Below, piece by piece: positions 1-43,598 of a DNA stretch of 43,598 nt. The translations under genes and the position numbers were made by a program. The stretch is from Pseudoruegeria sp. SK021 (GTDB lineage: Bacteria > Pseudomonadota > Alphaproteobacteria > Rhodobacterales > Rhodobacteraceae), in NCBI RefSeq assembly GCF_002119405.1, contig NZ_MTBG01000029.1, positions 1 through 43,598 on the forward strand, in the 5' to 3' direction. The notes under the pieces were generated by a model that searched no databases, was not told where the DNA came from, and saw only the letters and a program-made list of their open reading frames with translations. Position 1 is the first letter of the stretch, and the number at the start of each line of letters is the position of its first letter.

Positions 1-74
1 CCTGCGCCATCCAAAACCATCCGCACGGCACGTTCGCGCACTTCAGGTGAATATTTGTTCGTTGTTTTGTTCAT
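1..74 (-). CDS. IS3-family transposase OrfA, N-terminal fragment (partial)
   Basis: Reading inward from the ATG at 74, the protein starts MNKTTNKYSPEVRERAVRMV, the characteristic opening of the helix-turn-helix OrfA of IS3-group elements. In these elements OrfA binds the inverted repeats and is fused to the DDE domain of OrfB by a -1 frameshift. Only about 24 codons are inside the window. The GGAG of GGAGCATC just upstream serves as ribosome site. The gene belongs to the element that ends at about 127. Confidence 0.75.
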   Translation of the reverse strand, partial: MNKTTNKYSPEVRERAVRMVLDGA

Positions 75-127
75 GATGCTCCATCCTACTCATGAGTTGG
101 AGCCTCCGGCAAACCTGGCGCGGTTCA
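1..127 (-). mobile_element. IS3-family insertion sequence, terminal part (runs off the left edge)
   Basis: The stretch holds the start of an IS3-type OrfA and, upstream of it, an end sequence beginning TGAACCGCGCCAGG when read on the minus strand from position 127. That fits the TGAACCG-type terminal inverted repeats common in IS3 elements. The outer boundary at 127 is supported by the abrupt loss of the toxin frame that starts at 148. The other end lies outside the window, so the inverted-repeat partner and target duplication cannot be checked here. Confidence 0.7.
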
Positions 128-148
128 AGGTGGCGGGAGTGGCGTCAC
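128..148 (-). pseudogene. RES-domain toxin, first codons only (cut off by IS3)
   Basis: A GTG at 148-146 overlaps the stop codon of the antitoxin gene in a GTGA arrangement and reads M-T-P-L-P-P-P before the IS3 end at 127. In Xre-RES modules the toxin normally follows the antitoxin with this kind of overlap, and RES toxins often begin with a short proline-rich stretch. The rest of the gene is absent here and either lies beyond the insertion or is lost. The identity is inferred from position and the seven residues, so it is tentative. Confidence 0.45.
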
Positions 149-639
149 GTATAAACCCCGTACTCAAGGCGGGTCAGATAATCCTCGACAGCTTCGGCAC
201 CTGCGGAGGAGGCAAGAAGATCGATCGGTCGGCGGTTGTCCAAACCGATTGCCGGCTCAAGGGCCCAGGCTTCCGCTGCCTTCTGTGAGCCCATGACATC
301 GGTCGCCTTTGCGATGATTTCCGCAAAACGCCATGCCCTGCTGCTTTGCTCGATCGAAAGGGCCTTGTCAGGGGTATCCGATTTGCGACGTTGCAGCGTG
401 CGGATGCTGATCCCGATTGCCTTGTTGAGAGCATCCCCCGCCGCAAGAAATTGCACCCCTTCAACGAGATACAGTAACGATCGGGATGGAAGACCTGCAA
501 CGATCAGATCGTGAGCGTCCAGCGCCGTGCGGACGGATCGCTTCATTATCCGATCCCCTCCAAGAAGATCGTACGCCCTGATCGCATCATTCTCTGGTCC
601 GACTGGAATATCTAGCGGAAGTACTGAAGCTGTCGCCAT
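145..639 (-). CDS. Xre/MbcA/ParS-type antitoxin (DUF2384), 164 aa
   Basis: This is the antitoxin of a RES-Xre type II toxin-antitoxin system. It neutralises a NAD-degrading RES toxin and represses its own promoter. The N-terminal two thirds is an Xre-like helical region with the segment GISIRTLQRRK (about residues 77-87). The C-terminal third carries the toxin-binding DUF2384 pattern, with AAEAWALEPAIGLDNRRPID followed by an AVEDYLTRLEYGVY end. Length is typical for the family. The start is supported by a strong AAGGAGG site 7 nt upstream of the ATG. The toxin gene that should follow is reduced to a few codons by an IS3 element, so this antitoxin is now an orphan. An Xre-RES assignment is more likely than a stand-alone MbcA-like protein because of the GTGA overlap downstream. 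Confidence 0.85.
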   Translation of the reverse strand: MATASVLPLDIPVGPENDAIRAYDLLGGDRIMKRSVRTALDAHDLIVAGLPSRSLLYLVEGVQFLAAGDALNKAIGISIRTLQRRKSDTPDKALSIEQSSRAWRFAEIIAKATDVMGSQKAAEAWALEPAIGLDNRRPIDLLASSAGAEAVEDYLTRLEYGVYT

Positions 640-837
640 GGAAATGCCTCCTTACGCCACGTGTCGCAATAGATACGACGCATGGCGCAATAATTCAAGA
701 CGGCGTGATGCTGTAACCGCTGTCTTAGACACCAATCACCACGTCCGGGCCTCTAACTGAAACCTCAATGGATCCGATCATCACAGGCGCCACGACCGGC
801 GCACCGTCTCGAAAGTTCGCGACAGAGCCGCCCCGCG

Positions 838-1485
838 TTAGCCCATGAACGCCTTGTAGCCAGTAAGGGCGAACTGGACCCCCATCGCGACAATTATCAG
901 GCCCATATAACGGCTCAGCATGTCGCGCGCCATTCCTGGACGGGTCGCAGAACTTCCCCGCATGGCAAGCCCGACCAGCAGCAACCAAGTCACGAGCAGA
1001 ACAACCATGACTGCCACTACAGCCGTGATCGGAAACTTGTCAGGGCTCTGCGCCGCAGAAATCGTGATGACGCCGGTGATTGTTCCGGGACTGGCTGCGA
1101 ACAGAATGAGTTTCCCGAGGTTCCCGGTTCCAGCGCCACCATCTGGAGAGGTGGCCGGAGCCGATGGCGCGACAGGGCCGCGCAGCATCAAAAACCCAAT
1201 GAACATCAGGACAAGGCCACCGGTCACGGTGAAGGCGTCAAGAGAAATCCCGAAAAGCTTTAGAATTGACGCGCCCACAAGCGCGGCGGTGAGTAAGATA
1301 ACTAAAACGGTGAACATGGCTAGGGAGGCCGCGCGGACTGCGGACGCTTTACTTTGTCCCTGACCGGTATTGATGAAGATCATCGCGGATACACCAGGGT
1401 TTACCAACGCGACGAGGGTGGCAATCGCCTGCAAATGATCGCTTTTCGGTGACAGCGCCGCCAAGGCGCGCAAATGTTCAATCAC
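838..1485 (-). CDS. MarC family (UPF0056) inner-membrane protein, 215 aa
   Basis: This is a multi-spanning membrane protein of the MarC family, whose transport role is unproven. The sequence has about six hydrophobic segments. It shows the family patterns LVNPGVSAMIFI near residues 28-39, TGGLVLMFIGFLML near 88-101 and a central LILFAASPGTITGVI loop near 126-140. The last helix carries MGVQFALTGYKAF at the C-terminus. The start is a GTG (1485) with an AGGAA site 6 nt upstream. It stands alone, oriented toward the antitoxin gene, with 198 bp between them. The family assignment is firm but the substrate is unknown. Confidence 0.85.
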   Translation of the reverse strand: MIEHLRALAALSPKSDHLQAIATLVALVNPGVSAMIFINTGQGQSKASAVRAASLAMFTVLVILLTAALVGASILKLFGISLDAFTVTGGLVLMFIGFLMLRGPVAPSAPATSPDGGAGTGNLGKLILFAASPGTITGVITISAAQSPDKFPITAVVAVMVVLLVTWLLLVGLAMRGSSATRPGMARDMLSRYMGLIIVAMGVQFALTGYKAFMG

Positions 1486-1992
1486 AGTAATTCCTAGAAT
1501 GCATGAGGTAGAATGCTGACGTCGAGATTATGTGAAGCCGATTGGAAAAACGATCCATCGACGGTATTTTATATGGAATTATATGGCTATGCCCTTTGTG
1601 GATAGCCCCGACTTTTTAAGGCGTTTCCTTACAAGTCCGATTCAGAACTTCCCGAGATCTGTCATTGCCACACCAGCATATGGGACCTGTCGGCCTGATT
1701 GGGACGCACGCCAAAGCCCCACTCCAGCGGCGATCAAGGAACGCTTGAGTCGCATGTCAATGAGCACCCGATCGTTGCCGCCATGTTGTAGGAATCGACC
1801 ATTGGGCCGAACGGGCCACTTTCCCTACTTTGGGGCAAACGCTTTTTCCTCACGTCTCTGGCCTATCGGCCCGACGTTGCCGACTTCTGTGATTTCAATT
1901 TGAAAATCGCGTATACGGCACGACCTTCAAACGATACTGAATACCCTAGTCACGCGGCAAAACGCGCCGCAAAGTCGTTAAAAGGAAACTAA
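1486..1992. other. Intergenic stretch without a recognisable gene
   Basis: About 500 bp between the divergent marC-like and glcG-like genes. The only sizeable open frame (1532-1903, plus) has no recognisable domain and an amino-acid composition like a random frame. A good AAAGGAA ribosome site precedes the ATG at 1993. Promoters for both flanking genes are expected here but none could be assigned with confidence. Confidence 0.5.
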
Positions 1993-2421
1993 ATGCTTAC
2001 GATTGAACGCCTCGATATCAACGATGCCTACACCCTGATCGCCGGTGCGCGGGCGCATGCGATTGAAATCGGTGTGCCGATGTGCATCGCGATTACCGAC
2101 GAAGGCGGCAATCTTATCGCGTTTGAACGCATGGATGGCGGCAAGGTGTCGTCGACCACCATCGCGATCGACAAGAGCTTCACCGCGTCTGCTGCCAAAA
2201 AACCGACCCATGAGTACGGTGCGGCCAGCCAGCCCGGCGCGCCGGCCTACGGGATCGCATCGGCCATCGGCGGCCGTCTTATGGTGGTCGGCGGCGGCCT
2301 GCCGGTGATCGTCAATGGCGCGGTCGTAGGTGGCATCGGGGTCAGCTCAGGCACGCCCGCTCAAGACCAATCCTGTGCGCAGGCAGGGATCGATGCGCTG
2401 CTGGCGCAGATGGCGGCATAA
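1993..2421 (+). CDS. GlcG/HbpS family protein (DUF336), possible heme-binding, 142 aa
   Basis: This is a small soluble alpha/beta protein of the GlcG/HbpS family. Members bind heme or small ligands or sit beside glycolate, diol and propanediol catabolic genes. Typical signatures are the early CIAITDEGGNLIAFERMDGG segment (residues 32-51), the KSFTASAAKKPT helix, the glycine-rich GGRLMVVGGGLPVIVNGAVV strand pair (about residues 94-113) and GGIGVSSGTPAQDQ near the end. Length is normal for the family. There is no signal peptide, so it is cytosolic, unlike secreted HbpS. It is a single-gene unit followed by a strong stem-loop at 2444-2483. The actual function here is unknown. Confidence 0.85.
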   Translation: MLTIERLDINDAYTLIAGARAHAIEIGVPMCIAITDEGGNLIAFERMDGGKVSSTTIAIDKSFTASAAKKPTHEYGAASQPGAPAYGIASAIGGRLMVVGGGLPVIVNGAVVGGIGVSSGTPAQDQSCAQAGIDALLAQMAA

Positions 2422-2443
2422 CTTTTTCGAAACCTTGGCTATT

Positions 2444-2483
2444 GACGGGCGGCAGTGCATGGGATCAGCGATTGCCGCCCGTC
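2444..2483 (+). terminator. Stem-loop after the glcG-like gene (terminator-like)
   Basis: A perfect 11-bp inverted repeat, GACGGGCGGCA at 2444-2454 with TGCCGCCCGTC at 2473-2483, encloses an 18-nt loop. It begins 23 bp after the stop codon. No T-run follows, so it may be a Rho-assisted or mRNA-stabilising hairpin rather than a classic intrinsic terminator. Confidence 0.6.
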
Positions 2484-2485
2484 GC

Positions 2486-2542
2486 GCCTGAAGGCCGCGC
2501 ATCCTGATTTAGTCGTGCCTGACGGCGGCGCATCCTGATTTA
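2486..2542. repeat. Two direct copies of a 26-bp sequence, 31-bp period
   Basis: GCCTGAAGGCCGCGCATCCT, continuing into GATTTA (2486-2511), recurs at 2517-2542 with two mismatches. The core GCGCATCCTGATTTA is identical in both copies (2497-2511 and 2528-2542). It lies just beyond the stem-loop and abuts a short minus-strand open frame. Multiple short subterminal repeats of this kind occur at ends of some insertion sequences (for example the IS21 family), so a mobile-element scar is possible. Confidence 0.5.
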
Positions 2543-2779
2543 TGTGTCGCTTTCGATGGGCTGCATGCTCACGCCAAGCTTCTCGTCATTCACGATCCCG
2601 GGGTATGAGGTGGATTCCACTTCTGCGAACTTCCGCTTCCGGGCCAGAGACCGCCCCCCTGCATCGTTTGCTCTCGTTTTGGGAAAGGCGACTGGGCGGC
2701 TCTCGCCGCGCGTGGTCTTTATCTTCATCGTGGCCGGCCAGACCATGTTCAGTTTATGTGTCAGCTCCAGCCAACCCAT
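2540..2779 (-). CDS. Small uncharacterised open frame, 79 aa, after the ugpC-like gene
   Basis: A basic 79-residue frame starts 6 bp after the stop codon of the ABC ATPase gene on the same strand and stops inside the 26-bp repeats. I do not recognise it. It contains MKIKTTRGESRP and GGRSLARKRKFAEVEST, is rich in Lys and Arg, and has no signal peptide or membrane segment. No clear ribosome site precedes the ATG. It could be a remnant of a mobile element ending at the repeats, a small operon-tail gene, or not a gene at all. Confidence 0.3.
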   Translation of the reverse strand: MGWLELTHKLNMVWPATMKIKTTRGESRPVAFPKTRANDAGGRSLARKRKFAEVESTSYPGIVNDEKLGVSMQPIESDT

Positions 2780-2785
2780 ATCATC

Positions 2786-3832
2786 CTAAAGCCGACGACC
2801 GGTCGTCTTATCGAAAAAGTGCAGATGCTCGGGATCGACCGAAAGTTGCAATTCCTCGGTTCCACCGGTCATGCGCCAGACCCCAGGGACACTGGCGGTG
2901 AACGGCAGTTGTGTCCCAGCAAGCCAACCGTGCAACAACGTATTGGCGCCAAGCGGTTCGGCAAGATTGACATGCATCTGCAGAGGACCGGCTTCATCGC
3001 GGCTCAGATGTTCGGGCCGGATCCCCAACTGAACGGAACCACTGCCGCCCGGGCCGGGTAGCATCATATCGCCCAATTGCGCCCCTCCCGCTGTGCGCGT
3101 CGCTTCAAGAATATTCATCGAGGGGCTGCCGATAAATTGCGCCACAAAGACGGTCGCGGGACTTTCATAAACCTCTAGCGGGGTGCCAATCTGTTCGGCG
3201 ACCCCTGCGTGCATCACGACCATGCGGTCGGCCATGGTCATTGCTTCGACCTGATCGTGTGTGACGTAAAGCGCGGTGATGCCCAACTTGGCCTGAAGCT
3301 CCTTGATCTCCAGACGCATCTGGACCCGTAGTTTGGCATCAAGATTCGACAGGGGTTCATCAAATAGAAACACGCTAGGTTCGCGCACGATCGCGCGGCC
3401 CATCGCGACCCGCTGCCGTTGCCCCCCGGACAGATCGCGGGGACGGCGGTCAAGGTAGTCGGTCAGTTGCAGCAACGCCGCCGCCTCGGCCACCTTGGCG
3501 GCGATCTGATCCTTCGGCATCTTAGCGATCTTCAGCCCGTAGCCAATGTTTTGGCGCACGGACATGTGCGGATAAAGCGCGTAGTTCTGAAACACCATCG
3601 AGATGTCGCGATCCATCGGCTCCAGATCATTCACCCGCCGGTCGCCGATCCTCACCTCGCCATCGCTGACAGTTTCCAAGCCAGCAACCATGCGCAGCAA
3701 GGTGGATTTGCCACAGCCAGACGGCCCGACGATCACGATGAATTCGCCGTCTGCGACGGTGAGGTTCACCCCCTTGATGACTTCGGTGGCACCAAAGCGT
3801 TTGCGGACATCGATCAGGTCAACGGTTGCCAT
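2786..3832 (-). CDS. ugpC: CUT1 sugar/glycerol-phosphate ABC transporter ATP-binding protein, 348 aa
   Basis: This is the energising ATPase of a carbohydrate-type importer, a peripheral protein on the cytoplasmic face that dimerises beneath UgpA and UgpE. It has Walker [10 protein letters not shown] at about residues 36-44, the Q-loop in MVFQNY (79-84), signature LSGGQRQR from 134 and Walker B FLFDEP at 155-160. The H-loop lies in [10 protein letters not shown]. The last 110 residues form the TOBE/regulatory domain typical of MalK-UgpC proteins (LGIRPEH). The start codon overlaps the ugpE stop by one base (TAATG), showing translational coupling. It is the last gene of a ugpB-A-E-C set. UgpC-type ATPases can serve several CUT1 importers, so the substrate rests on the binding protein. 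Confidence 0.9.
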
Positions 3833-4686
3833 TATTTCTCACTGTCTACGAGCCCGCGGATGAAAAGACGCTGCATCGACAGGACCACAACGATGGGCGG
3901 GACCATCGCAAGGATCGAGGCGGCCATGATGACCGGCCAGTCGGCCAGATCGTCGCCAGAGGGGAACATCTGACGGATGCCCATGACGATCGTGTTCATC
4001 TCAGGATCCGTCGTCACCAGAAGCGGCCACAGATATTGGTTCCAGCCATAGATAAACAAGATCACGAACAGCGCCGCGATGTTGGTCCGGCTCATGGGCA
4101 GGACGATATCCCAAAAGAACCGCATCGGGCTGGCACCGTCGACGCGTGCGGCCTCTGCCAACTCGTCCGGGATGGTCAGAAAGAACTGGCGAAACAGGAA
4201 GGTCGCGGTGGCGGAGGCGATCAGCGGGAAGATCAGACCGGAATAACTGTTGAGCATTCCGAAGCCCGCCACCACCTCATAGGTGGGAACAATCCGCACT
4301 TCGACCGGCAACATCAGCGTCAGGAAAATCAACCAGAAGAACATGCCCCGCCCCGGAAAGCGGAAGTAGACGAAGGCAAACGCCGACAGAAGCGAGATTG
4401 CAATCTTGCCGATGGCGATGCCAAGTGCGGTGATGGTGGAATTCACCAACATTGTCAGCACTGGTACGTTGACGCCCTCGAACAGTGCCTCGCGATAGTT
4501 GTTCAGAAACTGGTCGCCGGGCATTAACGGCATTGGCGGCTGGGTGATTTCGGATTGCGTGACTGTCGAGGCGACGAAGGCCAGCCAGATCGGAAAGAAC
4601 ACGACCAAGACACCAAGGATCATCATCGCATGGGTAGCCCATAAGCCCCAGCCGCGCTTTTCTACCATGCCTGTGCGCTCGGCCAT
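3832..4686 (-). CDS. ugpE: CUT1 ABC transporter permease, UgpE type, 284 aa
   Basis: This is an inner-membrane permease with six predicted spans. The N-terminal helix ([20 protein letters not shown]) is followed by a periplasmic loop and the conserved [12 protein letters not shown] segment. The ATPase-coupling EAA loop reads [14 protein letters not shown] about 85 residues from the C-terminus. The final region ([20 protein letters not shown]) matches UgpE rather than MalG. It overlaps ugpA by one base (TGATG) and ugpC by one base, so the three are made together. Substrate is probably glycerol-3-phosphate or a glycerophosphodiester by family resemblance, not proven by sequence alone. Confidence 0.88.
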
Positions 4687-5567
4687 CAGTAATGCACCCG
4701 CTTTTCCACAAACTTGAATTGCAGGACCGTCAACAGACCCACTACCACCAGCAAGATCACGGATTGCGCGGCGGAGGAGCCAAGATCCTGACCGACGAAG
4801 CCATCGGCGTAGACCTTATAGACAAGGATTGTCGTCGCCTGTTGCGGACCGCCGCCCGTGATGGTGTGGATCACGCCGAAGGTTTCGAAAAACGCATAGA
4901 TGATGTTAACGACCAGCAGAAAGAACGTCGTCGGTGACAGCAGCGGCAGGACAATGGTCCAGAACCTGCGCCAGAACCGGGCCCCATCGATCGCCGCGGC
5001 CTCAATCACCGATTTCGGGACCGATTGCAGGGCGGCATAGAAGAACAGGAAGTTATAGCTGATCCGCCCCCACGAGCTGGCGACGACGACAAGGCCCATG
5101 GCCTGGGTGCCATCCAGAACGTGGTTCCAGTCATAGCCCAACAGCCCCAGATACCACGAGACGATGCCGACGCGCGTGTTGAACATAAACAGCCACAGCA
5201 CGCCTGCCACGGCGGGGGCCACGGCATAGGGCCAGATCAGCAGCGTGCGGTAGGTTCCGGCCCCCTTGATCAGCCGATCCGCAATCACGGCGAGAAACAG
5301 GGCGGGCACCATGGAGGTGACAGTGACAAGCGTGGAAAACACCGCCGTCGTCCAAAAGGACGCAAGATAGTATTTGTTCCCCAGTAGGTATTCGAAATTC
5401 CCTAGGCCCACCCATTGCATGGACAGACCGAACGGGTCCGGAATAAAAAGCGACTGCCAGATCGCCTGCCCGGCCGGATAGAAAAAGAACACGGCAGAGA
5501 TCAGCACCTGCGGCGCGATCAGCAGCAGCGGCAATATCCAGCCCTTGAACGTCACCCGTTTTTCCAC
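4686..5567 (-). CDS. ugpA: CUT1 ABC transporter permease, UgpA type, 293 aa
   Basis: This is the partner inner-membrane permease to UgpE, with six spans. It opens with the [20 protein letters not shown] helix and a periplasmic segment containing [13 protein letters not shown]. The coupling EAA loop reads [14 protein letters not shown], and the [20 protein letters not shown] stretch that follows is characteristic of UgpA/MalF-like permeases. The start is GTG at 5567, preceded by a G-rich ribosome site. A hairpin separates it from ugpB, so the binding protein can be made in excess. Length is normal. Confidence 0.88.
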
Positions 5568-5585
5568 AGTGCCCCCCGGCAGATG

Positions 5586-5615
5586 CGCGCCCTTCCCCGC
5601 AAAGGTCAGGGCGCG
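5586..5615 (-). promoter_or_regulatory. Intercistronic stem-loop between ugpB and ugpA
   Basis: A perfect 7-bp stem (CGCGCCC at 5586-5592 with GGGCGCG at 5609-5615) has a 16-nt loop and starts 10 bp after the ugpB stop. Hairpins in this place, as between malE and malF, protect the upstream binding-protein message and attenuate the permease genes. The role here is inferred from position. Confidence 0.5.
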
Positions 5616-5624
5616 AACTGGTGT

Positions 5625-6938
5625 TTAGCGTGCGGTCTGCTCGAAACGGCGCAGCAACTCGTTGCCGCGCGACACAGCGCTGTCGAGGGCGGCTTGCGCG
5701 TCCTTGTCACCGGCCCAGACCGCCTCCAACTCCTCGTCGATGACGGTGCGGATCTGGTCGAACGACCCTAAACGGATGCCCTTGGAATTCGCGGTCGGCG
5801 CGTTCATCGTCATCTGCACCACAGCGACATCCGTGCCCGGATTCTCGTCATAGAAGCCTTGCTCGCGGGTCAGGTCCGCAGCCGCCGTGGTGATGGGCAG
5901 ATAGCCGGTGTCCTGATGCCACTGCGCCTGAACCTCGGGCGAGGACAGGTAATTCAGGAACTGGGCGACGCCGACATATTCTTCATCGGTTTGACCCGCC
6001 ATGACCCACAGGGATGCCCCGCCGATGATGGTGTTCTGCGGCGCACCTTCGGCATCGGCGTAATAGGGCAATGCGCGGATGTCGAAGTCAAACTGCGCCT
6101 CGGCCTTCACGCCCGCGTAACCGGCAGAGCTTTCGGTGAACAAGGCGCAGTCGCCCGCCCGGAAGTTGGCACCGCCTTCGTTGCGGCGACCAGCATACAG
6201 GAATTTGCCGTCCTTGGCCCATTGGCCCATCATATCGATATGTTTGACTTGGAGCGGTCCATTGAAGGCCAGTTCCGTATCAAAACCGGCGAACCCGTTT
6301 TCCTGCGTGGCGAACGGCACGTTGTGATAGGCGGACAGGTTCTCAAGCTGAACCCAGCTTTGCCACGCGGTCGTGATGCCACAATCTTGGCCCCCGTCCT
6401 GCAACTGGCTCAGGGCCGCATCGACGTTCTGCCACGTCGACAGGTCCATGTCGGGGTCAAGGCCCGCCTTCGTGAACGCATCGCGATTCACGTATAGAAC
6501 TGGCGTGGACGAGTTGAACGGCAATGACAGCATCTGGCCGTCGGTGGTGGTGTAGTATCCCTTCACCGCGCCGATATAGGCGTCTGGGTCAAAGTCGACG
6601 CCCGCATCCGCCATCAATTCGAAAACTGGCTTGGTTGCCCCCTTCGCAGCCATCATCGTGGCCGTGCCAACCTCGAACACCATCAGGATGTCGGGCTGTT
6701 CGCCGGCGCGGAACGCGGCAATGCCAGCATTCAGCGTCTCGGAGTAGTTACCCTTGCTGGTGGCGACGACAGAATAGTCGGACTGACTTGCGTTGAAATC
6801 CGCAACCTGTGCGTCAACCAGTTCGGCCAAGCGGCCGCTGAACGCGTGCCAAAGCTCGATTTCAGTCTGCGCAGCCGCCGATAGCGGCACCAGCGCCGTC
6901 GTGGCCATGGCCACCGCGCCCATAACGATGCTTTTCAT
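5625..6938 (-). CDS. ugpB: CUT1 extracellular solute-binding protein, UgpB type, 437 aa
   Basis: This periplasmic binding protein delivers substrate to the UgpA/UgpE permease. A signal peptide with a short basic start and an A-rich end (LVPLSAAAQ) would be cut before residue 24. The mature protein starts TEIELWHAFSGRL, very close to the UgpB opening around the ligand-binding Trp-His. Other family features are MVFEVGTATMM (about residues 85-95), PFNSSTPVLYVNRDAF, and the late NSKGIRLGSFDQIR near residue 390, which is typical of glycerol-3-phosphate binders. A strong GGGAGGA ribosome site precedes the ATG. It is the first gene of the operon. No Pho-box was recognised upstream, so control by phosphate limitation is not supported. 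Confidence 0.87.
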   Translation of the reverse strand: MKSIVMGAVAMATTALVPLSAAAQTEIELWHAFSGRLAELVDAQVADFNASQSDYSVVATSKGNYSETLNAGIAAFRAGEQPDILMVFEVGTATMMAAKGATKPVFELMADAGVDFDPDAYIGAVKGYYTTTDGQMLSLPFNSSTPVLYVNRDAFTKAGLDPDMDLSTWQNVDAALSQLQDGGQDCGITTAWQSWVQLENLSAYHNVPFATQENGFAGFDTELAFNGPLQVKHIDMMGQWAKDGKFLYAGRRNEGGANFRAGDCALFTESSAGYAGVKAEAQFDFDIRALPYYADAEGAPQNTIIGGASLWVMAGQTDEEYVGVAQFLNYLSSPEVQAQWHQDTGYLPITTAAADLTREQGFYDENPGTDVAVVQMTMNAPTANSKGIRLGSFDQIRTVIDEELEAVWAGDKDAQAALDSAVSRGNELLRRFEQTAR

Positions 6939-7221
6939 GTCAGTCCTCCCAGTTCAATTCGTGTCCCGCAACGCATGGCGAAGTCCTCCGGTCACCGGGT
7001 TAACTTACGCCATCGCACAATCGGATCAACTCCGATTATGGCATTGCTACGGCAACGAGCGTTCGACTGCTCGCGTGGGGGGCTGGGCACCCGCAATAAC
7101 ATTGAAACTGGCCGCATAAAACCCACGGCTGCGTCCCATTACAAAAGGGGAAATATTTTCCCCCAAGACATGTGCGACACAGCCGCGGCAGGACGATCCC
7201 TGCGGCAAGACCTTTTTCGGA
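6939..7221. promoter_or_regulatory. Control region of the ugp operon with an AT-centred palindrome
   Basis: The 283-bp gap separates the aldolase gene from ugpB. At 7147-7163 it contains GGGGAAATATTTTCCCC, seven-base arms around a 3-nt centre. It could be an operator for the ugp operon about 210 bp upstream of its start, or a hairpin at the end of the TRAP operon transcript. No confident promoter hexamers were identified. Confidence 0.4.
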
Positions 7222-7989
7222 TCAACCGCTATGCGCCACGCCTGCTCCTGCGATCAAGCTGCGCGTGTTGTTTACGCACCGAACACTTGCATCAAAGAGC
7301 AAGTTAATTTCGTTCGTGACGACGATCTCAGCCGCGCCGTTTGCAAGGGCGTATGGGCCGATTAAATCTTCTGGCACCCCGATTACGGCAAAGGTCTTGC
7401 CGTGCGCATGCGCTGCCTGTGCAACCCGGGCAAATGCGGCACGAACGTCTGGGTGTCGCGGTGCCGTGAGGTGGCCAATGGAGGCAAGGAAATCATTCAT
7501 ACCGATCATCAGCGTATCTATCCCGTCGACCGCCGCGATTTCCGAAATAGCCGATAGCGCCTCTTTGCTTTCGATCATGACGGTGACCTTCAAATGCGCC
7601 TCAGACCGGGCGGTCAGATCGCCGACCGGCACCGGGCGGAAGCCGGTCACAGCCACCGGACTGGGAATGGACCGTCGGCCCACCGGCGGAAACCGAACCT
7701 TGTCGGCAACCCAAAGGGCGTCTTCCACGCTATCGACATGGGGAACAATCAACGTCTGCGCACCGCAATCCACGGCCCGCGTCAGCGCCTCGGATCGGGG
7801 ATGGGGAACCCGGATTTGGATCGGAAATCCGCTTTCAAGCCCCGCAATCGACATTTGTGCGACCTCTTCGAGGGTCACATGGGTATGCTCCATATCGAGA
7901 ACCAGAAAATCGAACCCGCTGGCGCGTGCCACCGAAAGGATCTCAAGGCTATGAAGCACGCAGGCTGCAAGTCCTATTTTTACGACCAT
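7222..7989 (-). CDS. HpcH/HpaI-family aldolase, 255 aa
   Basis: This is a class II pyruvate-type aldolase, splitting or forming 2-keto-3-deoxy sugar acids or 4-hydroxy-2-oxo acids with a divalent metal in the cytosol. The TIM-barrel landmarks are present. The FLVLDMEHTHVTLEE loop carries the catalytic His (about H35), an Arg lies at R60 (IQIRVPHP), and E140 (VMIESKEA) and D166 (IGMNDFLASIG) are the expected metal ligands. Length is typical. It lies 14 bp after the DUF6282 gene and ends the TRAP operon, suggesting it cleaves a metabolite of the imported acid. The exact substrate cannot be read from sequence. Confidence 0.85.
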   Translation of the reverse strand: MVVKIGLAACVLHSLEILSVARASGFDFLVLDMEHTHVTLEEVAQMSIAGLESGFPIQIRVPHPRSEALTRAVDCGAQTLIVPHVDSVEDALWVADKVRFPPVGRRSIPSPVAVTGFRPVPVGDLTARSEAHLKVTVMIESKEALSAISEIAAVDGIDTLMIGMNDFLASIGHLTAPRHPDVRAAFARVAQAAHAHGKTFAVIGVPEDLIGPYALANGAAEIVVTNEINLLFDASVRCVNNTRSLIAGAGVAHSG

Positions 7990-8003
7990 TTTTTCCGTCC
8001 GAA

Positions 8004-8954
8004 TTACCGGAGCCCCACTTTGAAGAGATCAATTGGATTGTCCACCGTCATCTTGCGGAGGTCCGCGTCCGACACGCCGCAACTGGCAAACATCGCGATA
8101 AATCCGCGGAATGCCTCGACGGGAGGCGGCAACACCAATGCACCGCTGTCACTGGACAGCACGAAACTGTCCGCGCCAATGTGTTGAAGAATAGAAACAG
8201 CACGACCAAAGTCCGCACGGGCAAATTTATGCCGCTCGCGATCGACCATGGTCTGCGGGATATCCGTTGCATGGCTGAAGACGAAAAAAGAGTATTCTAA
8301 TTTTGCGCCGGTTGCCGCAATGGCCTGCGCTTCGTCTTGATCAAGATAGCCAGCGGGACACAACATTCGTGTGCACCCGCGTTGTGCCGCAAACTCAGCA
8401 ACTCTGACGTGTTCCCCCCCAGACAGGTGGCCAAGGTTGAACACCACGTCGGCTTCGACACACGCGTCGATGATGGCGGGCAGCGGATCCGGCAGCGGTC
8501 CGGTCTCGGGAATAGCCAGACAGGTTTCGATATAGGCTGGGCTGCGTCCTTCGGACTTTGCCACAAAGGCGGTGTGATGACAGGGAAGCGAGATGAACCT
8601 TGCGCCATCACCCTCGGCGTAGCCCATTTTCAAAGCGGTTTGCACCACACGCTCTGAAAGCCCGCCAGCGTAAGGCTCTAGGATGACGCCGCCGAACACA
8701 TCGACCCCCAGATGGCCCAGTTCCCGGTTCGCCAAAGCCGCAAGGCCGGATGTATTTGCGAACACGTCCATGAGGCCGAGACCTACAAGCCCGTGTTCTG
8801 CGGCCTGATAAACCGCATCGAACAGCGAGACGGTTCGACGGTTGATATGCGGGCAGCAATGAACGTGACTGTCGACAGCTCCCACCAGCATGGATTGGCC
8901 CGGAATTGTGACTTCGCGGGGATGGTTTCTCTCAGTGGGCAGTGTGGTCGGCAT
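8004..8954 (-). CDS. DUF6282 family protein, amidohydrolase-like, 316 aa
   Basis: I recognise the DUF6282 pattern: an early DSHVHCCPHINRR metal-site motif (residues 28-40), ISLPCHHTAFVAKSEGR in the middle, VVFNLGHLSGGEHV, and SSDSGALVLPPPVEAFRGFI followed by NPIDLFKVG at the C-terminus. These resemble the HxH, His and Asp metal ligands of TIM-barrel amidohydrolases, so a cytosolic hydrolase or lactonase activity is likely, but no reaction is established for the family. It sits between the TRAP binding protein and the HpcH-type aldolase in one operon, implying a hydrolytic step just before cleavage. The ribosome site AAGGGCG supports the ATG at 8954. An internal ATG at the MLVGAVDSHVH segment is possible. 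Confidence 0.75.
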   Translation of the reverse strand: MPTTLPTERNHPREVTIPGQSMLVGAVDSHVHCCPHINRRTVSLFDAVYQAAEHGLVGLGLMDVFANTSGLAALANRELGHLGVDVFGGVILEPYAGGLSERVVQTALKMGYAEGDGARFISLPCHHTAFVAKSEGRSPAYIETCLAIPETGPLPDPLPAIIDACVEADVVFNLGHLSGGEHVRVAEFAAQRGCTRMLCPAGYLDQDEAQAIAATGAKLEYSFFVFSHATDIPQTMVDRERHKFARADFGRAVSILQHIGADSFVLSSDSGALVLPPPVEAFRGFIAMFASCGVSDADLRKMTVDNPIDLFKVGLR

Positions 8955-9031
8955 GTTTCGCCCTTAGGATAATGTCGTCGAAATAACGCGCCGGGGCCAG
9001 ACGTGATCGCCGCCCCGGCACATGAGGTTGA

Positions 9032-10000
9032 TTAGTTTGTCAGGGCTTCGAAAAGCACACGCTGCGAATCCGTTTCGATAAAACCGTCATAGAGCGGCTT
9101 GGACGCTGCGCGAAAACCCGAGGTGTCAGGCTTCACAACCGAGATACCCTTGTCAGCCAACTCTTGCAGAAGCGGCTCTTCCTGTTCGACCACGTACTGA
9201 CGCTGCCAAGTGGCCGATTCAGTGCCAGCCTCAAGAAGGGCCACTTGGACATCCTCAGGCAGCGCGTCAAATTTGGACTGCTTCATGACAATTTGCGAGG
9301 TGAGGTTCAGCCATCCAACCAAAGAGAAGTGGTCGGCAACTTCATAGAATTTCTGCGCGTTATAGTCAGAGGTGGCACCCTCTGCGCCGTCGACGACCCC
9401 ACTTTGAAGCGCGCCATAGAGTTCCGAATAGGCCATCGGGGTTGGGTTGGCGCCATAGGCCCGGAATGCTTCAACGTGCATTGGCTGTTGCATCGTGCGG
9501 ATTTTCAGATTGGCGAGGTCGTCAATCGTGTTGATGTCTTTCTTGGTCATCAGGTGGCGAATTCCAGAGGAATAGCTGCCAATCAATTCAAAGCCAGACC
9601 CTTGGGCCGATTGCTGCATCAACTCTTTGGCCGGTCCATCAAGTGCGACGCTGAGAGATGGGATGTCCGAAAACAGGAACGGCATATCAAGCACGCGCAG
9701 ATCTTGGACAAAGTTACTCAACGTGGAGTTGGAAACCTGCGCCATATCGACGGTGCCAAGAATGACGCCTTCAACCAATTGTGCCTCATCGCCAATCTGC
9801 CCGTTCGGGAAGATTTCGATTGTCGCTTGGCCATCGGTCTTTTCTTCTAACAGGTCGCGAAGTTTTTGCAGACCCTGTGCCTGAATGGAATCGACGACAT
9901 TGGTATGCCCAGCCTTAATGACGATGTCCGCGGCCATCGATACAGTCGGAAGCGCGATCGCCAAAACCGAAACTACCGTGGCTTTCATTAGGTTTTTCAT
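9032..10000 (-). CDS. TRAP transporter solute-binding protein, DctP family, 322 aa
   Basis: This is the periplasmic receptor of a TRAP carboxylate transporter. The signal peptide (MKNLMKATVVSVLAIALPTV, ending SMAAD) is cleaved near residue 23. Family landmarks follow: FPNGQIGDEAQLVEGVILGT (residues 64-83), the LKIRTMQQP segment carrying the conserved Arg that pairs with the substrate carboxylate (about R168), and ALQSGVVDGAEGATSDY in which Asn of the usual motif is replaced. Length is standard. It follows the M subunit by 73 bp. Preferred ligands are organic acids, and the downstream hydrolase and aldolase suggest a sugar acid or keto acid derivative. Confidence 0.9.
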   Translation of the reverse strand: MKNLMKATVVSVLAIALPTVSMAADIVIKAGHTNVVDSIQAQGLQKLRDLLEEKTDGQATIEIFPNGQIGDEAQLVEGVILGTVDMAQVSNSTLSNFVQDLRVLDMPFLFSDIPSLSVALDGPAKELMQQSAQGSGFELIGSYSSGIRHLMTKKDINTIDDLANLKIRTMQQPMHVEAFRAYGANPTPMAYSELYGALQSGVVDGAEGATSDYNAQKFYEVADHFSLVGWLNLTSQIVMKQSKFDALPEDVQVALLEAGTESATWQRQYVVEQEEPLLQELADKGISVVKPDTSGFRAASKPLYDGFIETDSQRVLFEALTN

Positions 10001-10073
10001 TTTTGGAATTTCCTATCAAGAAGGGTTGAGGTGAGTGTTGTTCGGGTCGAGAAAGTGGCCCCCGGAGTGACGT

Positions 10074-11354
10074 TCATGGAAAGAACATCCGTGGCAGCGT
10101 CAGCACAACTTCGGGAACATAAGCGACGAGACCAAGGACAATCAGCATTGGGATCAACGGGATCCATACGCGCCTTGAGACCTGTTCAATCCTGCGCTCA
10201 GCGACAACGGCTGAAACGAACAGGCAGATACCATAGGGGGGGGTTATCAGTCCGATTGAGAGGTTAAGTGTGGTCATCACGCCAAACTGAACTGGATCAA
10301 TACCGAAACTGACCGCGATCGGCATAAGGACCGGAACAATGATCAGGATCGCAGAAATGCTTTCCATGAACATGCCGATGATCAGCAGGAAAATATTGAC
10401 GATTAACAGGAAGATGATCGGCGAACTGGTGATGCTACGCATCCACGTGTCCAACATCTCAGGTGCGCCCAAGGTCGCGATGATCCACGAAAACACACTT
10501 GCCGTAGAAACAATCATCAGGACGGCGGCAGACAGACCGACGGATTTTACAAAGAGTGCGGGAAGATCAACCAATCGAATTTCGCGATAGATGAGCAGCG
10601 ACACCAACAGGGTTACGATTAGCGCGATGCAGGCAGCCTCGGTTGCGGTGAAAATTCCGCCCACAATGCCGCCGACGATGATGACCGGCAGGGTGAGTGC
10701 CGGCAAGGCCGACATAAAGGCCTGCCACAGCGCGCGTCCGGAAAATGCGGTGTGATCACGGTAGGCTTCGCCACCCCGACGGGCAATCAGCCAGCAGGTG
10801 ACCCCCATCGCCACAGCAATCATCAGGCCAGGGACCACGCCCCCTAGGAACATTGCGCCGATCGATTCATTGGCCGTGACGGCAACGATAATCATGATGA
10901 TGCTTGGCGGGATAATCGGGGCCAATGCTCCGGAGGCGGCGATGATCGAAGCGGCAAGATCGACGTCATACCCCCGGCGCTTCATTTCCGGCATCAAGAT
11001 TGACCCCACCGCCGCTGTATCTGCCGAACCTGAGCCGGAAATCGCCGCAAGGCCCGTCCCGGTGACGATGCCAACGAGGTAAAGGCTGCCTGTAATCCAG
11101 CCAACCAACGCGGCTGCAAGGTCGACAAACCGGCGCGCGATCCCCCCCGCTTCCATCACCACGCCAGCAGTGACAAAGAACGGGATCGCCATAAGCGTAA
11201 AGGAATTCACCCCTCCATAGATGCGCTGTGCCACAATCGAAAGCGGCACATCGGTCATCAACTGGATGGCAAGCAAGCCCCCGACACCCAAAGCAAACAC
11301 GATGGGCATTCCCGAGAAGACGAGAAGCACAAATCCACCAAAGACAACACTCAT
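10074..11354 (-). CDS. TRAP transporter large permease, DctM family, 426 aa
   Basis: This is the large membrane subunit that forms the sodium-coupled translocation path, with about 12 spans. It opens with GGFVLLVFSGMPIVFALGVG and has the SGSGSADTAAVGSILMPEM segment (about residues 110-128). IIPPSIIMIIVAVTANESIG is typical, as is the C-terminal NLSIGLITPPYGICLFVSA motif. The start ATG overlaps the stop of the small-permease gene (ATGA), showing coupled translation. Length is normal for DctM. Confidence 0.92.
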   Translation of the reverse strand: MSVVFGGFVLLVFSGMPIVFALGVGGLLAIQLMTDVPLSIVAQRIYGGVNSFTLMAIPFFVTAGVVMEAGGIARRFVDLAAALVGWITGSLYLVGIVTGTGLAAISGSGSADTAAVGSILMPEMKRRGYDVDLAASIIAASGALAPIIPPSIIMIIVAVTANESIGAMFLGGVVPGLMIAVAMGVTCWLIARRGGEAYRDHTAFSGRALWQAFMSALPALTLPVIIVGGIVGGIFTATEAACIALIVTLLVSLLIYREIRLVDLPALFVKSVGLSAAVLMIVSTASVFSWIIATLGAPEMLDTWMRSITSSPIIFLLIVNIFLLIIGMFMESISAILIIVPVLMPIAVSFGIDPVQFGVMTTLNLSIGLITPPYGICLFVSAVVAERRIEQVSRRVWIPLIPMLIVLGLVAYVPEVVLTLPRMFFP

Positions 11355-11854
11355 GTCGCCGCCTCCGTATCGCTAGACTGTGATCCAAAGATTTGCGGCA
11401 ACGTCGCGATCGCGAATTCCAGCAAAAAGTAGCTCATTCCGATCGGCAGCGCATAATAGACGGCTGCCATCGGAACCTGCAGTGCGGTCGATTTCACGAT
11501 ATAACCGATGGCAATCAACCCGGTGCTGCCGACAATCACGACCCCAAGGAACCAGACGACCAGGGCGAATGCTGCAACCTTCACCAGTCGCTGCGCCCAC
11601 ATCGGAAAGTACAGGATCATCATGTCAATGCCGACGTGCTGCCCGCGCCGCATCGCGATACCTGCGCCCAGCATTACCAGCCAGACCTGCGCAAACGTGG
11701 CCATTTCTTCGGACCAAGCGATCGAGAAATTAAAGACATAGCGTCCTAAAATCTGCGCAAAAATCAATGCCATCATCAGCGTGATGAGCAGAACGGCCGA
11801 CATATTCACGATTGTACGGATGAACGTCAGGACGCGGGAGCATATTCGAATCAA
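11351..11854 (-). CDS. TRAP transporter small permease, DctQ family, 167 aa
   Basis: This four-span membrane protein partners DctM. The family pattern is visible in QILGRYVFNFSIAWSEEMAT (about residues 34-53) followed by WLVMLGAGIAMRRGQHVGID. The start used is a TTG at 11854 because AAGGTGA lies 8 nt upstream. An ATG at 11803 would remove most of the first helix. It is the first gene of the TRAP operon. Upstream lies a 450-bp region shared with the divergent oxidase operon. Confidence 0.85.
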   Translation of the reverse strand: MIRICSRVLTFIRTIVNMSAVLLITLMMALIFAQILGRYVFNFSIAWSEEMATFAQVWLVMLGAGIAMRRGQHVGIDMMILYFPMWAQRLVKVAAFALVVWFLGVVIVGSTGLIAIGYIVKSTALQVPMAAVYYALPIGMSYFLLEFAIATLPQIFGSQSSDTEAAT

Positions 11855-12217
11855 AGTTTAGGTCACCTTCTTTGGAATTGTGGGCCTGCGGCTTCAGCAG
11901 GACCTCACGCTTCATGACTATTTCTCGGCAGTATCCGAAATTTTATTGGCCCCTCCGGCTGTTCCGCTCGGCTTGACCATCGAACTCGCAACCGGAGAAA
12001 CTCTTTGGACTCGCGCCAGATACTGCCGGTGAATCGTCAGCTTAGGCACGAAAACACTCGCGCAATTCAGGCGCATTCCACGAAAGGACACCGTGGGATT
12101 CAATAGGTGTGGCCAGGGATAACGTCTTTGACTTGCAAGCAATTCCGAACATTTCGGCTCCTCTATTGCGACGGCCAGTACTGTGGCTGTCATTCAATTT
12201 CCTGTTGCCGACGTGTC
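11855..12217. other. Divergent intergenic region between TRAP and oxidase operons
   Basis: No gene was recognised; open frames on both strands lack family features. This region must hold the promoter for the TRAP operon on the minus strand. No clear hexamers for it were identified. The promoter and operator of the oxidase operon are described separately at 12218-12234. Confidence 0.5.
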
Positions 12218-12234
12218 TATAATTTGTATACAAA
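12218..12234 (+). promoter_or_regulatory. -10 box overlapped by a perfect 12-bp palindromic operator
   Basis: TATAAT at 12218-12223 is a perfect consensus -10 hexamer. It runs directly into TTTGTATACAAA (12223-12234), a perfect palindrome. The -35 element is weak (TTCAAT or neighbour near 12193), so activation or leaky expression is possible. The TGTATACA type core suits GntR/FCD regulators (the relative McbR recognises TATACA), and a gntR gene sits at the far end of this operon. A bound repressor would cover the transcription start. A second, near-identical site lies at 17909-17920. Confidence 0.6.
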
Positions 12235-12307
12235 AGTTACACAAAGCAAGCAAGAAATCAGCGTCTATCTTAAAGACGCACAGCGAGTTGGCAGTAAGGA
12301 CGGCGCA

Positions 12308-12580
12308 ATGCACAGAAAAATGGCGGCCCGGGAATTGTCGATCCAAGTGGACGGCAAAACCATCGGATGTGAGCCAGGCCAGAGCGTCGCCTCCGCGTTA
12401 TTGGCGCAGGGAATCTATCGCTTCCGCACGAGCCCGAATGACCACCTGCCGCGCGGCCCGTTCTGCATGATGGGCGCGTGTCAGGAATGCGCGATCTTAA
12501 TTGACGGATCAATTCGACGCGCCTGCCAAACGGAAGTGGCCGAAGGGATGCGCGTTTGCCTCAAAGGGGCCTCGGCATGA
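12308..12580 (+). CDS. [2Fe-2S]-binding small subunit of an HcnA/OoxA-like oxidase, 90 aa
   Basis: This is the small ferredoxin-like subunit of a three-part flavoprotein dehydrogenase, of the same kind as hydrogen cyanide synthase HcnA, opine oxidase and D-hydroxyproline dehydrogenase. Four cysteines, C53, C58, C61 and C73 (FCMMGACQECAIL then RRACQ), match the C-x4-C-x2-C-x11-C pattern that holds a plant-type [2Fe-2S] cluster. The ATG at 12308 is chosen because it gives the family length and has a GTAAGGAC site ahead. Longer in-frame extensions would reach into the promoter. The stop overlaps the next gene (ATGA). Confidence 0.85.
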   Translation: MHRKMAARELSIQVDGKTIGCEPGQSVASALLAQGIYRFRTSPNDHLPRGPFCMMGACQECAILIDGSIRRACQTEVAEGMRVCLKGASA

Positions 12581-14007
12581 CGCCCCGCACTGAAATCGCA
12601 GATCTCATTGTGATCGGCGCAGGCCCTGCCGGCGCGAACGCCGCCCTTGCCGCCCATAATGCGGGGCTAAAAGTTGTGCTGGTCGATGAAGCGGCCCAAC
12701 CAGGCGGGCAAGTCTGGCGCGCACCTATCACCGCCAAAGCAAAGCAATCGCCGGTCAAAGACATTGACCGCAAGATGGGCGATGCCCTGCGTCAGCAACT
12801 GGTTTCCGCCAACATCCACATCTTGACGGATACGCAGGTCTGGTCGGCGGACCGGCAGCCCGAAGGGTTCGAAGTTGGGACGATCGGTGAGGCTGGCACT
12901 GTGTTCCTGCGTGCGCCCAGGCTGATCGCCGCCCCCGGTGCGTACGAACGCATTCTGCCATTCCCCGGCTGGACCATTCCGGGCGTGTTCGGGTTGGCGG
13001 CGGCAACTGCACTGCTGAAGGCCGAGAAAACCCTGCCCGGGCGCCGGATCATCGTGGCGGGCCAAGGGCCGTTGCTGATCGCGGTCGCGGCGCAGGCGGT
13101 GGCCCTTGGACTTCGGCCCGTTGCGATCGTTGACGCCGCCAGTCGAGCGGATTGGGCAAAGAGCCTCGCAGGATATGCCCGTCAGCCACGACAGCTGGCA
13201 CGCGGCATGAGATGGATGGCGCAACTGACCCGCGCCCGCGTGCCGTACTATCGACAACATGAAGTGTCCTCAGCAACCGGCGCGGACAGCTTGGCAGGCG
13301 TGACCCTCCGCTCTTTGAAAAGCGGGGAAACGCGCACTATCGACGTTGACACACTCTTTGTCGGCAACGGACTGACACCTGCCGATGAGGTGTTCCGCCT
13401 GCTTGGTGCCGATCAAGAGCCTTGCCCGATCAGCGGGACACAGCGCGTCGTTTGCGATGAATTGGGGCGCTGCTCTGTTCCGGGTCTTTATGCTGCGGGC
13501 GACGCCGCTGGTATCCGCGGGGCCCTTCCCGCCCTGCATCAGGGACGGATCGCAGGCCTTGCTGCGGCCCATGATGCGGGTGCCCTCTCCGGTGCCGCGC
13601 TTAGCGCCGCACTCGCGTCGTCGTCGCGCGCGCTGACGCAATTGCAGCCCTTTGCGGATGCGTCCTGCCGCTTGATGCGCCTGTCAGGGCAGCGGGTCGC
13701 GGCGGCGCCCGACGACACCATCATTTGCCGGTGCGAAGATGTCCGCGCTGGCGACATCCGCAAGGCCATCAACCAGGGGGCGGTCGATATCAATCAACTT
13801 AAACACTTTACCAGACTAGGGATGGGACCGTGTCAGGGCCGTATCTGCGCGGTCAACGCGGCAGAGATCATCCGTCAGGAAACCGGTGCCGCAGTCAATT
13901 CCACACGTCTGACCCCGCGCGGACCAATCCGCCCACTGGAGACAGCGCAATTGATTGGCGAGTTTGGCTATTCTGACATCCCTATTCCGAAACCGGCACC
14001 GCTATGA
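12577..14007 (+). CDS. FAD/NAD(P)-binding oxidoreductase with C-terminal [2Fe-2S] domain, HcnB/OoxA-like, 476 aa
   Basis: This is the middle-size subunit of the oxidase complex. It has an N-terminal dinucleotide fold (DLIVIGAGPAGANAAL, residues 9-24), a second nucleotide fold around RRIIVAGQGPLL, and the flavin-closing AAGDAAGIRGALPALHQGR segment. The C-terminal 95 residues carry a BFD-like cluster site with C384, C386, C419 and C424 (ICRCEDV then GPCQGRIC). The ATG at 12577 overlaps the upstream stop by 4 bp and gives the usual N-terminus, so the longer frame from 12556 is not used. The complex passes electrons from an amino acid or opine to an acceptor. Confidence 0.87.
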   Translation: MTPRTEIADLIVIGAGPAGANAALAAHNAGLKVVLVDEAAQPGGQVWRAPITAKAKQSPVKDIDRKMGDALRQQLVSANIHILTDTQVWSADRQPEGFEVGTIGEAGTVFLRAPRLIAAPGAYERILPFPGWTIPGVFGLAAATALLKAEKTLPGRRIIVAGQGPLLIAVAAQAVALGLRPVAIVDAASRADWAKSLAGYARQPRQLARGMRWMAQLTRARVPYYRQHEVSSATGADSLAGVTLRSLKSGETRTIDVDTLFVGNGLTPADEVFRLLGADQEPCPISGTQRVVCDELGRCSVPGLYAAGDAAGIRGALPALHQGRIAGLAAAHDAGALSGAALSAALASSSRALTQLQPFADASCRLMRLSGQRVAAAPDDTIICRCEDVRAGDIRKAINQGAVDINQLKHFTRLGMGPCQGRICAVNAAEIIRQETGAAVNSTRLTPRGPIRPLETAQLIGEFGYSDIPIPKPAPL

Positions 14008-15140
14008 GCACCGAAACCTGTGATCTGGCCGTCATTGGCGGCGGCGTGCATGGCGCAAGCGTAGCGTTGTTTGCCGCACGGGCAGGACTGCGTGTCACCC
14101 TGTTTGACGCGGATGCCTTGTGCCGCGCCGCATCGGGGACCAATGCCGGGACGCTGACCATGCAAATGACCCGTGCCGCGCTTATCCCGTACGCGATGGA
14201 GGCCCACAAAATGTGGACCGATGCGTCGCGCTGGCTTGGCCATGACGTCGGCGTTGTTGCGTGCGAGGGGCTGTCTTTGGCCTTTACCGAGCGCGAAGAG
14301 CAAATCTTGTCCGACCGCGCGACGGCGCGGGGCGCTGCGGGCGCACCGATCCGGCTGATCACGCCGGAAGAGACGTTGAAGATTGAACCCAATGCAAACC
14401 CGGGAATTCGCATGGCCAGCCATTGTGCGATTGATGGGTACGCCAACGCCTATCTCACCGGCATCGCCTTTCGCCGCGCCCTGCTGGAGGCAGGCGTCAC
14501 GATCCGAGAATATACGCCTGTCATCGGACTGGAGCCGACCGGCCAAGGTTATGATCTGAAACTGCGGGACGGCAAGGCCAGCGCGCGCCAAATCGTCCTT
14601 GCGGGTGGCGTTTGGCTTGAGCCGATGATGGAAATGCTCGGCCTCCGACTGGCGATCAAAACACTGGTGAACCAGTTGGCCGTGACAGAGCGCGCTGCCC
14701 CCCTCATGCGCACTGTCGTGTGCATCGCAAGCGGGCTGCTATCTTTGAAGCAGTTTCCACATGGCACCGTCGTCATTGGCGGAGGATGGCAAGGCACGGG
14801 CGACCGTGACACCAACAGTCACCGCGCAACCACAGAAAGTATGATCGGAAACGTCCGGCTGGCCGTACATGCCATTCCACGTTTGCGTCAAACCAGAATC
14901 GTCCGCAGTTGGACCGGGTTTGAATCCGAAACCGCCGACGCCCTTCCTGCACTTGGTCCGATCCCAGGCTTCGAGGGCGCATGGATATGCGGCGCCGTGC
15001 ATTCCGGCTATACCAGCGCCCCCTACACGGCACACTGCCTCACACAGGCTATTCTCGGGGGTGAACCCGACATGCCGCTATTCCCTATCGATCGACTTCT
15101 CACCGCCCCGTTGCGGGATCCTCAAAGGAGCACCCATTGA
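14004..15140 (+). CDS. DAO-type FAD-dependent oxidoreductase, HcnC/OoxB-like, 378 aa
   Basis: This is the substrate-oxidising flavoprotein of the complex, from the D-amino-acid oxidase/sarcosine oxidase family. The Rossmann motif is DLAVIGGGVHGASVALFAAR (residues 8-27), followed by the FDAD acidic end and the GTNAGTLTMQM flavin segment. Near the C-terminus are RSWTGFESETADALPALGPI and the AVHSGYTSAP flavin-contact motif typical of OoxB/HcnC. It overlaps the previous gene by 4 bp and the following gene by 4 bp. Candidate substrates are D-amino acids, D-hydroxyproline, opines or glycine-like compounds. The sequence does not discriminate between them. Confidence 0.85.
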   Translation: MSTETCDLAVIGGGVHGASVALFAARAGLRVTLFDADALCRAASGTNAGTLTMQMTRAALIPYAMEAHKMWTDASRWLGHDVGVVACEGLSLAFTEREEQILSDRATARGAAGAPIRLITPEETLKIEPNANPGIRMASHCAIDGYANAYLTGIAFRRALLEAGVTIREYTPVIGLEPTGQGYDLKLRDGKASARQIVLAGGVWLEPMMEMLGLRLAIKTLVNQLAVTERAAPLMRTVVCIASGLLSLKQFPHGTVVIGGGWQGTGDRDTNSHRATTESMIGNVRLAVHAIPRLRQTRIVRSWTGFESETADALPALGPIPGFEGAWICGAVHSGYTSAPYTAHCLTQAILGGEPDMPLFPIDRLLTAPLRDPQRSTH

Positions 15141-16090
15141 ACAGTTTCCTGTCTCCGGCCGCCCAAGCACTAACTGGCATCCACGCGGCCACCATTTGCC
15201 CGATGGACGCCGACGGTCAGATCGTCGAGAGCGAACTGACCCAGCATCTGAATGATATTTCCCATGCAGACGGCATACGCGGCCTTTTGTTGAATGGTCA
15301 CGCGGGCGAAGGCCACCTTCTGACCCGCGAGGAACGCAATCTAGTCCTTTCAGCCGCGCGCGCCTGCACACCGTCCGATTGCGTCCTGACCGCCGGAATT
15401 ACGTCGGAAAGCACTGCTGCGGCCTGCATTGAGGCCGAAGACGCCGCAAAGGCGGGTGCAGATGCAGTGCTTGTCTTTCAGCCGAACCACTGGGCTGGGG
15501 GCTGCGACGCCGCGATTGTCACCGCGCATCATCGGGCAATCGCGAACGCGTCGGGTCTGCCACTGGTGCTCTACCGCGCTCCGATTTCCGGGCATTTGTC
15601 CTATGACATGGCCGTCATGGAAAAATTGCTAGAGATTGATGCGGTCGCTGGCATCAAAGAAGGAAGTTGGGAAGTCGCGGCCTACGAAGAATTGTGGCGG
15701 CATGTGAAAGTCGCGCGGCCAGACATTTCCGTGATGGGCTCAGGCGATGAGCACCTTCTGACCTCCTATATGATCGGCAGCGATGGCAGCCAAGTCTCAC
15801 TGGCAGCGATCATCCCCGATACGATCACCGCCCTTTTCAACACGGCAGAGGCAAGTGATTGGGCAAAGGCGCGTCAATTGCACGACGTTCTCTACCCCCT
15901 GTCGACGGCGATCTACCGCGATAGACCGGGATATTTGGCGACCGCGCGCCTGAAAACCTGCCTGAAATTGCTGGGTCGGATCGGCCATGACACCACGAAA
16001 GCGCCGATCCGCCCGCTTCGCGCCGACGAAGTATCCCGCCTACAAGCGGTCCTTGAAGCGGCCGGCCTGATGTTAAAAGAACGGATCTGA
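15137..16090 (+). CDS. DapA-family (dihydrodipicolinate synthase-like) aldolase/deaminase, 317 aa
   Basis: This is a class I Schiff-base TIM-barrel enzyme. The catalytic Lys (about K174, AGIKEGSW) and Tyr (about Y146, LPLVLYRAP) are present, but the usual GTTGE loop reads NGHAGEG at residues 53-59, so it is not a true DapA. Start is a TTG at 15137 with AAAGGAG 7 nt upstream, and it overlaps the flavoprotein stop. In hydroxyproline catabolism a DapA-family deaminase converts the imine made by a D-hydroxyproline dehydrogenase of this three-subunit kind, which would fit the order here. No proline racemase is visible, so another imine or keto acid is equally possible. Confidence 0.82.
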   Translation: MNSFLSPAAQALTGIHAATICPMDADGQIVESELTQHLNDISHADGIRGLLLNGHAGEGHLLTREERNLVLSAARACTPSDCVLTAGITSESTAAACIEAEDAAKAGADAVLVFQPNHWAGGCDAAIVTAHHRAIANASGLPLVLYRAPISGHLSYDMAVMEKLLEIDAVAGIKEGSWEVAAYEELWRHVKVARPDISVMGSGDEHLLTSYMIGSDGSQVSLAAIIPDTITALFNTAEASDWAKARQLHDVLYPLSTAIYRDRPGYLATARLKTCLKLLGRIGHDTTKAPIRPLRADEVSRLQAVLEAAGLMLKERI

Positions 16091-16092
16091 AC

Positions 16093-16848
16093 ATGCGACA
16101 ATCCCTTGGCGAAAGCCGGTCACGCTATGCCCGCGATCATGCCCTCGTAAGCCCGGATAGCCACGAACGCACAACGCTGCCCCATTGGTCCGGCGCAGAG
16201 ACGATCTTTCTGATCACACCGCAGGCCGGGGCGCGTTTTTCGTTGTTTCTGGTCACATCGACAGGCGGGCTGTCTGCGGACGAACCGCCCCACCACGCCG
16301 AACGGGTTGTGCTGGTGCGCAGCGGTCGGATTGACCTGACGGTCGACGGTCAGTCGCATACCTTGGATGCGGACGGTTACGCCTATCTCCCCGCTGGTGT
16401 CCCGCACCAATTGCGCGCGTCAGCAGAGGCGAACTTGATCGTTCTAGAGCGGCCCTATCGCCCGGCCCCGACCGGTGGCACGCCGAAAGTTGTGGTGTCG
16501 TCCATATCCAAACTGCCAAAGACCGCCATGAAAGGCGATGAACGCTTACAACTGCAAAAACTCCTGCCGGGCGGTCCAGAGTTCGACATGGAACTCAACA
16601 TCATGGATTTCGCTCCGGGCGCCTCGCTGCCCTACGTCGAAACCCATTTTATGGAGCATGGCCTTGTCATGCTGAACGGTGGCGGAATCTACCGGTTGGG
16701 CGATCAGTGGTATTCGGTTGAAGCCGATGATGCCATTTGGATGGGGCCGTTTTGCCCGCAATGGTTCGGCGCGATCGGTCGCGAAAATGCGCGATATTTG
16801 ATCTACAAAAACTGGAACCGTGATCCGCTGGACGGCGGGTCAGCGTAA
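16093..16848 (+). CDS. Bicupin of the (S)-ureidoglycine aminohydrolase (AllE) family, 251 aa
   Basis: This is a two-cupin metalloenzyme. The N-terminal cupin contains EPPHHAERVVLVRSGRIDL, and the C-terminal cupin contains YVETHFMEHGLVMLNGGGIY with the metal-binding Glu, His and Glu. That is followed by GDQWYSVEADDAIWMGPFCP and QWFGAIG, which are near-signature for AllE. The family releases ammonia from ureidoglycine to give ureidoglycolate and CO2-linked products in allantoin breakdown. No allantoicase or ureidoglycolate genes are nearby, so a related amine-releasing or isomerising step on the product of the oxidase/DapA-like pair is plausible. It converges on and overlaps the gntR gene by 9 bp. 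Confidence 0.82.
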   Translation: MRQSLGESRSRYARDHALVSPDSHERTTLPHWSGAETIFLITPQAGARFSLFLVTSTGGLSADEPPHHAERVVLVRSGRIDLTVDGQSHTLDADGYAYLPAGVPHQLRASAEANLIVLERPYRPAPTGGTPKVVVSSISKLPKTAMKGDERLQLQKLLPGGPEFDMELNIMDFAPGASLPYVETHFMEHGLVMLNGGGIYRLGDQWYSVEADDAIWMGPFCPQWFGAIGRENARYLIYKNWNRDPLDGGSA

Positions 16849-17490
16849 CAGTTTTAGAGAATAGGTCATCAGGCTTCGAAGATGCGTCCTGACCGCCTTG
16901 CGCGCGAGGGACGCATCATTTGCTTCCAAGGCATCCAGAATAGCATCGTGCTCTTCGAAATCCGCCTCGACCCGGGCTTCAAGTCCGGCGATTTCGAACA
17001 GCCGCGTTGTGACGCGAAGCGTTTCGATGATTCCGAACATCACGTCGTTGCCGTCTGAATTGCCGTATAACTGATGCACCGTATCATCGGACTGCCAATG
17101 GGCGTCAGTTTGAACACGGGGCAGACGCCGCAGGTCTGCGATCTCGTCCCGCGCGGCCTGAATTGCGGCGCGGTCCAACCGGCCCACTGCGTTGGCGGCG
17201 GCTTCGGGCTCCAACAGATAGCGCACTTTCAAACTTCGGAGGTATTCCGTCATCTCGACGCGACGCACCAAATAGGATCGCCCCGAGGACCGGGAAATCA
17301 TGCCCTGCCCCTCCAGTCGCTGCAGCGCCTCGCGCAAGGGCGTGCGCGAGATCCCCAGTTTTTCAGCCAGTCGCTGTTCCAGAATCGTCTCACCGCCCCG
17401 AAGCTCTCGTTTTTGGATCAACTCGGTGATCTGGCGGTGGGCACGATCCGAAAGAGCGCCGGCAGGTTTGGAATCTTTTTGAATAGGCAT
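16840..17490 (-). CDS. GntR family transcriptional regulator, FCD (FadR/VanR) type, 216 aa
   Basis: It has an N-terminal winged helix (ITELIQKRELRGGETILEQR then AEKLGISRTPLREALQRLEG, about residues 20-65) and a C-terminal all-helical FCD ligand domain. The metal-binding pattern there is visible as D...H in SDDTVHQLYG and two later His in EEHDAILDAL and VRTHLRSLM. Such regulators usually repress a nearby catabolic operon and respond to its substrate. The gene lies 18 bp after the hydantoinase remnant and is probably co-transcribed with it. It likely acts on the palindromes at 12223-12234 and 17909-17920. Its 3' end overlaps the convergent bicupin gene. Confidence 0.88.
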   Translation of the reverse strand: MPIQKDSKPAGALSDRAHRQITELIQKRELRGGETILEQRLAEKLGISRTPLREALQRLEGQGMISRSSGRSYLVRRVEMTEYLRSLKVRYLLEPEAAANAVGRLDRAAIQAARDEIADLRRLPRVQTDAHWQSDDTVHQLYGNSDGNDVMFGIIETLRVTTRLFEIAGLEARVEADFEEHDAILDALEANDASLARKAVRTHLRSLMTYSLKLLR

Positions 17491-17508
17491 CGCTTAAAAA
17501 TGTCTTCC

Positions 17509-17886
17509 TTAGACGCGCCGGATATAGGCGTCAGCAGGCCCAGCGGCCTTGTGCACCCCGTCGCGGATCACAATATTACGTCGGAGATTATTGCTGACGG
17601 GCCAGCCTTTAATCTCCAGTCCCTCGTAAGGGGAATAGTCGGCGCCGTCACGAAGATTGGCATCGTGAATCTTCTCAGTCTTGTCATCTTTGGTGAGATC
17701 GGTGACCAGCGCCGCAATCGTTCCATCGCAGAGACATAAATCGCAGACGACGCTGTCAGAGGCCGTCACAATCGTACCACCCTCAACGACCGGATCGACC
17801 TCTTGCACGTTGAAAACCCTTCTAACTGTAGTGGCACCGCCGAGACGTAATCGGGCCGCGGCTCTGGCAGGAACACTATGGCTCAT
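17509..17886 (-). pseudogene. Dihydropyrimidinase/D-hydantoinase remnant with large internal deletion, 125 aa frame
   Basis: The N-terminal part reads VVEGGTIVTASDSVVCDLCL followed by DGTIAALVTDL, the opening beta-sandwich of D-hydantoinases. The frame then jumps from an IHDANL segment to LRDGADYSPYEGLEIKGWPV and VIRDGVHKAAGPADAYIRR, which is the extreme C-terminus of the same family. About 350 residues with all metal ligands (HxH, carbamylated Lys, His, Asp) are missing, so the product cannot be a hydantoinase. The deletion is in frame, and the leftover may still be translated ahead of gntR. It shows that the locus once handled a hydantoin or dihydropyrimidine. Confidence 0.8.
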
Positions 17887-17908
17887 GGCATCAAATACCT
17901 AAAGACAG

Positions 17909-17920
17909 CTTGCATACAAA
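17909..17920 (-). promoter_or_regulatory. Second candidate GntR operator, upstream of hydantoinase remnant and gntR
   Basis: CTTGCATACAAA matches the perfect palindrome TTTGTATACAAA at 12223-12234 in 10 of 12 positions, with the half-site ATACAAA intact. It sits 23 bp before the ATG of the remnant that leads into gntR, as expected for autoregulation. Confidence 0.5.
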
Positions 17921-18316
17921 ATGCGTGCATTCGCAACCCGCCTGAGACCGCATATCGTTAAGTAGGAAGGGCTCTGCGGTGAATGTCCGACGTGGACGAG
18001 ATCGCGCTTCCCCCAAACAGTGCTAGGCCGCGAAGGGTTGCGCCAAAGCACTGGTCGACAAAAGCAACGGACAGATCAGAGGTCGGGTTCGTCGGCGCAG
18101 GTTAAAGCGTCTTCCGCGAGAACCTTGCAATAGCGGGACGAACCATACGGGTTCCAAGGGCTTTCTTCAGCAATTCGTCTCCGACATGCTGCGTTCACCA
18201 CACACCGTCCTCCGGTGCCGGCTTTCGTCTTCGACGGTTGTAGTCCGACCAATCATGGGCGCACCCATCCGGTCATATTTCTGCCGCTATTTAGGAAAGC
18301 AGGCGGCGCGGGCACA
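17921..18316. other. Intergenic stretch, no gene recognised
   Basis: About 400 bp between the hydantoinase promoter and the sulfatase end. On the minus strand a short frame reads ELLKKALGTRMVRPAIARF before a stop, which looks coding in style, but I cannot assign it. It may be the tail of a decayed gene. No terminator with a T-run was seen after the sulfatase gene. Confidence 0.4.
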
Positions 18317-19747
18317 TTAAACCGGCGCCGGCGTGAAGGGGATATCACTGGCCCCGGCAATAACGGATCGCCCCCCATTGGCGGCGATCACCTCGGCTTG
18401 CGCGGCAAATGCCTGCGCGTTCACCGTATCCGGATCGCAGACTTGACGCAAACAGGCGGCAAGGTCGGATCGAACCACCGCATAATTCGGGTCGGTGCCA
18501 AGGTCGCACTCTTCATTCGGGTCGGTGTCCAAATTGAACAGCTGTGGCTGCGTGCCGACATATTCGACGTATTTCCACGGCCCCTTCCGCAGCGCGAACA
18601 CGCCGCAATTGGACCCAATGGCATGGTATTCCGCGAAAACGGCACGGTCCTGCGCGCCGTTGGCCAAATCGATCAATGACGCACCGGGCAGGCTGGTTGC
18701 CGTGGCAACGCCGGTGGCAGCAAGGGCCGTCGGCGCGATATCAATCAGCGACACCGGGCAATCGGACACCTTGCCCTCTGGCACGCCCTGACCGGCGATG
18801 ATCATCGGCACACCTAGGGAATCCTCATACATCACCGATTTGCCCCACAACTGGCGGTTGCCCAGATTGTCGCCATGGTCCGACGTGTAAATGACCCGGG
18901 TCGAACCCGACAGTCCAGTATCCTCAAGGGCGGTCAGAACCTGACCGATCAGGCGATCCAGACAAGTGATCATCCCCATATAGGCCCGCAGAGCAACGGC
19001 GCGTTGGGCATCGTCAAAGTGACGATCGTAATTCATTTGGGTGCGCGTCCAGTTTAGGGCCGGATGATCCGGCGACGGGCTGGTCAGCCCTTCGCGCAGT
19101 TGGTCCAACCCGTAATCGGCATACAGATCGTAATCCGCTTGTGGCGCGATCATCGGGAAATGCGGCATCACAAAGCTGAGGAACAACGCAAATCGCCGGC
19201 CTTCAGGATCTGCGCCGCGCCGTTTCAGCCACTCGGTGGCAGTGTCGGCGATGCGGTGATCGTACCGGCCATAGCTGCTGTCACCGGGACCCGCCGTGAC
19301 GGCTATGTCATCCAGACCGGCCTTCGGCAACGGATCGGACCGGAACAAGCCTTTCAGATCGCCCTTGCCGTCCACCACATGCAGCGGGATCAACTCTTCG
19401 GTAAAGCCATAGTCGTCGTCGCCCCGATAATGCAGCTTGCCAATCGACACCACATCGACCCCAGCGTCCCGCAGCATATGGTGCCAACTTGGCTCTGCCC
19501 CCGTGTACGGGGTTGCATTGTCCCAACACCCGATCTGATGCGGATAGAGGCCCGTTGCCAGCGATCCACGCGACGGGACGCAAATCGGGCTATTGCAGTA
19601 AGCGTTGGTAAAGCGGGTCCCACGCGCCGCAAGGGCGTCAAGGTTCGGGGTCTGCACCAGCCTGTGCCCGTAGCATCCCGAGACCTTACGGTTGTGTTCG
19701 TCCGAGAGAATAAACAGCAGGTTCTGCGGCGTGTGACGGTTGGTCAT
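18317..19747 (-). CDS. Sulfatase (formylglycine type), 476 aa
   Basis: This is an alkaline-phosphatase-fold sulfuric ester hydrolase. The modification motif ICVPSRGSLATG puts the formylglycine precursor at C56 with R60. Other active-site residues are present: D16-E17-H18 (LSDEHNR), K104 and H106 (GKLHYRG), H196 (VMPHFPM), D290-H291 (TSDHGDNLG) and K303. There is no signal peptide, so it works in the cytoplasm on an imported substrate, and it requires a formylglycine-generating enzyme encoded elsewhere. Length and motifs resemble choline-sulfatase or phosphonate-monoesterase relatives. The exact ester is unknown. It is the last gene of the minus-strand sulfatase operon. A ribosome site AAAGGAAA precedes the ATG. 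Confidence 0.88.
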   Translation of the reverse strand: MTNRHTPQNLLFILSDEHNRKVSGCYGHRLVQTPNLDALAARGTRFTNAYCNSPICVPSRGSLATGLYPHQIGCWDNATPYTGAEPSWHHMLRDAGVDVVSIGKLHYRGDDDYGFTEELIPLHVVDGKGDLKGLFRSDPLPKAGLDDIAVTAGPGDSSYGRYDHRIADTATEWLKRRGADPEGRRFALFLSFVMPHFPMIAPQADYDLYADYGLDQLREGLTSPSPDHPALNWTRTQMNYDRHFDDAQRAVALRAYMGMITCLDRLIGQVLTALEDTGLSGSTRVIYTSDHGDNLGNRQLWGKSVMYEDSLGVPMIIAGQGVPEGKVSDCPVSLIDIAPTALAATGVATATSLPGASLIDLANGAQDRAVFAEYHAIGSNCGVFALRKGPWKYVEYVGTQPQLFNLDTDPNEECDLGTDPNYAVVRSDLAACLRQVCDPDTVNAQAFAAQAEVIAANGGRSVIAGASDIPFTPAPV

Positions 19748-19905
19748 GGAGAATTTCCTTTGGGGTCCATCGTGTCAGACGACATGGCCCGGTCTGGGAT
19801 CAAGGTTTGCCTGCGTGCGGAACTAAAACAGGGTCATCGCGCTGTCGGCCCATTCAACGCGGCCCAACAGCGTTGACAAAAGCGACATCCCCACCCTCAG
19901 GTGGA

Positions 19906-21063
19906 TCACCAATTTGTCACGGACCCGTCCGCGCGCGTCAGATGCGGGCATTCGATCGGGTCGGCCCCATCGGCGGCACGGATCGCGTCCTCGTCGACGA
20001 CGATGCCCAACCCCGGTGCTTCGGTGACGATATAATTCGCCCCTTGCAGGTCAACCTGCCCCGGAAACAACTTGGGGCAGTGAAACCCAAGCGCCTCAGT
20101 TGGGGCCTGCCGGGTTTCCACCCAGCTCAGGTTCGGCACAGCCATGGCCAAATGCGCCGTCGCCGCCGTACAGACCGGCCCCAATGGGTTATGCGGCATC
20201 AGGTCCACATAGTGCAGCTCGCACCAGCCCGCGATTTTCATCGCTTCGGTGAAGCCGCCGATATTGCAAATATCTAGCCGCATATACTGCGTCAGCCCCT
20301 GTTCAACATAGGGGGCCGCCTGCCATTTTGAGGCAAATTCTTCGCCGACGGCAAAGGGAATATCGGTCATGCCGCGCAAGGCCTTATAGGCCGACGGGTC
20401 TTCGCAGCGGATCGGTTCTTCAAGGAAGTCCAGCGTGCCGGGAGGCAACATATTACAGAAGCTGGCGGTCTCTGCCACCGACAGACGATGATGATAGTCG
20501 ATCCCCAGAACCGGTTCGGGGCCGATTTCGGCCCGCAATGCGATCAAGGTCTGGGCGGTGCGGGCAATCGACATCCGCGGCGAAAACACCCCATGTGACT
20601 CTTCATAGCTGGGCACAACCCGGACACAGTCCCAACCCGCCGCAATCAGGGATTGGACCTCGGCCAAGGAGTCGTCGATGGTCGCGCCGGGCGCGCTGGC
20701 GAAGCTTGGCACATGGTCACGATGGCGCCCGCCCAAAAGTTGATAGACCGGCACCCCCAACGATTGGCCAAGGATGTCATGCAGCGCGATATCCAACGCC
20801 GATTGCGCCGCCGTCAGAACCCGGCCGCCTTCGAAATACTGGCTGCGATAAAGCTCTTGCCAGATGCGCCCGATCCGGCGGGAATCTTGTCCGATCAGGA
20901 CCTTGGAGAAACAGTCAATCGCCGCGGCCACCGCAGTTTCACGCGACGACAGGCCGGATTCGCCCCACCCCACCACGCCATCTTCGGTCTGGACCCGCAC
21001 CAACATTTGGTTGCGCGTGCCGACGCGGATGACGAATGTTTCGATGCCTTCAATGCGGCTCAT
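19906..21063 (-). CDS. Enolase-superfamily sugar-acid dehydratase, galactonate-dehydratase-like, 385 aa
   Basis: This belongs to the mandelate racemase/muconate lactonising group. The N-terminal capping domain (residues 1-115, with GVVGWGESGLSSRET) is followed by the barrel. Ligands are D189 within GIDYHHRLS, E215/E216 (FLEEPIR) and E241/E242 (VGEEFASKW). H191 and H291 (PHNPLGPVCTAA) correspond to the acid-base His residues of D-galactonate dehydratase. It likely dehydrates an aldonic or uronic acid to a 2-keto-3-deoxy acid. The ATG at 21063 is preferred because AGGAAAT precedes it. A longer frame to 21117 has an unrelated N-terminus. It lies between two sulfatase genes, which suggests it acts on the desulfated sugar acid. 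Confidence 0.85.
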   Translation of the reverse strand: MSRIEGIETFVIRVGTRNQMLVRVQTEDGVVGWGESGLSSRETAVAAAIDCFSKVLIGQDSRRIGRIWQELYRSQYFEGGRVLTAAQSALDIALHDILGQSLGVPVYQLLGGRHRDHVPSFASAPGATIDDSLAEVQSLIAAGWDCVRVVPSYEESHGVFSPRMSIARTAQTLIALRAEIGPEPVLGIDYHHRLSVAETASFCNMLPPGTLDFLEEPIRCEDPSAYKALRGMTDIPFAVGEEFASKWQAAPYVEQGLTQYMRLDICNIGGFTEAMKIAGWCELHYVDLMPHNPLGPVCTAATAHLAMAVPNLSWVETRQAPTEALGFHCPKLFPGQVDLQGANYIVTEAPGLGIVVDEDAIRAADGADPIECPHLTRADGSVTNW

Positions 21064-21110
21064 GTTAATTTCCTGTATAGAGTGGTCAGAGTGTGTCAGG
21101 CACGCCCAAG

Positions 21111-21150
21111 GTGCCACCGAGACAACCGTTTCTCGGGGTCACACTGGCAC
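21111..21150 (-). promoter_or_regulatory. Nested stem-loop between sulfatase and dehydratase genes
   Basis: An outer stem GTGCCA (21111-21116) pairs with TGGCAC (21145-21150), and an inner stem CCGAGA (21117-21122) pairs with TCTCGG (21131-21136) around an 8-nt loop. An 8-nt bulge lies on one side. It could act as a weak terminator or an mRNA processing site within the operon. Confidence 0.4.
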
Positions 21151-21175
21151 GTCTTCGTCGTGAAAAAGGTCCGCG

Positions 21176-22468
21176 TTAAGCGAATGCTTCGACAGATGTC
21201 TCGGACCGAGACACATTGGGGGCCGTTTGATTTGCCTGCACGATTTGCAGTCCCATGTGATCGGACAGGGCAGTGGCCTCTGCCTCCAGACACGCCACAA
21301 GATCACTGAATATATCCGGATGTTCTGAGCCCCCTGCCCCAGCCATCAGGTTCAACCGCTCTTCAGGATCGGTCGTCAGATCGAATAGCCGTGGGTTCAC
21401 GCCACCCTCGGAGAGGATCAGTTTATGTGTGCGCGTTCTGAGGCCGCGTTCGTGCAGGCGCGGGCTCAGCTCGGCATCGCTTGTGGTCAGAACATCGTAG
21501 GTTTCATTTTCGATATAATAGCAATCGCGCCAATCCTGTGCTGTCCCTTCCAGAAGGCCACGAATGCTGCGACCTTGCAAATGATCGGGGGCCTCGACAC
21601 CCGCATAGTCCAGAACCGTCGGCATCAGATCCTGAATGCCGATGAACGCATCGCAGGTTTCGCCCGATGGAATCCCCGGCCCTGAAATGACGAAAGGCAC
21701 ATGGACGCTTTCTTCGGTGCACATGAATTTGCTGGTCGTGCCGTCGCGCAAGTGAAAGTTTTCGCCGTGATCCGAGTAATAGATGACGATGGTATTCTCC
21801 AACTCTCCGCATTCCTCAAGCGCTGCGAACACCCGGCCAACACAGCGGTCCAAGGCCGTGACCGAACCGTAATAGCCCGGAAACGGCACCTTCATGCGGC
21901 GATAGTGATCCATCGTATCCAGCGGGGACGAGAACGGATCATGGGGCGGATACCACGACATGACCGAGAAGAACGATGTCTCCCGATCACGGGTACGGAT
22001 CCAGTCGATCATGTCATCGGTGTCCCGGTCCGGCACCCATGTCCCGCCTTGCATGTTCTGCTTGCTATCAACCCAATGGCCGCCCCACGAGTTGAAGGCG
22101 TTGAACACATCGAACGGCCCCGGATTGCGGGTTCCCAGATGCCATTTGCCGTAATACGCGCATTGATAGCCGCCGGATTTCATCAACGAAAAGACTGATT
22201 GTTCCAAAAGGCCCGCGTCTGACAACAGGTCATCAACACCATAGGCATTGCGGATCACATTGTGGGTATGGGGATAGACTCCAGTCCACATCGATGTCCG
22301 CGCCGGTGTGCAGACCGGAAAGACGGTCCGGCACTCGGAAAACACCGTGCCTTGGCCCGCCATCCCTTCGAGATAAGGCGCATCGACGAAGTCGTTGCCA
22401 TAAAATGGCAATGTGTCGGCACGTTGTTGATCGCTGAACAACAGCAGAATATTCGGCCGCTTGCCCAT
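21176..22468 (-). CDS. Sulfatase (formylglycine type), 430 aa
   Basis: This is a second intact sulfatase of the operon. The motif PVCTPARTSMWTG gives the formylglycine precursor C53 and R57. D13 (FSDQQRAD), K108 and H110 (YGKWHLG), H176 (PPHDPF), D233-H234 (YSDHGEN) and K247 complete the catalytic and calcium site. The opening and the RLFDLTTDPEERLNL end place it with arylsulfatase/choline-sulfatase relatives. It has no signal peptide, so it is cytosolic. The ATG at 22468 with GGAG upstream is chosen over the TTG at 22480. It shares its layout with the next gene upstream, which is a degenerate paralogue. Confidence 0.88.
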   Translation of the reverse strand: MGKRPNILLLFSDQQRADTLPFYGNDFVDAPYLEGMAGQGTVFSECRTVFPVCTPARTSMWTGVYPHTHNVIRNAYGVDDLLSDAGLLEQSVFSLMKSGGYQCAYYGKWHLGTRNPGPFDVFNAFNSWGGHWVDSKQNMQGGTWVPDRDTDDMIDWIRTRDRETSFFSVMSWYPPHDPFSSPLDTMDHYRRMKVPFPGYYGSVTALDRCVGRVFAALEECGELENTIVIYYSDHGENFHLRDGTTSKFMCTEESVHVPFVISGPGIPSGETCDAFIGIQDLMPTVLDYAGVEAPDHLQGRSIRGLLEGTAQDWRDCYYIENETYDVLTTSDAELSPRLHERGLRTRTHKLILSEGGVNPRLFDLTTDPEERLNLMAGAGGSEHPDIFSDLVACLEAEATALSDHMGLQIVQANQTAPNVSRSETSVEAFA

Positions 22469-22510
22469 TTTCGTCTCCAATTCATTTTAGATTAACAGCA
22501 GAGGCTGGTC

Positions 22511-23710
22511 TCAGATCAACTCGCCTTGGGGTTGGGTCCCATAGGTGGCATCGGCGATGACCAGATCGGCCAGATGCTGACCCAAAGTGTCGCCCAAGTC
22601 GTGAGCGGACTCTTTCAGTTGTGCGGCCATGGCCACCACCCGATCTCGTCGGCTTGCGAATTGATCGACCAGCCCCTGCGGTGACGGGCTTGGCAGGTTG
22701 AACAGGTTGAACTCTTCCTCTGGGTCGATCCGCAGATCATACAGGCGGCATTCCCCACCATCGGCACTGAGGATCAGCTTATGCCGTCCGTCCCAAATTG
22801 CCCGCTGCGCCCAGTCGGGGAACACGGCAAACGGTGCGAGGCCGTCCTTAAAGGTGACGTCGATATGGCGACGGTAGATGTTGTGCAGATAGATGCGGTC
22901 GCGCCACTGCGCGTCATCAACCTCGCTCTGCAACAACGGCGTCAGATCACGTCCCTGAATTGCCGGAATGGCGGCACCTGCAAATCGTGCCAGTGTCGGG
23001 GCAAGGTCGTGCAGCCCGACCAGCGCATCACAAATCCGCCCCGCTTCAATCCGCCCCGGTGCCGAGATCAACAGCGGCACGCGGACGCTTTCATCGTGGC
23101 AACTGTTGGCATGATTAACGAAATCGCGATAGCGAAAGGTCTCACCGCTGAGCGACGTATAGGCCAGAACCGTTTGGTCCCGGCGACCGCTGTTATCCAA
23201 CGCGGCAATCATCTGCCCGACGGCGGCGTCATAGGCAGTGATCGCGGCAAAATAGCTGGCAAGCGGGACGCCATTGCCGCGATATGGCTTCAGGTGGTCA
23301 ACATGGATGTCATCGAAATCCCAGATCGACGGCATCTGGATCAGCACAGCCCGCGGTGCAGGGGTGGGTTTCTCAAGGATCTCGACGGCAGCCTGCGTTG
23401 TCTGGGCCAGCCCCCCATCCGGGACCACCTGCTCTAAGGCATAGCCAACGGCGACAAGGGCTTTGCCCAACGGACTGTCGTTGAAGGGCGGGATGCCGGC
23501 AGCGCCCTCGTCGGGATAGGTGCCGGACAACAGCGCGGCACCTGCCGGTCCGGCGTCGGGAAATACGGTTACGGCCCGGTCAAACCGTGCGCCAGCCGCT
23601 GCCAATCCATCCAGATGCGGCGTCTTGATAAGCGCGTTTCCAACACATTGCAGGAAGTCGCCCCGATGATGGTTTCCGACAATCAGGATTAAATCGGGTT
23701 GCTGACTCAT
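22511..23710 (-). CDS. Sulfatase-fold protein lacking all catalytic residues (probable pseudoenzyme), 399 aa
   Basis: The overall chain aligns with the neighbouring sulfatase from start (PDLILIVGNHHRGD) to end (RLYDLRIDPEEEFNLFNLPS), so the fold is clear. Yet the formylglycine motif CTPAR is replaced by AGPAG (A53, G57), the N-terminal DQ by NH (N13-H14), the DH of the SDHGE loop by LS (L187-S188), the Lys that contacts sulfate by A201, and the GKWH segment is gone. It therefore cannot hydrolyse sulfate esters by the known mechanism. The frame is intact, in operon with an active sulfatase and 72 bp from the transporter binding protein, so it is likely expressed. A role as binding partner, sensor or scaffold is inference. 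The ATG at 23710 gives the family N-terminus. Confidence 0.78.
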   Translation of the reverse strand: MSQQPDLILIVGNHHRGDFLQCVGNALIKTPHLDGLAAAGARFDRAVTVFPDAGPAGAALLSGTYPDEGAAGIPPFNDSPLGKALVAVGYALEQVVPDGGLAQTTQAAVEILEKPTPAPRAVLIQMPSIWDFDDIHVDHLKPYRGNGVPLASYFAAITAYDAAVGQMIAALDNSGRRDQTVLAYTSLSGETFRYRDFVNHANSCHDESVRVPLLISAPGRIEAGRICDALVGLHDLAPTLARFAGAAIPAIQGRDLTPLLQSEVDDAQWRDRIYLHNIYRRHIDVTFKDGLAPFAVFPDWAQRAIWDGRHKLILSADGGECRLYDLRIDPEEEFNLFNLPSPSPQGLVDQFASRRDRVVAMAAQLKESAHDLGDTLGQHLADLVIADATYGTQPQGELI

Positions 23711-23782
23711 GGGTCTCTCACTTTGAAAATTGGCGTGCACCGGTGCCGCCACACGTTGACAGCACCGGAAAATTGGGTGGGA

Positions 23783-25345
23783 TCAGCTTTTTGGATCGAC
23801 CCAAACATCCCAAGCGCGGAACACCCGGTAGGGTTTGAAGTCGTGAACCTCGTTGCGCACCGCCAGATAAAGACCGGTCGCACCAACACGGATCGAATAG
23901 GCATTGTTCAACACGCCAGCCTGATAATCCTCGAAGCCCTGTTTGCGGTCGGCAAAGGTCAAGCCGGTCCGGGTGCGTTCGGCAGCGTCTTCCAGTTCGG
24001 GGTCGATATAGCCTTGCAGATTGTTGGCACCGGCGAAGTGGCGCAGCATCCCGAACGGACCGATTGACGGGGCCAGACCGAAGCCACCGATGAGGATGTC
24101 CCACTTGTCCTTTTGACCCAGCATCGCGGTCCAGGTCGCGGTGTCCACCGCATTAATGGTCGTATTGACCCCTAGTTTTTTCAGCTGATCTTGCAGAGCA
24201 ATGGAATAATCACGCGGAACTTGCTGATCACCAGTGACCAGAATGGTCAGGTCTTCGCCCGCGTAGCCGCTTTTGGCCAACAGGTCCTTGGCACGGTCCA
24301 CATCGTTGAGATTATAAAACTCTTTCCCAGCATCCGAGTAGTAAGGGTAGCCTTCGTACTGCCAGCCATGGCCAAGCTCAAAGTTCCCGCCCGTGGCGAA
24401 ATCAAGCAGAATGCCATAGTCCAACCCCACCTGCACCGCCCGGCGGAAATCCAAGTTGTCGCCCGGAGCACGTGAGACATTGAAGGTCTGGTGCAGCATC
24501 ATCCAAGGCAGAAGCTTTTCAGCGGTGGCAACACCGCTGGCGTTCAGTTGCGGCACGTCGGTTGCGGCGATCTGATTGGCGACATGATACTCACCGGTCA
24601 GCATCCCGGCCAGTCTGGCACCTTGCTCTGGCACATTGCGAAAGGTCACGCTGTCCACATAGGCTGTGCGCTTGCCGCCGAAGCCGTCCGGCCCGTCAAA
24701 TCCGGGGCTTGGGGCATAATCGGCGAACCGCTCCAGCGTGATGTGGCTATCGGGCACCCATTCCACGAACTTGAACGGCCCCGTGCCAATCGGTTCAAAT
24801 TCATCCCGCGACTTGACGGCGATCTCGGCCGGTAGAATGCCGACGATGACCCGCGGCGAACTGAGGTTTTCAAGAAAGGTCGGATAGGGCTGCGACATGT
24901 GGACGACGATGGTCGTATCATCGACCCGTTCGAACGAGGCCACCGGCCCCATAATTTCGCGATCAATCCCAGTTTCTTTCATCCGGGTCCAAGAAGCGAT
25001 CACATCATCCACATCCATAATGTCGCCGTTATGAAACGGCACACCGTCGCGGATATGAAAGGTGTAGCTCATCGCATCGGGCGCCACCTCGAAACTTTCC
25101 GCAAGCTGGGGAATGATATTGCCCGTCTCCCCCACCGTGATGACACCCTCGAAGATGTTCGAGGCAATGTCCCGCGTCTCGCCGCTGGTCGAAGCCTGTG
25201 GGTCCAGCTCGCCAAGGTTGCTGGCGCTTGCGATGATCAACTCCCCCCCGATCACGGGGTCCTGCGCAATGGCGATACTGCCACTTGCGCCCAGCAGACC
25301 GATGGCGGCGACAAGCGTGACGCCGAATGGAAAATTGTGATGCAT
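23783..25345 (-). CDS. Peptide/opine-type ABC transporter solute-binding protein (SBP_bac_5), 520 aa
   Basis: This is the periplasmic receptor of a DppA/OppA-type importer. After a signal peptide (VAAIGLLGASGSIAIAQ, cleavage near residue 28) it shows GGELIIASASNLGELDPQAS, then YTFHIRDGVPFHNGDIMDVD and GTGPFKFVEW, the diagnostic family segments. The ATG at 25345 is chosen because GGGAGGA lies upstream and the signal peptide then starts correctly. It reads divergently from the lysR gene, whose downstream neighbours encode the matching permeases and ATPases. Family members bind peptides, glycosides, nickel chelates or oligosaccharides, so a sulfated ligand is possible. Confidence 0.88.
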   Translation of the reverse strand: MHHNFPFGVTLVAAIGLLGASGSIAIAQDPVIGGELIIASASNLGELDPQASTSGETRDIASNIFEGVITVGETGNIIPQLAESFEVAPDAMSYTFHIRDGVPFHNGDIMDVDDVIASWTRMKETGIDREIMGPVASFERVDDTTIVVHMSQPYPTFLENLSSPRVIVGILPAEIAVKSRDEFEPIGTGPFKFVEWVPDSHITLERFADYAPSPGFDGPDGFGGKRTAYVDSVTFRNVPEQGARLAGMLTGEYHVANQIAATDVPQLNASGVATAEKLLPWMMLHQTFNVSRAPGDNLDFRRAVQVGLDYGILLDFATGGNFELGHGWQYEGYPYYSDAGKEFYNLNDVDRAKDLLAKSGYAGEDLTILVTGDQQVPRDYSIALQDQLKKLGVNTTINAVDTATWTAMLGQKDKWDILIGGFGLAPSIGPFGMLRHFAGANNLQGYIDPELEDAAERTRTGLTFADRKQGFEDYQAGVLNNAYSIRVGATGLYLAVRNEVHDFKPYRVFRAWDVWVDPKS

Positions 25346-25426
25346 GGTGTCCTCCCAAGTGCATTTTTCTATGCCCATCACCGCATTTGTCAGCCGGTTC
25401 CGCAATACGAAGGCACGACCCAAAGC

Positions 25427-25441
25427 ATTCCATTTCGGAAT
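25427..25441. promoter_or_regulatory. Candidate LysR box between divergent binding-protein and lysR genes
   Basis: ATTCCATTTCGGAAT is a dyad of five-base arms around five bases and fits the T-N11-A rule for LysR-type sites. It lies about 80 bp from the binding-protein start and 85 bp from the lysR start, as expected for shared control. Confidence 0.45.
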
Positions 25442-25525
25442 AACAGAAGGCCCTTATCTCGGTTGATTGGAATAATAGCGGCTGCTAGCGTCCGGTAACT
25501 TGAAGTCAACGGGAGGGTTAGACGG

Positions 25526-26476
25526 ATGGAGACACGACACGCCCGAATGGTGCGAGTCATTGCGGAAACCGGACGATTTTCGCTAGCGGCAGAGCGCCTC
25601 GGACTGGGCCAACCGGCCCTTACAAAAATCGTTCAAAGGGTCGAAGACGAATTTGGCGTTCCGCTGTTCACACGCGGCCCGCAAGGAACCAGCTTGGCCC
25701 CGTTCGGCCATCTTTTCCTTGAATATGCCGAAGTCATCGAACGGGAAACACGGGACCTTGCCTCGGCTGCGCTGGCGATGCGCAAAGGCGAAAGCGGTCA
25801 TTTCCGTATCGGCGCAGGTCAGTCATGGATCCACAACCTGATGCCAGCCATCATCCAGCAGGTCCATTGTGCGCGGCCTAATCTCTCGCTCAGTGTTGTG
25901 ACCGGATCAGTTCCGGGATTGGTCGACGAACTGCTCGCCGGTCGCATCGACCTTGCCTTTGTGTCGATGACCGTCCCGCTGTCCGACGACCTTTGCAGTG
26001 AAGAATTGCTACGGGACCAACTCAGCGTGATCGCGCGCCCGGACCATCCCCTCACCCAATTGGGACGGCCCTGCACCATAGAAGAGATGCTGGAATACGG
26101 CTGGATCATCGGCGAAAAAATCCAGACAGACTTGGCCTATACTTGGCTTCAGGACGCGACCAAGAAACTGGGGTGCCCATTGCCGAAAGTGGTTCTGGAA
26201 ACCCATCAGAAACATCTGATGGTCGAACTCATCCGCAACACCGACTTGCTTGCGTTCGAACCGGTTCATTCCCCGGCATTGACGAACGGTGATGTTGTCC
26301 TCGTCTCGGGGCAGCGGATTCAGCGGCCGCGTGGCACCGGAATGATCTGGCGCAAAAATCGGGTGGTGCCGGGAATGCAGTTCATCATGGACGTGGCGCG
26401 CAGCATTTCAAGCGACCGAAACCCCGAGCAGTTTGAACCGCGCCCCGAGGGGCGTGCGCAAAAGGTGACGAAGTGA
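25526..26476 (+). CDS. LysR family transcriptional regulator, 316 aa
   Basis: It has an N-terminal winged helix-turn-helix (GRFSLAAERLGLGQPALTKI then VQRVEDEFGVPLFTRGPQG, about residues 13-52) and a C-terminal effector-binding domain starting HFRIGAGQSWIHNLMPAIIQ. It probably controls the divergent binding-protein/sulfatase operon and its own transporter genes, with a small ligand such as the imported compound. Its stop overlaps the GTG start of the permease gene (GTGA), so regulator and transporter are made from one message. A GGGAGGG site precedes the ATG. Confidence 0.9.
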   Translation: METRHARMVRVIAETGRFSLAAERLGLGQPALTKIVQRVEDEFGVPLFTRGPQGTSLAPFGHLFLEYAEVIERETRDLASAALAMRKGESGHFRIGAGQSWIHNLMPAIIQQVHCARPNLSLSVVTGSVPGLVDELLAGRIDLAFVSMTVPLSDDLCSEELLRDQLSVIARPDHPLTQLGRPCTIEEMLEYGWIIGEKIQTDLAYTWLQDATKKLGCPLPKVVLETHQKHLMVELIRNTDLLAFEPVHSPALTNGDVVLVSGQRIQRPRGTGMIWRKNRVVPGMQFIMDVARSISSDRNPEQFEPRPEGRAQKVTK

Positions 26477-27417
26477 TTTTGTATATTCTGAAACGATTGC
26501 TCAGTGCGATCCCGGTCTTGCTGATCGTCAGCGTCATCGCCTTTGTGATCATCCAACTGGTCCCCGGCGACGGGGCCTCGGTCATTGCGGGGCAGGACGC
26601 CTCCATTGAAGAAATCGAATTTGTCCGCAATCAGATGGGCCTCAATGAGCCATGGCCGCTGCGGTTGGGCGGCTGGATGACCGGTCTGTTACATGGCGAT
26701 CTGGGCTATTCCTACATGCTTAAGCGTCCGGTTGCGTCGGCGATCCTCGAACGGTTGCCTGTCACCCTGTCGTTGGCGTTTCTGTCGATCGCCTTCGCAT
26801 CCGTCTTCGGGGTTCTGATCGGGACACTTGCCGCCGTGTTTCATCGCACATGGATCGATGCGAGCGTGATGAGCCTGTCACTGGTCGGGGTTTCCGTTCC
26901 AAATTTCTGGTTTGGCCTGGTCGCAATCCTGGTCTTTTCCGTCGGTCTGGGCTGGTTCCCAAGCGGCGGGTTTGTCCCACCGTCCGAGTCGATCACGGGC
27001 TGGTTGCAGTCCATGGCCCTGCCGGCAATCACGCTTGGCACCGGCACGATGGGCCTGATTTCCCGGTTCACGCGCTCTGTCATGCTAGAGCAACTGGGGC
27101 AGGATTATGTCCGCACTGCCGAAGCGAAAGGCCTGTTGGCCCGGCAAGTCATCGGAAAGCACGCGTTGAAGAACGCCATGATCCCGATTTTAACCGTCAT
27201 CGGCATCACCTTTTCGCTGACTATGGCCGGGGCGATCGTCATTGAATCTGTCTTCTCCCTGAACGGTCTTGGCCGCTTGATGCTGCATGCCGTCACCCGC
27301 CGCGACTATCCGGTGCTGCAAGGTGGCTTGGTGGTCATCGCCTTTTCGTTCGTGTTCATCAATCTGCTGGTGGACATCCTATATTCTTGGCTGGATCCAC
27401 GGGTGCGCTATGACTGA
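26473..27417 (+). CDS. Peptide-type ABC transporter permease, DppB family, 314 aa
   Basis: This is an inner-membrane permease with six spans. It opens with ILKRLLSAIPVLLIVSVIAF and has the family VIQLVPGD-like segment IIQLVPGDGASVIAGQ. The EAA loop reads RTAEAKGLLARQVIGKHALK near residues 214-233, and the end VDILYSWLDPRVRYD is typical of DppB/OppB. The GTG start overlaps the lysR stop and has AAGGTG ahead. The partner permease overlaps its end by 8 bp. Confidence 0.92.
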   Translation: MILYILKRLLSAIPVLLIVSVIAFVIIQLVPGDGASVIAGQDASIEEIEFVRNQMGLNEPWPLRLGGWMTGLLHGDLGYSYMLKRPVASAILERLPVTLSLAFLSIAFASVFGVLIGTLAAVFHRTWIDASVMSLSLVGVSVPNFWFGLVAILVFSVGLGWFPSGGFVPPSESITGWLQSMALPAITLGTGTMGLISRFTRSVMLEQLGQDYVRTAEAKGLLARQVIGKHALKNAMIPILTVIGITFSLTMAGAIVIESVFSLNGLGRLMLHAVTRRDYPVLQGGLVVIAFSFVFINLLVDILYSWLDPRVRYD

Positions 27418-28279
27418 ATCCTCTTTTCCCGCAACCGCTTCCAAGGCCCGTCAGATGCAACTTCTTCTGCGGGGGAACCTTCCACTCACGATTGGCGGCG
27501 CCATTTTGGCCTGCATCGTTTTGATAACCGTAATCGGGCCGTTCGTGATGCCGTATGGTCCCGAAGACACATCGCTAATGGACCGCTTCAAAGCGCCCAG
27601 TGTGGCGCACCTTGCCGGGACTGACGCGTTTGGGCGGGACGTGATGACCCGGGTGATCGATGGCGCCCATATATCGCTGTCGATTGGCCTTTCTGTCGTG
27701 ATCATTACGATGTCGCTCGGCATCGTGATCGGCGCGATTGCCGGCTACTTTCCCAAACTCGACAATATCATCATGCGGGTGATGGACGCCGGAGAAGCCT
27801 TTCCAACCCTGCTTTTGGCCATCGCATTGGCCGCTGTGCTTGGCCCAGGTGTTGTCAATGTCGTGCTGGCCTTGGGCATTGCCTATACCCCGCGCACCGC
27901 ACGGATTGTGCGCGCGTCAGTTCTGATCTTGTCCCAGCAGCAGTTCGTCGAAGCGGCGCGCGCCAGCAACGCCAGCCACCTGAGGATCATTGCAAAACAC
28001 CTGATCCCCAATGCATTGGCCCCGGTGATCGTTCAAATGACTTTTGTTTTTGCAGACGCCGTTCTGGCCGAAGCCGCACTAAGTTTCATTGGCGTTGGCC
28101 CGCCGCCGCCCTCGCCGACGTGGGGAAATATCATCGCAGATGGCAGAAGCTATCTTTTCTCCGCCCCTTGGATTTCGCTGTTTCCTGGTCTGGCGATCTT
28201 CTTCACGGTTCTGTCGTTGAATTTGGTTGGCGACGGCCTGCGCGATCAACTTGATCCGCGCCTCAAGAGATTGGATTGA
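27410..28279 (+). CDS. Peptide-type ABC transporter permease, DppC family, 289 aa
   Basis: This is the second permease of the importer. A short N-terminal cytoplasmic part is followed by the IGPFVMPYGPEDTSLMDRF periplasmic segment and HLAGTDAFGRDVMTRVIDGA, hallmarks of DppC/OppC. The EAA loop reads EAARASNASHLRIIAKH, and the end VGDGLRDQLDPRL is typical. The ATG at 27410 overlaps the DppB stop by 8 bp. A longer frame from 27287 lies within dppB and is rejected. Confidence 0.92.
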   Translation: MTESSFPATASKARQMQLLLRGNLPLTIGGAILACIVLITVIGPFVMPYGPEDTSLMDRFKAPSVAHLAGTDAFGRDVMTRVIDGAHISLSIGLSVVIITMSLGIVIGAIAGYFPKLDNIIMRVMDAGEAFPTLLLAIALAAVLGPGVVNVVLALGIAYTPRTARIVRASVLILSQQQFVEAARASNASHLRIIAKHLIPNALAPVIVQMTFVFADAVLAEAALSFIGVGPPPPSPTWGNIIADGRSYLFSAPWISLFPGLAIFFTVLSLNLVGDGLRDQLDPRLKRLD

Positions 28280-28282
28280 TCC

Positions 28283-29269
28283 ATGACACAGCCACTTCTA
28301 GAGGTCGAAGACCTCACCATCTCACTCGGTTCCGGGGCGTCGCGTGTCGACATTGTCGATGGCGTCAGTTTCACGGTTGGCGCGAATGAGCCGATCGGGA
28401 TCGTCGGTGAATCCGGCAGCGGCAAAAGCATGATCGCCTTGGCGATCATGGGCCTCCTCCCGAAAGCCCTGAAAATCACCCGCGGGACAATCCGTTTCGA
28501 AGGACGCGAAATCCAAGCCTTAAGCAAAGCCGAAATGCGGCGTTTGCGCGGGGCCGAGATCGGGATGATCTTTCAAGAGCCCTCTACCGCTTTGAACCCG
28601 GTTTTCACCACGGGCGCCCAGTTGGTCGAGGTTTTACAGCGGCACACCCGCATGTCCAAATCCGAGGCCCGAGACCGGACAATCGAATTGTTTCGCCAAG
28701 TCGGCATCCCCTCCCCCGCCGAGCGGTTCAACGATTATCCGCATCAGATGTCTGGCGGGATGCGACAGCGGGTGATGATCGCAATGGCGCTGGCCTGCAA
28801 ACCCAAGCTGATCATCGCGGACGAACCAACCACGGCGCTGGATGCGACGATCCAGCTTCAAATCATGAATGTCTTGGTGCGGTTGCGGGCCGAAACCGGC
28901 GTCGCGGTGGTTTTCATCAGCCATGACTTGGCACTTGTGGCAAGCTTCGCGGAGCGGATTCAAGTGATGTATGCTGGTCGACTGGCGGAAACCGGACCGA
29001 CCGATCTGGTCTTCAATGCCCCAAACCACCCCTACACCGAAGGCCTGATGCACTGCGCCTTTGGGTTGGAGGACGATGTCACCCGGTTGCCGACCATCGA
29101 AGGCCGTGTCCCAAGCCCATCTCACTTTCCGAAAGGCTGCCGGTTTTCCACCCGTTGCAGCCATGTTCGGGACATGTGTCATAATTTGGTCCCGCCCAAA
29201 ATACCCGTTGGCGACGATCACCTATCCGCCTGTTTTCGGCACACTCATTTCCAGACGGTGACTTCGTGA
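28283..29269 (+). CDS. Peptide-type ABC transporter ATPase, DppD family, 328 aa
   Basis: This is a cytoplasmic ATPase with Walker A GESGSGKS at residues 42-49, signature MSGGMRQRV, and Walker [13 protein letters not shown]. The C-terminal oligopeptide-transporter extension carries cysteines in [14 protein letters not shown], which in DppD bind an iron-sulfur cluster. It starts 3 bp after the DppC stop and its stop overlaps the next ATPase gene. Confidence 0.92.
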
Positions 29270-30300
29270 TGACAGCCCAACCTGCCGCCCATGACATTTT
29301 GTTCTCAGTCCGCGGCCTGAGCAAGCATTTCACTGCGAAACGAACCCTGCCCTTTAGCGGACCACCAAAGGTTGTGCGGGCGGTCGACAAGTTGACCTTC
29401 GACATCCACAGGGGCGAAACCCTTGGCCTTGTCGGCGAAAGCGGCTGTGGCAAGACAACCACTAGCCGTCTTTTGATCCGGTTGCTCAACGCAACCTCGG
29501 GCGAGGTCGACTATGACGGCGCGCCGCTGTTGCCCCGCCAAGGGTCCGCGCTGTTTGATTTTCGCCATGATGTGCAGATCGTCTTCCAAGACCCGTTCGG
29601 GTCCCTCAATCCGCGCATGACAGCCGAACAGGTGATTGCCGAACCGCTGATCACATCAACCTCAATGACCGCCGCGCAGCGCAAGGCGCGGGTGGCCGAA
29701 TTGCTTGGCCTTGTGGGGTTATCTGCCGAACACGCCAAGCGGTATCCACACCAGTTCTCGGGCGGCCAGCGGCAACGGATCGGAATCGCGCGGGCCTTGG
29801 CGCTACATCCAAAATTCCTCGTCTGCGACGAACCTGTTTCGGCTTTGGACCTGTCTATTCAAGCCCAGATCGTCAATCTGCTGCAGGACTTGCAACGGGA
29901 TCTTGGACTGACGGTTCTGTTTGTCGCCCATGACCTGCAAGTGGTGCGTCATGTATCGGATCGGGTGGGGGTGATGTATTTGGGTCGGATGGTCGAACTT
30001 GCGGATAGCGAGACGATTTTCAACCGCTCGCGGCACCCATACACCCGGCTTCTCTTGGCCTCGTCGCCCCGCCTTCGCAAATCCAAGGTGCCCGACCTCG
30101 CCCGCGAACCCGTCGAGCAGGCCGATATTCCCAGCCCGCTTGCGCCACCGCCCGGGTGTCATTTCCACACCCGCTGCCCCTTGGCGACGGCGCGCTGTCA
30201 GGCCGAGGTTCCCCTCTGGCGCTCGATCGGCGACGGACACCACGTCATGTGCCATCACGCCGAACAGGTCGGGGGGCCTGTCGCAAAATCTGTGGGCTAG
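29269..30300 (+). CDS. Peptide-type ABC transporter ATPase, DppF family, 343 aa
   Basis: This is the partner ATPase of the heterodimer. Walker A is GESGCGKTT, the signature [12 protein letters not shown] and Walker [13 protein letters not shown]. The C-terminal extension has cysteines in [14 protein letters not shown]. The ATG at 29269 is preferred to the GTG at 29266 because the spacing from GGTGA is better; the protein differs by one residue. It is the last gene of the lysR-dppBCDF unit. Confidence 0.9.
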
Positions 30301-30352
30301 CACTGGTGTCTATTGGCCGGATGACGCTGGCCTTTGCCCATATCCTTGGTTG

Positions 30353-30370
30353 CACTGGCCGCGCCCAGTG
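30353..30370 (+). promoter_or_regulatory. Small hairpin after dppF-like gene
   Basis: CACTGG (30353-30358) pairs with CCAGTG (30365-30370) around a 6-nt loop. It is the first of several hairpins in the 240-bp spacer before the M20 gene and could be part of the end of the transporter transcript. Confidence 0.35.
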
Positions 30371-30404
30371 TCCTATCTTTGGGCCTCAGAATTGACGATG
30401 CAGA

Positions 30405-30440
30405 CCACATCCGCCCGACCCTCGCCTTGGGCGGATGTGG
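30405..30440 (+). terminator. Perfect 12-bp stem-loop in the spacer before the M20 gene
   Basis: CCACATCCGCCC (30405-30416) pairs fully with GGGCGGATGTGG (30429-30440) around a 12-nt loop. No T-run follows, so it is either a Rho-type or processing hairpin after the dppF gene, an operator, or the upstream domain of the structured leader described next. Confidence 0.55.
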
Positions 30441-30484
30441 CCAGCGGACCGTCGACAGCACAATCGTTCTGACCGAAACCGACA

Positions 30485-30534
30485 GGCTGTGCGGGGTCTT
30501 TCTTTCCTTCTGCACAGCCCTTTGAAAGAAAGAC
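30485..30534 (+). promoter_or_regulatory. Interleaved hairpins (possible pseudoknot) covering the M20 gene ribosome site
   Basis: Two perfect helices interlock: GGCTGTGC (30485-30492) with GCACAGCC (30512-30519), and GTCTTTCTTTC (30496-30506) with GAAAGAAAGAC (30524-30534). Each has one arm inside the loop of the other, so they either exclude one another or form an H-type pseudoknot with loops of 3, 5 and 4 nt. The last arm is the A/G-rich stretch 6 nt before the ATG at 30541, the only candidate ribosome site. This arrangement suits a translation-controlling leader, though no known riboswitch consensus was recognised. Confidence 0.55.
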
Positions 30535-30540
30535 ACTGCG

Positions 30541-31677
30541 ATGTTCGACACCGCGCATTTGGCACAGGCCATCGCTTGGCGCCACGACCTGCACCGTCAC
30601 CCCGAACTGGCGTTTGAGGAAGTCAGAACCTCGGCAATGATTGCAGGCCTGTTGCAAGACTGGGGCTGGAACGTCCATCAGGGGATGGCGACAACCGGGG
30701 TGGTCGCGACCTTGGGCGATGGCAGCGGCCCGCGTTTGGGGCTGCGTGCCGATATTGACGCGCTGCCGATCCACGAGGCAACCGGGCTAGACTATGCGTC
30801 GACCATTGCGGGCAAGATGCATGCCTGCGGCCACGACGGACACACGGCGATGCTGCTTCTGGCGGCGCGTGAAATCGCCAAGCGCGGTGTGCGCGGCGGC
30901 AGTCTCCGGCTGATTTTCCAACCGGCCGAAGAAAGCGAGGGCGGCGCCAAGGTGATGGTCGATGACGGCCTGTTCCGGCAATTTCCGTGCGACACGGTCT
31001 ATGGGATTCATAACTGGCCGGGGCTGGCACCGGGCCGGTTGGTCGCGCGCGACGATCAGATGATGGCCGCGTTCGCCGTCTTCGACATCGAAATCACCGG
31101 CAAAGGCGGCCACGGCGCGATGCCTGAACAAAGTGACGGCGTGGTCGCCGCAGCCGCCCGCATCGCATCGGGTTTGCAAGAAGTTCCCGCGCGCAGCCTG
31201 TCGCCGCTGGATACTGGCGTCATGTCAGTGACGCAGATCCACACCGGCTCGGCCTACAATATTTGCCCCGATTCCGCCGTCCTGCGCGGCACGGCGCGAT
31301 GGTTCGCCCCCGCAGCAGGCGATGTGCTGGAAACCCGCCTGAACCAGATTGCCACCGGCATCGCCGCGTCGCAAGCATGCCAAGCCCGGGTCGATTATCA
31401 ACGCCGCTATCCCGCCACAATCAACACCGCCACCGAGGCCGCCTTGGCCCGCGATGTCGGCGCCGCCATGGGCCTTGATGTAGCGGACGCCGCCCCCAGC
31501 ATGGCGTCGGAGGACTTCTCATTCATGCTGGAACAGGTTCCGGGCGCCTATATCTGGCTGGGCGCCGGGCGGGACGGGAACAATCCGGGCCTCCACGCCG
31601 CGACCTTCGACTTCAACGACGCGGTTCTACCGGTGGGCGCGGAATTCTGGGTCCGGCTGGCGGAACGGGTGCTGTAG
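30541..31677 (+). CDS. M20 family metallo-amidohydrolase (hippurate/aminoacylase type), 378 aa
   Basis: This is a cytosolic zinc peptidase-family enzyme that cleaves N-acyl or N-carbamoyl amino acids. Landmarks are RHDLHRHPELAFEEVRTS (14-31), ADIDALPIHE (70-79), HACGHDGHTAML with C96, H98, D99 and H101, and the general base E130 with metal ligand E131 in FQPAEESEGGAK. YGIHNWPGLAPG follows, and the late MASEDFSFML supplies the last metal His-equivalent region. Length is normal. It follows the structured leader and lies 5 bp before a lysR gene. Next to a peptide-type importer, an N-acylated or amide-linked compound is the likely substrate. Confidence 0.9.
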   Translation: MFDTAHLAQAIAWRHDLHRHPELAFEEVRTSAMIAGLLQDWGWNVHQGMATTGVVATLGDGSGPRLGLRADIDALPIHEATGLDYASTIAGKMHACGHDGHTAMLLLAAREIAKRGVRGGSLRLIFQPAEESEGGAKVMVDDGLFRQFPCDTVYGIHNWPGLAPGRLVARDDQMMAAFAVFDIEITGKGGHGAMPEQSDGVVAAAARIASGLQEVPARSLSPLDTGVMSVTQIHTGSAYNICPDSAVLRGTARWFAPAAGDVLETRLNQIATGIAASQACQARVDYQRRYPATINTATEAALARDVGAAMGLDVADAAPSMASEDFSFMLEQVPGAYIWLGAGRDGNNPGLHAATFDFNDAVLPVGAEFWVRLAERVL

Positions 31678-31682
31678 GGGCG

Positions 31683-32591
31683 ATGGACGCACTCGACGCC
31701 CGATTTTTGCGTGAGTTTCTATGTGTCGCGCAAGAGGGCTCGATCCGGCGGGCGGCGCAACGGTTGGGCGTCGTGCCCTCGGCCATCAGCCGCAAAATCA
31801 CGGCGATGGAAAACCGGCTGGGTGTCCCGCTGCTGGACCGCAGCACCCAAGGGGTTCGTCCAACCGAGGCGGGCAAACTGGTCTGTGCCCACGCGATGCA
31901 TATGCAGGACGAGCAGACCTTCGTGCTAGACCAGATCGGGCAGTTCCGCGATAGCGGCAACCATCTGGTGCGGATCGCGGTGGGCGAAGGGTTTACCGCC
32001 GATCTGATGCAAAATGGTCTGGCGGATTTGTGCAAGCTGCAACCCCATCTTCAGTTCAGCATCGATCAGGCGGGCACCGACGAATTGCAGCGCCGCGTGA
32101 TTGAAGGTGAGGCAGATATCGGCATCGCCTATAATCCGATTGTCACCGAGGCCACTCGCTCGCTTGCCGTTGGGCGTCAGCCGCTCTGCGCCATTGTTCC
32201 TGTTGCCTCCGACCTTGCCGGCGAAGCCTCGGTCACGCTGGCCGAGGTGCTGCGTCATCCCGTTGCGATGCTTGATGCCCGCCACGCGATCCGCCTGCTT
32301 GTCGCTCGGGCCGCCAGCGATCACGGGCTGGCCCTGCGCCCGCATGTGGAAACCGCGTCGATCATGCTGCTGATCCGCTATGTCTGTGCGGGAATGGGGG
32401 TGACGTTCCTGCCGCGCTTTGCCGCCGCCGTTCAAGCCGCGCGGGGCGAACTGGCCATCGTGCCCATCGACGAGCCGTCCTTGCAGCAAGTCAGCGCCCA
32501 CCTGATGATCCGCGCCCGCAGACGGTTGCCAAAATCGGTGGACCTGACGGCAAGCTTCCTGTCCGACCGCATGGTTGCCTTCAGCGGCTAG
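31683..32591 (+). CDS. LysR family transcriptional regulator, 302 aa
   Basis: It has an N-terminal helix-turn-helix GSIRRAAQRLGVVPSAISRK (about residues 19-38) followed by MENRLGVPLLDRSTQGVRPT, then the effector domain starting HLVRIAVGEGFTADLM. It is co-directional with and 5 bp after the M20 gene. The dyads just downstream at 32594-32675, in front of the dehydrogenase operon, are candidate binding sites. It is distinct in sequence from the lysR gene at 25526. Confidence 0.9.
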   Translation: MDALDARFLREFLCVAQEGSIRRAAQRLGVVPSAISRKITAMENRLGVPLLDRSTQGVRPTEAGKLVCAHAMHMQDEQTFVLDQIGQFRDSGNHLVRIAVGEGFTADLMQNGLADLCKLQPHLQFSIDQAGTDELQRRVIEGEADIGIAYNPIVTEATRSLAVGRQPLCAIVPVASDLAGEASVTLAEVLRHPVAMLDARHAIRLLVARAASDHGLALRPHVETASIMLLIRYVCAGMGVTFLPRFAAAVQAARGELAIVPIDEPSLQQVSAHLMIRARRRLPKSVDLTASFLSDRMVAFSG

Positions 32592-32593
32592 GT

Positions 32594-32675
32594 GTTGCCC
32601 GTCAGGCAACGCGGTGTGCAACAATCCCCCACTATTTGCGTGACGTGTTGCCGCCGATACTGACGTCAGCAACAC
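32594..32675 (+). promoter_or_regulatory. Cluster of GTTGC/GCAAC half-sites upstream of the dehydrogenase operon
   Basis: GTTGCC (32594-32599) with GGCAAC (32605-32610) forms a dyad whose T-N11-A spacing fits LysR regulators. A lone GCAAC lies at 32618-32622, and GTGTTGC (32645-32651) with GCAACAC (32669-32675) forms a wider dyad around the palindrome TGACGTCA (32661-32668). Five half-sites in 82 bp, just before the ATG at 32697, indicate a multi-site operator. The first dyad could also act as a terminator for lysR. Confidence 0.5.
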
Positions 32676-32696
32676 TTCTGGAAGAATGAGGGCACT

Positions 32697-33614
32697 ATGT
32701 CAGCAGCGCAAAAGATCAAGGTCGGGGTCGTCGGGCTTGGGTCTATGGGACTGGGGATGGCGCTTGTCCTAGCGTCAAAAGGGTTCAGCGTCGCCGCCTT
32801 TGATCTGTCGGGCGCCGCCTTGGCCAAAGCCGAAGATGGGGGGGCGTCCATCACACCCAGCGCGGCCGACGTCTTTGCCGTCTCTGACGTCGTCGTCCTG
32901 TCGCTTCCGGCGGCACAGCACGTTCAAGCGGTGATGACCGAGGCGCAAGAGGCCGGACATCTTGCCAAAGGCGTGCCGCCCAAGGTCGTGATTGATACGT
33001 CCACATCGGAGGTCGAGGTCAGCCGCAGTCTGGCTGCGCGTTTGGATGTGACCGGCCACGGCTTTCTGGATGCGCCGGTCAGCGGTGGACCATCCGGCGC
33101 CGCGGCAGGCACGCTGGCCACCATGGTTGGCGGGGATGAGACCTATTTCACCATGGCGCTGCCGGTGCTCGAAGCGATCGCCGCCAAGATTATCTTTGTC
33201 GGACCCAGCGGCGCGGGCAATGTCGCCAAACTGGTGAACAATATGCTGGTGGCCAGCCACATGATAACCACGCTCGAAGCCGTTCGCTTGGCCGAGGCCG
33301 CTGGCGTCAGCGCAGCAGATGCCCTGCGGGTGGTGAATTCCGCCACCGGACGCAGCGCCATCAGCGAAATTCATTTCCCGAACTGGGTGCTTCCGCGCAG
33401 CTTTGACAGCGGCTTTTCGGCAGGCCTGATGCGCAAAGATGTCCGCCTCGCCCGTGAACTGGCCGCGCAACTTGGCTGCGAAATGCCGGTTGCCGACCTT
33501 GTGGCCGAGATGTGGTCCGAACCGCGGTCTGAGTTGACAGACAGCGACGATTTCATGCTGATGGGCGACCCGCAAGCGGCGCGCTTTACGACGAAGGAGA
33601 CAACCAATGGCTGA
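32697..33614 (+). CDS. 3-hydroxyisobutyrate dehydrogenase-family NAD(P) oxidoreductase, 305 aa
   Basis: This is a beta-hydroxyacid dehydrogenase (GarR/MmsB/LtnD group). The nucleotide fold has VGVVGLGSMGLGMALVLASK (residues 9-28), the substrate loop is DAPVSGGPSGAAAGTLATMV (125-144), and the catalytic Lys is about K178 in GAGNVAKLVNN. It reversibly oxidises a 3-hydroxy acid to its semialdehyde, which the aldehyde dehydrogenase encoded next (8-bp overlap) could oxidise further. GAGGG precedes the ATG. Substrate not determinable from sequence. Confidence 0.88.
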   Translation: MSAAQKIKVGVVGLGSMGLGMALVLASKGFSVAAFDLSGAALAKAEDGGASITPSAADVFAVSDVVVLSLPAAQHVQAVMTEAQEAGHLAKGVPPKVVIDTSTSEVEVSRSLAARLDVTGHGFLDAPVSGGPSGAAAGTLATMVGGDETYFTMALPVLEAIAAKIIFVGPSGAGNVAKLVNNMLVASHMITTLEAVRLAEAAGVSAADALRVVNSATGRSAISEIHFPNWVLPRSFDSGFSAGLMRKDVRLARELAAQLGCEMPVADLVAEMWSEPRSELTDSDDFMLMGDPQAARFTTKETTNG

Positions 33615-35151
33615 TGGTGCAGCACCACGGGGTGACGTTTCGGACCGCGTCACCGACCTTTTGCAAACCCTTCTGGGCACGCAGGCCGTCCAAAGCTATG
33701 TCGGCGGCGCGTTCGTGTCCGGCGCGGGCCAATCGCTTGATCTGACCGACCCGGCAACGGGCAAGGTTTTCGCGCAATACAGCGATGCCGGCCCCGACGT
33801 CGTGGCGCAGGCAGGCCAAGCCGCCGAGGCTGCGCAGAAGGAATGGTGGGCTAAAACCGCGTCCGAGCGTGGCCGCATCATGTTCGAAATCGGCCGCCAA
33901 ATTCGCGCCCATGCCGAACCGCTCTCGCAACTCGAAGCGCTTTCGACCGGGCGACCGATCCGCGATGCAGGGGGCGAGCCAGCCCGCATGGCCGAGATGT
34001 TCGAATATTACGCGGGCTGGTGCGACAAGATCACCGGCGACGTCATTCCGGTGCCAAGCACGCATCTGAACTATACCCGCCACGAACCCATCGGCGTTGT
34101 GGCACAAATCACGCCTTGGAATGCACCGTTGTTCACCTGCTGCTGGCAAGTGGCCCCTGCGATTTGCGCGGGCAACGCGGTCATCTTGAAGCCGTCGGAA
34201 CTGACCCCCCTCAGCTCAATCGTGATCGGGGTTCTGTGCGAAAAAGCGGGTGTGCCGCGCGGTCTGGTCAACGTCTTGGCTGGCGCAGGTCCGACCACCG
34301 GCCAAGCGATGGTCGATCACCCTGCAACCGGTTTGGTCGTCTTCGTCGGTTCCGCCGCAGCAGGCAGCGCGATTGCCGCGCGTGCGGCACTAAAGCCGAT
34401 GCCATCGGTTCTGGAACTTGGTGGGAAATCTGCCAATATCATCTTCCCAGACGCGGATATCGACCGCGCGGTGATTGGGGCGCAGGCCGCGATTTTCGCC
34501 AGTTGCGGCCAAAGCTGCGTCGCCGGATCACGCCTGTTGGTGCATCGCTCGGTCCACGCGGAAGTGGTCGAGAAATTGGCCACGGCCAGCGCGCGTATTC
34601 CGGTCGGAATGCCAATGGACCCCACGACCCAGATCGGTCCGGTTAACAATCAGGCGCAATGGACCAAGATCGACGCGATGGTGCGCGATGCCGTGGATCA
34701 GGGCGCCGTCCTTACCACAGGCGGCGGCAAACCCGATGCCTTGTCCGACAGTGGCGGCTTCTTCTTTGCCCCCACCGTTCTGGATCACGTCCGCCAAGAC
34801 ATGACCATCGCCCGCGACGAGGTCTTCGGCCCGGTTCTGTCTGTGTTAACCTTCGACGACGAAGCCGAAGCGGTGGCGATTGCCAACGCCACCCCCTATG
34901 GGCTGGCAGGGGCGGTCTGGACACAGGATGTTGGTCGTGCGCACCGCATGGCGGCGCAGGTCCGGGCGGGCACCTTCTGGGTTAACAGCTATAAGACAAT
35001 CAACGTGATGTCGCCCTTCGGCGGTTTTGGGCGGTCGGGCTATGGCCGCTCGTCAGGCCGCGAGGCCTTGGCCGCCTATACCCAGACCAAATCCGTCTGG
35101 GTCGAAACCGCCGAGACCCCTGCAATCGGCTTTGGTTATGCCCCGGGCTGA
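33607..35151 (+). CDS. NAD(P)-dependent aldehyde dehydrogenase, 514 aa
   Basis: This is a cytosolic aldehyde dehydrogenase of the main superfamily. Catalytic residues are all present: N172 (ITPWNAP), K195 (ILKPSE), E270 (LELGGKS) and C304 (CGQSCVAGSRLL). The GSAAAGSAIA segment binds NAD and the DEVFGPVLSVLTF region is conserved. The AAGGAG site lies inside the 3' end of the preceding dehydrogenase gene with a 7-nt spacer. It is paired with that enzyme for oxidation of a hydroxy acid through its semialdehyde. Confidence 0.9.
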   Translation: MADGAAPRGDVSDRVTDLLQTLLGTQAVQSYVGGAFVSGAGQSLDLTDPATGKVFAQYSDAGPDVVAQAGQAAEAAQKEWWAKTASERGRIMFEIGRQIRAHAEPLSQLEALSTGRPIRDAGGEPARMAEMFEYYAGWCDKITGDVIPVPSTHLNYTRHEPIGVVAQITPWNAPLFTCCWQVAPAICAGNAVILKPSELTPLSSIVIGVLCEKAGVPRGLVNVLAGAGPTTGQAMVDHPATGLVVFVGSAAAGSAIAARAALKPMPSVLELGGKSANIIFPDADIDRAVIGAQAAIFASCGQSCVAGSRLLVHRSVHAEVVEKLATASARIPVGMPMDPTTQIGPVNNQAQWTKIDAMVRDAVDQGAVLTTGGGKPDALSDSGGFFFAPTVLDHVRQDMTIARDEVFGPVLSVLTFDDEAEAVAIANATPYGLAGAVWTQDVGRAHRMAAQVRAGTFWVNSYKTINVMSPFGGFGRSGYGRSSGREALAAYTQTKSVWVETAETPAIGFGYAPG

Positions 35152-35161
35152 TCTTTGTGCG

Positions 35162-35243
35162 GGGCGGTATCGCCCTACCCCAGCTTTTACGTCATAAGGC
35201 CACATCACAAAAATCCGTGGCCATCCGGGTGCCATGAGGCACC
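35162..35243 (+). promoter_or_regulatory. Three consecutive small hairpins before the membrane module
   Basis: GGGCG-GTAT-CGCCC (35162-35175), GGCCAC with GTGGCC (35198-35222, 13-nt loop) and GGTGCC-ATGA-GGCACC (35228-35243) fill the 110-bp spacer after the aldehyde dehydrogenase gene. The last ends 19 bp before the ATG at 35263, just ahead of the AGAGGGA ribosome site. They may adjust relative expression of the enzymes and the membrane genes. Confidence 0.4.
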
Positions 35244-35262
35244 ACAACAGAGAGGGAAACCA

Positions 35263-36084
35263 ATGCAAGACATAAAGGATCTGATCCTTGACTGGCGACT
35301 GCATCTGAGTGTGCTTGTCATCACCATTCTATGCGAGATGATCGGCGTGATCGCCATCCCAATCGGGATCGGATCGATCCTGCTTTTGCCGCTGCTCTAC
35401 GCCTTCGTGATGGGCCTACTGATCAACCCGAACGTCATTAAAAAAGCCGGTGGGTGGCTGAAAGACCGCGACGTGCGCGCCGCCTCGCCGCTGATCGTCA
35501 TTGCGATCATGCCATTCATCGCCAAGTTCGGGACCATCATTGGGCCGTCCATACAGCAAATCATCGATGCGGGCCCCGCGCTGATCTTGCAAGAATTGGG
35601 CAACCTGGGCACGATCGTTATCGCCTTTCCCATCGCGGTTCTGGTCCTGCGCATGGGGCGCGAATCCATCGGGGCGTGTTTCTCGGTCGCCCGCGAACCA
35701 AACATCGCCATTATCGCCGACAAATACGGCCTGAAAAGCGATGAAGGCACCGGCGTCATGGGGGTCTATGTGATCGGCACCCTGTTCGGCACCTTTATCT
35801 TCGCGATCCTTGCCTCGGTCTTGGCAAACACCGGAATATTTTCGATCGAAGCACTGGCAATGGCGTGTGGCATCGGCTCGGGATCGATGATGGCGGCCTG
35901 TTCGGGCGCGCTGGCCCATTCTGTGCCGGACATGCAGGATCAGATTCTGGCATTGGCCGCCGCATCGAACGTGCTGACGTATGCCACCGGCATGTATCTG
36001 TGCATCTTCGTTGCCCTTCCGGTGACCGAGAAACTTTACGACCTGCTGGGCCGCAAGGACACTACCGTGAAAGCCGGGGAATGA
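35263..36084 (+). CDS. DUF3100-type integral membrane protein, putative transporter, 273 aa
   Basis: This is a hydrophobic protein with about eight spans, opening LRLHLSVLV-like (DWRLHLSVLVITILCEMIG). Characteristic segments are LLPLLYAFVMGLLI, KFGTIIGPSIQQIIDAGPAL, GRESIGACFSVAREPNIAII and the glycine-rich ACGIGSGSMMAACSGALAH, where short G/S/A repeats could line a substrate site. I assign it to DUF3100, whose function is not established. It is followed directly by a smaller membrane gene, so the pair probably forms a two-subunit carrier for the compound handled by the M20, dehydrogenase and aldehyde dehydrogenase genes. The ATG at 35263 has AGAGGGA upstream. A longer frame to 35155 is unlikely. 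Confidence 0.7.
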   Translation: MQDIKDLILDWRLHLSVLVITILCEMIGVIAIPIGIGSILLLPLLYAFVMGLLINPNVIKKAGGWLKDRDVRAASPLIVIAIMPFIAKFGTIIGPSIQQIIDAGPALILQELGNLGTIVIAFPIAVLVLRMGRESIGACFSVAREPNIAIIADKYGLKSDEGTGVMGVYVIGTLFGTFIFAILASVLANTGIFSIEALAMACGIGSGSMMAACSGALAHSVPDMQDQILALAAASNVLTYATGMYLCIFVALPVTEKLYDLLGRKDTTVKAGE

Positions 36085-36086
36085 TC

Positions 36087-36563
36087 ATGAGCAACACCGA
36101 AACCTATACCGACCCCACCGAACAGCGCCATCTGAGCCTGCGTGACCACGCCTTGGTGCTGATCATCATTTGCTTCATCGGTCTTATCGGCAATACCGTC
36201 GCAACCGACAACACCTTGGCCGAAGGCTTTGTCGGCCTGATCGTCATCTACGTCATCTGCATGATCGGGGTCGCCCTGACCCGCCACGTGCCGCTGAAAT
36301 TGCCGTCGGTTGCTTGGATTTCGCTGGTCGGAATTATTGCCACTCTGCCGTGGACACCGGGCAGCGGTTGGATTCTGGAACAGGTCAAGCATGTGAATTT
36401 TCTGACGCTTGCAACGCCCTGTCTGGCCTATGCGGGCATTGCGATAGCCCGGCACGAGATCGAAATCGCCAAAACTTCGGGCTGGAAAATTTTCATCGTC
36501 GCCCTGCTGGTGATGACCGGCACCTATGTTGGTTCAGCGTTCGTGGCGGATCTGTTCCTGTAA
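36087..36563 (+). CDS. Small integral membrane protein, partner of the DUF3100-type protein, 158 aa
   Basis: About five hydrophobic segments are visible, including HALVLIIICFIGLIGNTVA, FVGLIVIYVICMIGVALT and VNFLTLATPCLAYAGIAIAR, with the family-like VPLKLPSVAWISLVGIIATL between them. No enzymatic motif is present. GGGGA sits 6 nt before the ATG at 36087. An ATG at 36081 overlapping the previous stop (ATGA) is the alternative. The gene is translationally coupled to the DUF3100-type gene. The pairing recalls two-part carriers such as MadL/MadM in layout only. Function unknown. Confidence 0.65.
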   Translation: MSNTETYTDPTEQRHLSLRDHALVLIIICFIGLIGNTVATDNTLAEGFVGLIVIYVICMIGVALTRHVPLKLPSVAWISLVGIIATLPWTPGSGWILEQVKHVNFLTLATPCLAYAGIAIARHEIEIAKTSGWKIFIVALLVMTGTYVGSAFVADLFL

Positions 36564-36639
36564 TCATGAAGACGGCTTGATTTAGCCTACAACATGCCAA
36601 GGGGCAGCGCTGTTTGCTCTGCCCTTTGAGCGAACGATT

Positions 36640-36825
36640 GGATCCGCCGGCATTCAAGCCAAGCGCTCCATCGACAGTTAAATCGGATTTTACAACGCCG
36701 AGAGGCCGCACACCGCCTTCGATAAACGACCGCCCGACGACGCGGACTTTGACCCGAGACAGATGAACCCAGCGGCATGAAATCTAACTGGGATGCATCT
36801 TAGCTGAACCGCAAACCTGTTCAGA
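36640..36825 (+). pseudogene. IS3-family OrfB C-terminal remnant
   Basis: One frame reads AGIQAKRSIDS, stop, IGFYNAERPHTAFDKRPPDD and on to NLTGMHLS, the usual end of an IS3-type DDE transposase (YN-x-x-RPH-x-x-L motif), with two in-frame stops. The last 42 nt (36784-36825) match the minus-strand sequence of 42625-42666 in 37 of 42 positions, so it is the tail of an element related to the one at the right end of the window. No inverted repeat was identified. Confidence 0.7.
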
Positions 36826-36882
36826 TCAACCGAGCCACCTCTGAACTCAGTGCGCAGTCGCTTCACGCGTTTGAAAAAATCT

Positions 36883-36907
36883 CGAGTAAAAATCAATCTT
36901 TTACTCG
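36883..36907. promoter_or_regulatory. 9-bp inverted repeat upstream of the EamA transporter gene
   Basis: CGAGTAAAA (36883-36891) and TTTTACTCG (36899-36907) are perfect complements around 7 nt, 61 bp before the ATG at 36969. The A/T-rich dyad looks like a regulator binding site in the promoter. It may also be a bidirectional hairpin ending the IS remnant. Confidence 0.45.
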
Positions 36908-36968
36908 TTTCACATCACGTATATGGAGCCAATTCCTGACGCTATTTTTCACCGAAGGCCCACTGCAC

Positions 36969-37844
36969 ATGCAAAAAGCTGGCTTGCTGCGGTTGGTCGC
37001 GGTCGTTTTTACGGCTGTGACGTGTTTGACGATCGGCGATGTGGCGGGAAAACTTCTGACCGCTGGGGGCGTCAGCCCCTATCTAGTGGCATGGCTAAGA
37101 TTTGCCTTGGCAGCCCTTATACTCGTTCCGTTCAGCGGGTTAAAACGTCAAGAACTGCCTAATCTGCTTGATCGGCGGATCTTTTTCCGGGCCGTTTGCG
37201 TCGTCGGTGGCGTCATCTGTATTTTGACAGCCCTAAAGACCGCCCCTATGGCAGATGCTTTTGGTGCGTTTTTTATCGGCCCCATCGTGTCCTACGTGCT
37301 GGCAATCATCTTTTTGAATGAACACCCATCGCGCTTACGCAGTGCATTGCTGGCCGTGAGTTTTCTTGGCGTCATGCTGGTGGTGAAGCCAAGCTTTGAT
37401 ATGTCCATAGGATTGGTATTTGCGCTGGCGGCAGGAGTCTTTCACGGCACGTTCCTCGTCGCCACGCGAACGGTGGCTGGCGAGTTTCGGCCCCGCTTTC
37501 TTCTGATTTCGCAACTGTTGATCGGCACAGTGATTTTGACGCCGTTAGGCTTCAGTTCAGAATTTCCAAACATGAACCTTAACCTGTCTGGTCTCGTGAT
37601 CATCAGCGCAGCCGGATCAGCGGTCGGGAATTACTTACTGGTTGTTGCAAGCAAAACAGCAGAAGCAAGCCTTGTTGCGCCACTTATTTACAGTCAACTT
37701 ATACCGGCAACGGTCTTTGGGGTGTTGGTTTTTGGCGACTTGCCAGACGCGTACTCGCTTATCGGTCTAACCATGATTGTGACATCTGGGGTGGGCTCGT
37801 TGGTCGCAAGCCAAGCGTCGATCCTAAAACATCTGCGAGGGTGA
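36969..37844 (+). CDS. EamA/DMT family transporter, 291 aa
   Basis: This is an inner-membrane drug/metabolite carrier with ten predicted spans in two repeated EamA halves. The first half contains GDVAGKLLTAGGVSPYLVAW (about residues 23-42) and TALKTAPMADAFGAFFIGPI, and the second contains AGVFHGTFLVATRTV and AEASLVAPLIYSQLIPATVF. Length is normal. Members export amino acids or small metabolites. Substrate unknown. It stands alone downstream of a dyad and the IS3 tail, with no close partner gene. Confidence 0.87.
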   Translation: MQKAGLLRLVAVVFTAVTCLTIGDVAGKLLTAGGVSPYLVAWLRFALAALILVPFSGLKRQELPNLLDRRIFFRAVCVVGGVICILTALKTAPMADAFGAFFIGPIVSYVLAIIFLNEHPSRLRSALLAVSFLGVMLVVKPSFDMSIGLVFALAAGVFHGTFLVATRTVAGEFRPRFLLISQLLIGTVILTPLGFSSEFPNMNLNLSGLVIISAAGSAVGNYLLVVASKTAEASLVAPLIYSQLIPATVFGVLVFGDLPDAYSLIGLTMIVTSGVGSLVASQASILKHLRG

Positions 37845-38044
37845 CCGGGTCCAGTTACAGACTTCTGATGTCAAAAGACGACCGAACACCCTAGCAATGC
37901 CGTCACGAAATCCTAGCGACTGGCCCAAATTCCTACGACCACTTCTGTCCCTCGTCAGTCGCTTCGGTTTAACAACGGGTCCGTCTTTGCCAGGCCCATC
38001 CGGGGCACAGGAACACTATCCTCTTGAGTGGGGCAAAGGCCTGT

Positions 38045-39454
38045 TCAGGTCGGCTCGCCTAACGCGAGGTACAGCGCGATGCGGTTGGTCAGAAGCGCGG
38101 CCTGACTTTGCACCACTTCGACTTTCGCGCCGTTGACGAACTGTTGCAGCGTCAACAATTGGGTCATGTCCATCACCCCGGCGACATAGTTTTCCTGACC
38201 GAGGGCGACCACGGCTTCGGCATCCGCCAGCGCAGCCTGAAGACTGGCAAGGCTTTCACGTAACAGCTTTTCGTTGGCCATGCGGGTTTCAACCTCGGCA
38301 TAGGCTTCTAGAACCGTTTGACCGTAAAGCGATGTCGCCGCAGCCTGACTGGCGGTCATTTGGATCACTTGGGCGTTCAGCGCCCCACCGTCGAAGATCG
38401 GCTGCAACAGCCCGATACCGGCGCGCAAGAAATCTGGATTTGCGCCAAGCAGTGCGATGTTCGGGTCAAACAATCTTCCGCCGCTCGCCGCGAGCGAGAC
38501 CCCAGGCAGTCGCGCAAGTTTGGCCACCTCGACATTGTAGAAGGCAGCGATCACCTGATTGCGGGCGGCAATAATGTCAGGACGCCGGTCAAGAAGCGAC
38601 AGGGGCTGGCCTGCGGAAACGCGTCCCGGCATACGCGGAAAGCTGGTCCCGGATTTCAGTTTGAGGTTGGGATAACGGCCCACGAGAACTTCCAAAGCGG
38701 CGGTGGCCTCATTGGCACGAATCCGCAGTTGCGGGATGGCGGCGCGTGCCCCACTGAGCCGGGCCTGCGCCTGCACCACGTCGAAATCCGAAACTTGGCC
38801 CGCGGCCTCTTTATCTTTGGCAAGCACCAAAAGGGTCTCGTAAAACGCGGCCGTTTGCTGCGCCACAGAGATGAGTTTGGCAATCTCGATGCTGGACACC
38901 CAAGTGCGCGCGACGGTGGCTGCAATGGATTGATTGGCGAATGCGGCTTGGTTCGCCACCGCGGCCGCGCTGGCGGCGGCACTGGCTTGACCTGATCGCA
39001 ACTGTCCCCAGAGATCGACCTCCCATGACACCATCAACTCGGCGCCACTTGCGCGGGAGGTCCGGCTGTCGGTCAAATCGCGCATTTGCTGGCCACCTGC
39101 GGTGGCACCTACGGTTGGCAAGATCGGCGCGCCTGCGATTGTCACCACCTGCAATGCCGCATCCACCTGCGCGGCCGCAGCCTTCAGGTCCGCGTTGTTG
39201 CGCAAGGCTTCGTTGACCAAGCTGGTCATGTTGGGGTCCCGAAAGCTTGCGACCCAAGGGCCGCCAACCACACTTGTTGGCGCCCCGTCAGATGACCACG
39301 CTGCGGGGATTTCGGTCCCTGCTGGCAGCGCCGCGTCGATCAGGGCTGCGTCCTCGGGAGGCGTCGCCAGCGCGCAGCCGGTCAGCGCGATGGCGACCAC
39401 CACAATAGCGAGACGCTGAAAGCGTAAGCCCGAACCCATCGGTTGATCATCCAT
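38045..39454 (-). CDS. NodT-family outer-membrane efflux lipoprotein (TolC-like), 469 aa
   Basis: This is an outer-membrane channel of a tripartite efflux system. The signal sequence ends in the lipobox ALTGCALA, giving a lipid-anchored Cys near residue 27. Two OEP repeats follow, with SWEVDLWGQLRSGQASAAAS in the first and LLDRRPDIIAARNQVIAAFY in the second; GIGLLQPIFDGG-type and TLQQFVNGAKVEVVQSQ segments are typical. A GAGGT site precedes the ATG. It follows the HlyD-type adaptor gene by 9 bp, so both are made together. Confidence 0.9.
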   Translation of the reverse strand: MDDQPMGSGLRFQRLAIVVVAIALTGCALATPPEDAALIDAALPAGTEIPAAWSSDGAPTSVVGGPWVASFRDPNMTSLVNEALRNNADLKAAAAQVDAALQVVTIAGAPILPTVGATAGGQQMRDLTDSRTSRASGAELMVSWEVDLWGQLRSGQASAAASAAAVANQAAFANQSIAATVARTWVSSIEIAKLISVAQQTAAFYETLLVLAKDKEAAGQVSDFDVVQAQARLSGARAAIPQLRIRANEATAALEVLVGRYPNLKLKSGTSFPRMPGRVSAGQPLSLLDRRPDIIAARNQVIAAFYNVEVAKLARLPGVSLAASGGRLFDPNIALLGANPDFLRAGIGLLQPIFDGGALNAQVIQMTASQAAATSLYGQTVLEAYAEVETRMANEKLLRESLASLQAALADAEAVVALGQENYVAGVMDMTQLLTLQQFVNGAKVEVVQSQAALLTNRIALYLALGEPT

Positions 39455-39463
39455 GCAGGTACC

Positions 39464-40606
39464 TCAGAATGGAAGCGGATAGAGCCAACGGCCCCATGTA
39501 TAGGCGCGAAGCGCAATTTGGCTGACCCATGTATACGGGCTGTCTTCGGTCGTCGCGATCAGCACCGCCCCTTCGGCCCCGATTGGCAAATGGACCGACG
39601 CGTCATCTAGGCTGATCCGTACCGGGAACCGCACTTCGGGTGACGGACCGTCGGGAAAAATCGGCAGGTCCCCGGATGGCAAGAACTGACCTTTGCCGCT
39701 GGCCCACCAGATGTCATCCACCTTGCCGCTAAAGGTCTTGCCGGGATATTTATTCAGCGCGACGACCACCGGCTGACCGGCCTCGACGAATTTCAGGTTC
39801 TCTTGTCGATAGGTCGCCAGGATATAGGGATCGTCCAGAATGAAGCTGGCGATTGCGCCGGCGCGAATAATGCCCGTGACCATGCCTTCTTCGACCTGCA
39901 AGTTGATGATCATGCCGTCTCCGGGTGCGGTGATCACCGTCTGGTCGAGGTAATACTGCGCCTGATCCAGTTGCGCCTGTGCTTCTGCAACCGAGGTGTT
40001 CACGCCGTCGATTTGCGAGTTGAAGGCGATCTTGGCGCGGTTCCATTCCGCGACGGCGGCTGAAACAGCGGCGTCACCTTCGACCACCTTCGCGGTCCAT
40101 TCCTGCGCCTCTTCTTGCGGCGCGGCGCGTTTGGCGGCAAGGCCGACAAAGCGCGTTTCCTGAACCTTGTCAAACGCGAGGGCGGCCTTGGCGCGGTTGA
40201 CCGATTGGGCGGCGACTTCGACATCGGCTTCAAGGATCGCCACATTCTGTACGGCGGCGGCCAATGACGCTTGGGCTTGGTTCACCTGATACTGGTAAAG
40301 GCGCTTGTCGAACACAAACAGCGGATCGCCCTTTTTCACCGGCACGTTCTGCTTCACGACGACTTGCTCGACCAAGGTCGGCTCTGGCAAGCGCGGGATC
40401 AACTGGACGGTCGGGCGCACGACCATAAGTTCCTCAGAAATCGGCGCGATGAACCGGGATCCCACCAGCGGCACCAGCACGAGATGCAGGAACACAAAGC
40501 CGGTGACGACGCCCCATGCCGGCGTTAAGCGCAACAACTTGAACTTGAAGAACACCAACCGAACAAAAATGGCGTAGACGACCGTTACAACGACAACAAA
40601 AAGCAT
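39464..40606 (-). CDS. HlyD/EmrA-like membrane-fusion adaptor, 380 aa
   Basis: This is a periplasmic adaptor anchored by two N-terminal membrane segments (LFVVVVTVVYAIFVRLVFFK and GVVTGFVFLHLVLVPLVGS). It has a biotinyl-lipoyl-like part (VVVKQNVPVKKGDPLFVFDK), a helical hairpin rich in Ala and Gln (residues about 130-215), and the returning strand TVITAPGDGMIINLQVEEGM. The two-helix start is like YiaV/YibH-type adaptors rather than AcrA. It directly follows the DUF3302 gene, as in the enterobacterial yiaW/yiaV pair. No inner-membrane pump gene is adjacent. Confidence 0.88.
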   Translation of the reverse strand: MLFVVVVTVVYAIFVRLVFFKFKLLRLTPAWGVVTGFVFLHLVLVPLVGSRFIAPISEELMVVRPTVQLIPRLPEPTLVEQVVVKQNVPVKKGDPLFVFDKRLYQYQVNQAQASLAAAVQNVAILEADVEVAAQSVNRAKAALAFDKVQETRFVGLAAKRAAPQEEAQEWTAKVVEGDAAVSAAVAEWNRAKIAFNSQIDGVNTSVAEAQAQLDQAQYYLDQTVITAPGDGMIINLQVEEGMVTGIIRAGAIASFILDDPYILATYRQENLKFVEAGQPVVVALNKYPGKTFSGKVDDIWWASGKGQFLPSGDLPIFPDGPSPEVRFPVRISLDDASVHLPIGAEGAVLIATTEDSPYTWVSQIALRAYTWGRWLYPLPF

Positions 40607-41104
40607 CTATTCGCGCCCTTGCTTGGTTGGGTCCGCATCAGGGGTGCGTGGGGCTGAATTTGGCTCGTGTTGCGTCGGAGCGGCCTCTGTCGCCCGCGCC
40701 AATCCCGCCTCGCGATCGATGGCCGCATCAATTGCGGCGTCTCGTTCGGGGGGCCGCCTTTTCTTGCCATATGCATAGGCAGTGAGATGCTCCATGGATT
40801 GTTGTTCCGAGACCCGTTCGGCCTGCGGAAAGTACCGGATATCGACCTTGTCCGTCGGCTTGAACGCCCAAATCAGCGCCTGAATCCACGGGACAATCGC
40901 CGCAAATCCGACCCAGCCCATGGCATAGATCGCTTCAGCGTCCGGATGGTTGCGCGCGATGGCAATCCTGCCCGGCAGTCCGAGGACCAAAACGACCAGC
41001 CACAATCCCCCCAGCACCGATACGAACCCGCAGCCTAGGGTGATAAAATCCCAGAAATAGGGGGAGGCCGTAAATTCGGCCCATTTCCCGGTAATCTCGT
41101 TCAT
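40607..41104 (-). CDS. DUF3302 (YiaW-like) inner-membrane protein, 165 aa
   Basis: Two membrane helices occupy the first 90 residues (FWDFITLGCGFVSVLGGLWL then GWVGFAAIVPWIQALIWAFK), separated by LGLPGRIAIARNHPDAEAI, which is the DUF3302 signature. The C-terminal 60 residues are hydrophilic and low in complexity. It is regularly paired with HlyD-type adaptors and may anchor or regulate them. Its start overlaps the stop of a tiny upstream frame (ATGA), and its stop is directly followed by the adaptor gene. Confidence 0.82.
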   Translation of the reverse strand: MNEITGKWAEFTASPYFWDFITLGCGFVSVLGGLWLVVLVLGLPGRIAIARNHPDAEAIYAMGWVGFAAIVPWIQALIWAFKPTDKVDIRYFPQAERVSEQQSMEHLTAYAYGKKRRPPERDAAIDAAIDREAGLARATEAAPTQHEPNSAPRTPDADPTKQGRE

Positions 41105-41196
41105 TCTGTGATTCCTAGCTGTTCGAGTTGTTTTGGCTTTGGCTCGATGGGACCGTGTTTCATCGCACCCGCATTGAAGTCCCCGACGATCGTCAT
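41101..41196 (-). CDS. Tiny open frame coupled to the DUF3302 gene, 31 aa
   Basis: A 31-codon frame reads MTIVGDFNAGAMKHGPIEPK and ends EQLGITE with a stop overlapping the ATG of the DUF3302 gene (ATGA). The overlap suggests a coupling leader peptide or the leftover of a former gene. No ribosome site is evident before its ATG at 41196. An internal ATG at MKHG is an alternative start. I do not recognise it. Confidence 0.35.
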   Translation of the reverse strand: MTIVGDFNAGAMKHGPIEPKPKQLEQLGITE

Positions 41197-41588
41197 TAAT
41201 TATCGCAGCAAAGCCCGACAGAAAACAGCGTGGGCAGAAGCATCGTTATTTCTTATCGACAACTTAGATTTGGTTCCAGTCGCTTTTCACGTGCGAAATG
41301 ATCCAATTTTGCTGTCCCAAAGATATCGCCAAATTGTTGATCGCGGCTTTTAGGTTCTGGCGTTGGACAGATTACGCCGCCATTTTTGCGGTTTGATCGG
41401 CCCCGCGGATCAAATTCGAAATGTGATATTACGGACATTTCGCAACTTTCATCAGCGTTCTAAGCGCGGTGGACGGAAGGCTTCACCCGCAGACGGATTG
41501 AATTGAGCAGACGGAATAAGGCGAAAAGACGATGCCGCCGGGATCATTCGACCTCGACGCAAAGGTAAAGCTTTGAGCGTTCAGCCCG
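41197..41588. other. Intergenic stretch, no gene recognised
   Basis: About 390 bp between the efflux set and the end of the TauE/SafE gene. Composition is more A/T-rich than the surroundings (for example near 41240-41440). It probably holds the promoter for the efflux operon on the minus strand. Open frames here have no family features. Confidence 0.45.
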
Positions 41589-42338
41589 TCACTGAAGAAA
41601 GAAGACCACGGTCAAAACAGCACCCACGATGATGATTGCTACCCGTAAGGGCTCGGTGCGCTTGATCTTCCGGGCATATTTTGCGCCGATATAGCCGCCG
41701 ATTGTTGTTGAAACAGCGAGCACGGCTGCTGACTCCCATGCGATCAATCCGGCGGTTGCATAAGTGGTCACGGACACGAGTGACAAGACTGCGGAAAGCA
41801 GGTTCTTTAAGCCATTCATGCCATGCAGATCCCGGAAGCCGATCAATCCGAAGACCGCCAGCAGCATGATGCCAAGGCCACCGTTGAAGTAGCCGCCGTA
41901 GGCCGCCACAATGGCAATACCGACAGCCGAAAGAACCGGCCCGGCAACTCCGCCCCCCTTGGCGCGCAAATGCGCGATCAGTCGAGGCCCAAGCGCGAAC
42001 AGTGCCGTTGCCAAAAGCAGAAGCCAAGGCACGATGCCGATGAACGCATCCCCGGGCGTAGCCAGAAGAAGCCCCGCACCGATCAACCCGCCACCAGCCG
42101 CGACCGCCACGATCGTCCGAAGACGCAAGGCCCCCTCTGCTTTGATGTCGTCCCGGTATGCCCATGCACTTCCAATATAGCCCGGCAGGGCCGTTAGCGT
42201 TGCTGTGGCGTTGGCCATGATGGGCGGCACGCCAAGCCAGACCAACGCCGGAAAACTGAGCAGCGTTCCGCCCCCAGCGATAGCGTTCACGCCGCCTGCC
42301 AACAGTCCGGCGACCACAAGTACGAAAGTGGAGAACAT
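41589..42338 (-). CDS. TauE/SafE family permease (sulfite/organosulfonate exporter type), 249 aa
   Basis: This is an inner-membrane carrier with about eight spans in two repeated halves. Family motifs are VAGLLAGGVNAIAGGGTLLS (residues 8-27) with PALVWLGVPPIMANATATLT, and in the second half AAYGGYFNGGLGIMLLAVFG and GLKNLLSAVLSLVSV. The ATG at 42338 is preceded by an AGAGGACCTCT palindrome (42341-42351) that contains the ribosome site. Members export sulfite, sulfoacetate or similar anions. In a window with sulfatases, export of a sulfur anion is plausible but not shown. Confidence 0.88.
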   Translation of the reverse strand: MFSTFVLVVAGLLAGGVNAIAGGGTLLSFPALVWLGVPPIMANATATLTALPGYIGSAWAYRDDIKAEGALRLRTIVAVAAGGGLIGAGLLLATPGDAFIGIVPWLLLLATALFALGPRLIAHLRAKGGGVAGPVLSAVGIAIVAAYGGYFNGGLGIMLLAVFGLIGFRDLHGMNGLKNLLSAVLSLVSVTTYATAGLIAWESAAVLAVSTTIGGYIGAKYARKIKRTEPLRVAIIIVGAVLTVVFFLQ

Positions 42339-42351
42339 GAAGAGGACCTCT

Positions 42352-42624
42352 GAGCTTTAATAAACGCTTGTCGCCCAATGTGAGAATGGTCTGCAAGGTG
42401 ATAGGCGTCAATGTGTCGGTGGAAGGACCTGCATTTGAGGGCCGGTCGCCGATGATTTTGACGAATTGCAGGAATGCCGCCCGTGCAGCGAAGAAGCGAT
42501 AAGGAGAATGGATCAGCGACGACAGTTTGTGATGCGTTGGGTCGGCCCTTACAGCCGAGACTTTGTGGCCGGAGCCTAGCGGTTGTGTCTATGTGGCAAT
42601 CTCAGCCTGAACTGGTCTTGCTTT
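42352..42624. other. Intergenic stretch with possible transposase fragment
   Basis: No complete gene is present. At 42508-42579 (plus) a 23-codon frame with an AAGGAG site starts MDQRRQFVMRW, loosely like the N-terminus of IS481-type transposases, then stops. This is too short to call. The promoter of the TauE/SafE gene should lie at the left end. Confidence 0.35.
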
Positions 42625-43475
42625 TCTGGGCAGGTTTGCGGCTCAGCTAAGATGTATCCCGGTTAGGGCCTGTTGACCCAATTTGGCAAGTGCTCGGGGC
42701 AACGGTGTGACGCCGGCCCTCACACTATTTCTATCGGCAGTCATACCCTCGGGTGCGCCGTATTTGGCGATGGCTTCGTTCAACGCCTCAACGCAAAAGC
42801 GCGCGTCCGTCCGCCATGGCCCTCGGCACCAAAGCGGCTTTATGCAGACCTGTTGGATCGCCGCCACGCCACACCGAGTTGTAGGTCATGTCGCTACACC
42901 AGACGTGGTTTGAGCGTGTGATCGGCGCTTCCTCAGCTGGTGAGAATAGATCAGCTGCTGGGGGTGTTTTTCACTGGTGTTAGGGCCTTTGTAGATGGCC
43001 TGCGGACCGCCGCCGCACCCGGTGGCGGTCCGCATGGACACCGCTCCTAGGCAGGTATGCTGCGATCTGGCGGTGACCGAAGACCGGGTATTTGGTGAAC
43101 ACCCGGTCGATTGCGTTCATCAGCTTCTGCGTTTCAGCGTCCATCCCGACCGGCGTGGAATACAATGATGACCGGTTGGTCTTCCGCAAATAGCACTGTT
43201 TGGCCGGGCTCATCGCTTCAGCCCGTGTGACAAAGCTAGGGGGACTGTGGCCCCAGGGGGGGCCACGCAAGCATCCGTACCGTTTGCGACCGCCAGATTG
43301 CCGATCGTGGCGTGGAGTTCTTTGACGTCGGCATCGCCGGACTCAACCTACCTAGCTTTACCAAAAACTTACCCGTCAGGCCGTCAATCGCCTGCCGTTT
43401 CCATGTTATCCCCTGCGTTGGGTGGATCTTGTGCTTGGCTGCAATCTCTTGCGCCGTCTTGTCTCCACGCAGAGA
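42625..43475 (-). mobile_element. Degenerate IS3-family element (OrfA and OrfB pseudogenes)
   Basis: OrfA remains as GDKTAQEIAAKHKIHPTQ with WKRQAIDGLTG, then a frame change to DVKELHATIGNLAV near 43270-43340. OrfB follows as TNRSSLYSTPVGMDAETQ (about 43150-43190), IDRVFTKYPVFGHRQIAAYL, then in shifted frames AIYKGPNTSEKHPQQ and FCVEALNEAIAKYGAPEG near 42780, ending LTGIHLS at about 42645. Several frameshifts and a loss of the DDE glutamate region before the end show it is inactive. Its left side (OrfA start) is cut by the IS256-type element. Its tail matches the remnant at 36784-36825. Confidence 0.8.
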
Positions 43476-43598
43476 TATGGGCAAAAGTTGGTGACGCTTG
43501 ATCAGGCGGCGGTTTGAAGTTGGCGGATCCCATCCCGGAACTCAACCCCTTGGATGATCTCGGGGAGGCGGTTTTGACCGTCGAGTTTGCGCCATTTC
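43462..43598 (-). mobile_element. IS256-family element, terminal part (runs off the right edge)
   Basis: It includes the transposase C-terminus and, beyond its stop, the sequence CACCAACTTTTGCCCATATC leading into the OrfA remnant of the IS3 element, which looks like an IS256-type end (T-rich, ...TCTC). The exact outer base is uncertain because the target duplication cannot be seen. It is inserted into the start of the IS3 element, so it is the younger of the two. Confidence 0.55.
43502..43598 (-). CDS. IS256-family (mutator) transposase, C-terminal fragment (partial)
   Basis: The last 31 codons read KWRKLDGQNRLPEIIQGVEF and finish DGIRQLQTAA. This matches the conserved WRxLxGxNQLPKVIxGVxFxDG end of IS256-family DDE transposases. 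The catalytic part lies outside the window. The frame is intact as far as visible. Confidence 0.75.
   Translation of the reverse strand, partial: KWRKLDGQNRLPEIIQGVEFRDGIRQLQTAA

Follow-up and report, generated by a model that had tools for sequence, protein, structure and literature searches.

A conserved sulfatase-fold pseudoenzyme encoded beside an intact sulfatase in marine bacteria: a possible non-catalytic partner

The window analysed here (43,598 nt, the whole of contig C29 of a 3.97-Mb genome) encodes a pseudosulfatase, that is, a protein that keeps the sulfatase fold, has lost the residues of sulfatase chemistry and is under purifying selection, directly upstream of an intact, related sulfatase that we call SulfA (Table 1). 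We propose, as something close to an even call, that this disarmed, conserved, single-origin relative of SulfA works as a non-catalytic partner of that cytosolic-type enzyme.

Table 1. Features of the window that bear on the pseudosulfatase.
Feature	Coordinates	Strand	Evidence or remark
SulfB, sulfatase, intact CVPSR motif	18317..19747	-	Pfam and NCBIfam
Sugar-acid dehydratase-like gene, enolase superfamily	19906..21063	-	PF13378, PF02746
SulfA, sulfatase with intact motifs, 430 aa	21176..22468	-	PF00884, E 7.4e-46
Pseudosulfatase, 399 aa	22511..23710	-	ORF, Pfam, orthologues, model and fold match
Conserved pseudosulfatase block, codons 276-306	22793..22885	-	predicted long hairpin, C-terminal subdomain
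Codons 187-188, place of the metal-binding DH pair	23147..23152	-	LS here; LS/LS/VV across lineages
Codon 53, place of the formylglycine Cys	23552..23554	-	Ala in the window; A/A/P across lineages
Stem-loop, 12 pairs, between binding-protein gene and pseudosulfatase	23740..23768	-	fold prediction
Solute-binding protein, SBP_bac_5	23783..25345	-	PF00496, E 2.5e-71
LysR regulator, divergent	25526..26476	+	PF03466, PF00126
Opp-type transporter, two permeases and two ATPases	26473..30300	+	BPD_transp_1, OppC_N, ABC_tran, oligo_HPY

The pseudosulfatase frame runs uninterrupted from an ATG at 23710 to a stop codon that ends at 22511, in agreement with an earlier note on this DNA that had called the frame intact and the start normal. 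The same note held that the sulfatase scaffold is kept from end to end. This is borne out by Pfam matches to both Sulfatase (PF00884, E 1.1e-17) and SGSH_C (PF16347, E 2.6e-15), by the BLASTP alignment to SulfA (E 7e-44, 29% identity, 62 gaps in 387 columns), its nearest relative within its own genome, and by a predicted model with the full fold, N-terminal and C-terminal parts included. No signal peptide was visible when the N-termini of the pseudosulfatase and SulfA were inspected, and residues 6-12 of the pseudosulfatase already form the first strand of the model; we take both proteins to be cytosolic.

The minus strand carries, in order of reading, the SBP_bac_5 binding protein (start codon picked by eye within the listed ORF 23783-25423), the pseudosulfatase, SulfA, the enolase-superfamily gene and SulfB. 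Gaps of 72 and 42 nt flank the pseudosulfatase, and strand and spacing suggest an operon; promoter and terminator scans gave scores within the shuffle range. SulfA has CTPAR, GKWH, PPHDP, SDHG and the Lys, and SulfB is 61% identical to a Marinovum gene of the same island. Two active sulfatases had been placed alongside the pseudosulfatase: the motifs of both are indeed intact, which is the sense in which we call them active, but SulfB is not adjacent to SulfA, the enolase-superfamily gene (galactonate dehydratase-like, with a score under the curated cut-off) standing between them. SulfA could undergo maturation, since two genes of the FGE family (E 1e-79 and 2.9e-75) are present in the genome.

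The stem-loop between the binding-protein gene and the pseudosulfatase has an energy ordinary for its composition (z -0.55). Stem-loops occupy the same place in Phaeobacter (L012 8905-8985, 12 pairs, z -3.38) and Marinovum (L010 13858-14003, 13 pairs, z -1.80), and in the three lineages the pairing is perfect, the sequences differ and no U run follows. In other binding-protein operons such stem-loops set the expression ratio. This one may do the same, and could make the expression of the pseudosulfatase and SulfA unequal to that of the binding protein; it lends no support to a pairing of the two proteins. Elsewhere in the window, 12556-17490 holds FAD oxidoreductases (Pyr_redox_2 with Fer2_BFD, DAO) together with a gene of the DHDPS family, a cupin and a GntR regulator, a cluster that resembles hydroxyproline or opine catabolism. 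A gene of the TauE/SafE family (PF01925), whose members are exporters of sulfur oxyanions, lies on the same contig as the sulfatases at 41589-42338.

Carriers of the pseudosulfatase are few. A tblastn search of 72,556 plasmids matched 257 records; among the 30 matches listed, four cover at least 80% at one place, and the first (42% identity over 99%, on pMaD5 of Marinovum algicola DG 898) is the only one that we read as an orthologue, the others listed being 22-38% identical (for instance H10, 24%, annotated 'sulfatase', from an archaeon). Two further carriers, Phaeobacter sp. J2-8 (64% identity) and strain FF3 of M. algicola (42%), came from a scan of the genomes of 84,980 species, which relies on two short peptide patterns and may miss carriers. 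No relative was confirmed among 37 stretches when the window protein was the sole query, and 2 of 48 were confirmed with a two-row alignment. Within the window's own genus the only match among seven genomes was the window genome itself, its genus-mates having none to either the pseudosulfatase or SulfA. Searches of family (2 of 394 genomes, the window's own and one with an intact SulfA-like protein), order (1 of 390) and class (1 of 385) used samples of larger groups that may overlap, with up to four candidates scored per genome. Of four genomes searched in the genus to which Phaeobacter J2-8 and M. algicola FF3 are assigned, two carry a match.

In all four carriers (the window, Phaeobacter sp. 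J2-8 and the two M. algicola strains) the order binding protein, pseudosulfatase, SulfA is the same, SulfA lies directly downstream of the pseudosulfatase, and LysR and permease are divergent; the co-occurrence with the adjacent sulfatase that the earlier note had raised is thus found in 4/4. Identities of the Phaeobacter and Marinovum proteins to those of the window are 77% and 61% for SulfA, 75% and 60% for the binding protein, 85% and 77% for the first permease, and 68% and 56% for LysR. The island is plasmid-borne in M. algicola (pMaD5, L010, 143401 bp; L013 contig, 143373 bp) and missing from the genus-mates of the window genome, which suggests horizontal spread. In strain FF3 the binding-protein gene lacks a few dozen bases toward its 3' end compared with DG 898 (L013 near 8824; L010 13767-13809), and its frame stops about 30 codons earlier. 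Four more SulfA-like proteins (43-48% identity, among the 394 family genomes) have no pseudosulfatase within the 18.5-19.5 kb fetched around each. Their four distant islands hold a binding protein and permease of the same type, and 11 of 11 sulfatase genes there keep CxPxR. A CVPFR sulfatase lies beside the binding-protein gene in each (L029 12338-13933, L030 4838-6286, L031 4583-5998, L032 5569-7110), and these four form their own clade.

To follow the catalytic residues, ten active-site positions of AtsA, taken with a set of fold residues from the SulfAtlas paper (PMC5066984), were placed on SulfA by motif and read across the three pseudosulfatase lineages, in the order window/Phaeobacter/Marinovum. 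Besides the nucleophile (Table 1), we found N/D/N in place of Asp13, H/H/R for Asp14, G/M/R for Arg55, W/W/G for His211, L/L/V for Asp317, S/S/V for Asn318 and A/A/G for Lys375, while the places of Lys113 and His115 are deleted in all three. Eight of the ten positions are therefore gone from every lineage. Of the metal ligands (Asp13, Asp14, Asp317, Asn318) the sole survivor is Asp13, and only in Phaeobacter.

The individual changes listed by the earlier note are mostly as it had described them, with some exceptions. SDHG to SLSG and active-site Lys to Ala are seen in the alignment. CTPAR has become AGPAG in the window, but the change of Arg is not universal, Marinovum keeping the Arg of CxPxR; likewise DQ has become NH, but the Phaeobacter orthologue keeps the first metal Asp. 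GKWH is gone, by deletion of the segment and not by substitution as had been claimed. The His of PPHDP, which was not on that list, is absent too.

The note had also proposed that the changes fall selectively on catalytic positions. In seven intact SulfA-type relatives 112 columns are invariant, 10 catalytic and 102 other; all three pseudosulfatases have altered or deleted 8/10 of the former versus 36/102 of the latter (one-sided Fisher p 0.008). Dropping gapped columns gave the same picture (6/8 versus 23/88, p 0.009). The equivalents of the AtsA fold residues Asp291, Thr310, Gly319, Asp409 and Thr413, placed by spacing and motif, are kept in 3/3 lineages. By these alignments the catalytic loss is selective, more than chance would give, and the protein is a homologue of an enzyme family that lacks essential catalytic residues; we infer that it has no catalytic activity.

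Loss of catalytic residues, together with a divergence faster than that of SulfA (64% and 42% identity versus 77% and 61%), is also what a pseudogene in decay, in frame by chance, might display. Codon analysis argues strongly against this. Between the two M. algicola strains 20 of 405 pseudosulfatase codons differ, 4 of them nonsynonymously, with no internal stops and no gaps (omega 0.051; LRT 37.7 against omega = 1); in the same strains SulfA differs at 16 of 415 codons, 3 nonsynonymous (omega 0.051), and the binding protein at 16 of 484 aligned codons, 1 nonsynonymous (omega 0.013). Since synonymous sites are saturated between the window and Phaeobacter, this pair was fitted with a fixed dS of 2.5, chosen because its other genes fit 2.0 to 2.9. 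Omega was then about 0.10 (-lnL 2664.5 versus 2798.4 at omega = 1); with dS fixed from 1 to 6 it drops from 0.26 to 0.04, the likelihood still climbing with dS.

These values indicate that the gene is kept by purifying selection. Two signs of decay named by the earlier note, orthologues with a Cys or Ser nucleophile and a dN/dS near 1 with frameshifts, are both missing: the nucleophile place holds A, A and P in the orthologues found, and the frame is open in 4/4 carriers. Its central claim, a conserved pseudoenzyme beside intact sulfatases and not simple decay, therefore stands. With a single origin and a kept position besides, we give decay hardly any credence, and reject it on the codon analysis and the conserved gene order.

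In two trees (the second from a rebuilt alignment) the pseudosulfatases form one clade with support 100/100, in or beside the SulfA subfamily, and on this phylogeny they are of single origin. The best tree puts them outside all seven SulfA-type proteins (support 88/88 and 82/80); placing them beside the local SulfA (p-AU 0.18) or with the distant SulfA-like proteins (p-AU 0.12) was not rejected.

We compared the N and C parts of the protein, taking the point where the SGSH_C match begins as the dividing line (Pfam boundaries). Between the window and Phaeobacter, identity in the pseudosulfatase is 122/204 in the N part and 96/136 in the C part; in SulfA it is 210/246 and 97/130. The reversal appears in all three pairs, which are not independent (interaction z 3.24, 3.24 and 3.93). 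The C part is conserved about equally in the two proteins, and the N part of the pseudosulfatase is what dropped. Judged by these identities, the constraint on the pseudosulfatase has shifted away from its catalytic half and toward the C-terminal subdomain. Conservation peaks at 276-337 (52/62 in the pseudosulfatase and 38/56 in SulfA, window versus Phaeobacter), with a borderline contrast (p 0.052) over boundaries picked after viewing the alignment. Conservation between the window and Marinovum is poor in the C-terminal helices 338-399 (14/62, under SulfA's 13/41), which leaves the hairpin block as the only good docking candidate.

The protein could catalyse a new reaction, at a site relocated to the C-terminal subdomain of the sulfatase scaffold, where His276, Arg281, His282 and others are conserved. 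At 37 positions the three pseudosulfatases share a residue that none of the seven intact relatives has, and 12 of these fall within 276-306, in the most conserved region of the protein, a count that comes partly from columns where the relatives have gaps. No metal site is evident, however, and Pfam found no cofactor motif, and we hold this explanation to be rather improbable.

A second possibility is that the dead sulfatase is a ligand-binding sensor or carrier, which would bind the sulfated compound after import, or the product of its desulfation, with no hydrolysis, and hand it on or signal its presence, for example to the regulator. In all carriers its gene immediately follows that of the solute-binding protein, and this position, the modelled fold and the purifying selection would all suit such a role. 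The residues that hold sulfate and metal are nonetheless lost, the N-terminal half with the pocket is the less conserved one, and the loop 193-204 beside the old active site has a pLDDT under 50 in the model; we consider such a function unlikely, if less so than a new activity.

The evidence leans toward a partnership with SulfA without proving it. That the pseudosulfatase is a non-catalytic SulfA subunit is suggested by its adjacency, its paralogy, the presence of SulfA in 4/4 carriers and the constraint kept in its C-terminal part. The two proteins would form a hetero-oligomer, with the pseudosulfatase docking through its C-terminal subdomain, mainly the block 276-306, and affecting the stability, active-site entrance or specificity of SulfA, whose substrate would be a sulfated compound imported by the Opp-type transporter. 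Against this stand the low model confidence at the hairpin tip, the borderline 276-337 contrast and the faster divergence of the pseudosulfatase. In addition, the four SulfA-like proteins with no pseudosulfatase nearby indicate that a SulfA of this kind does not always need one. More tentatively still, the business end may have moved from the pocket to the C-terminal hairpin block, making the protein a dedicated subunit that activates a cytosolic-type sulfatase or sets its specificity; this would be the first such pseudosulfatase family, and it would travel with an Opp-type importer on roseobacter replicons.

Some marine bacteria, then, retain a dead sulfatase copy beside an intact sulfatase and an uptake system. 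Its chemical machinery is lost yet the gene is still protected by selection, so that a helper or binding role is probable. A selected-for dead sulfatase adjoining an intact one is a clean system for studying the reuse of a hydrolase fold as partner or sensor, and may be relevant to the uptake and intracellular desulfation of sulfated compounds in marine roseobacters. It also concerns annotation: sulfatases are annotated by fold, and dead paralogues can hence be counted as enzymes. As an example, the dead orthologue MALG_04486 (L010 14001-15218, CP010860.1) carries the name 'Arylsulfatase A' in its public record, likely a misannotation.

Among the matches listed from 5.39 million open papers, judged by titles and abstract openings, we found no conserved bacterial pseudosulfatase. 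The nearest known proteins are the S1 formylglycine sulfatases (PF00884; SulfAtlas S1, PMC5066984), with which the pseudosulfatase shares the whole fold, both Pfam parts and the fold residues. Unlike them, it has no nucleophile (Cys or Ser in CxPxR), metal ligands, GKWH, PPH or active-site Lys, with Lys113, His115, His211 and Lys375 missing in 3/3 lineages; failing the nucleophile and metal features that define S1, it is not filed there. The SulfAtlas paper mentions nine sequences that have lost only the Arg and are possibly inactive (PMC5066984). YejM/PbgA likewise uses an arylsulfatase-like fold outside sulfate-ester catabolism, in a regulatory role, but is described as a membrane protein with an intact metal site and phosphatase activity (PMC7576196), whereas the metal site of the pseudosulfatase is lost. 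The choline sulfatase SmCS, of the same superfamily, is oligomeric, and its C-terminal tails cross to the adjoining subunit and build its active-site entrance; when 12 residues are removed, kcat/KM for choline sulfate falls 2.5 x 10^3-fold (PMC5870055). SmCS is a homo-oligomer of active subunits, unlike the pair proposed here. Dead paralogues that activate live ones have precedents in the prozymes of trypanosome AdoMetDC and deoxyhypusine synthase (PMC5201418, PMC3663545). Their folds and organisms are unrelated to ours; the likeness is that a dead paralogue is retained beside a live one, and the pseudosulfatase is genetically linked to SulfA in 4/4 carriers.
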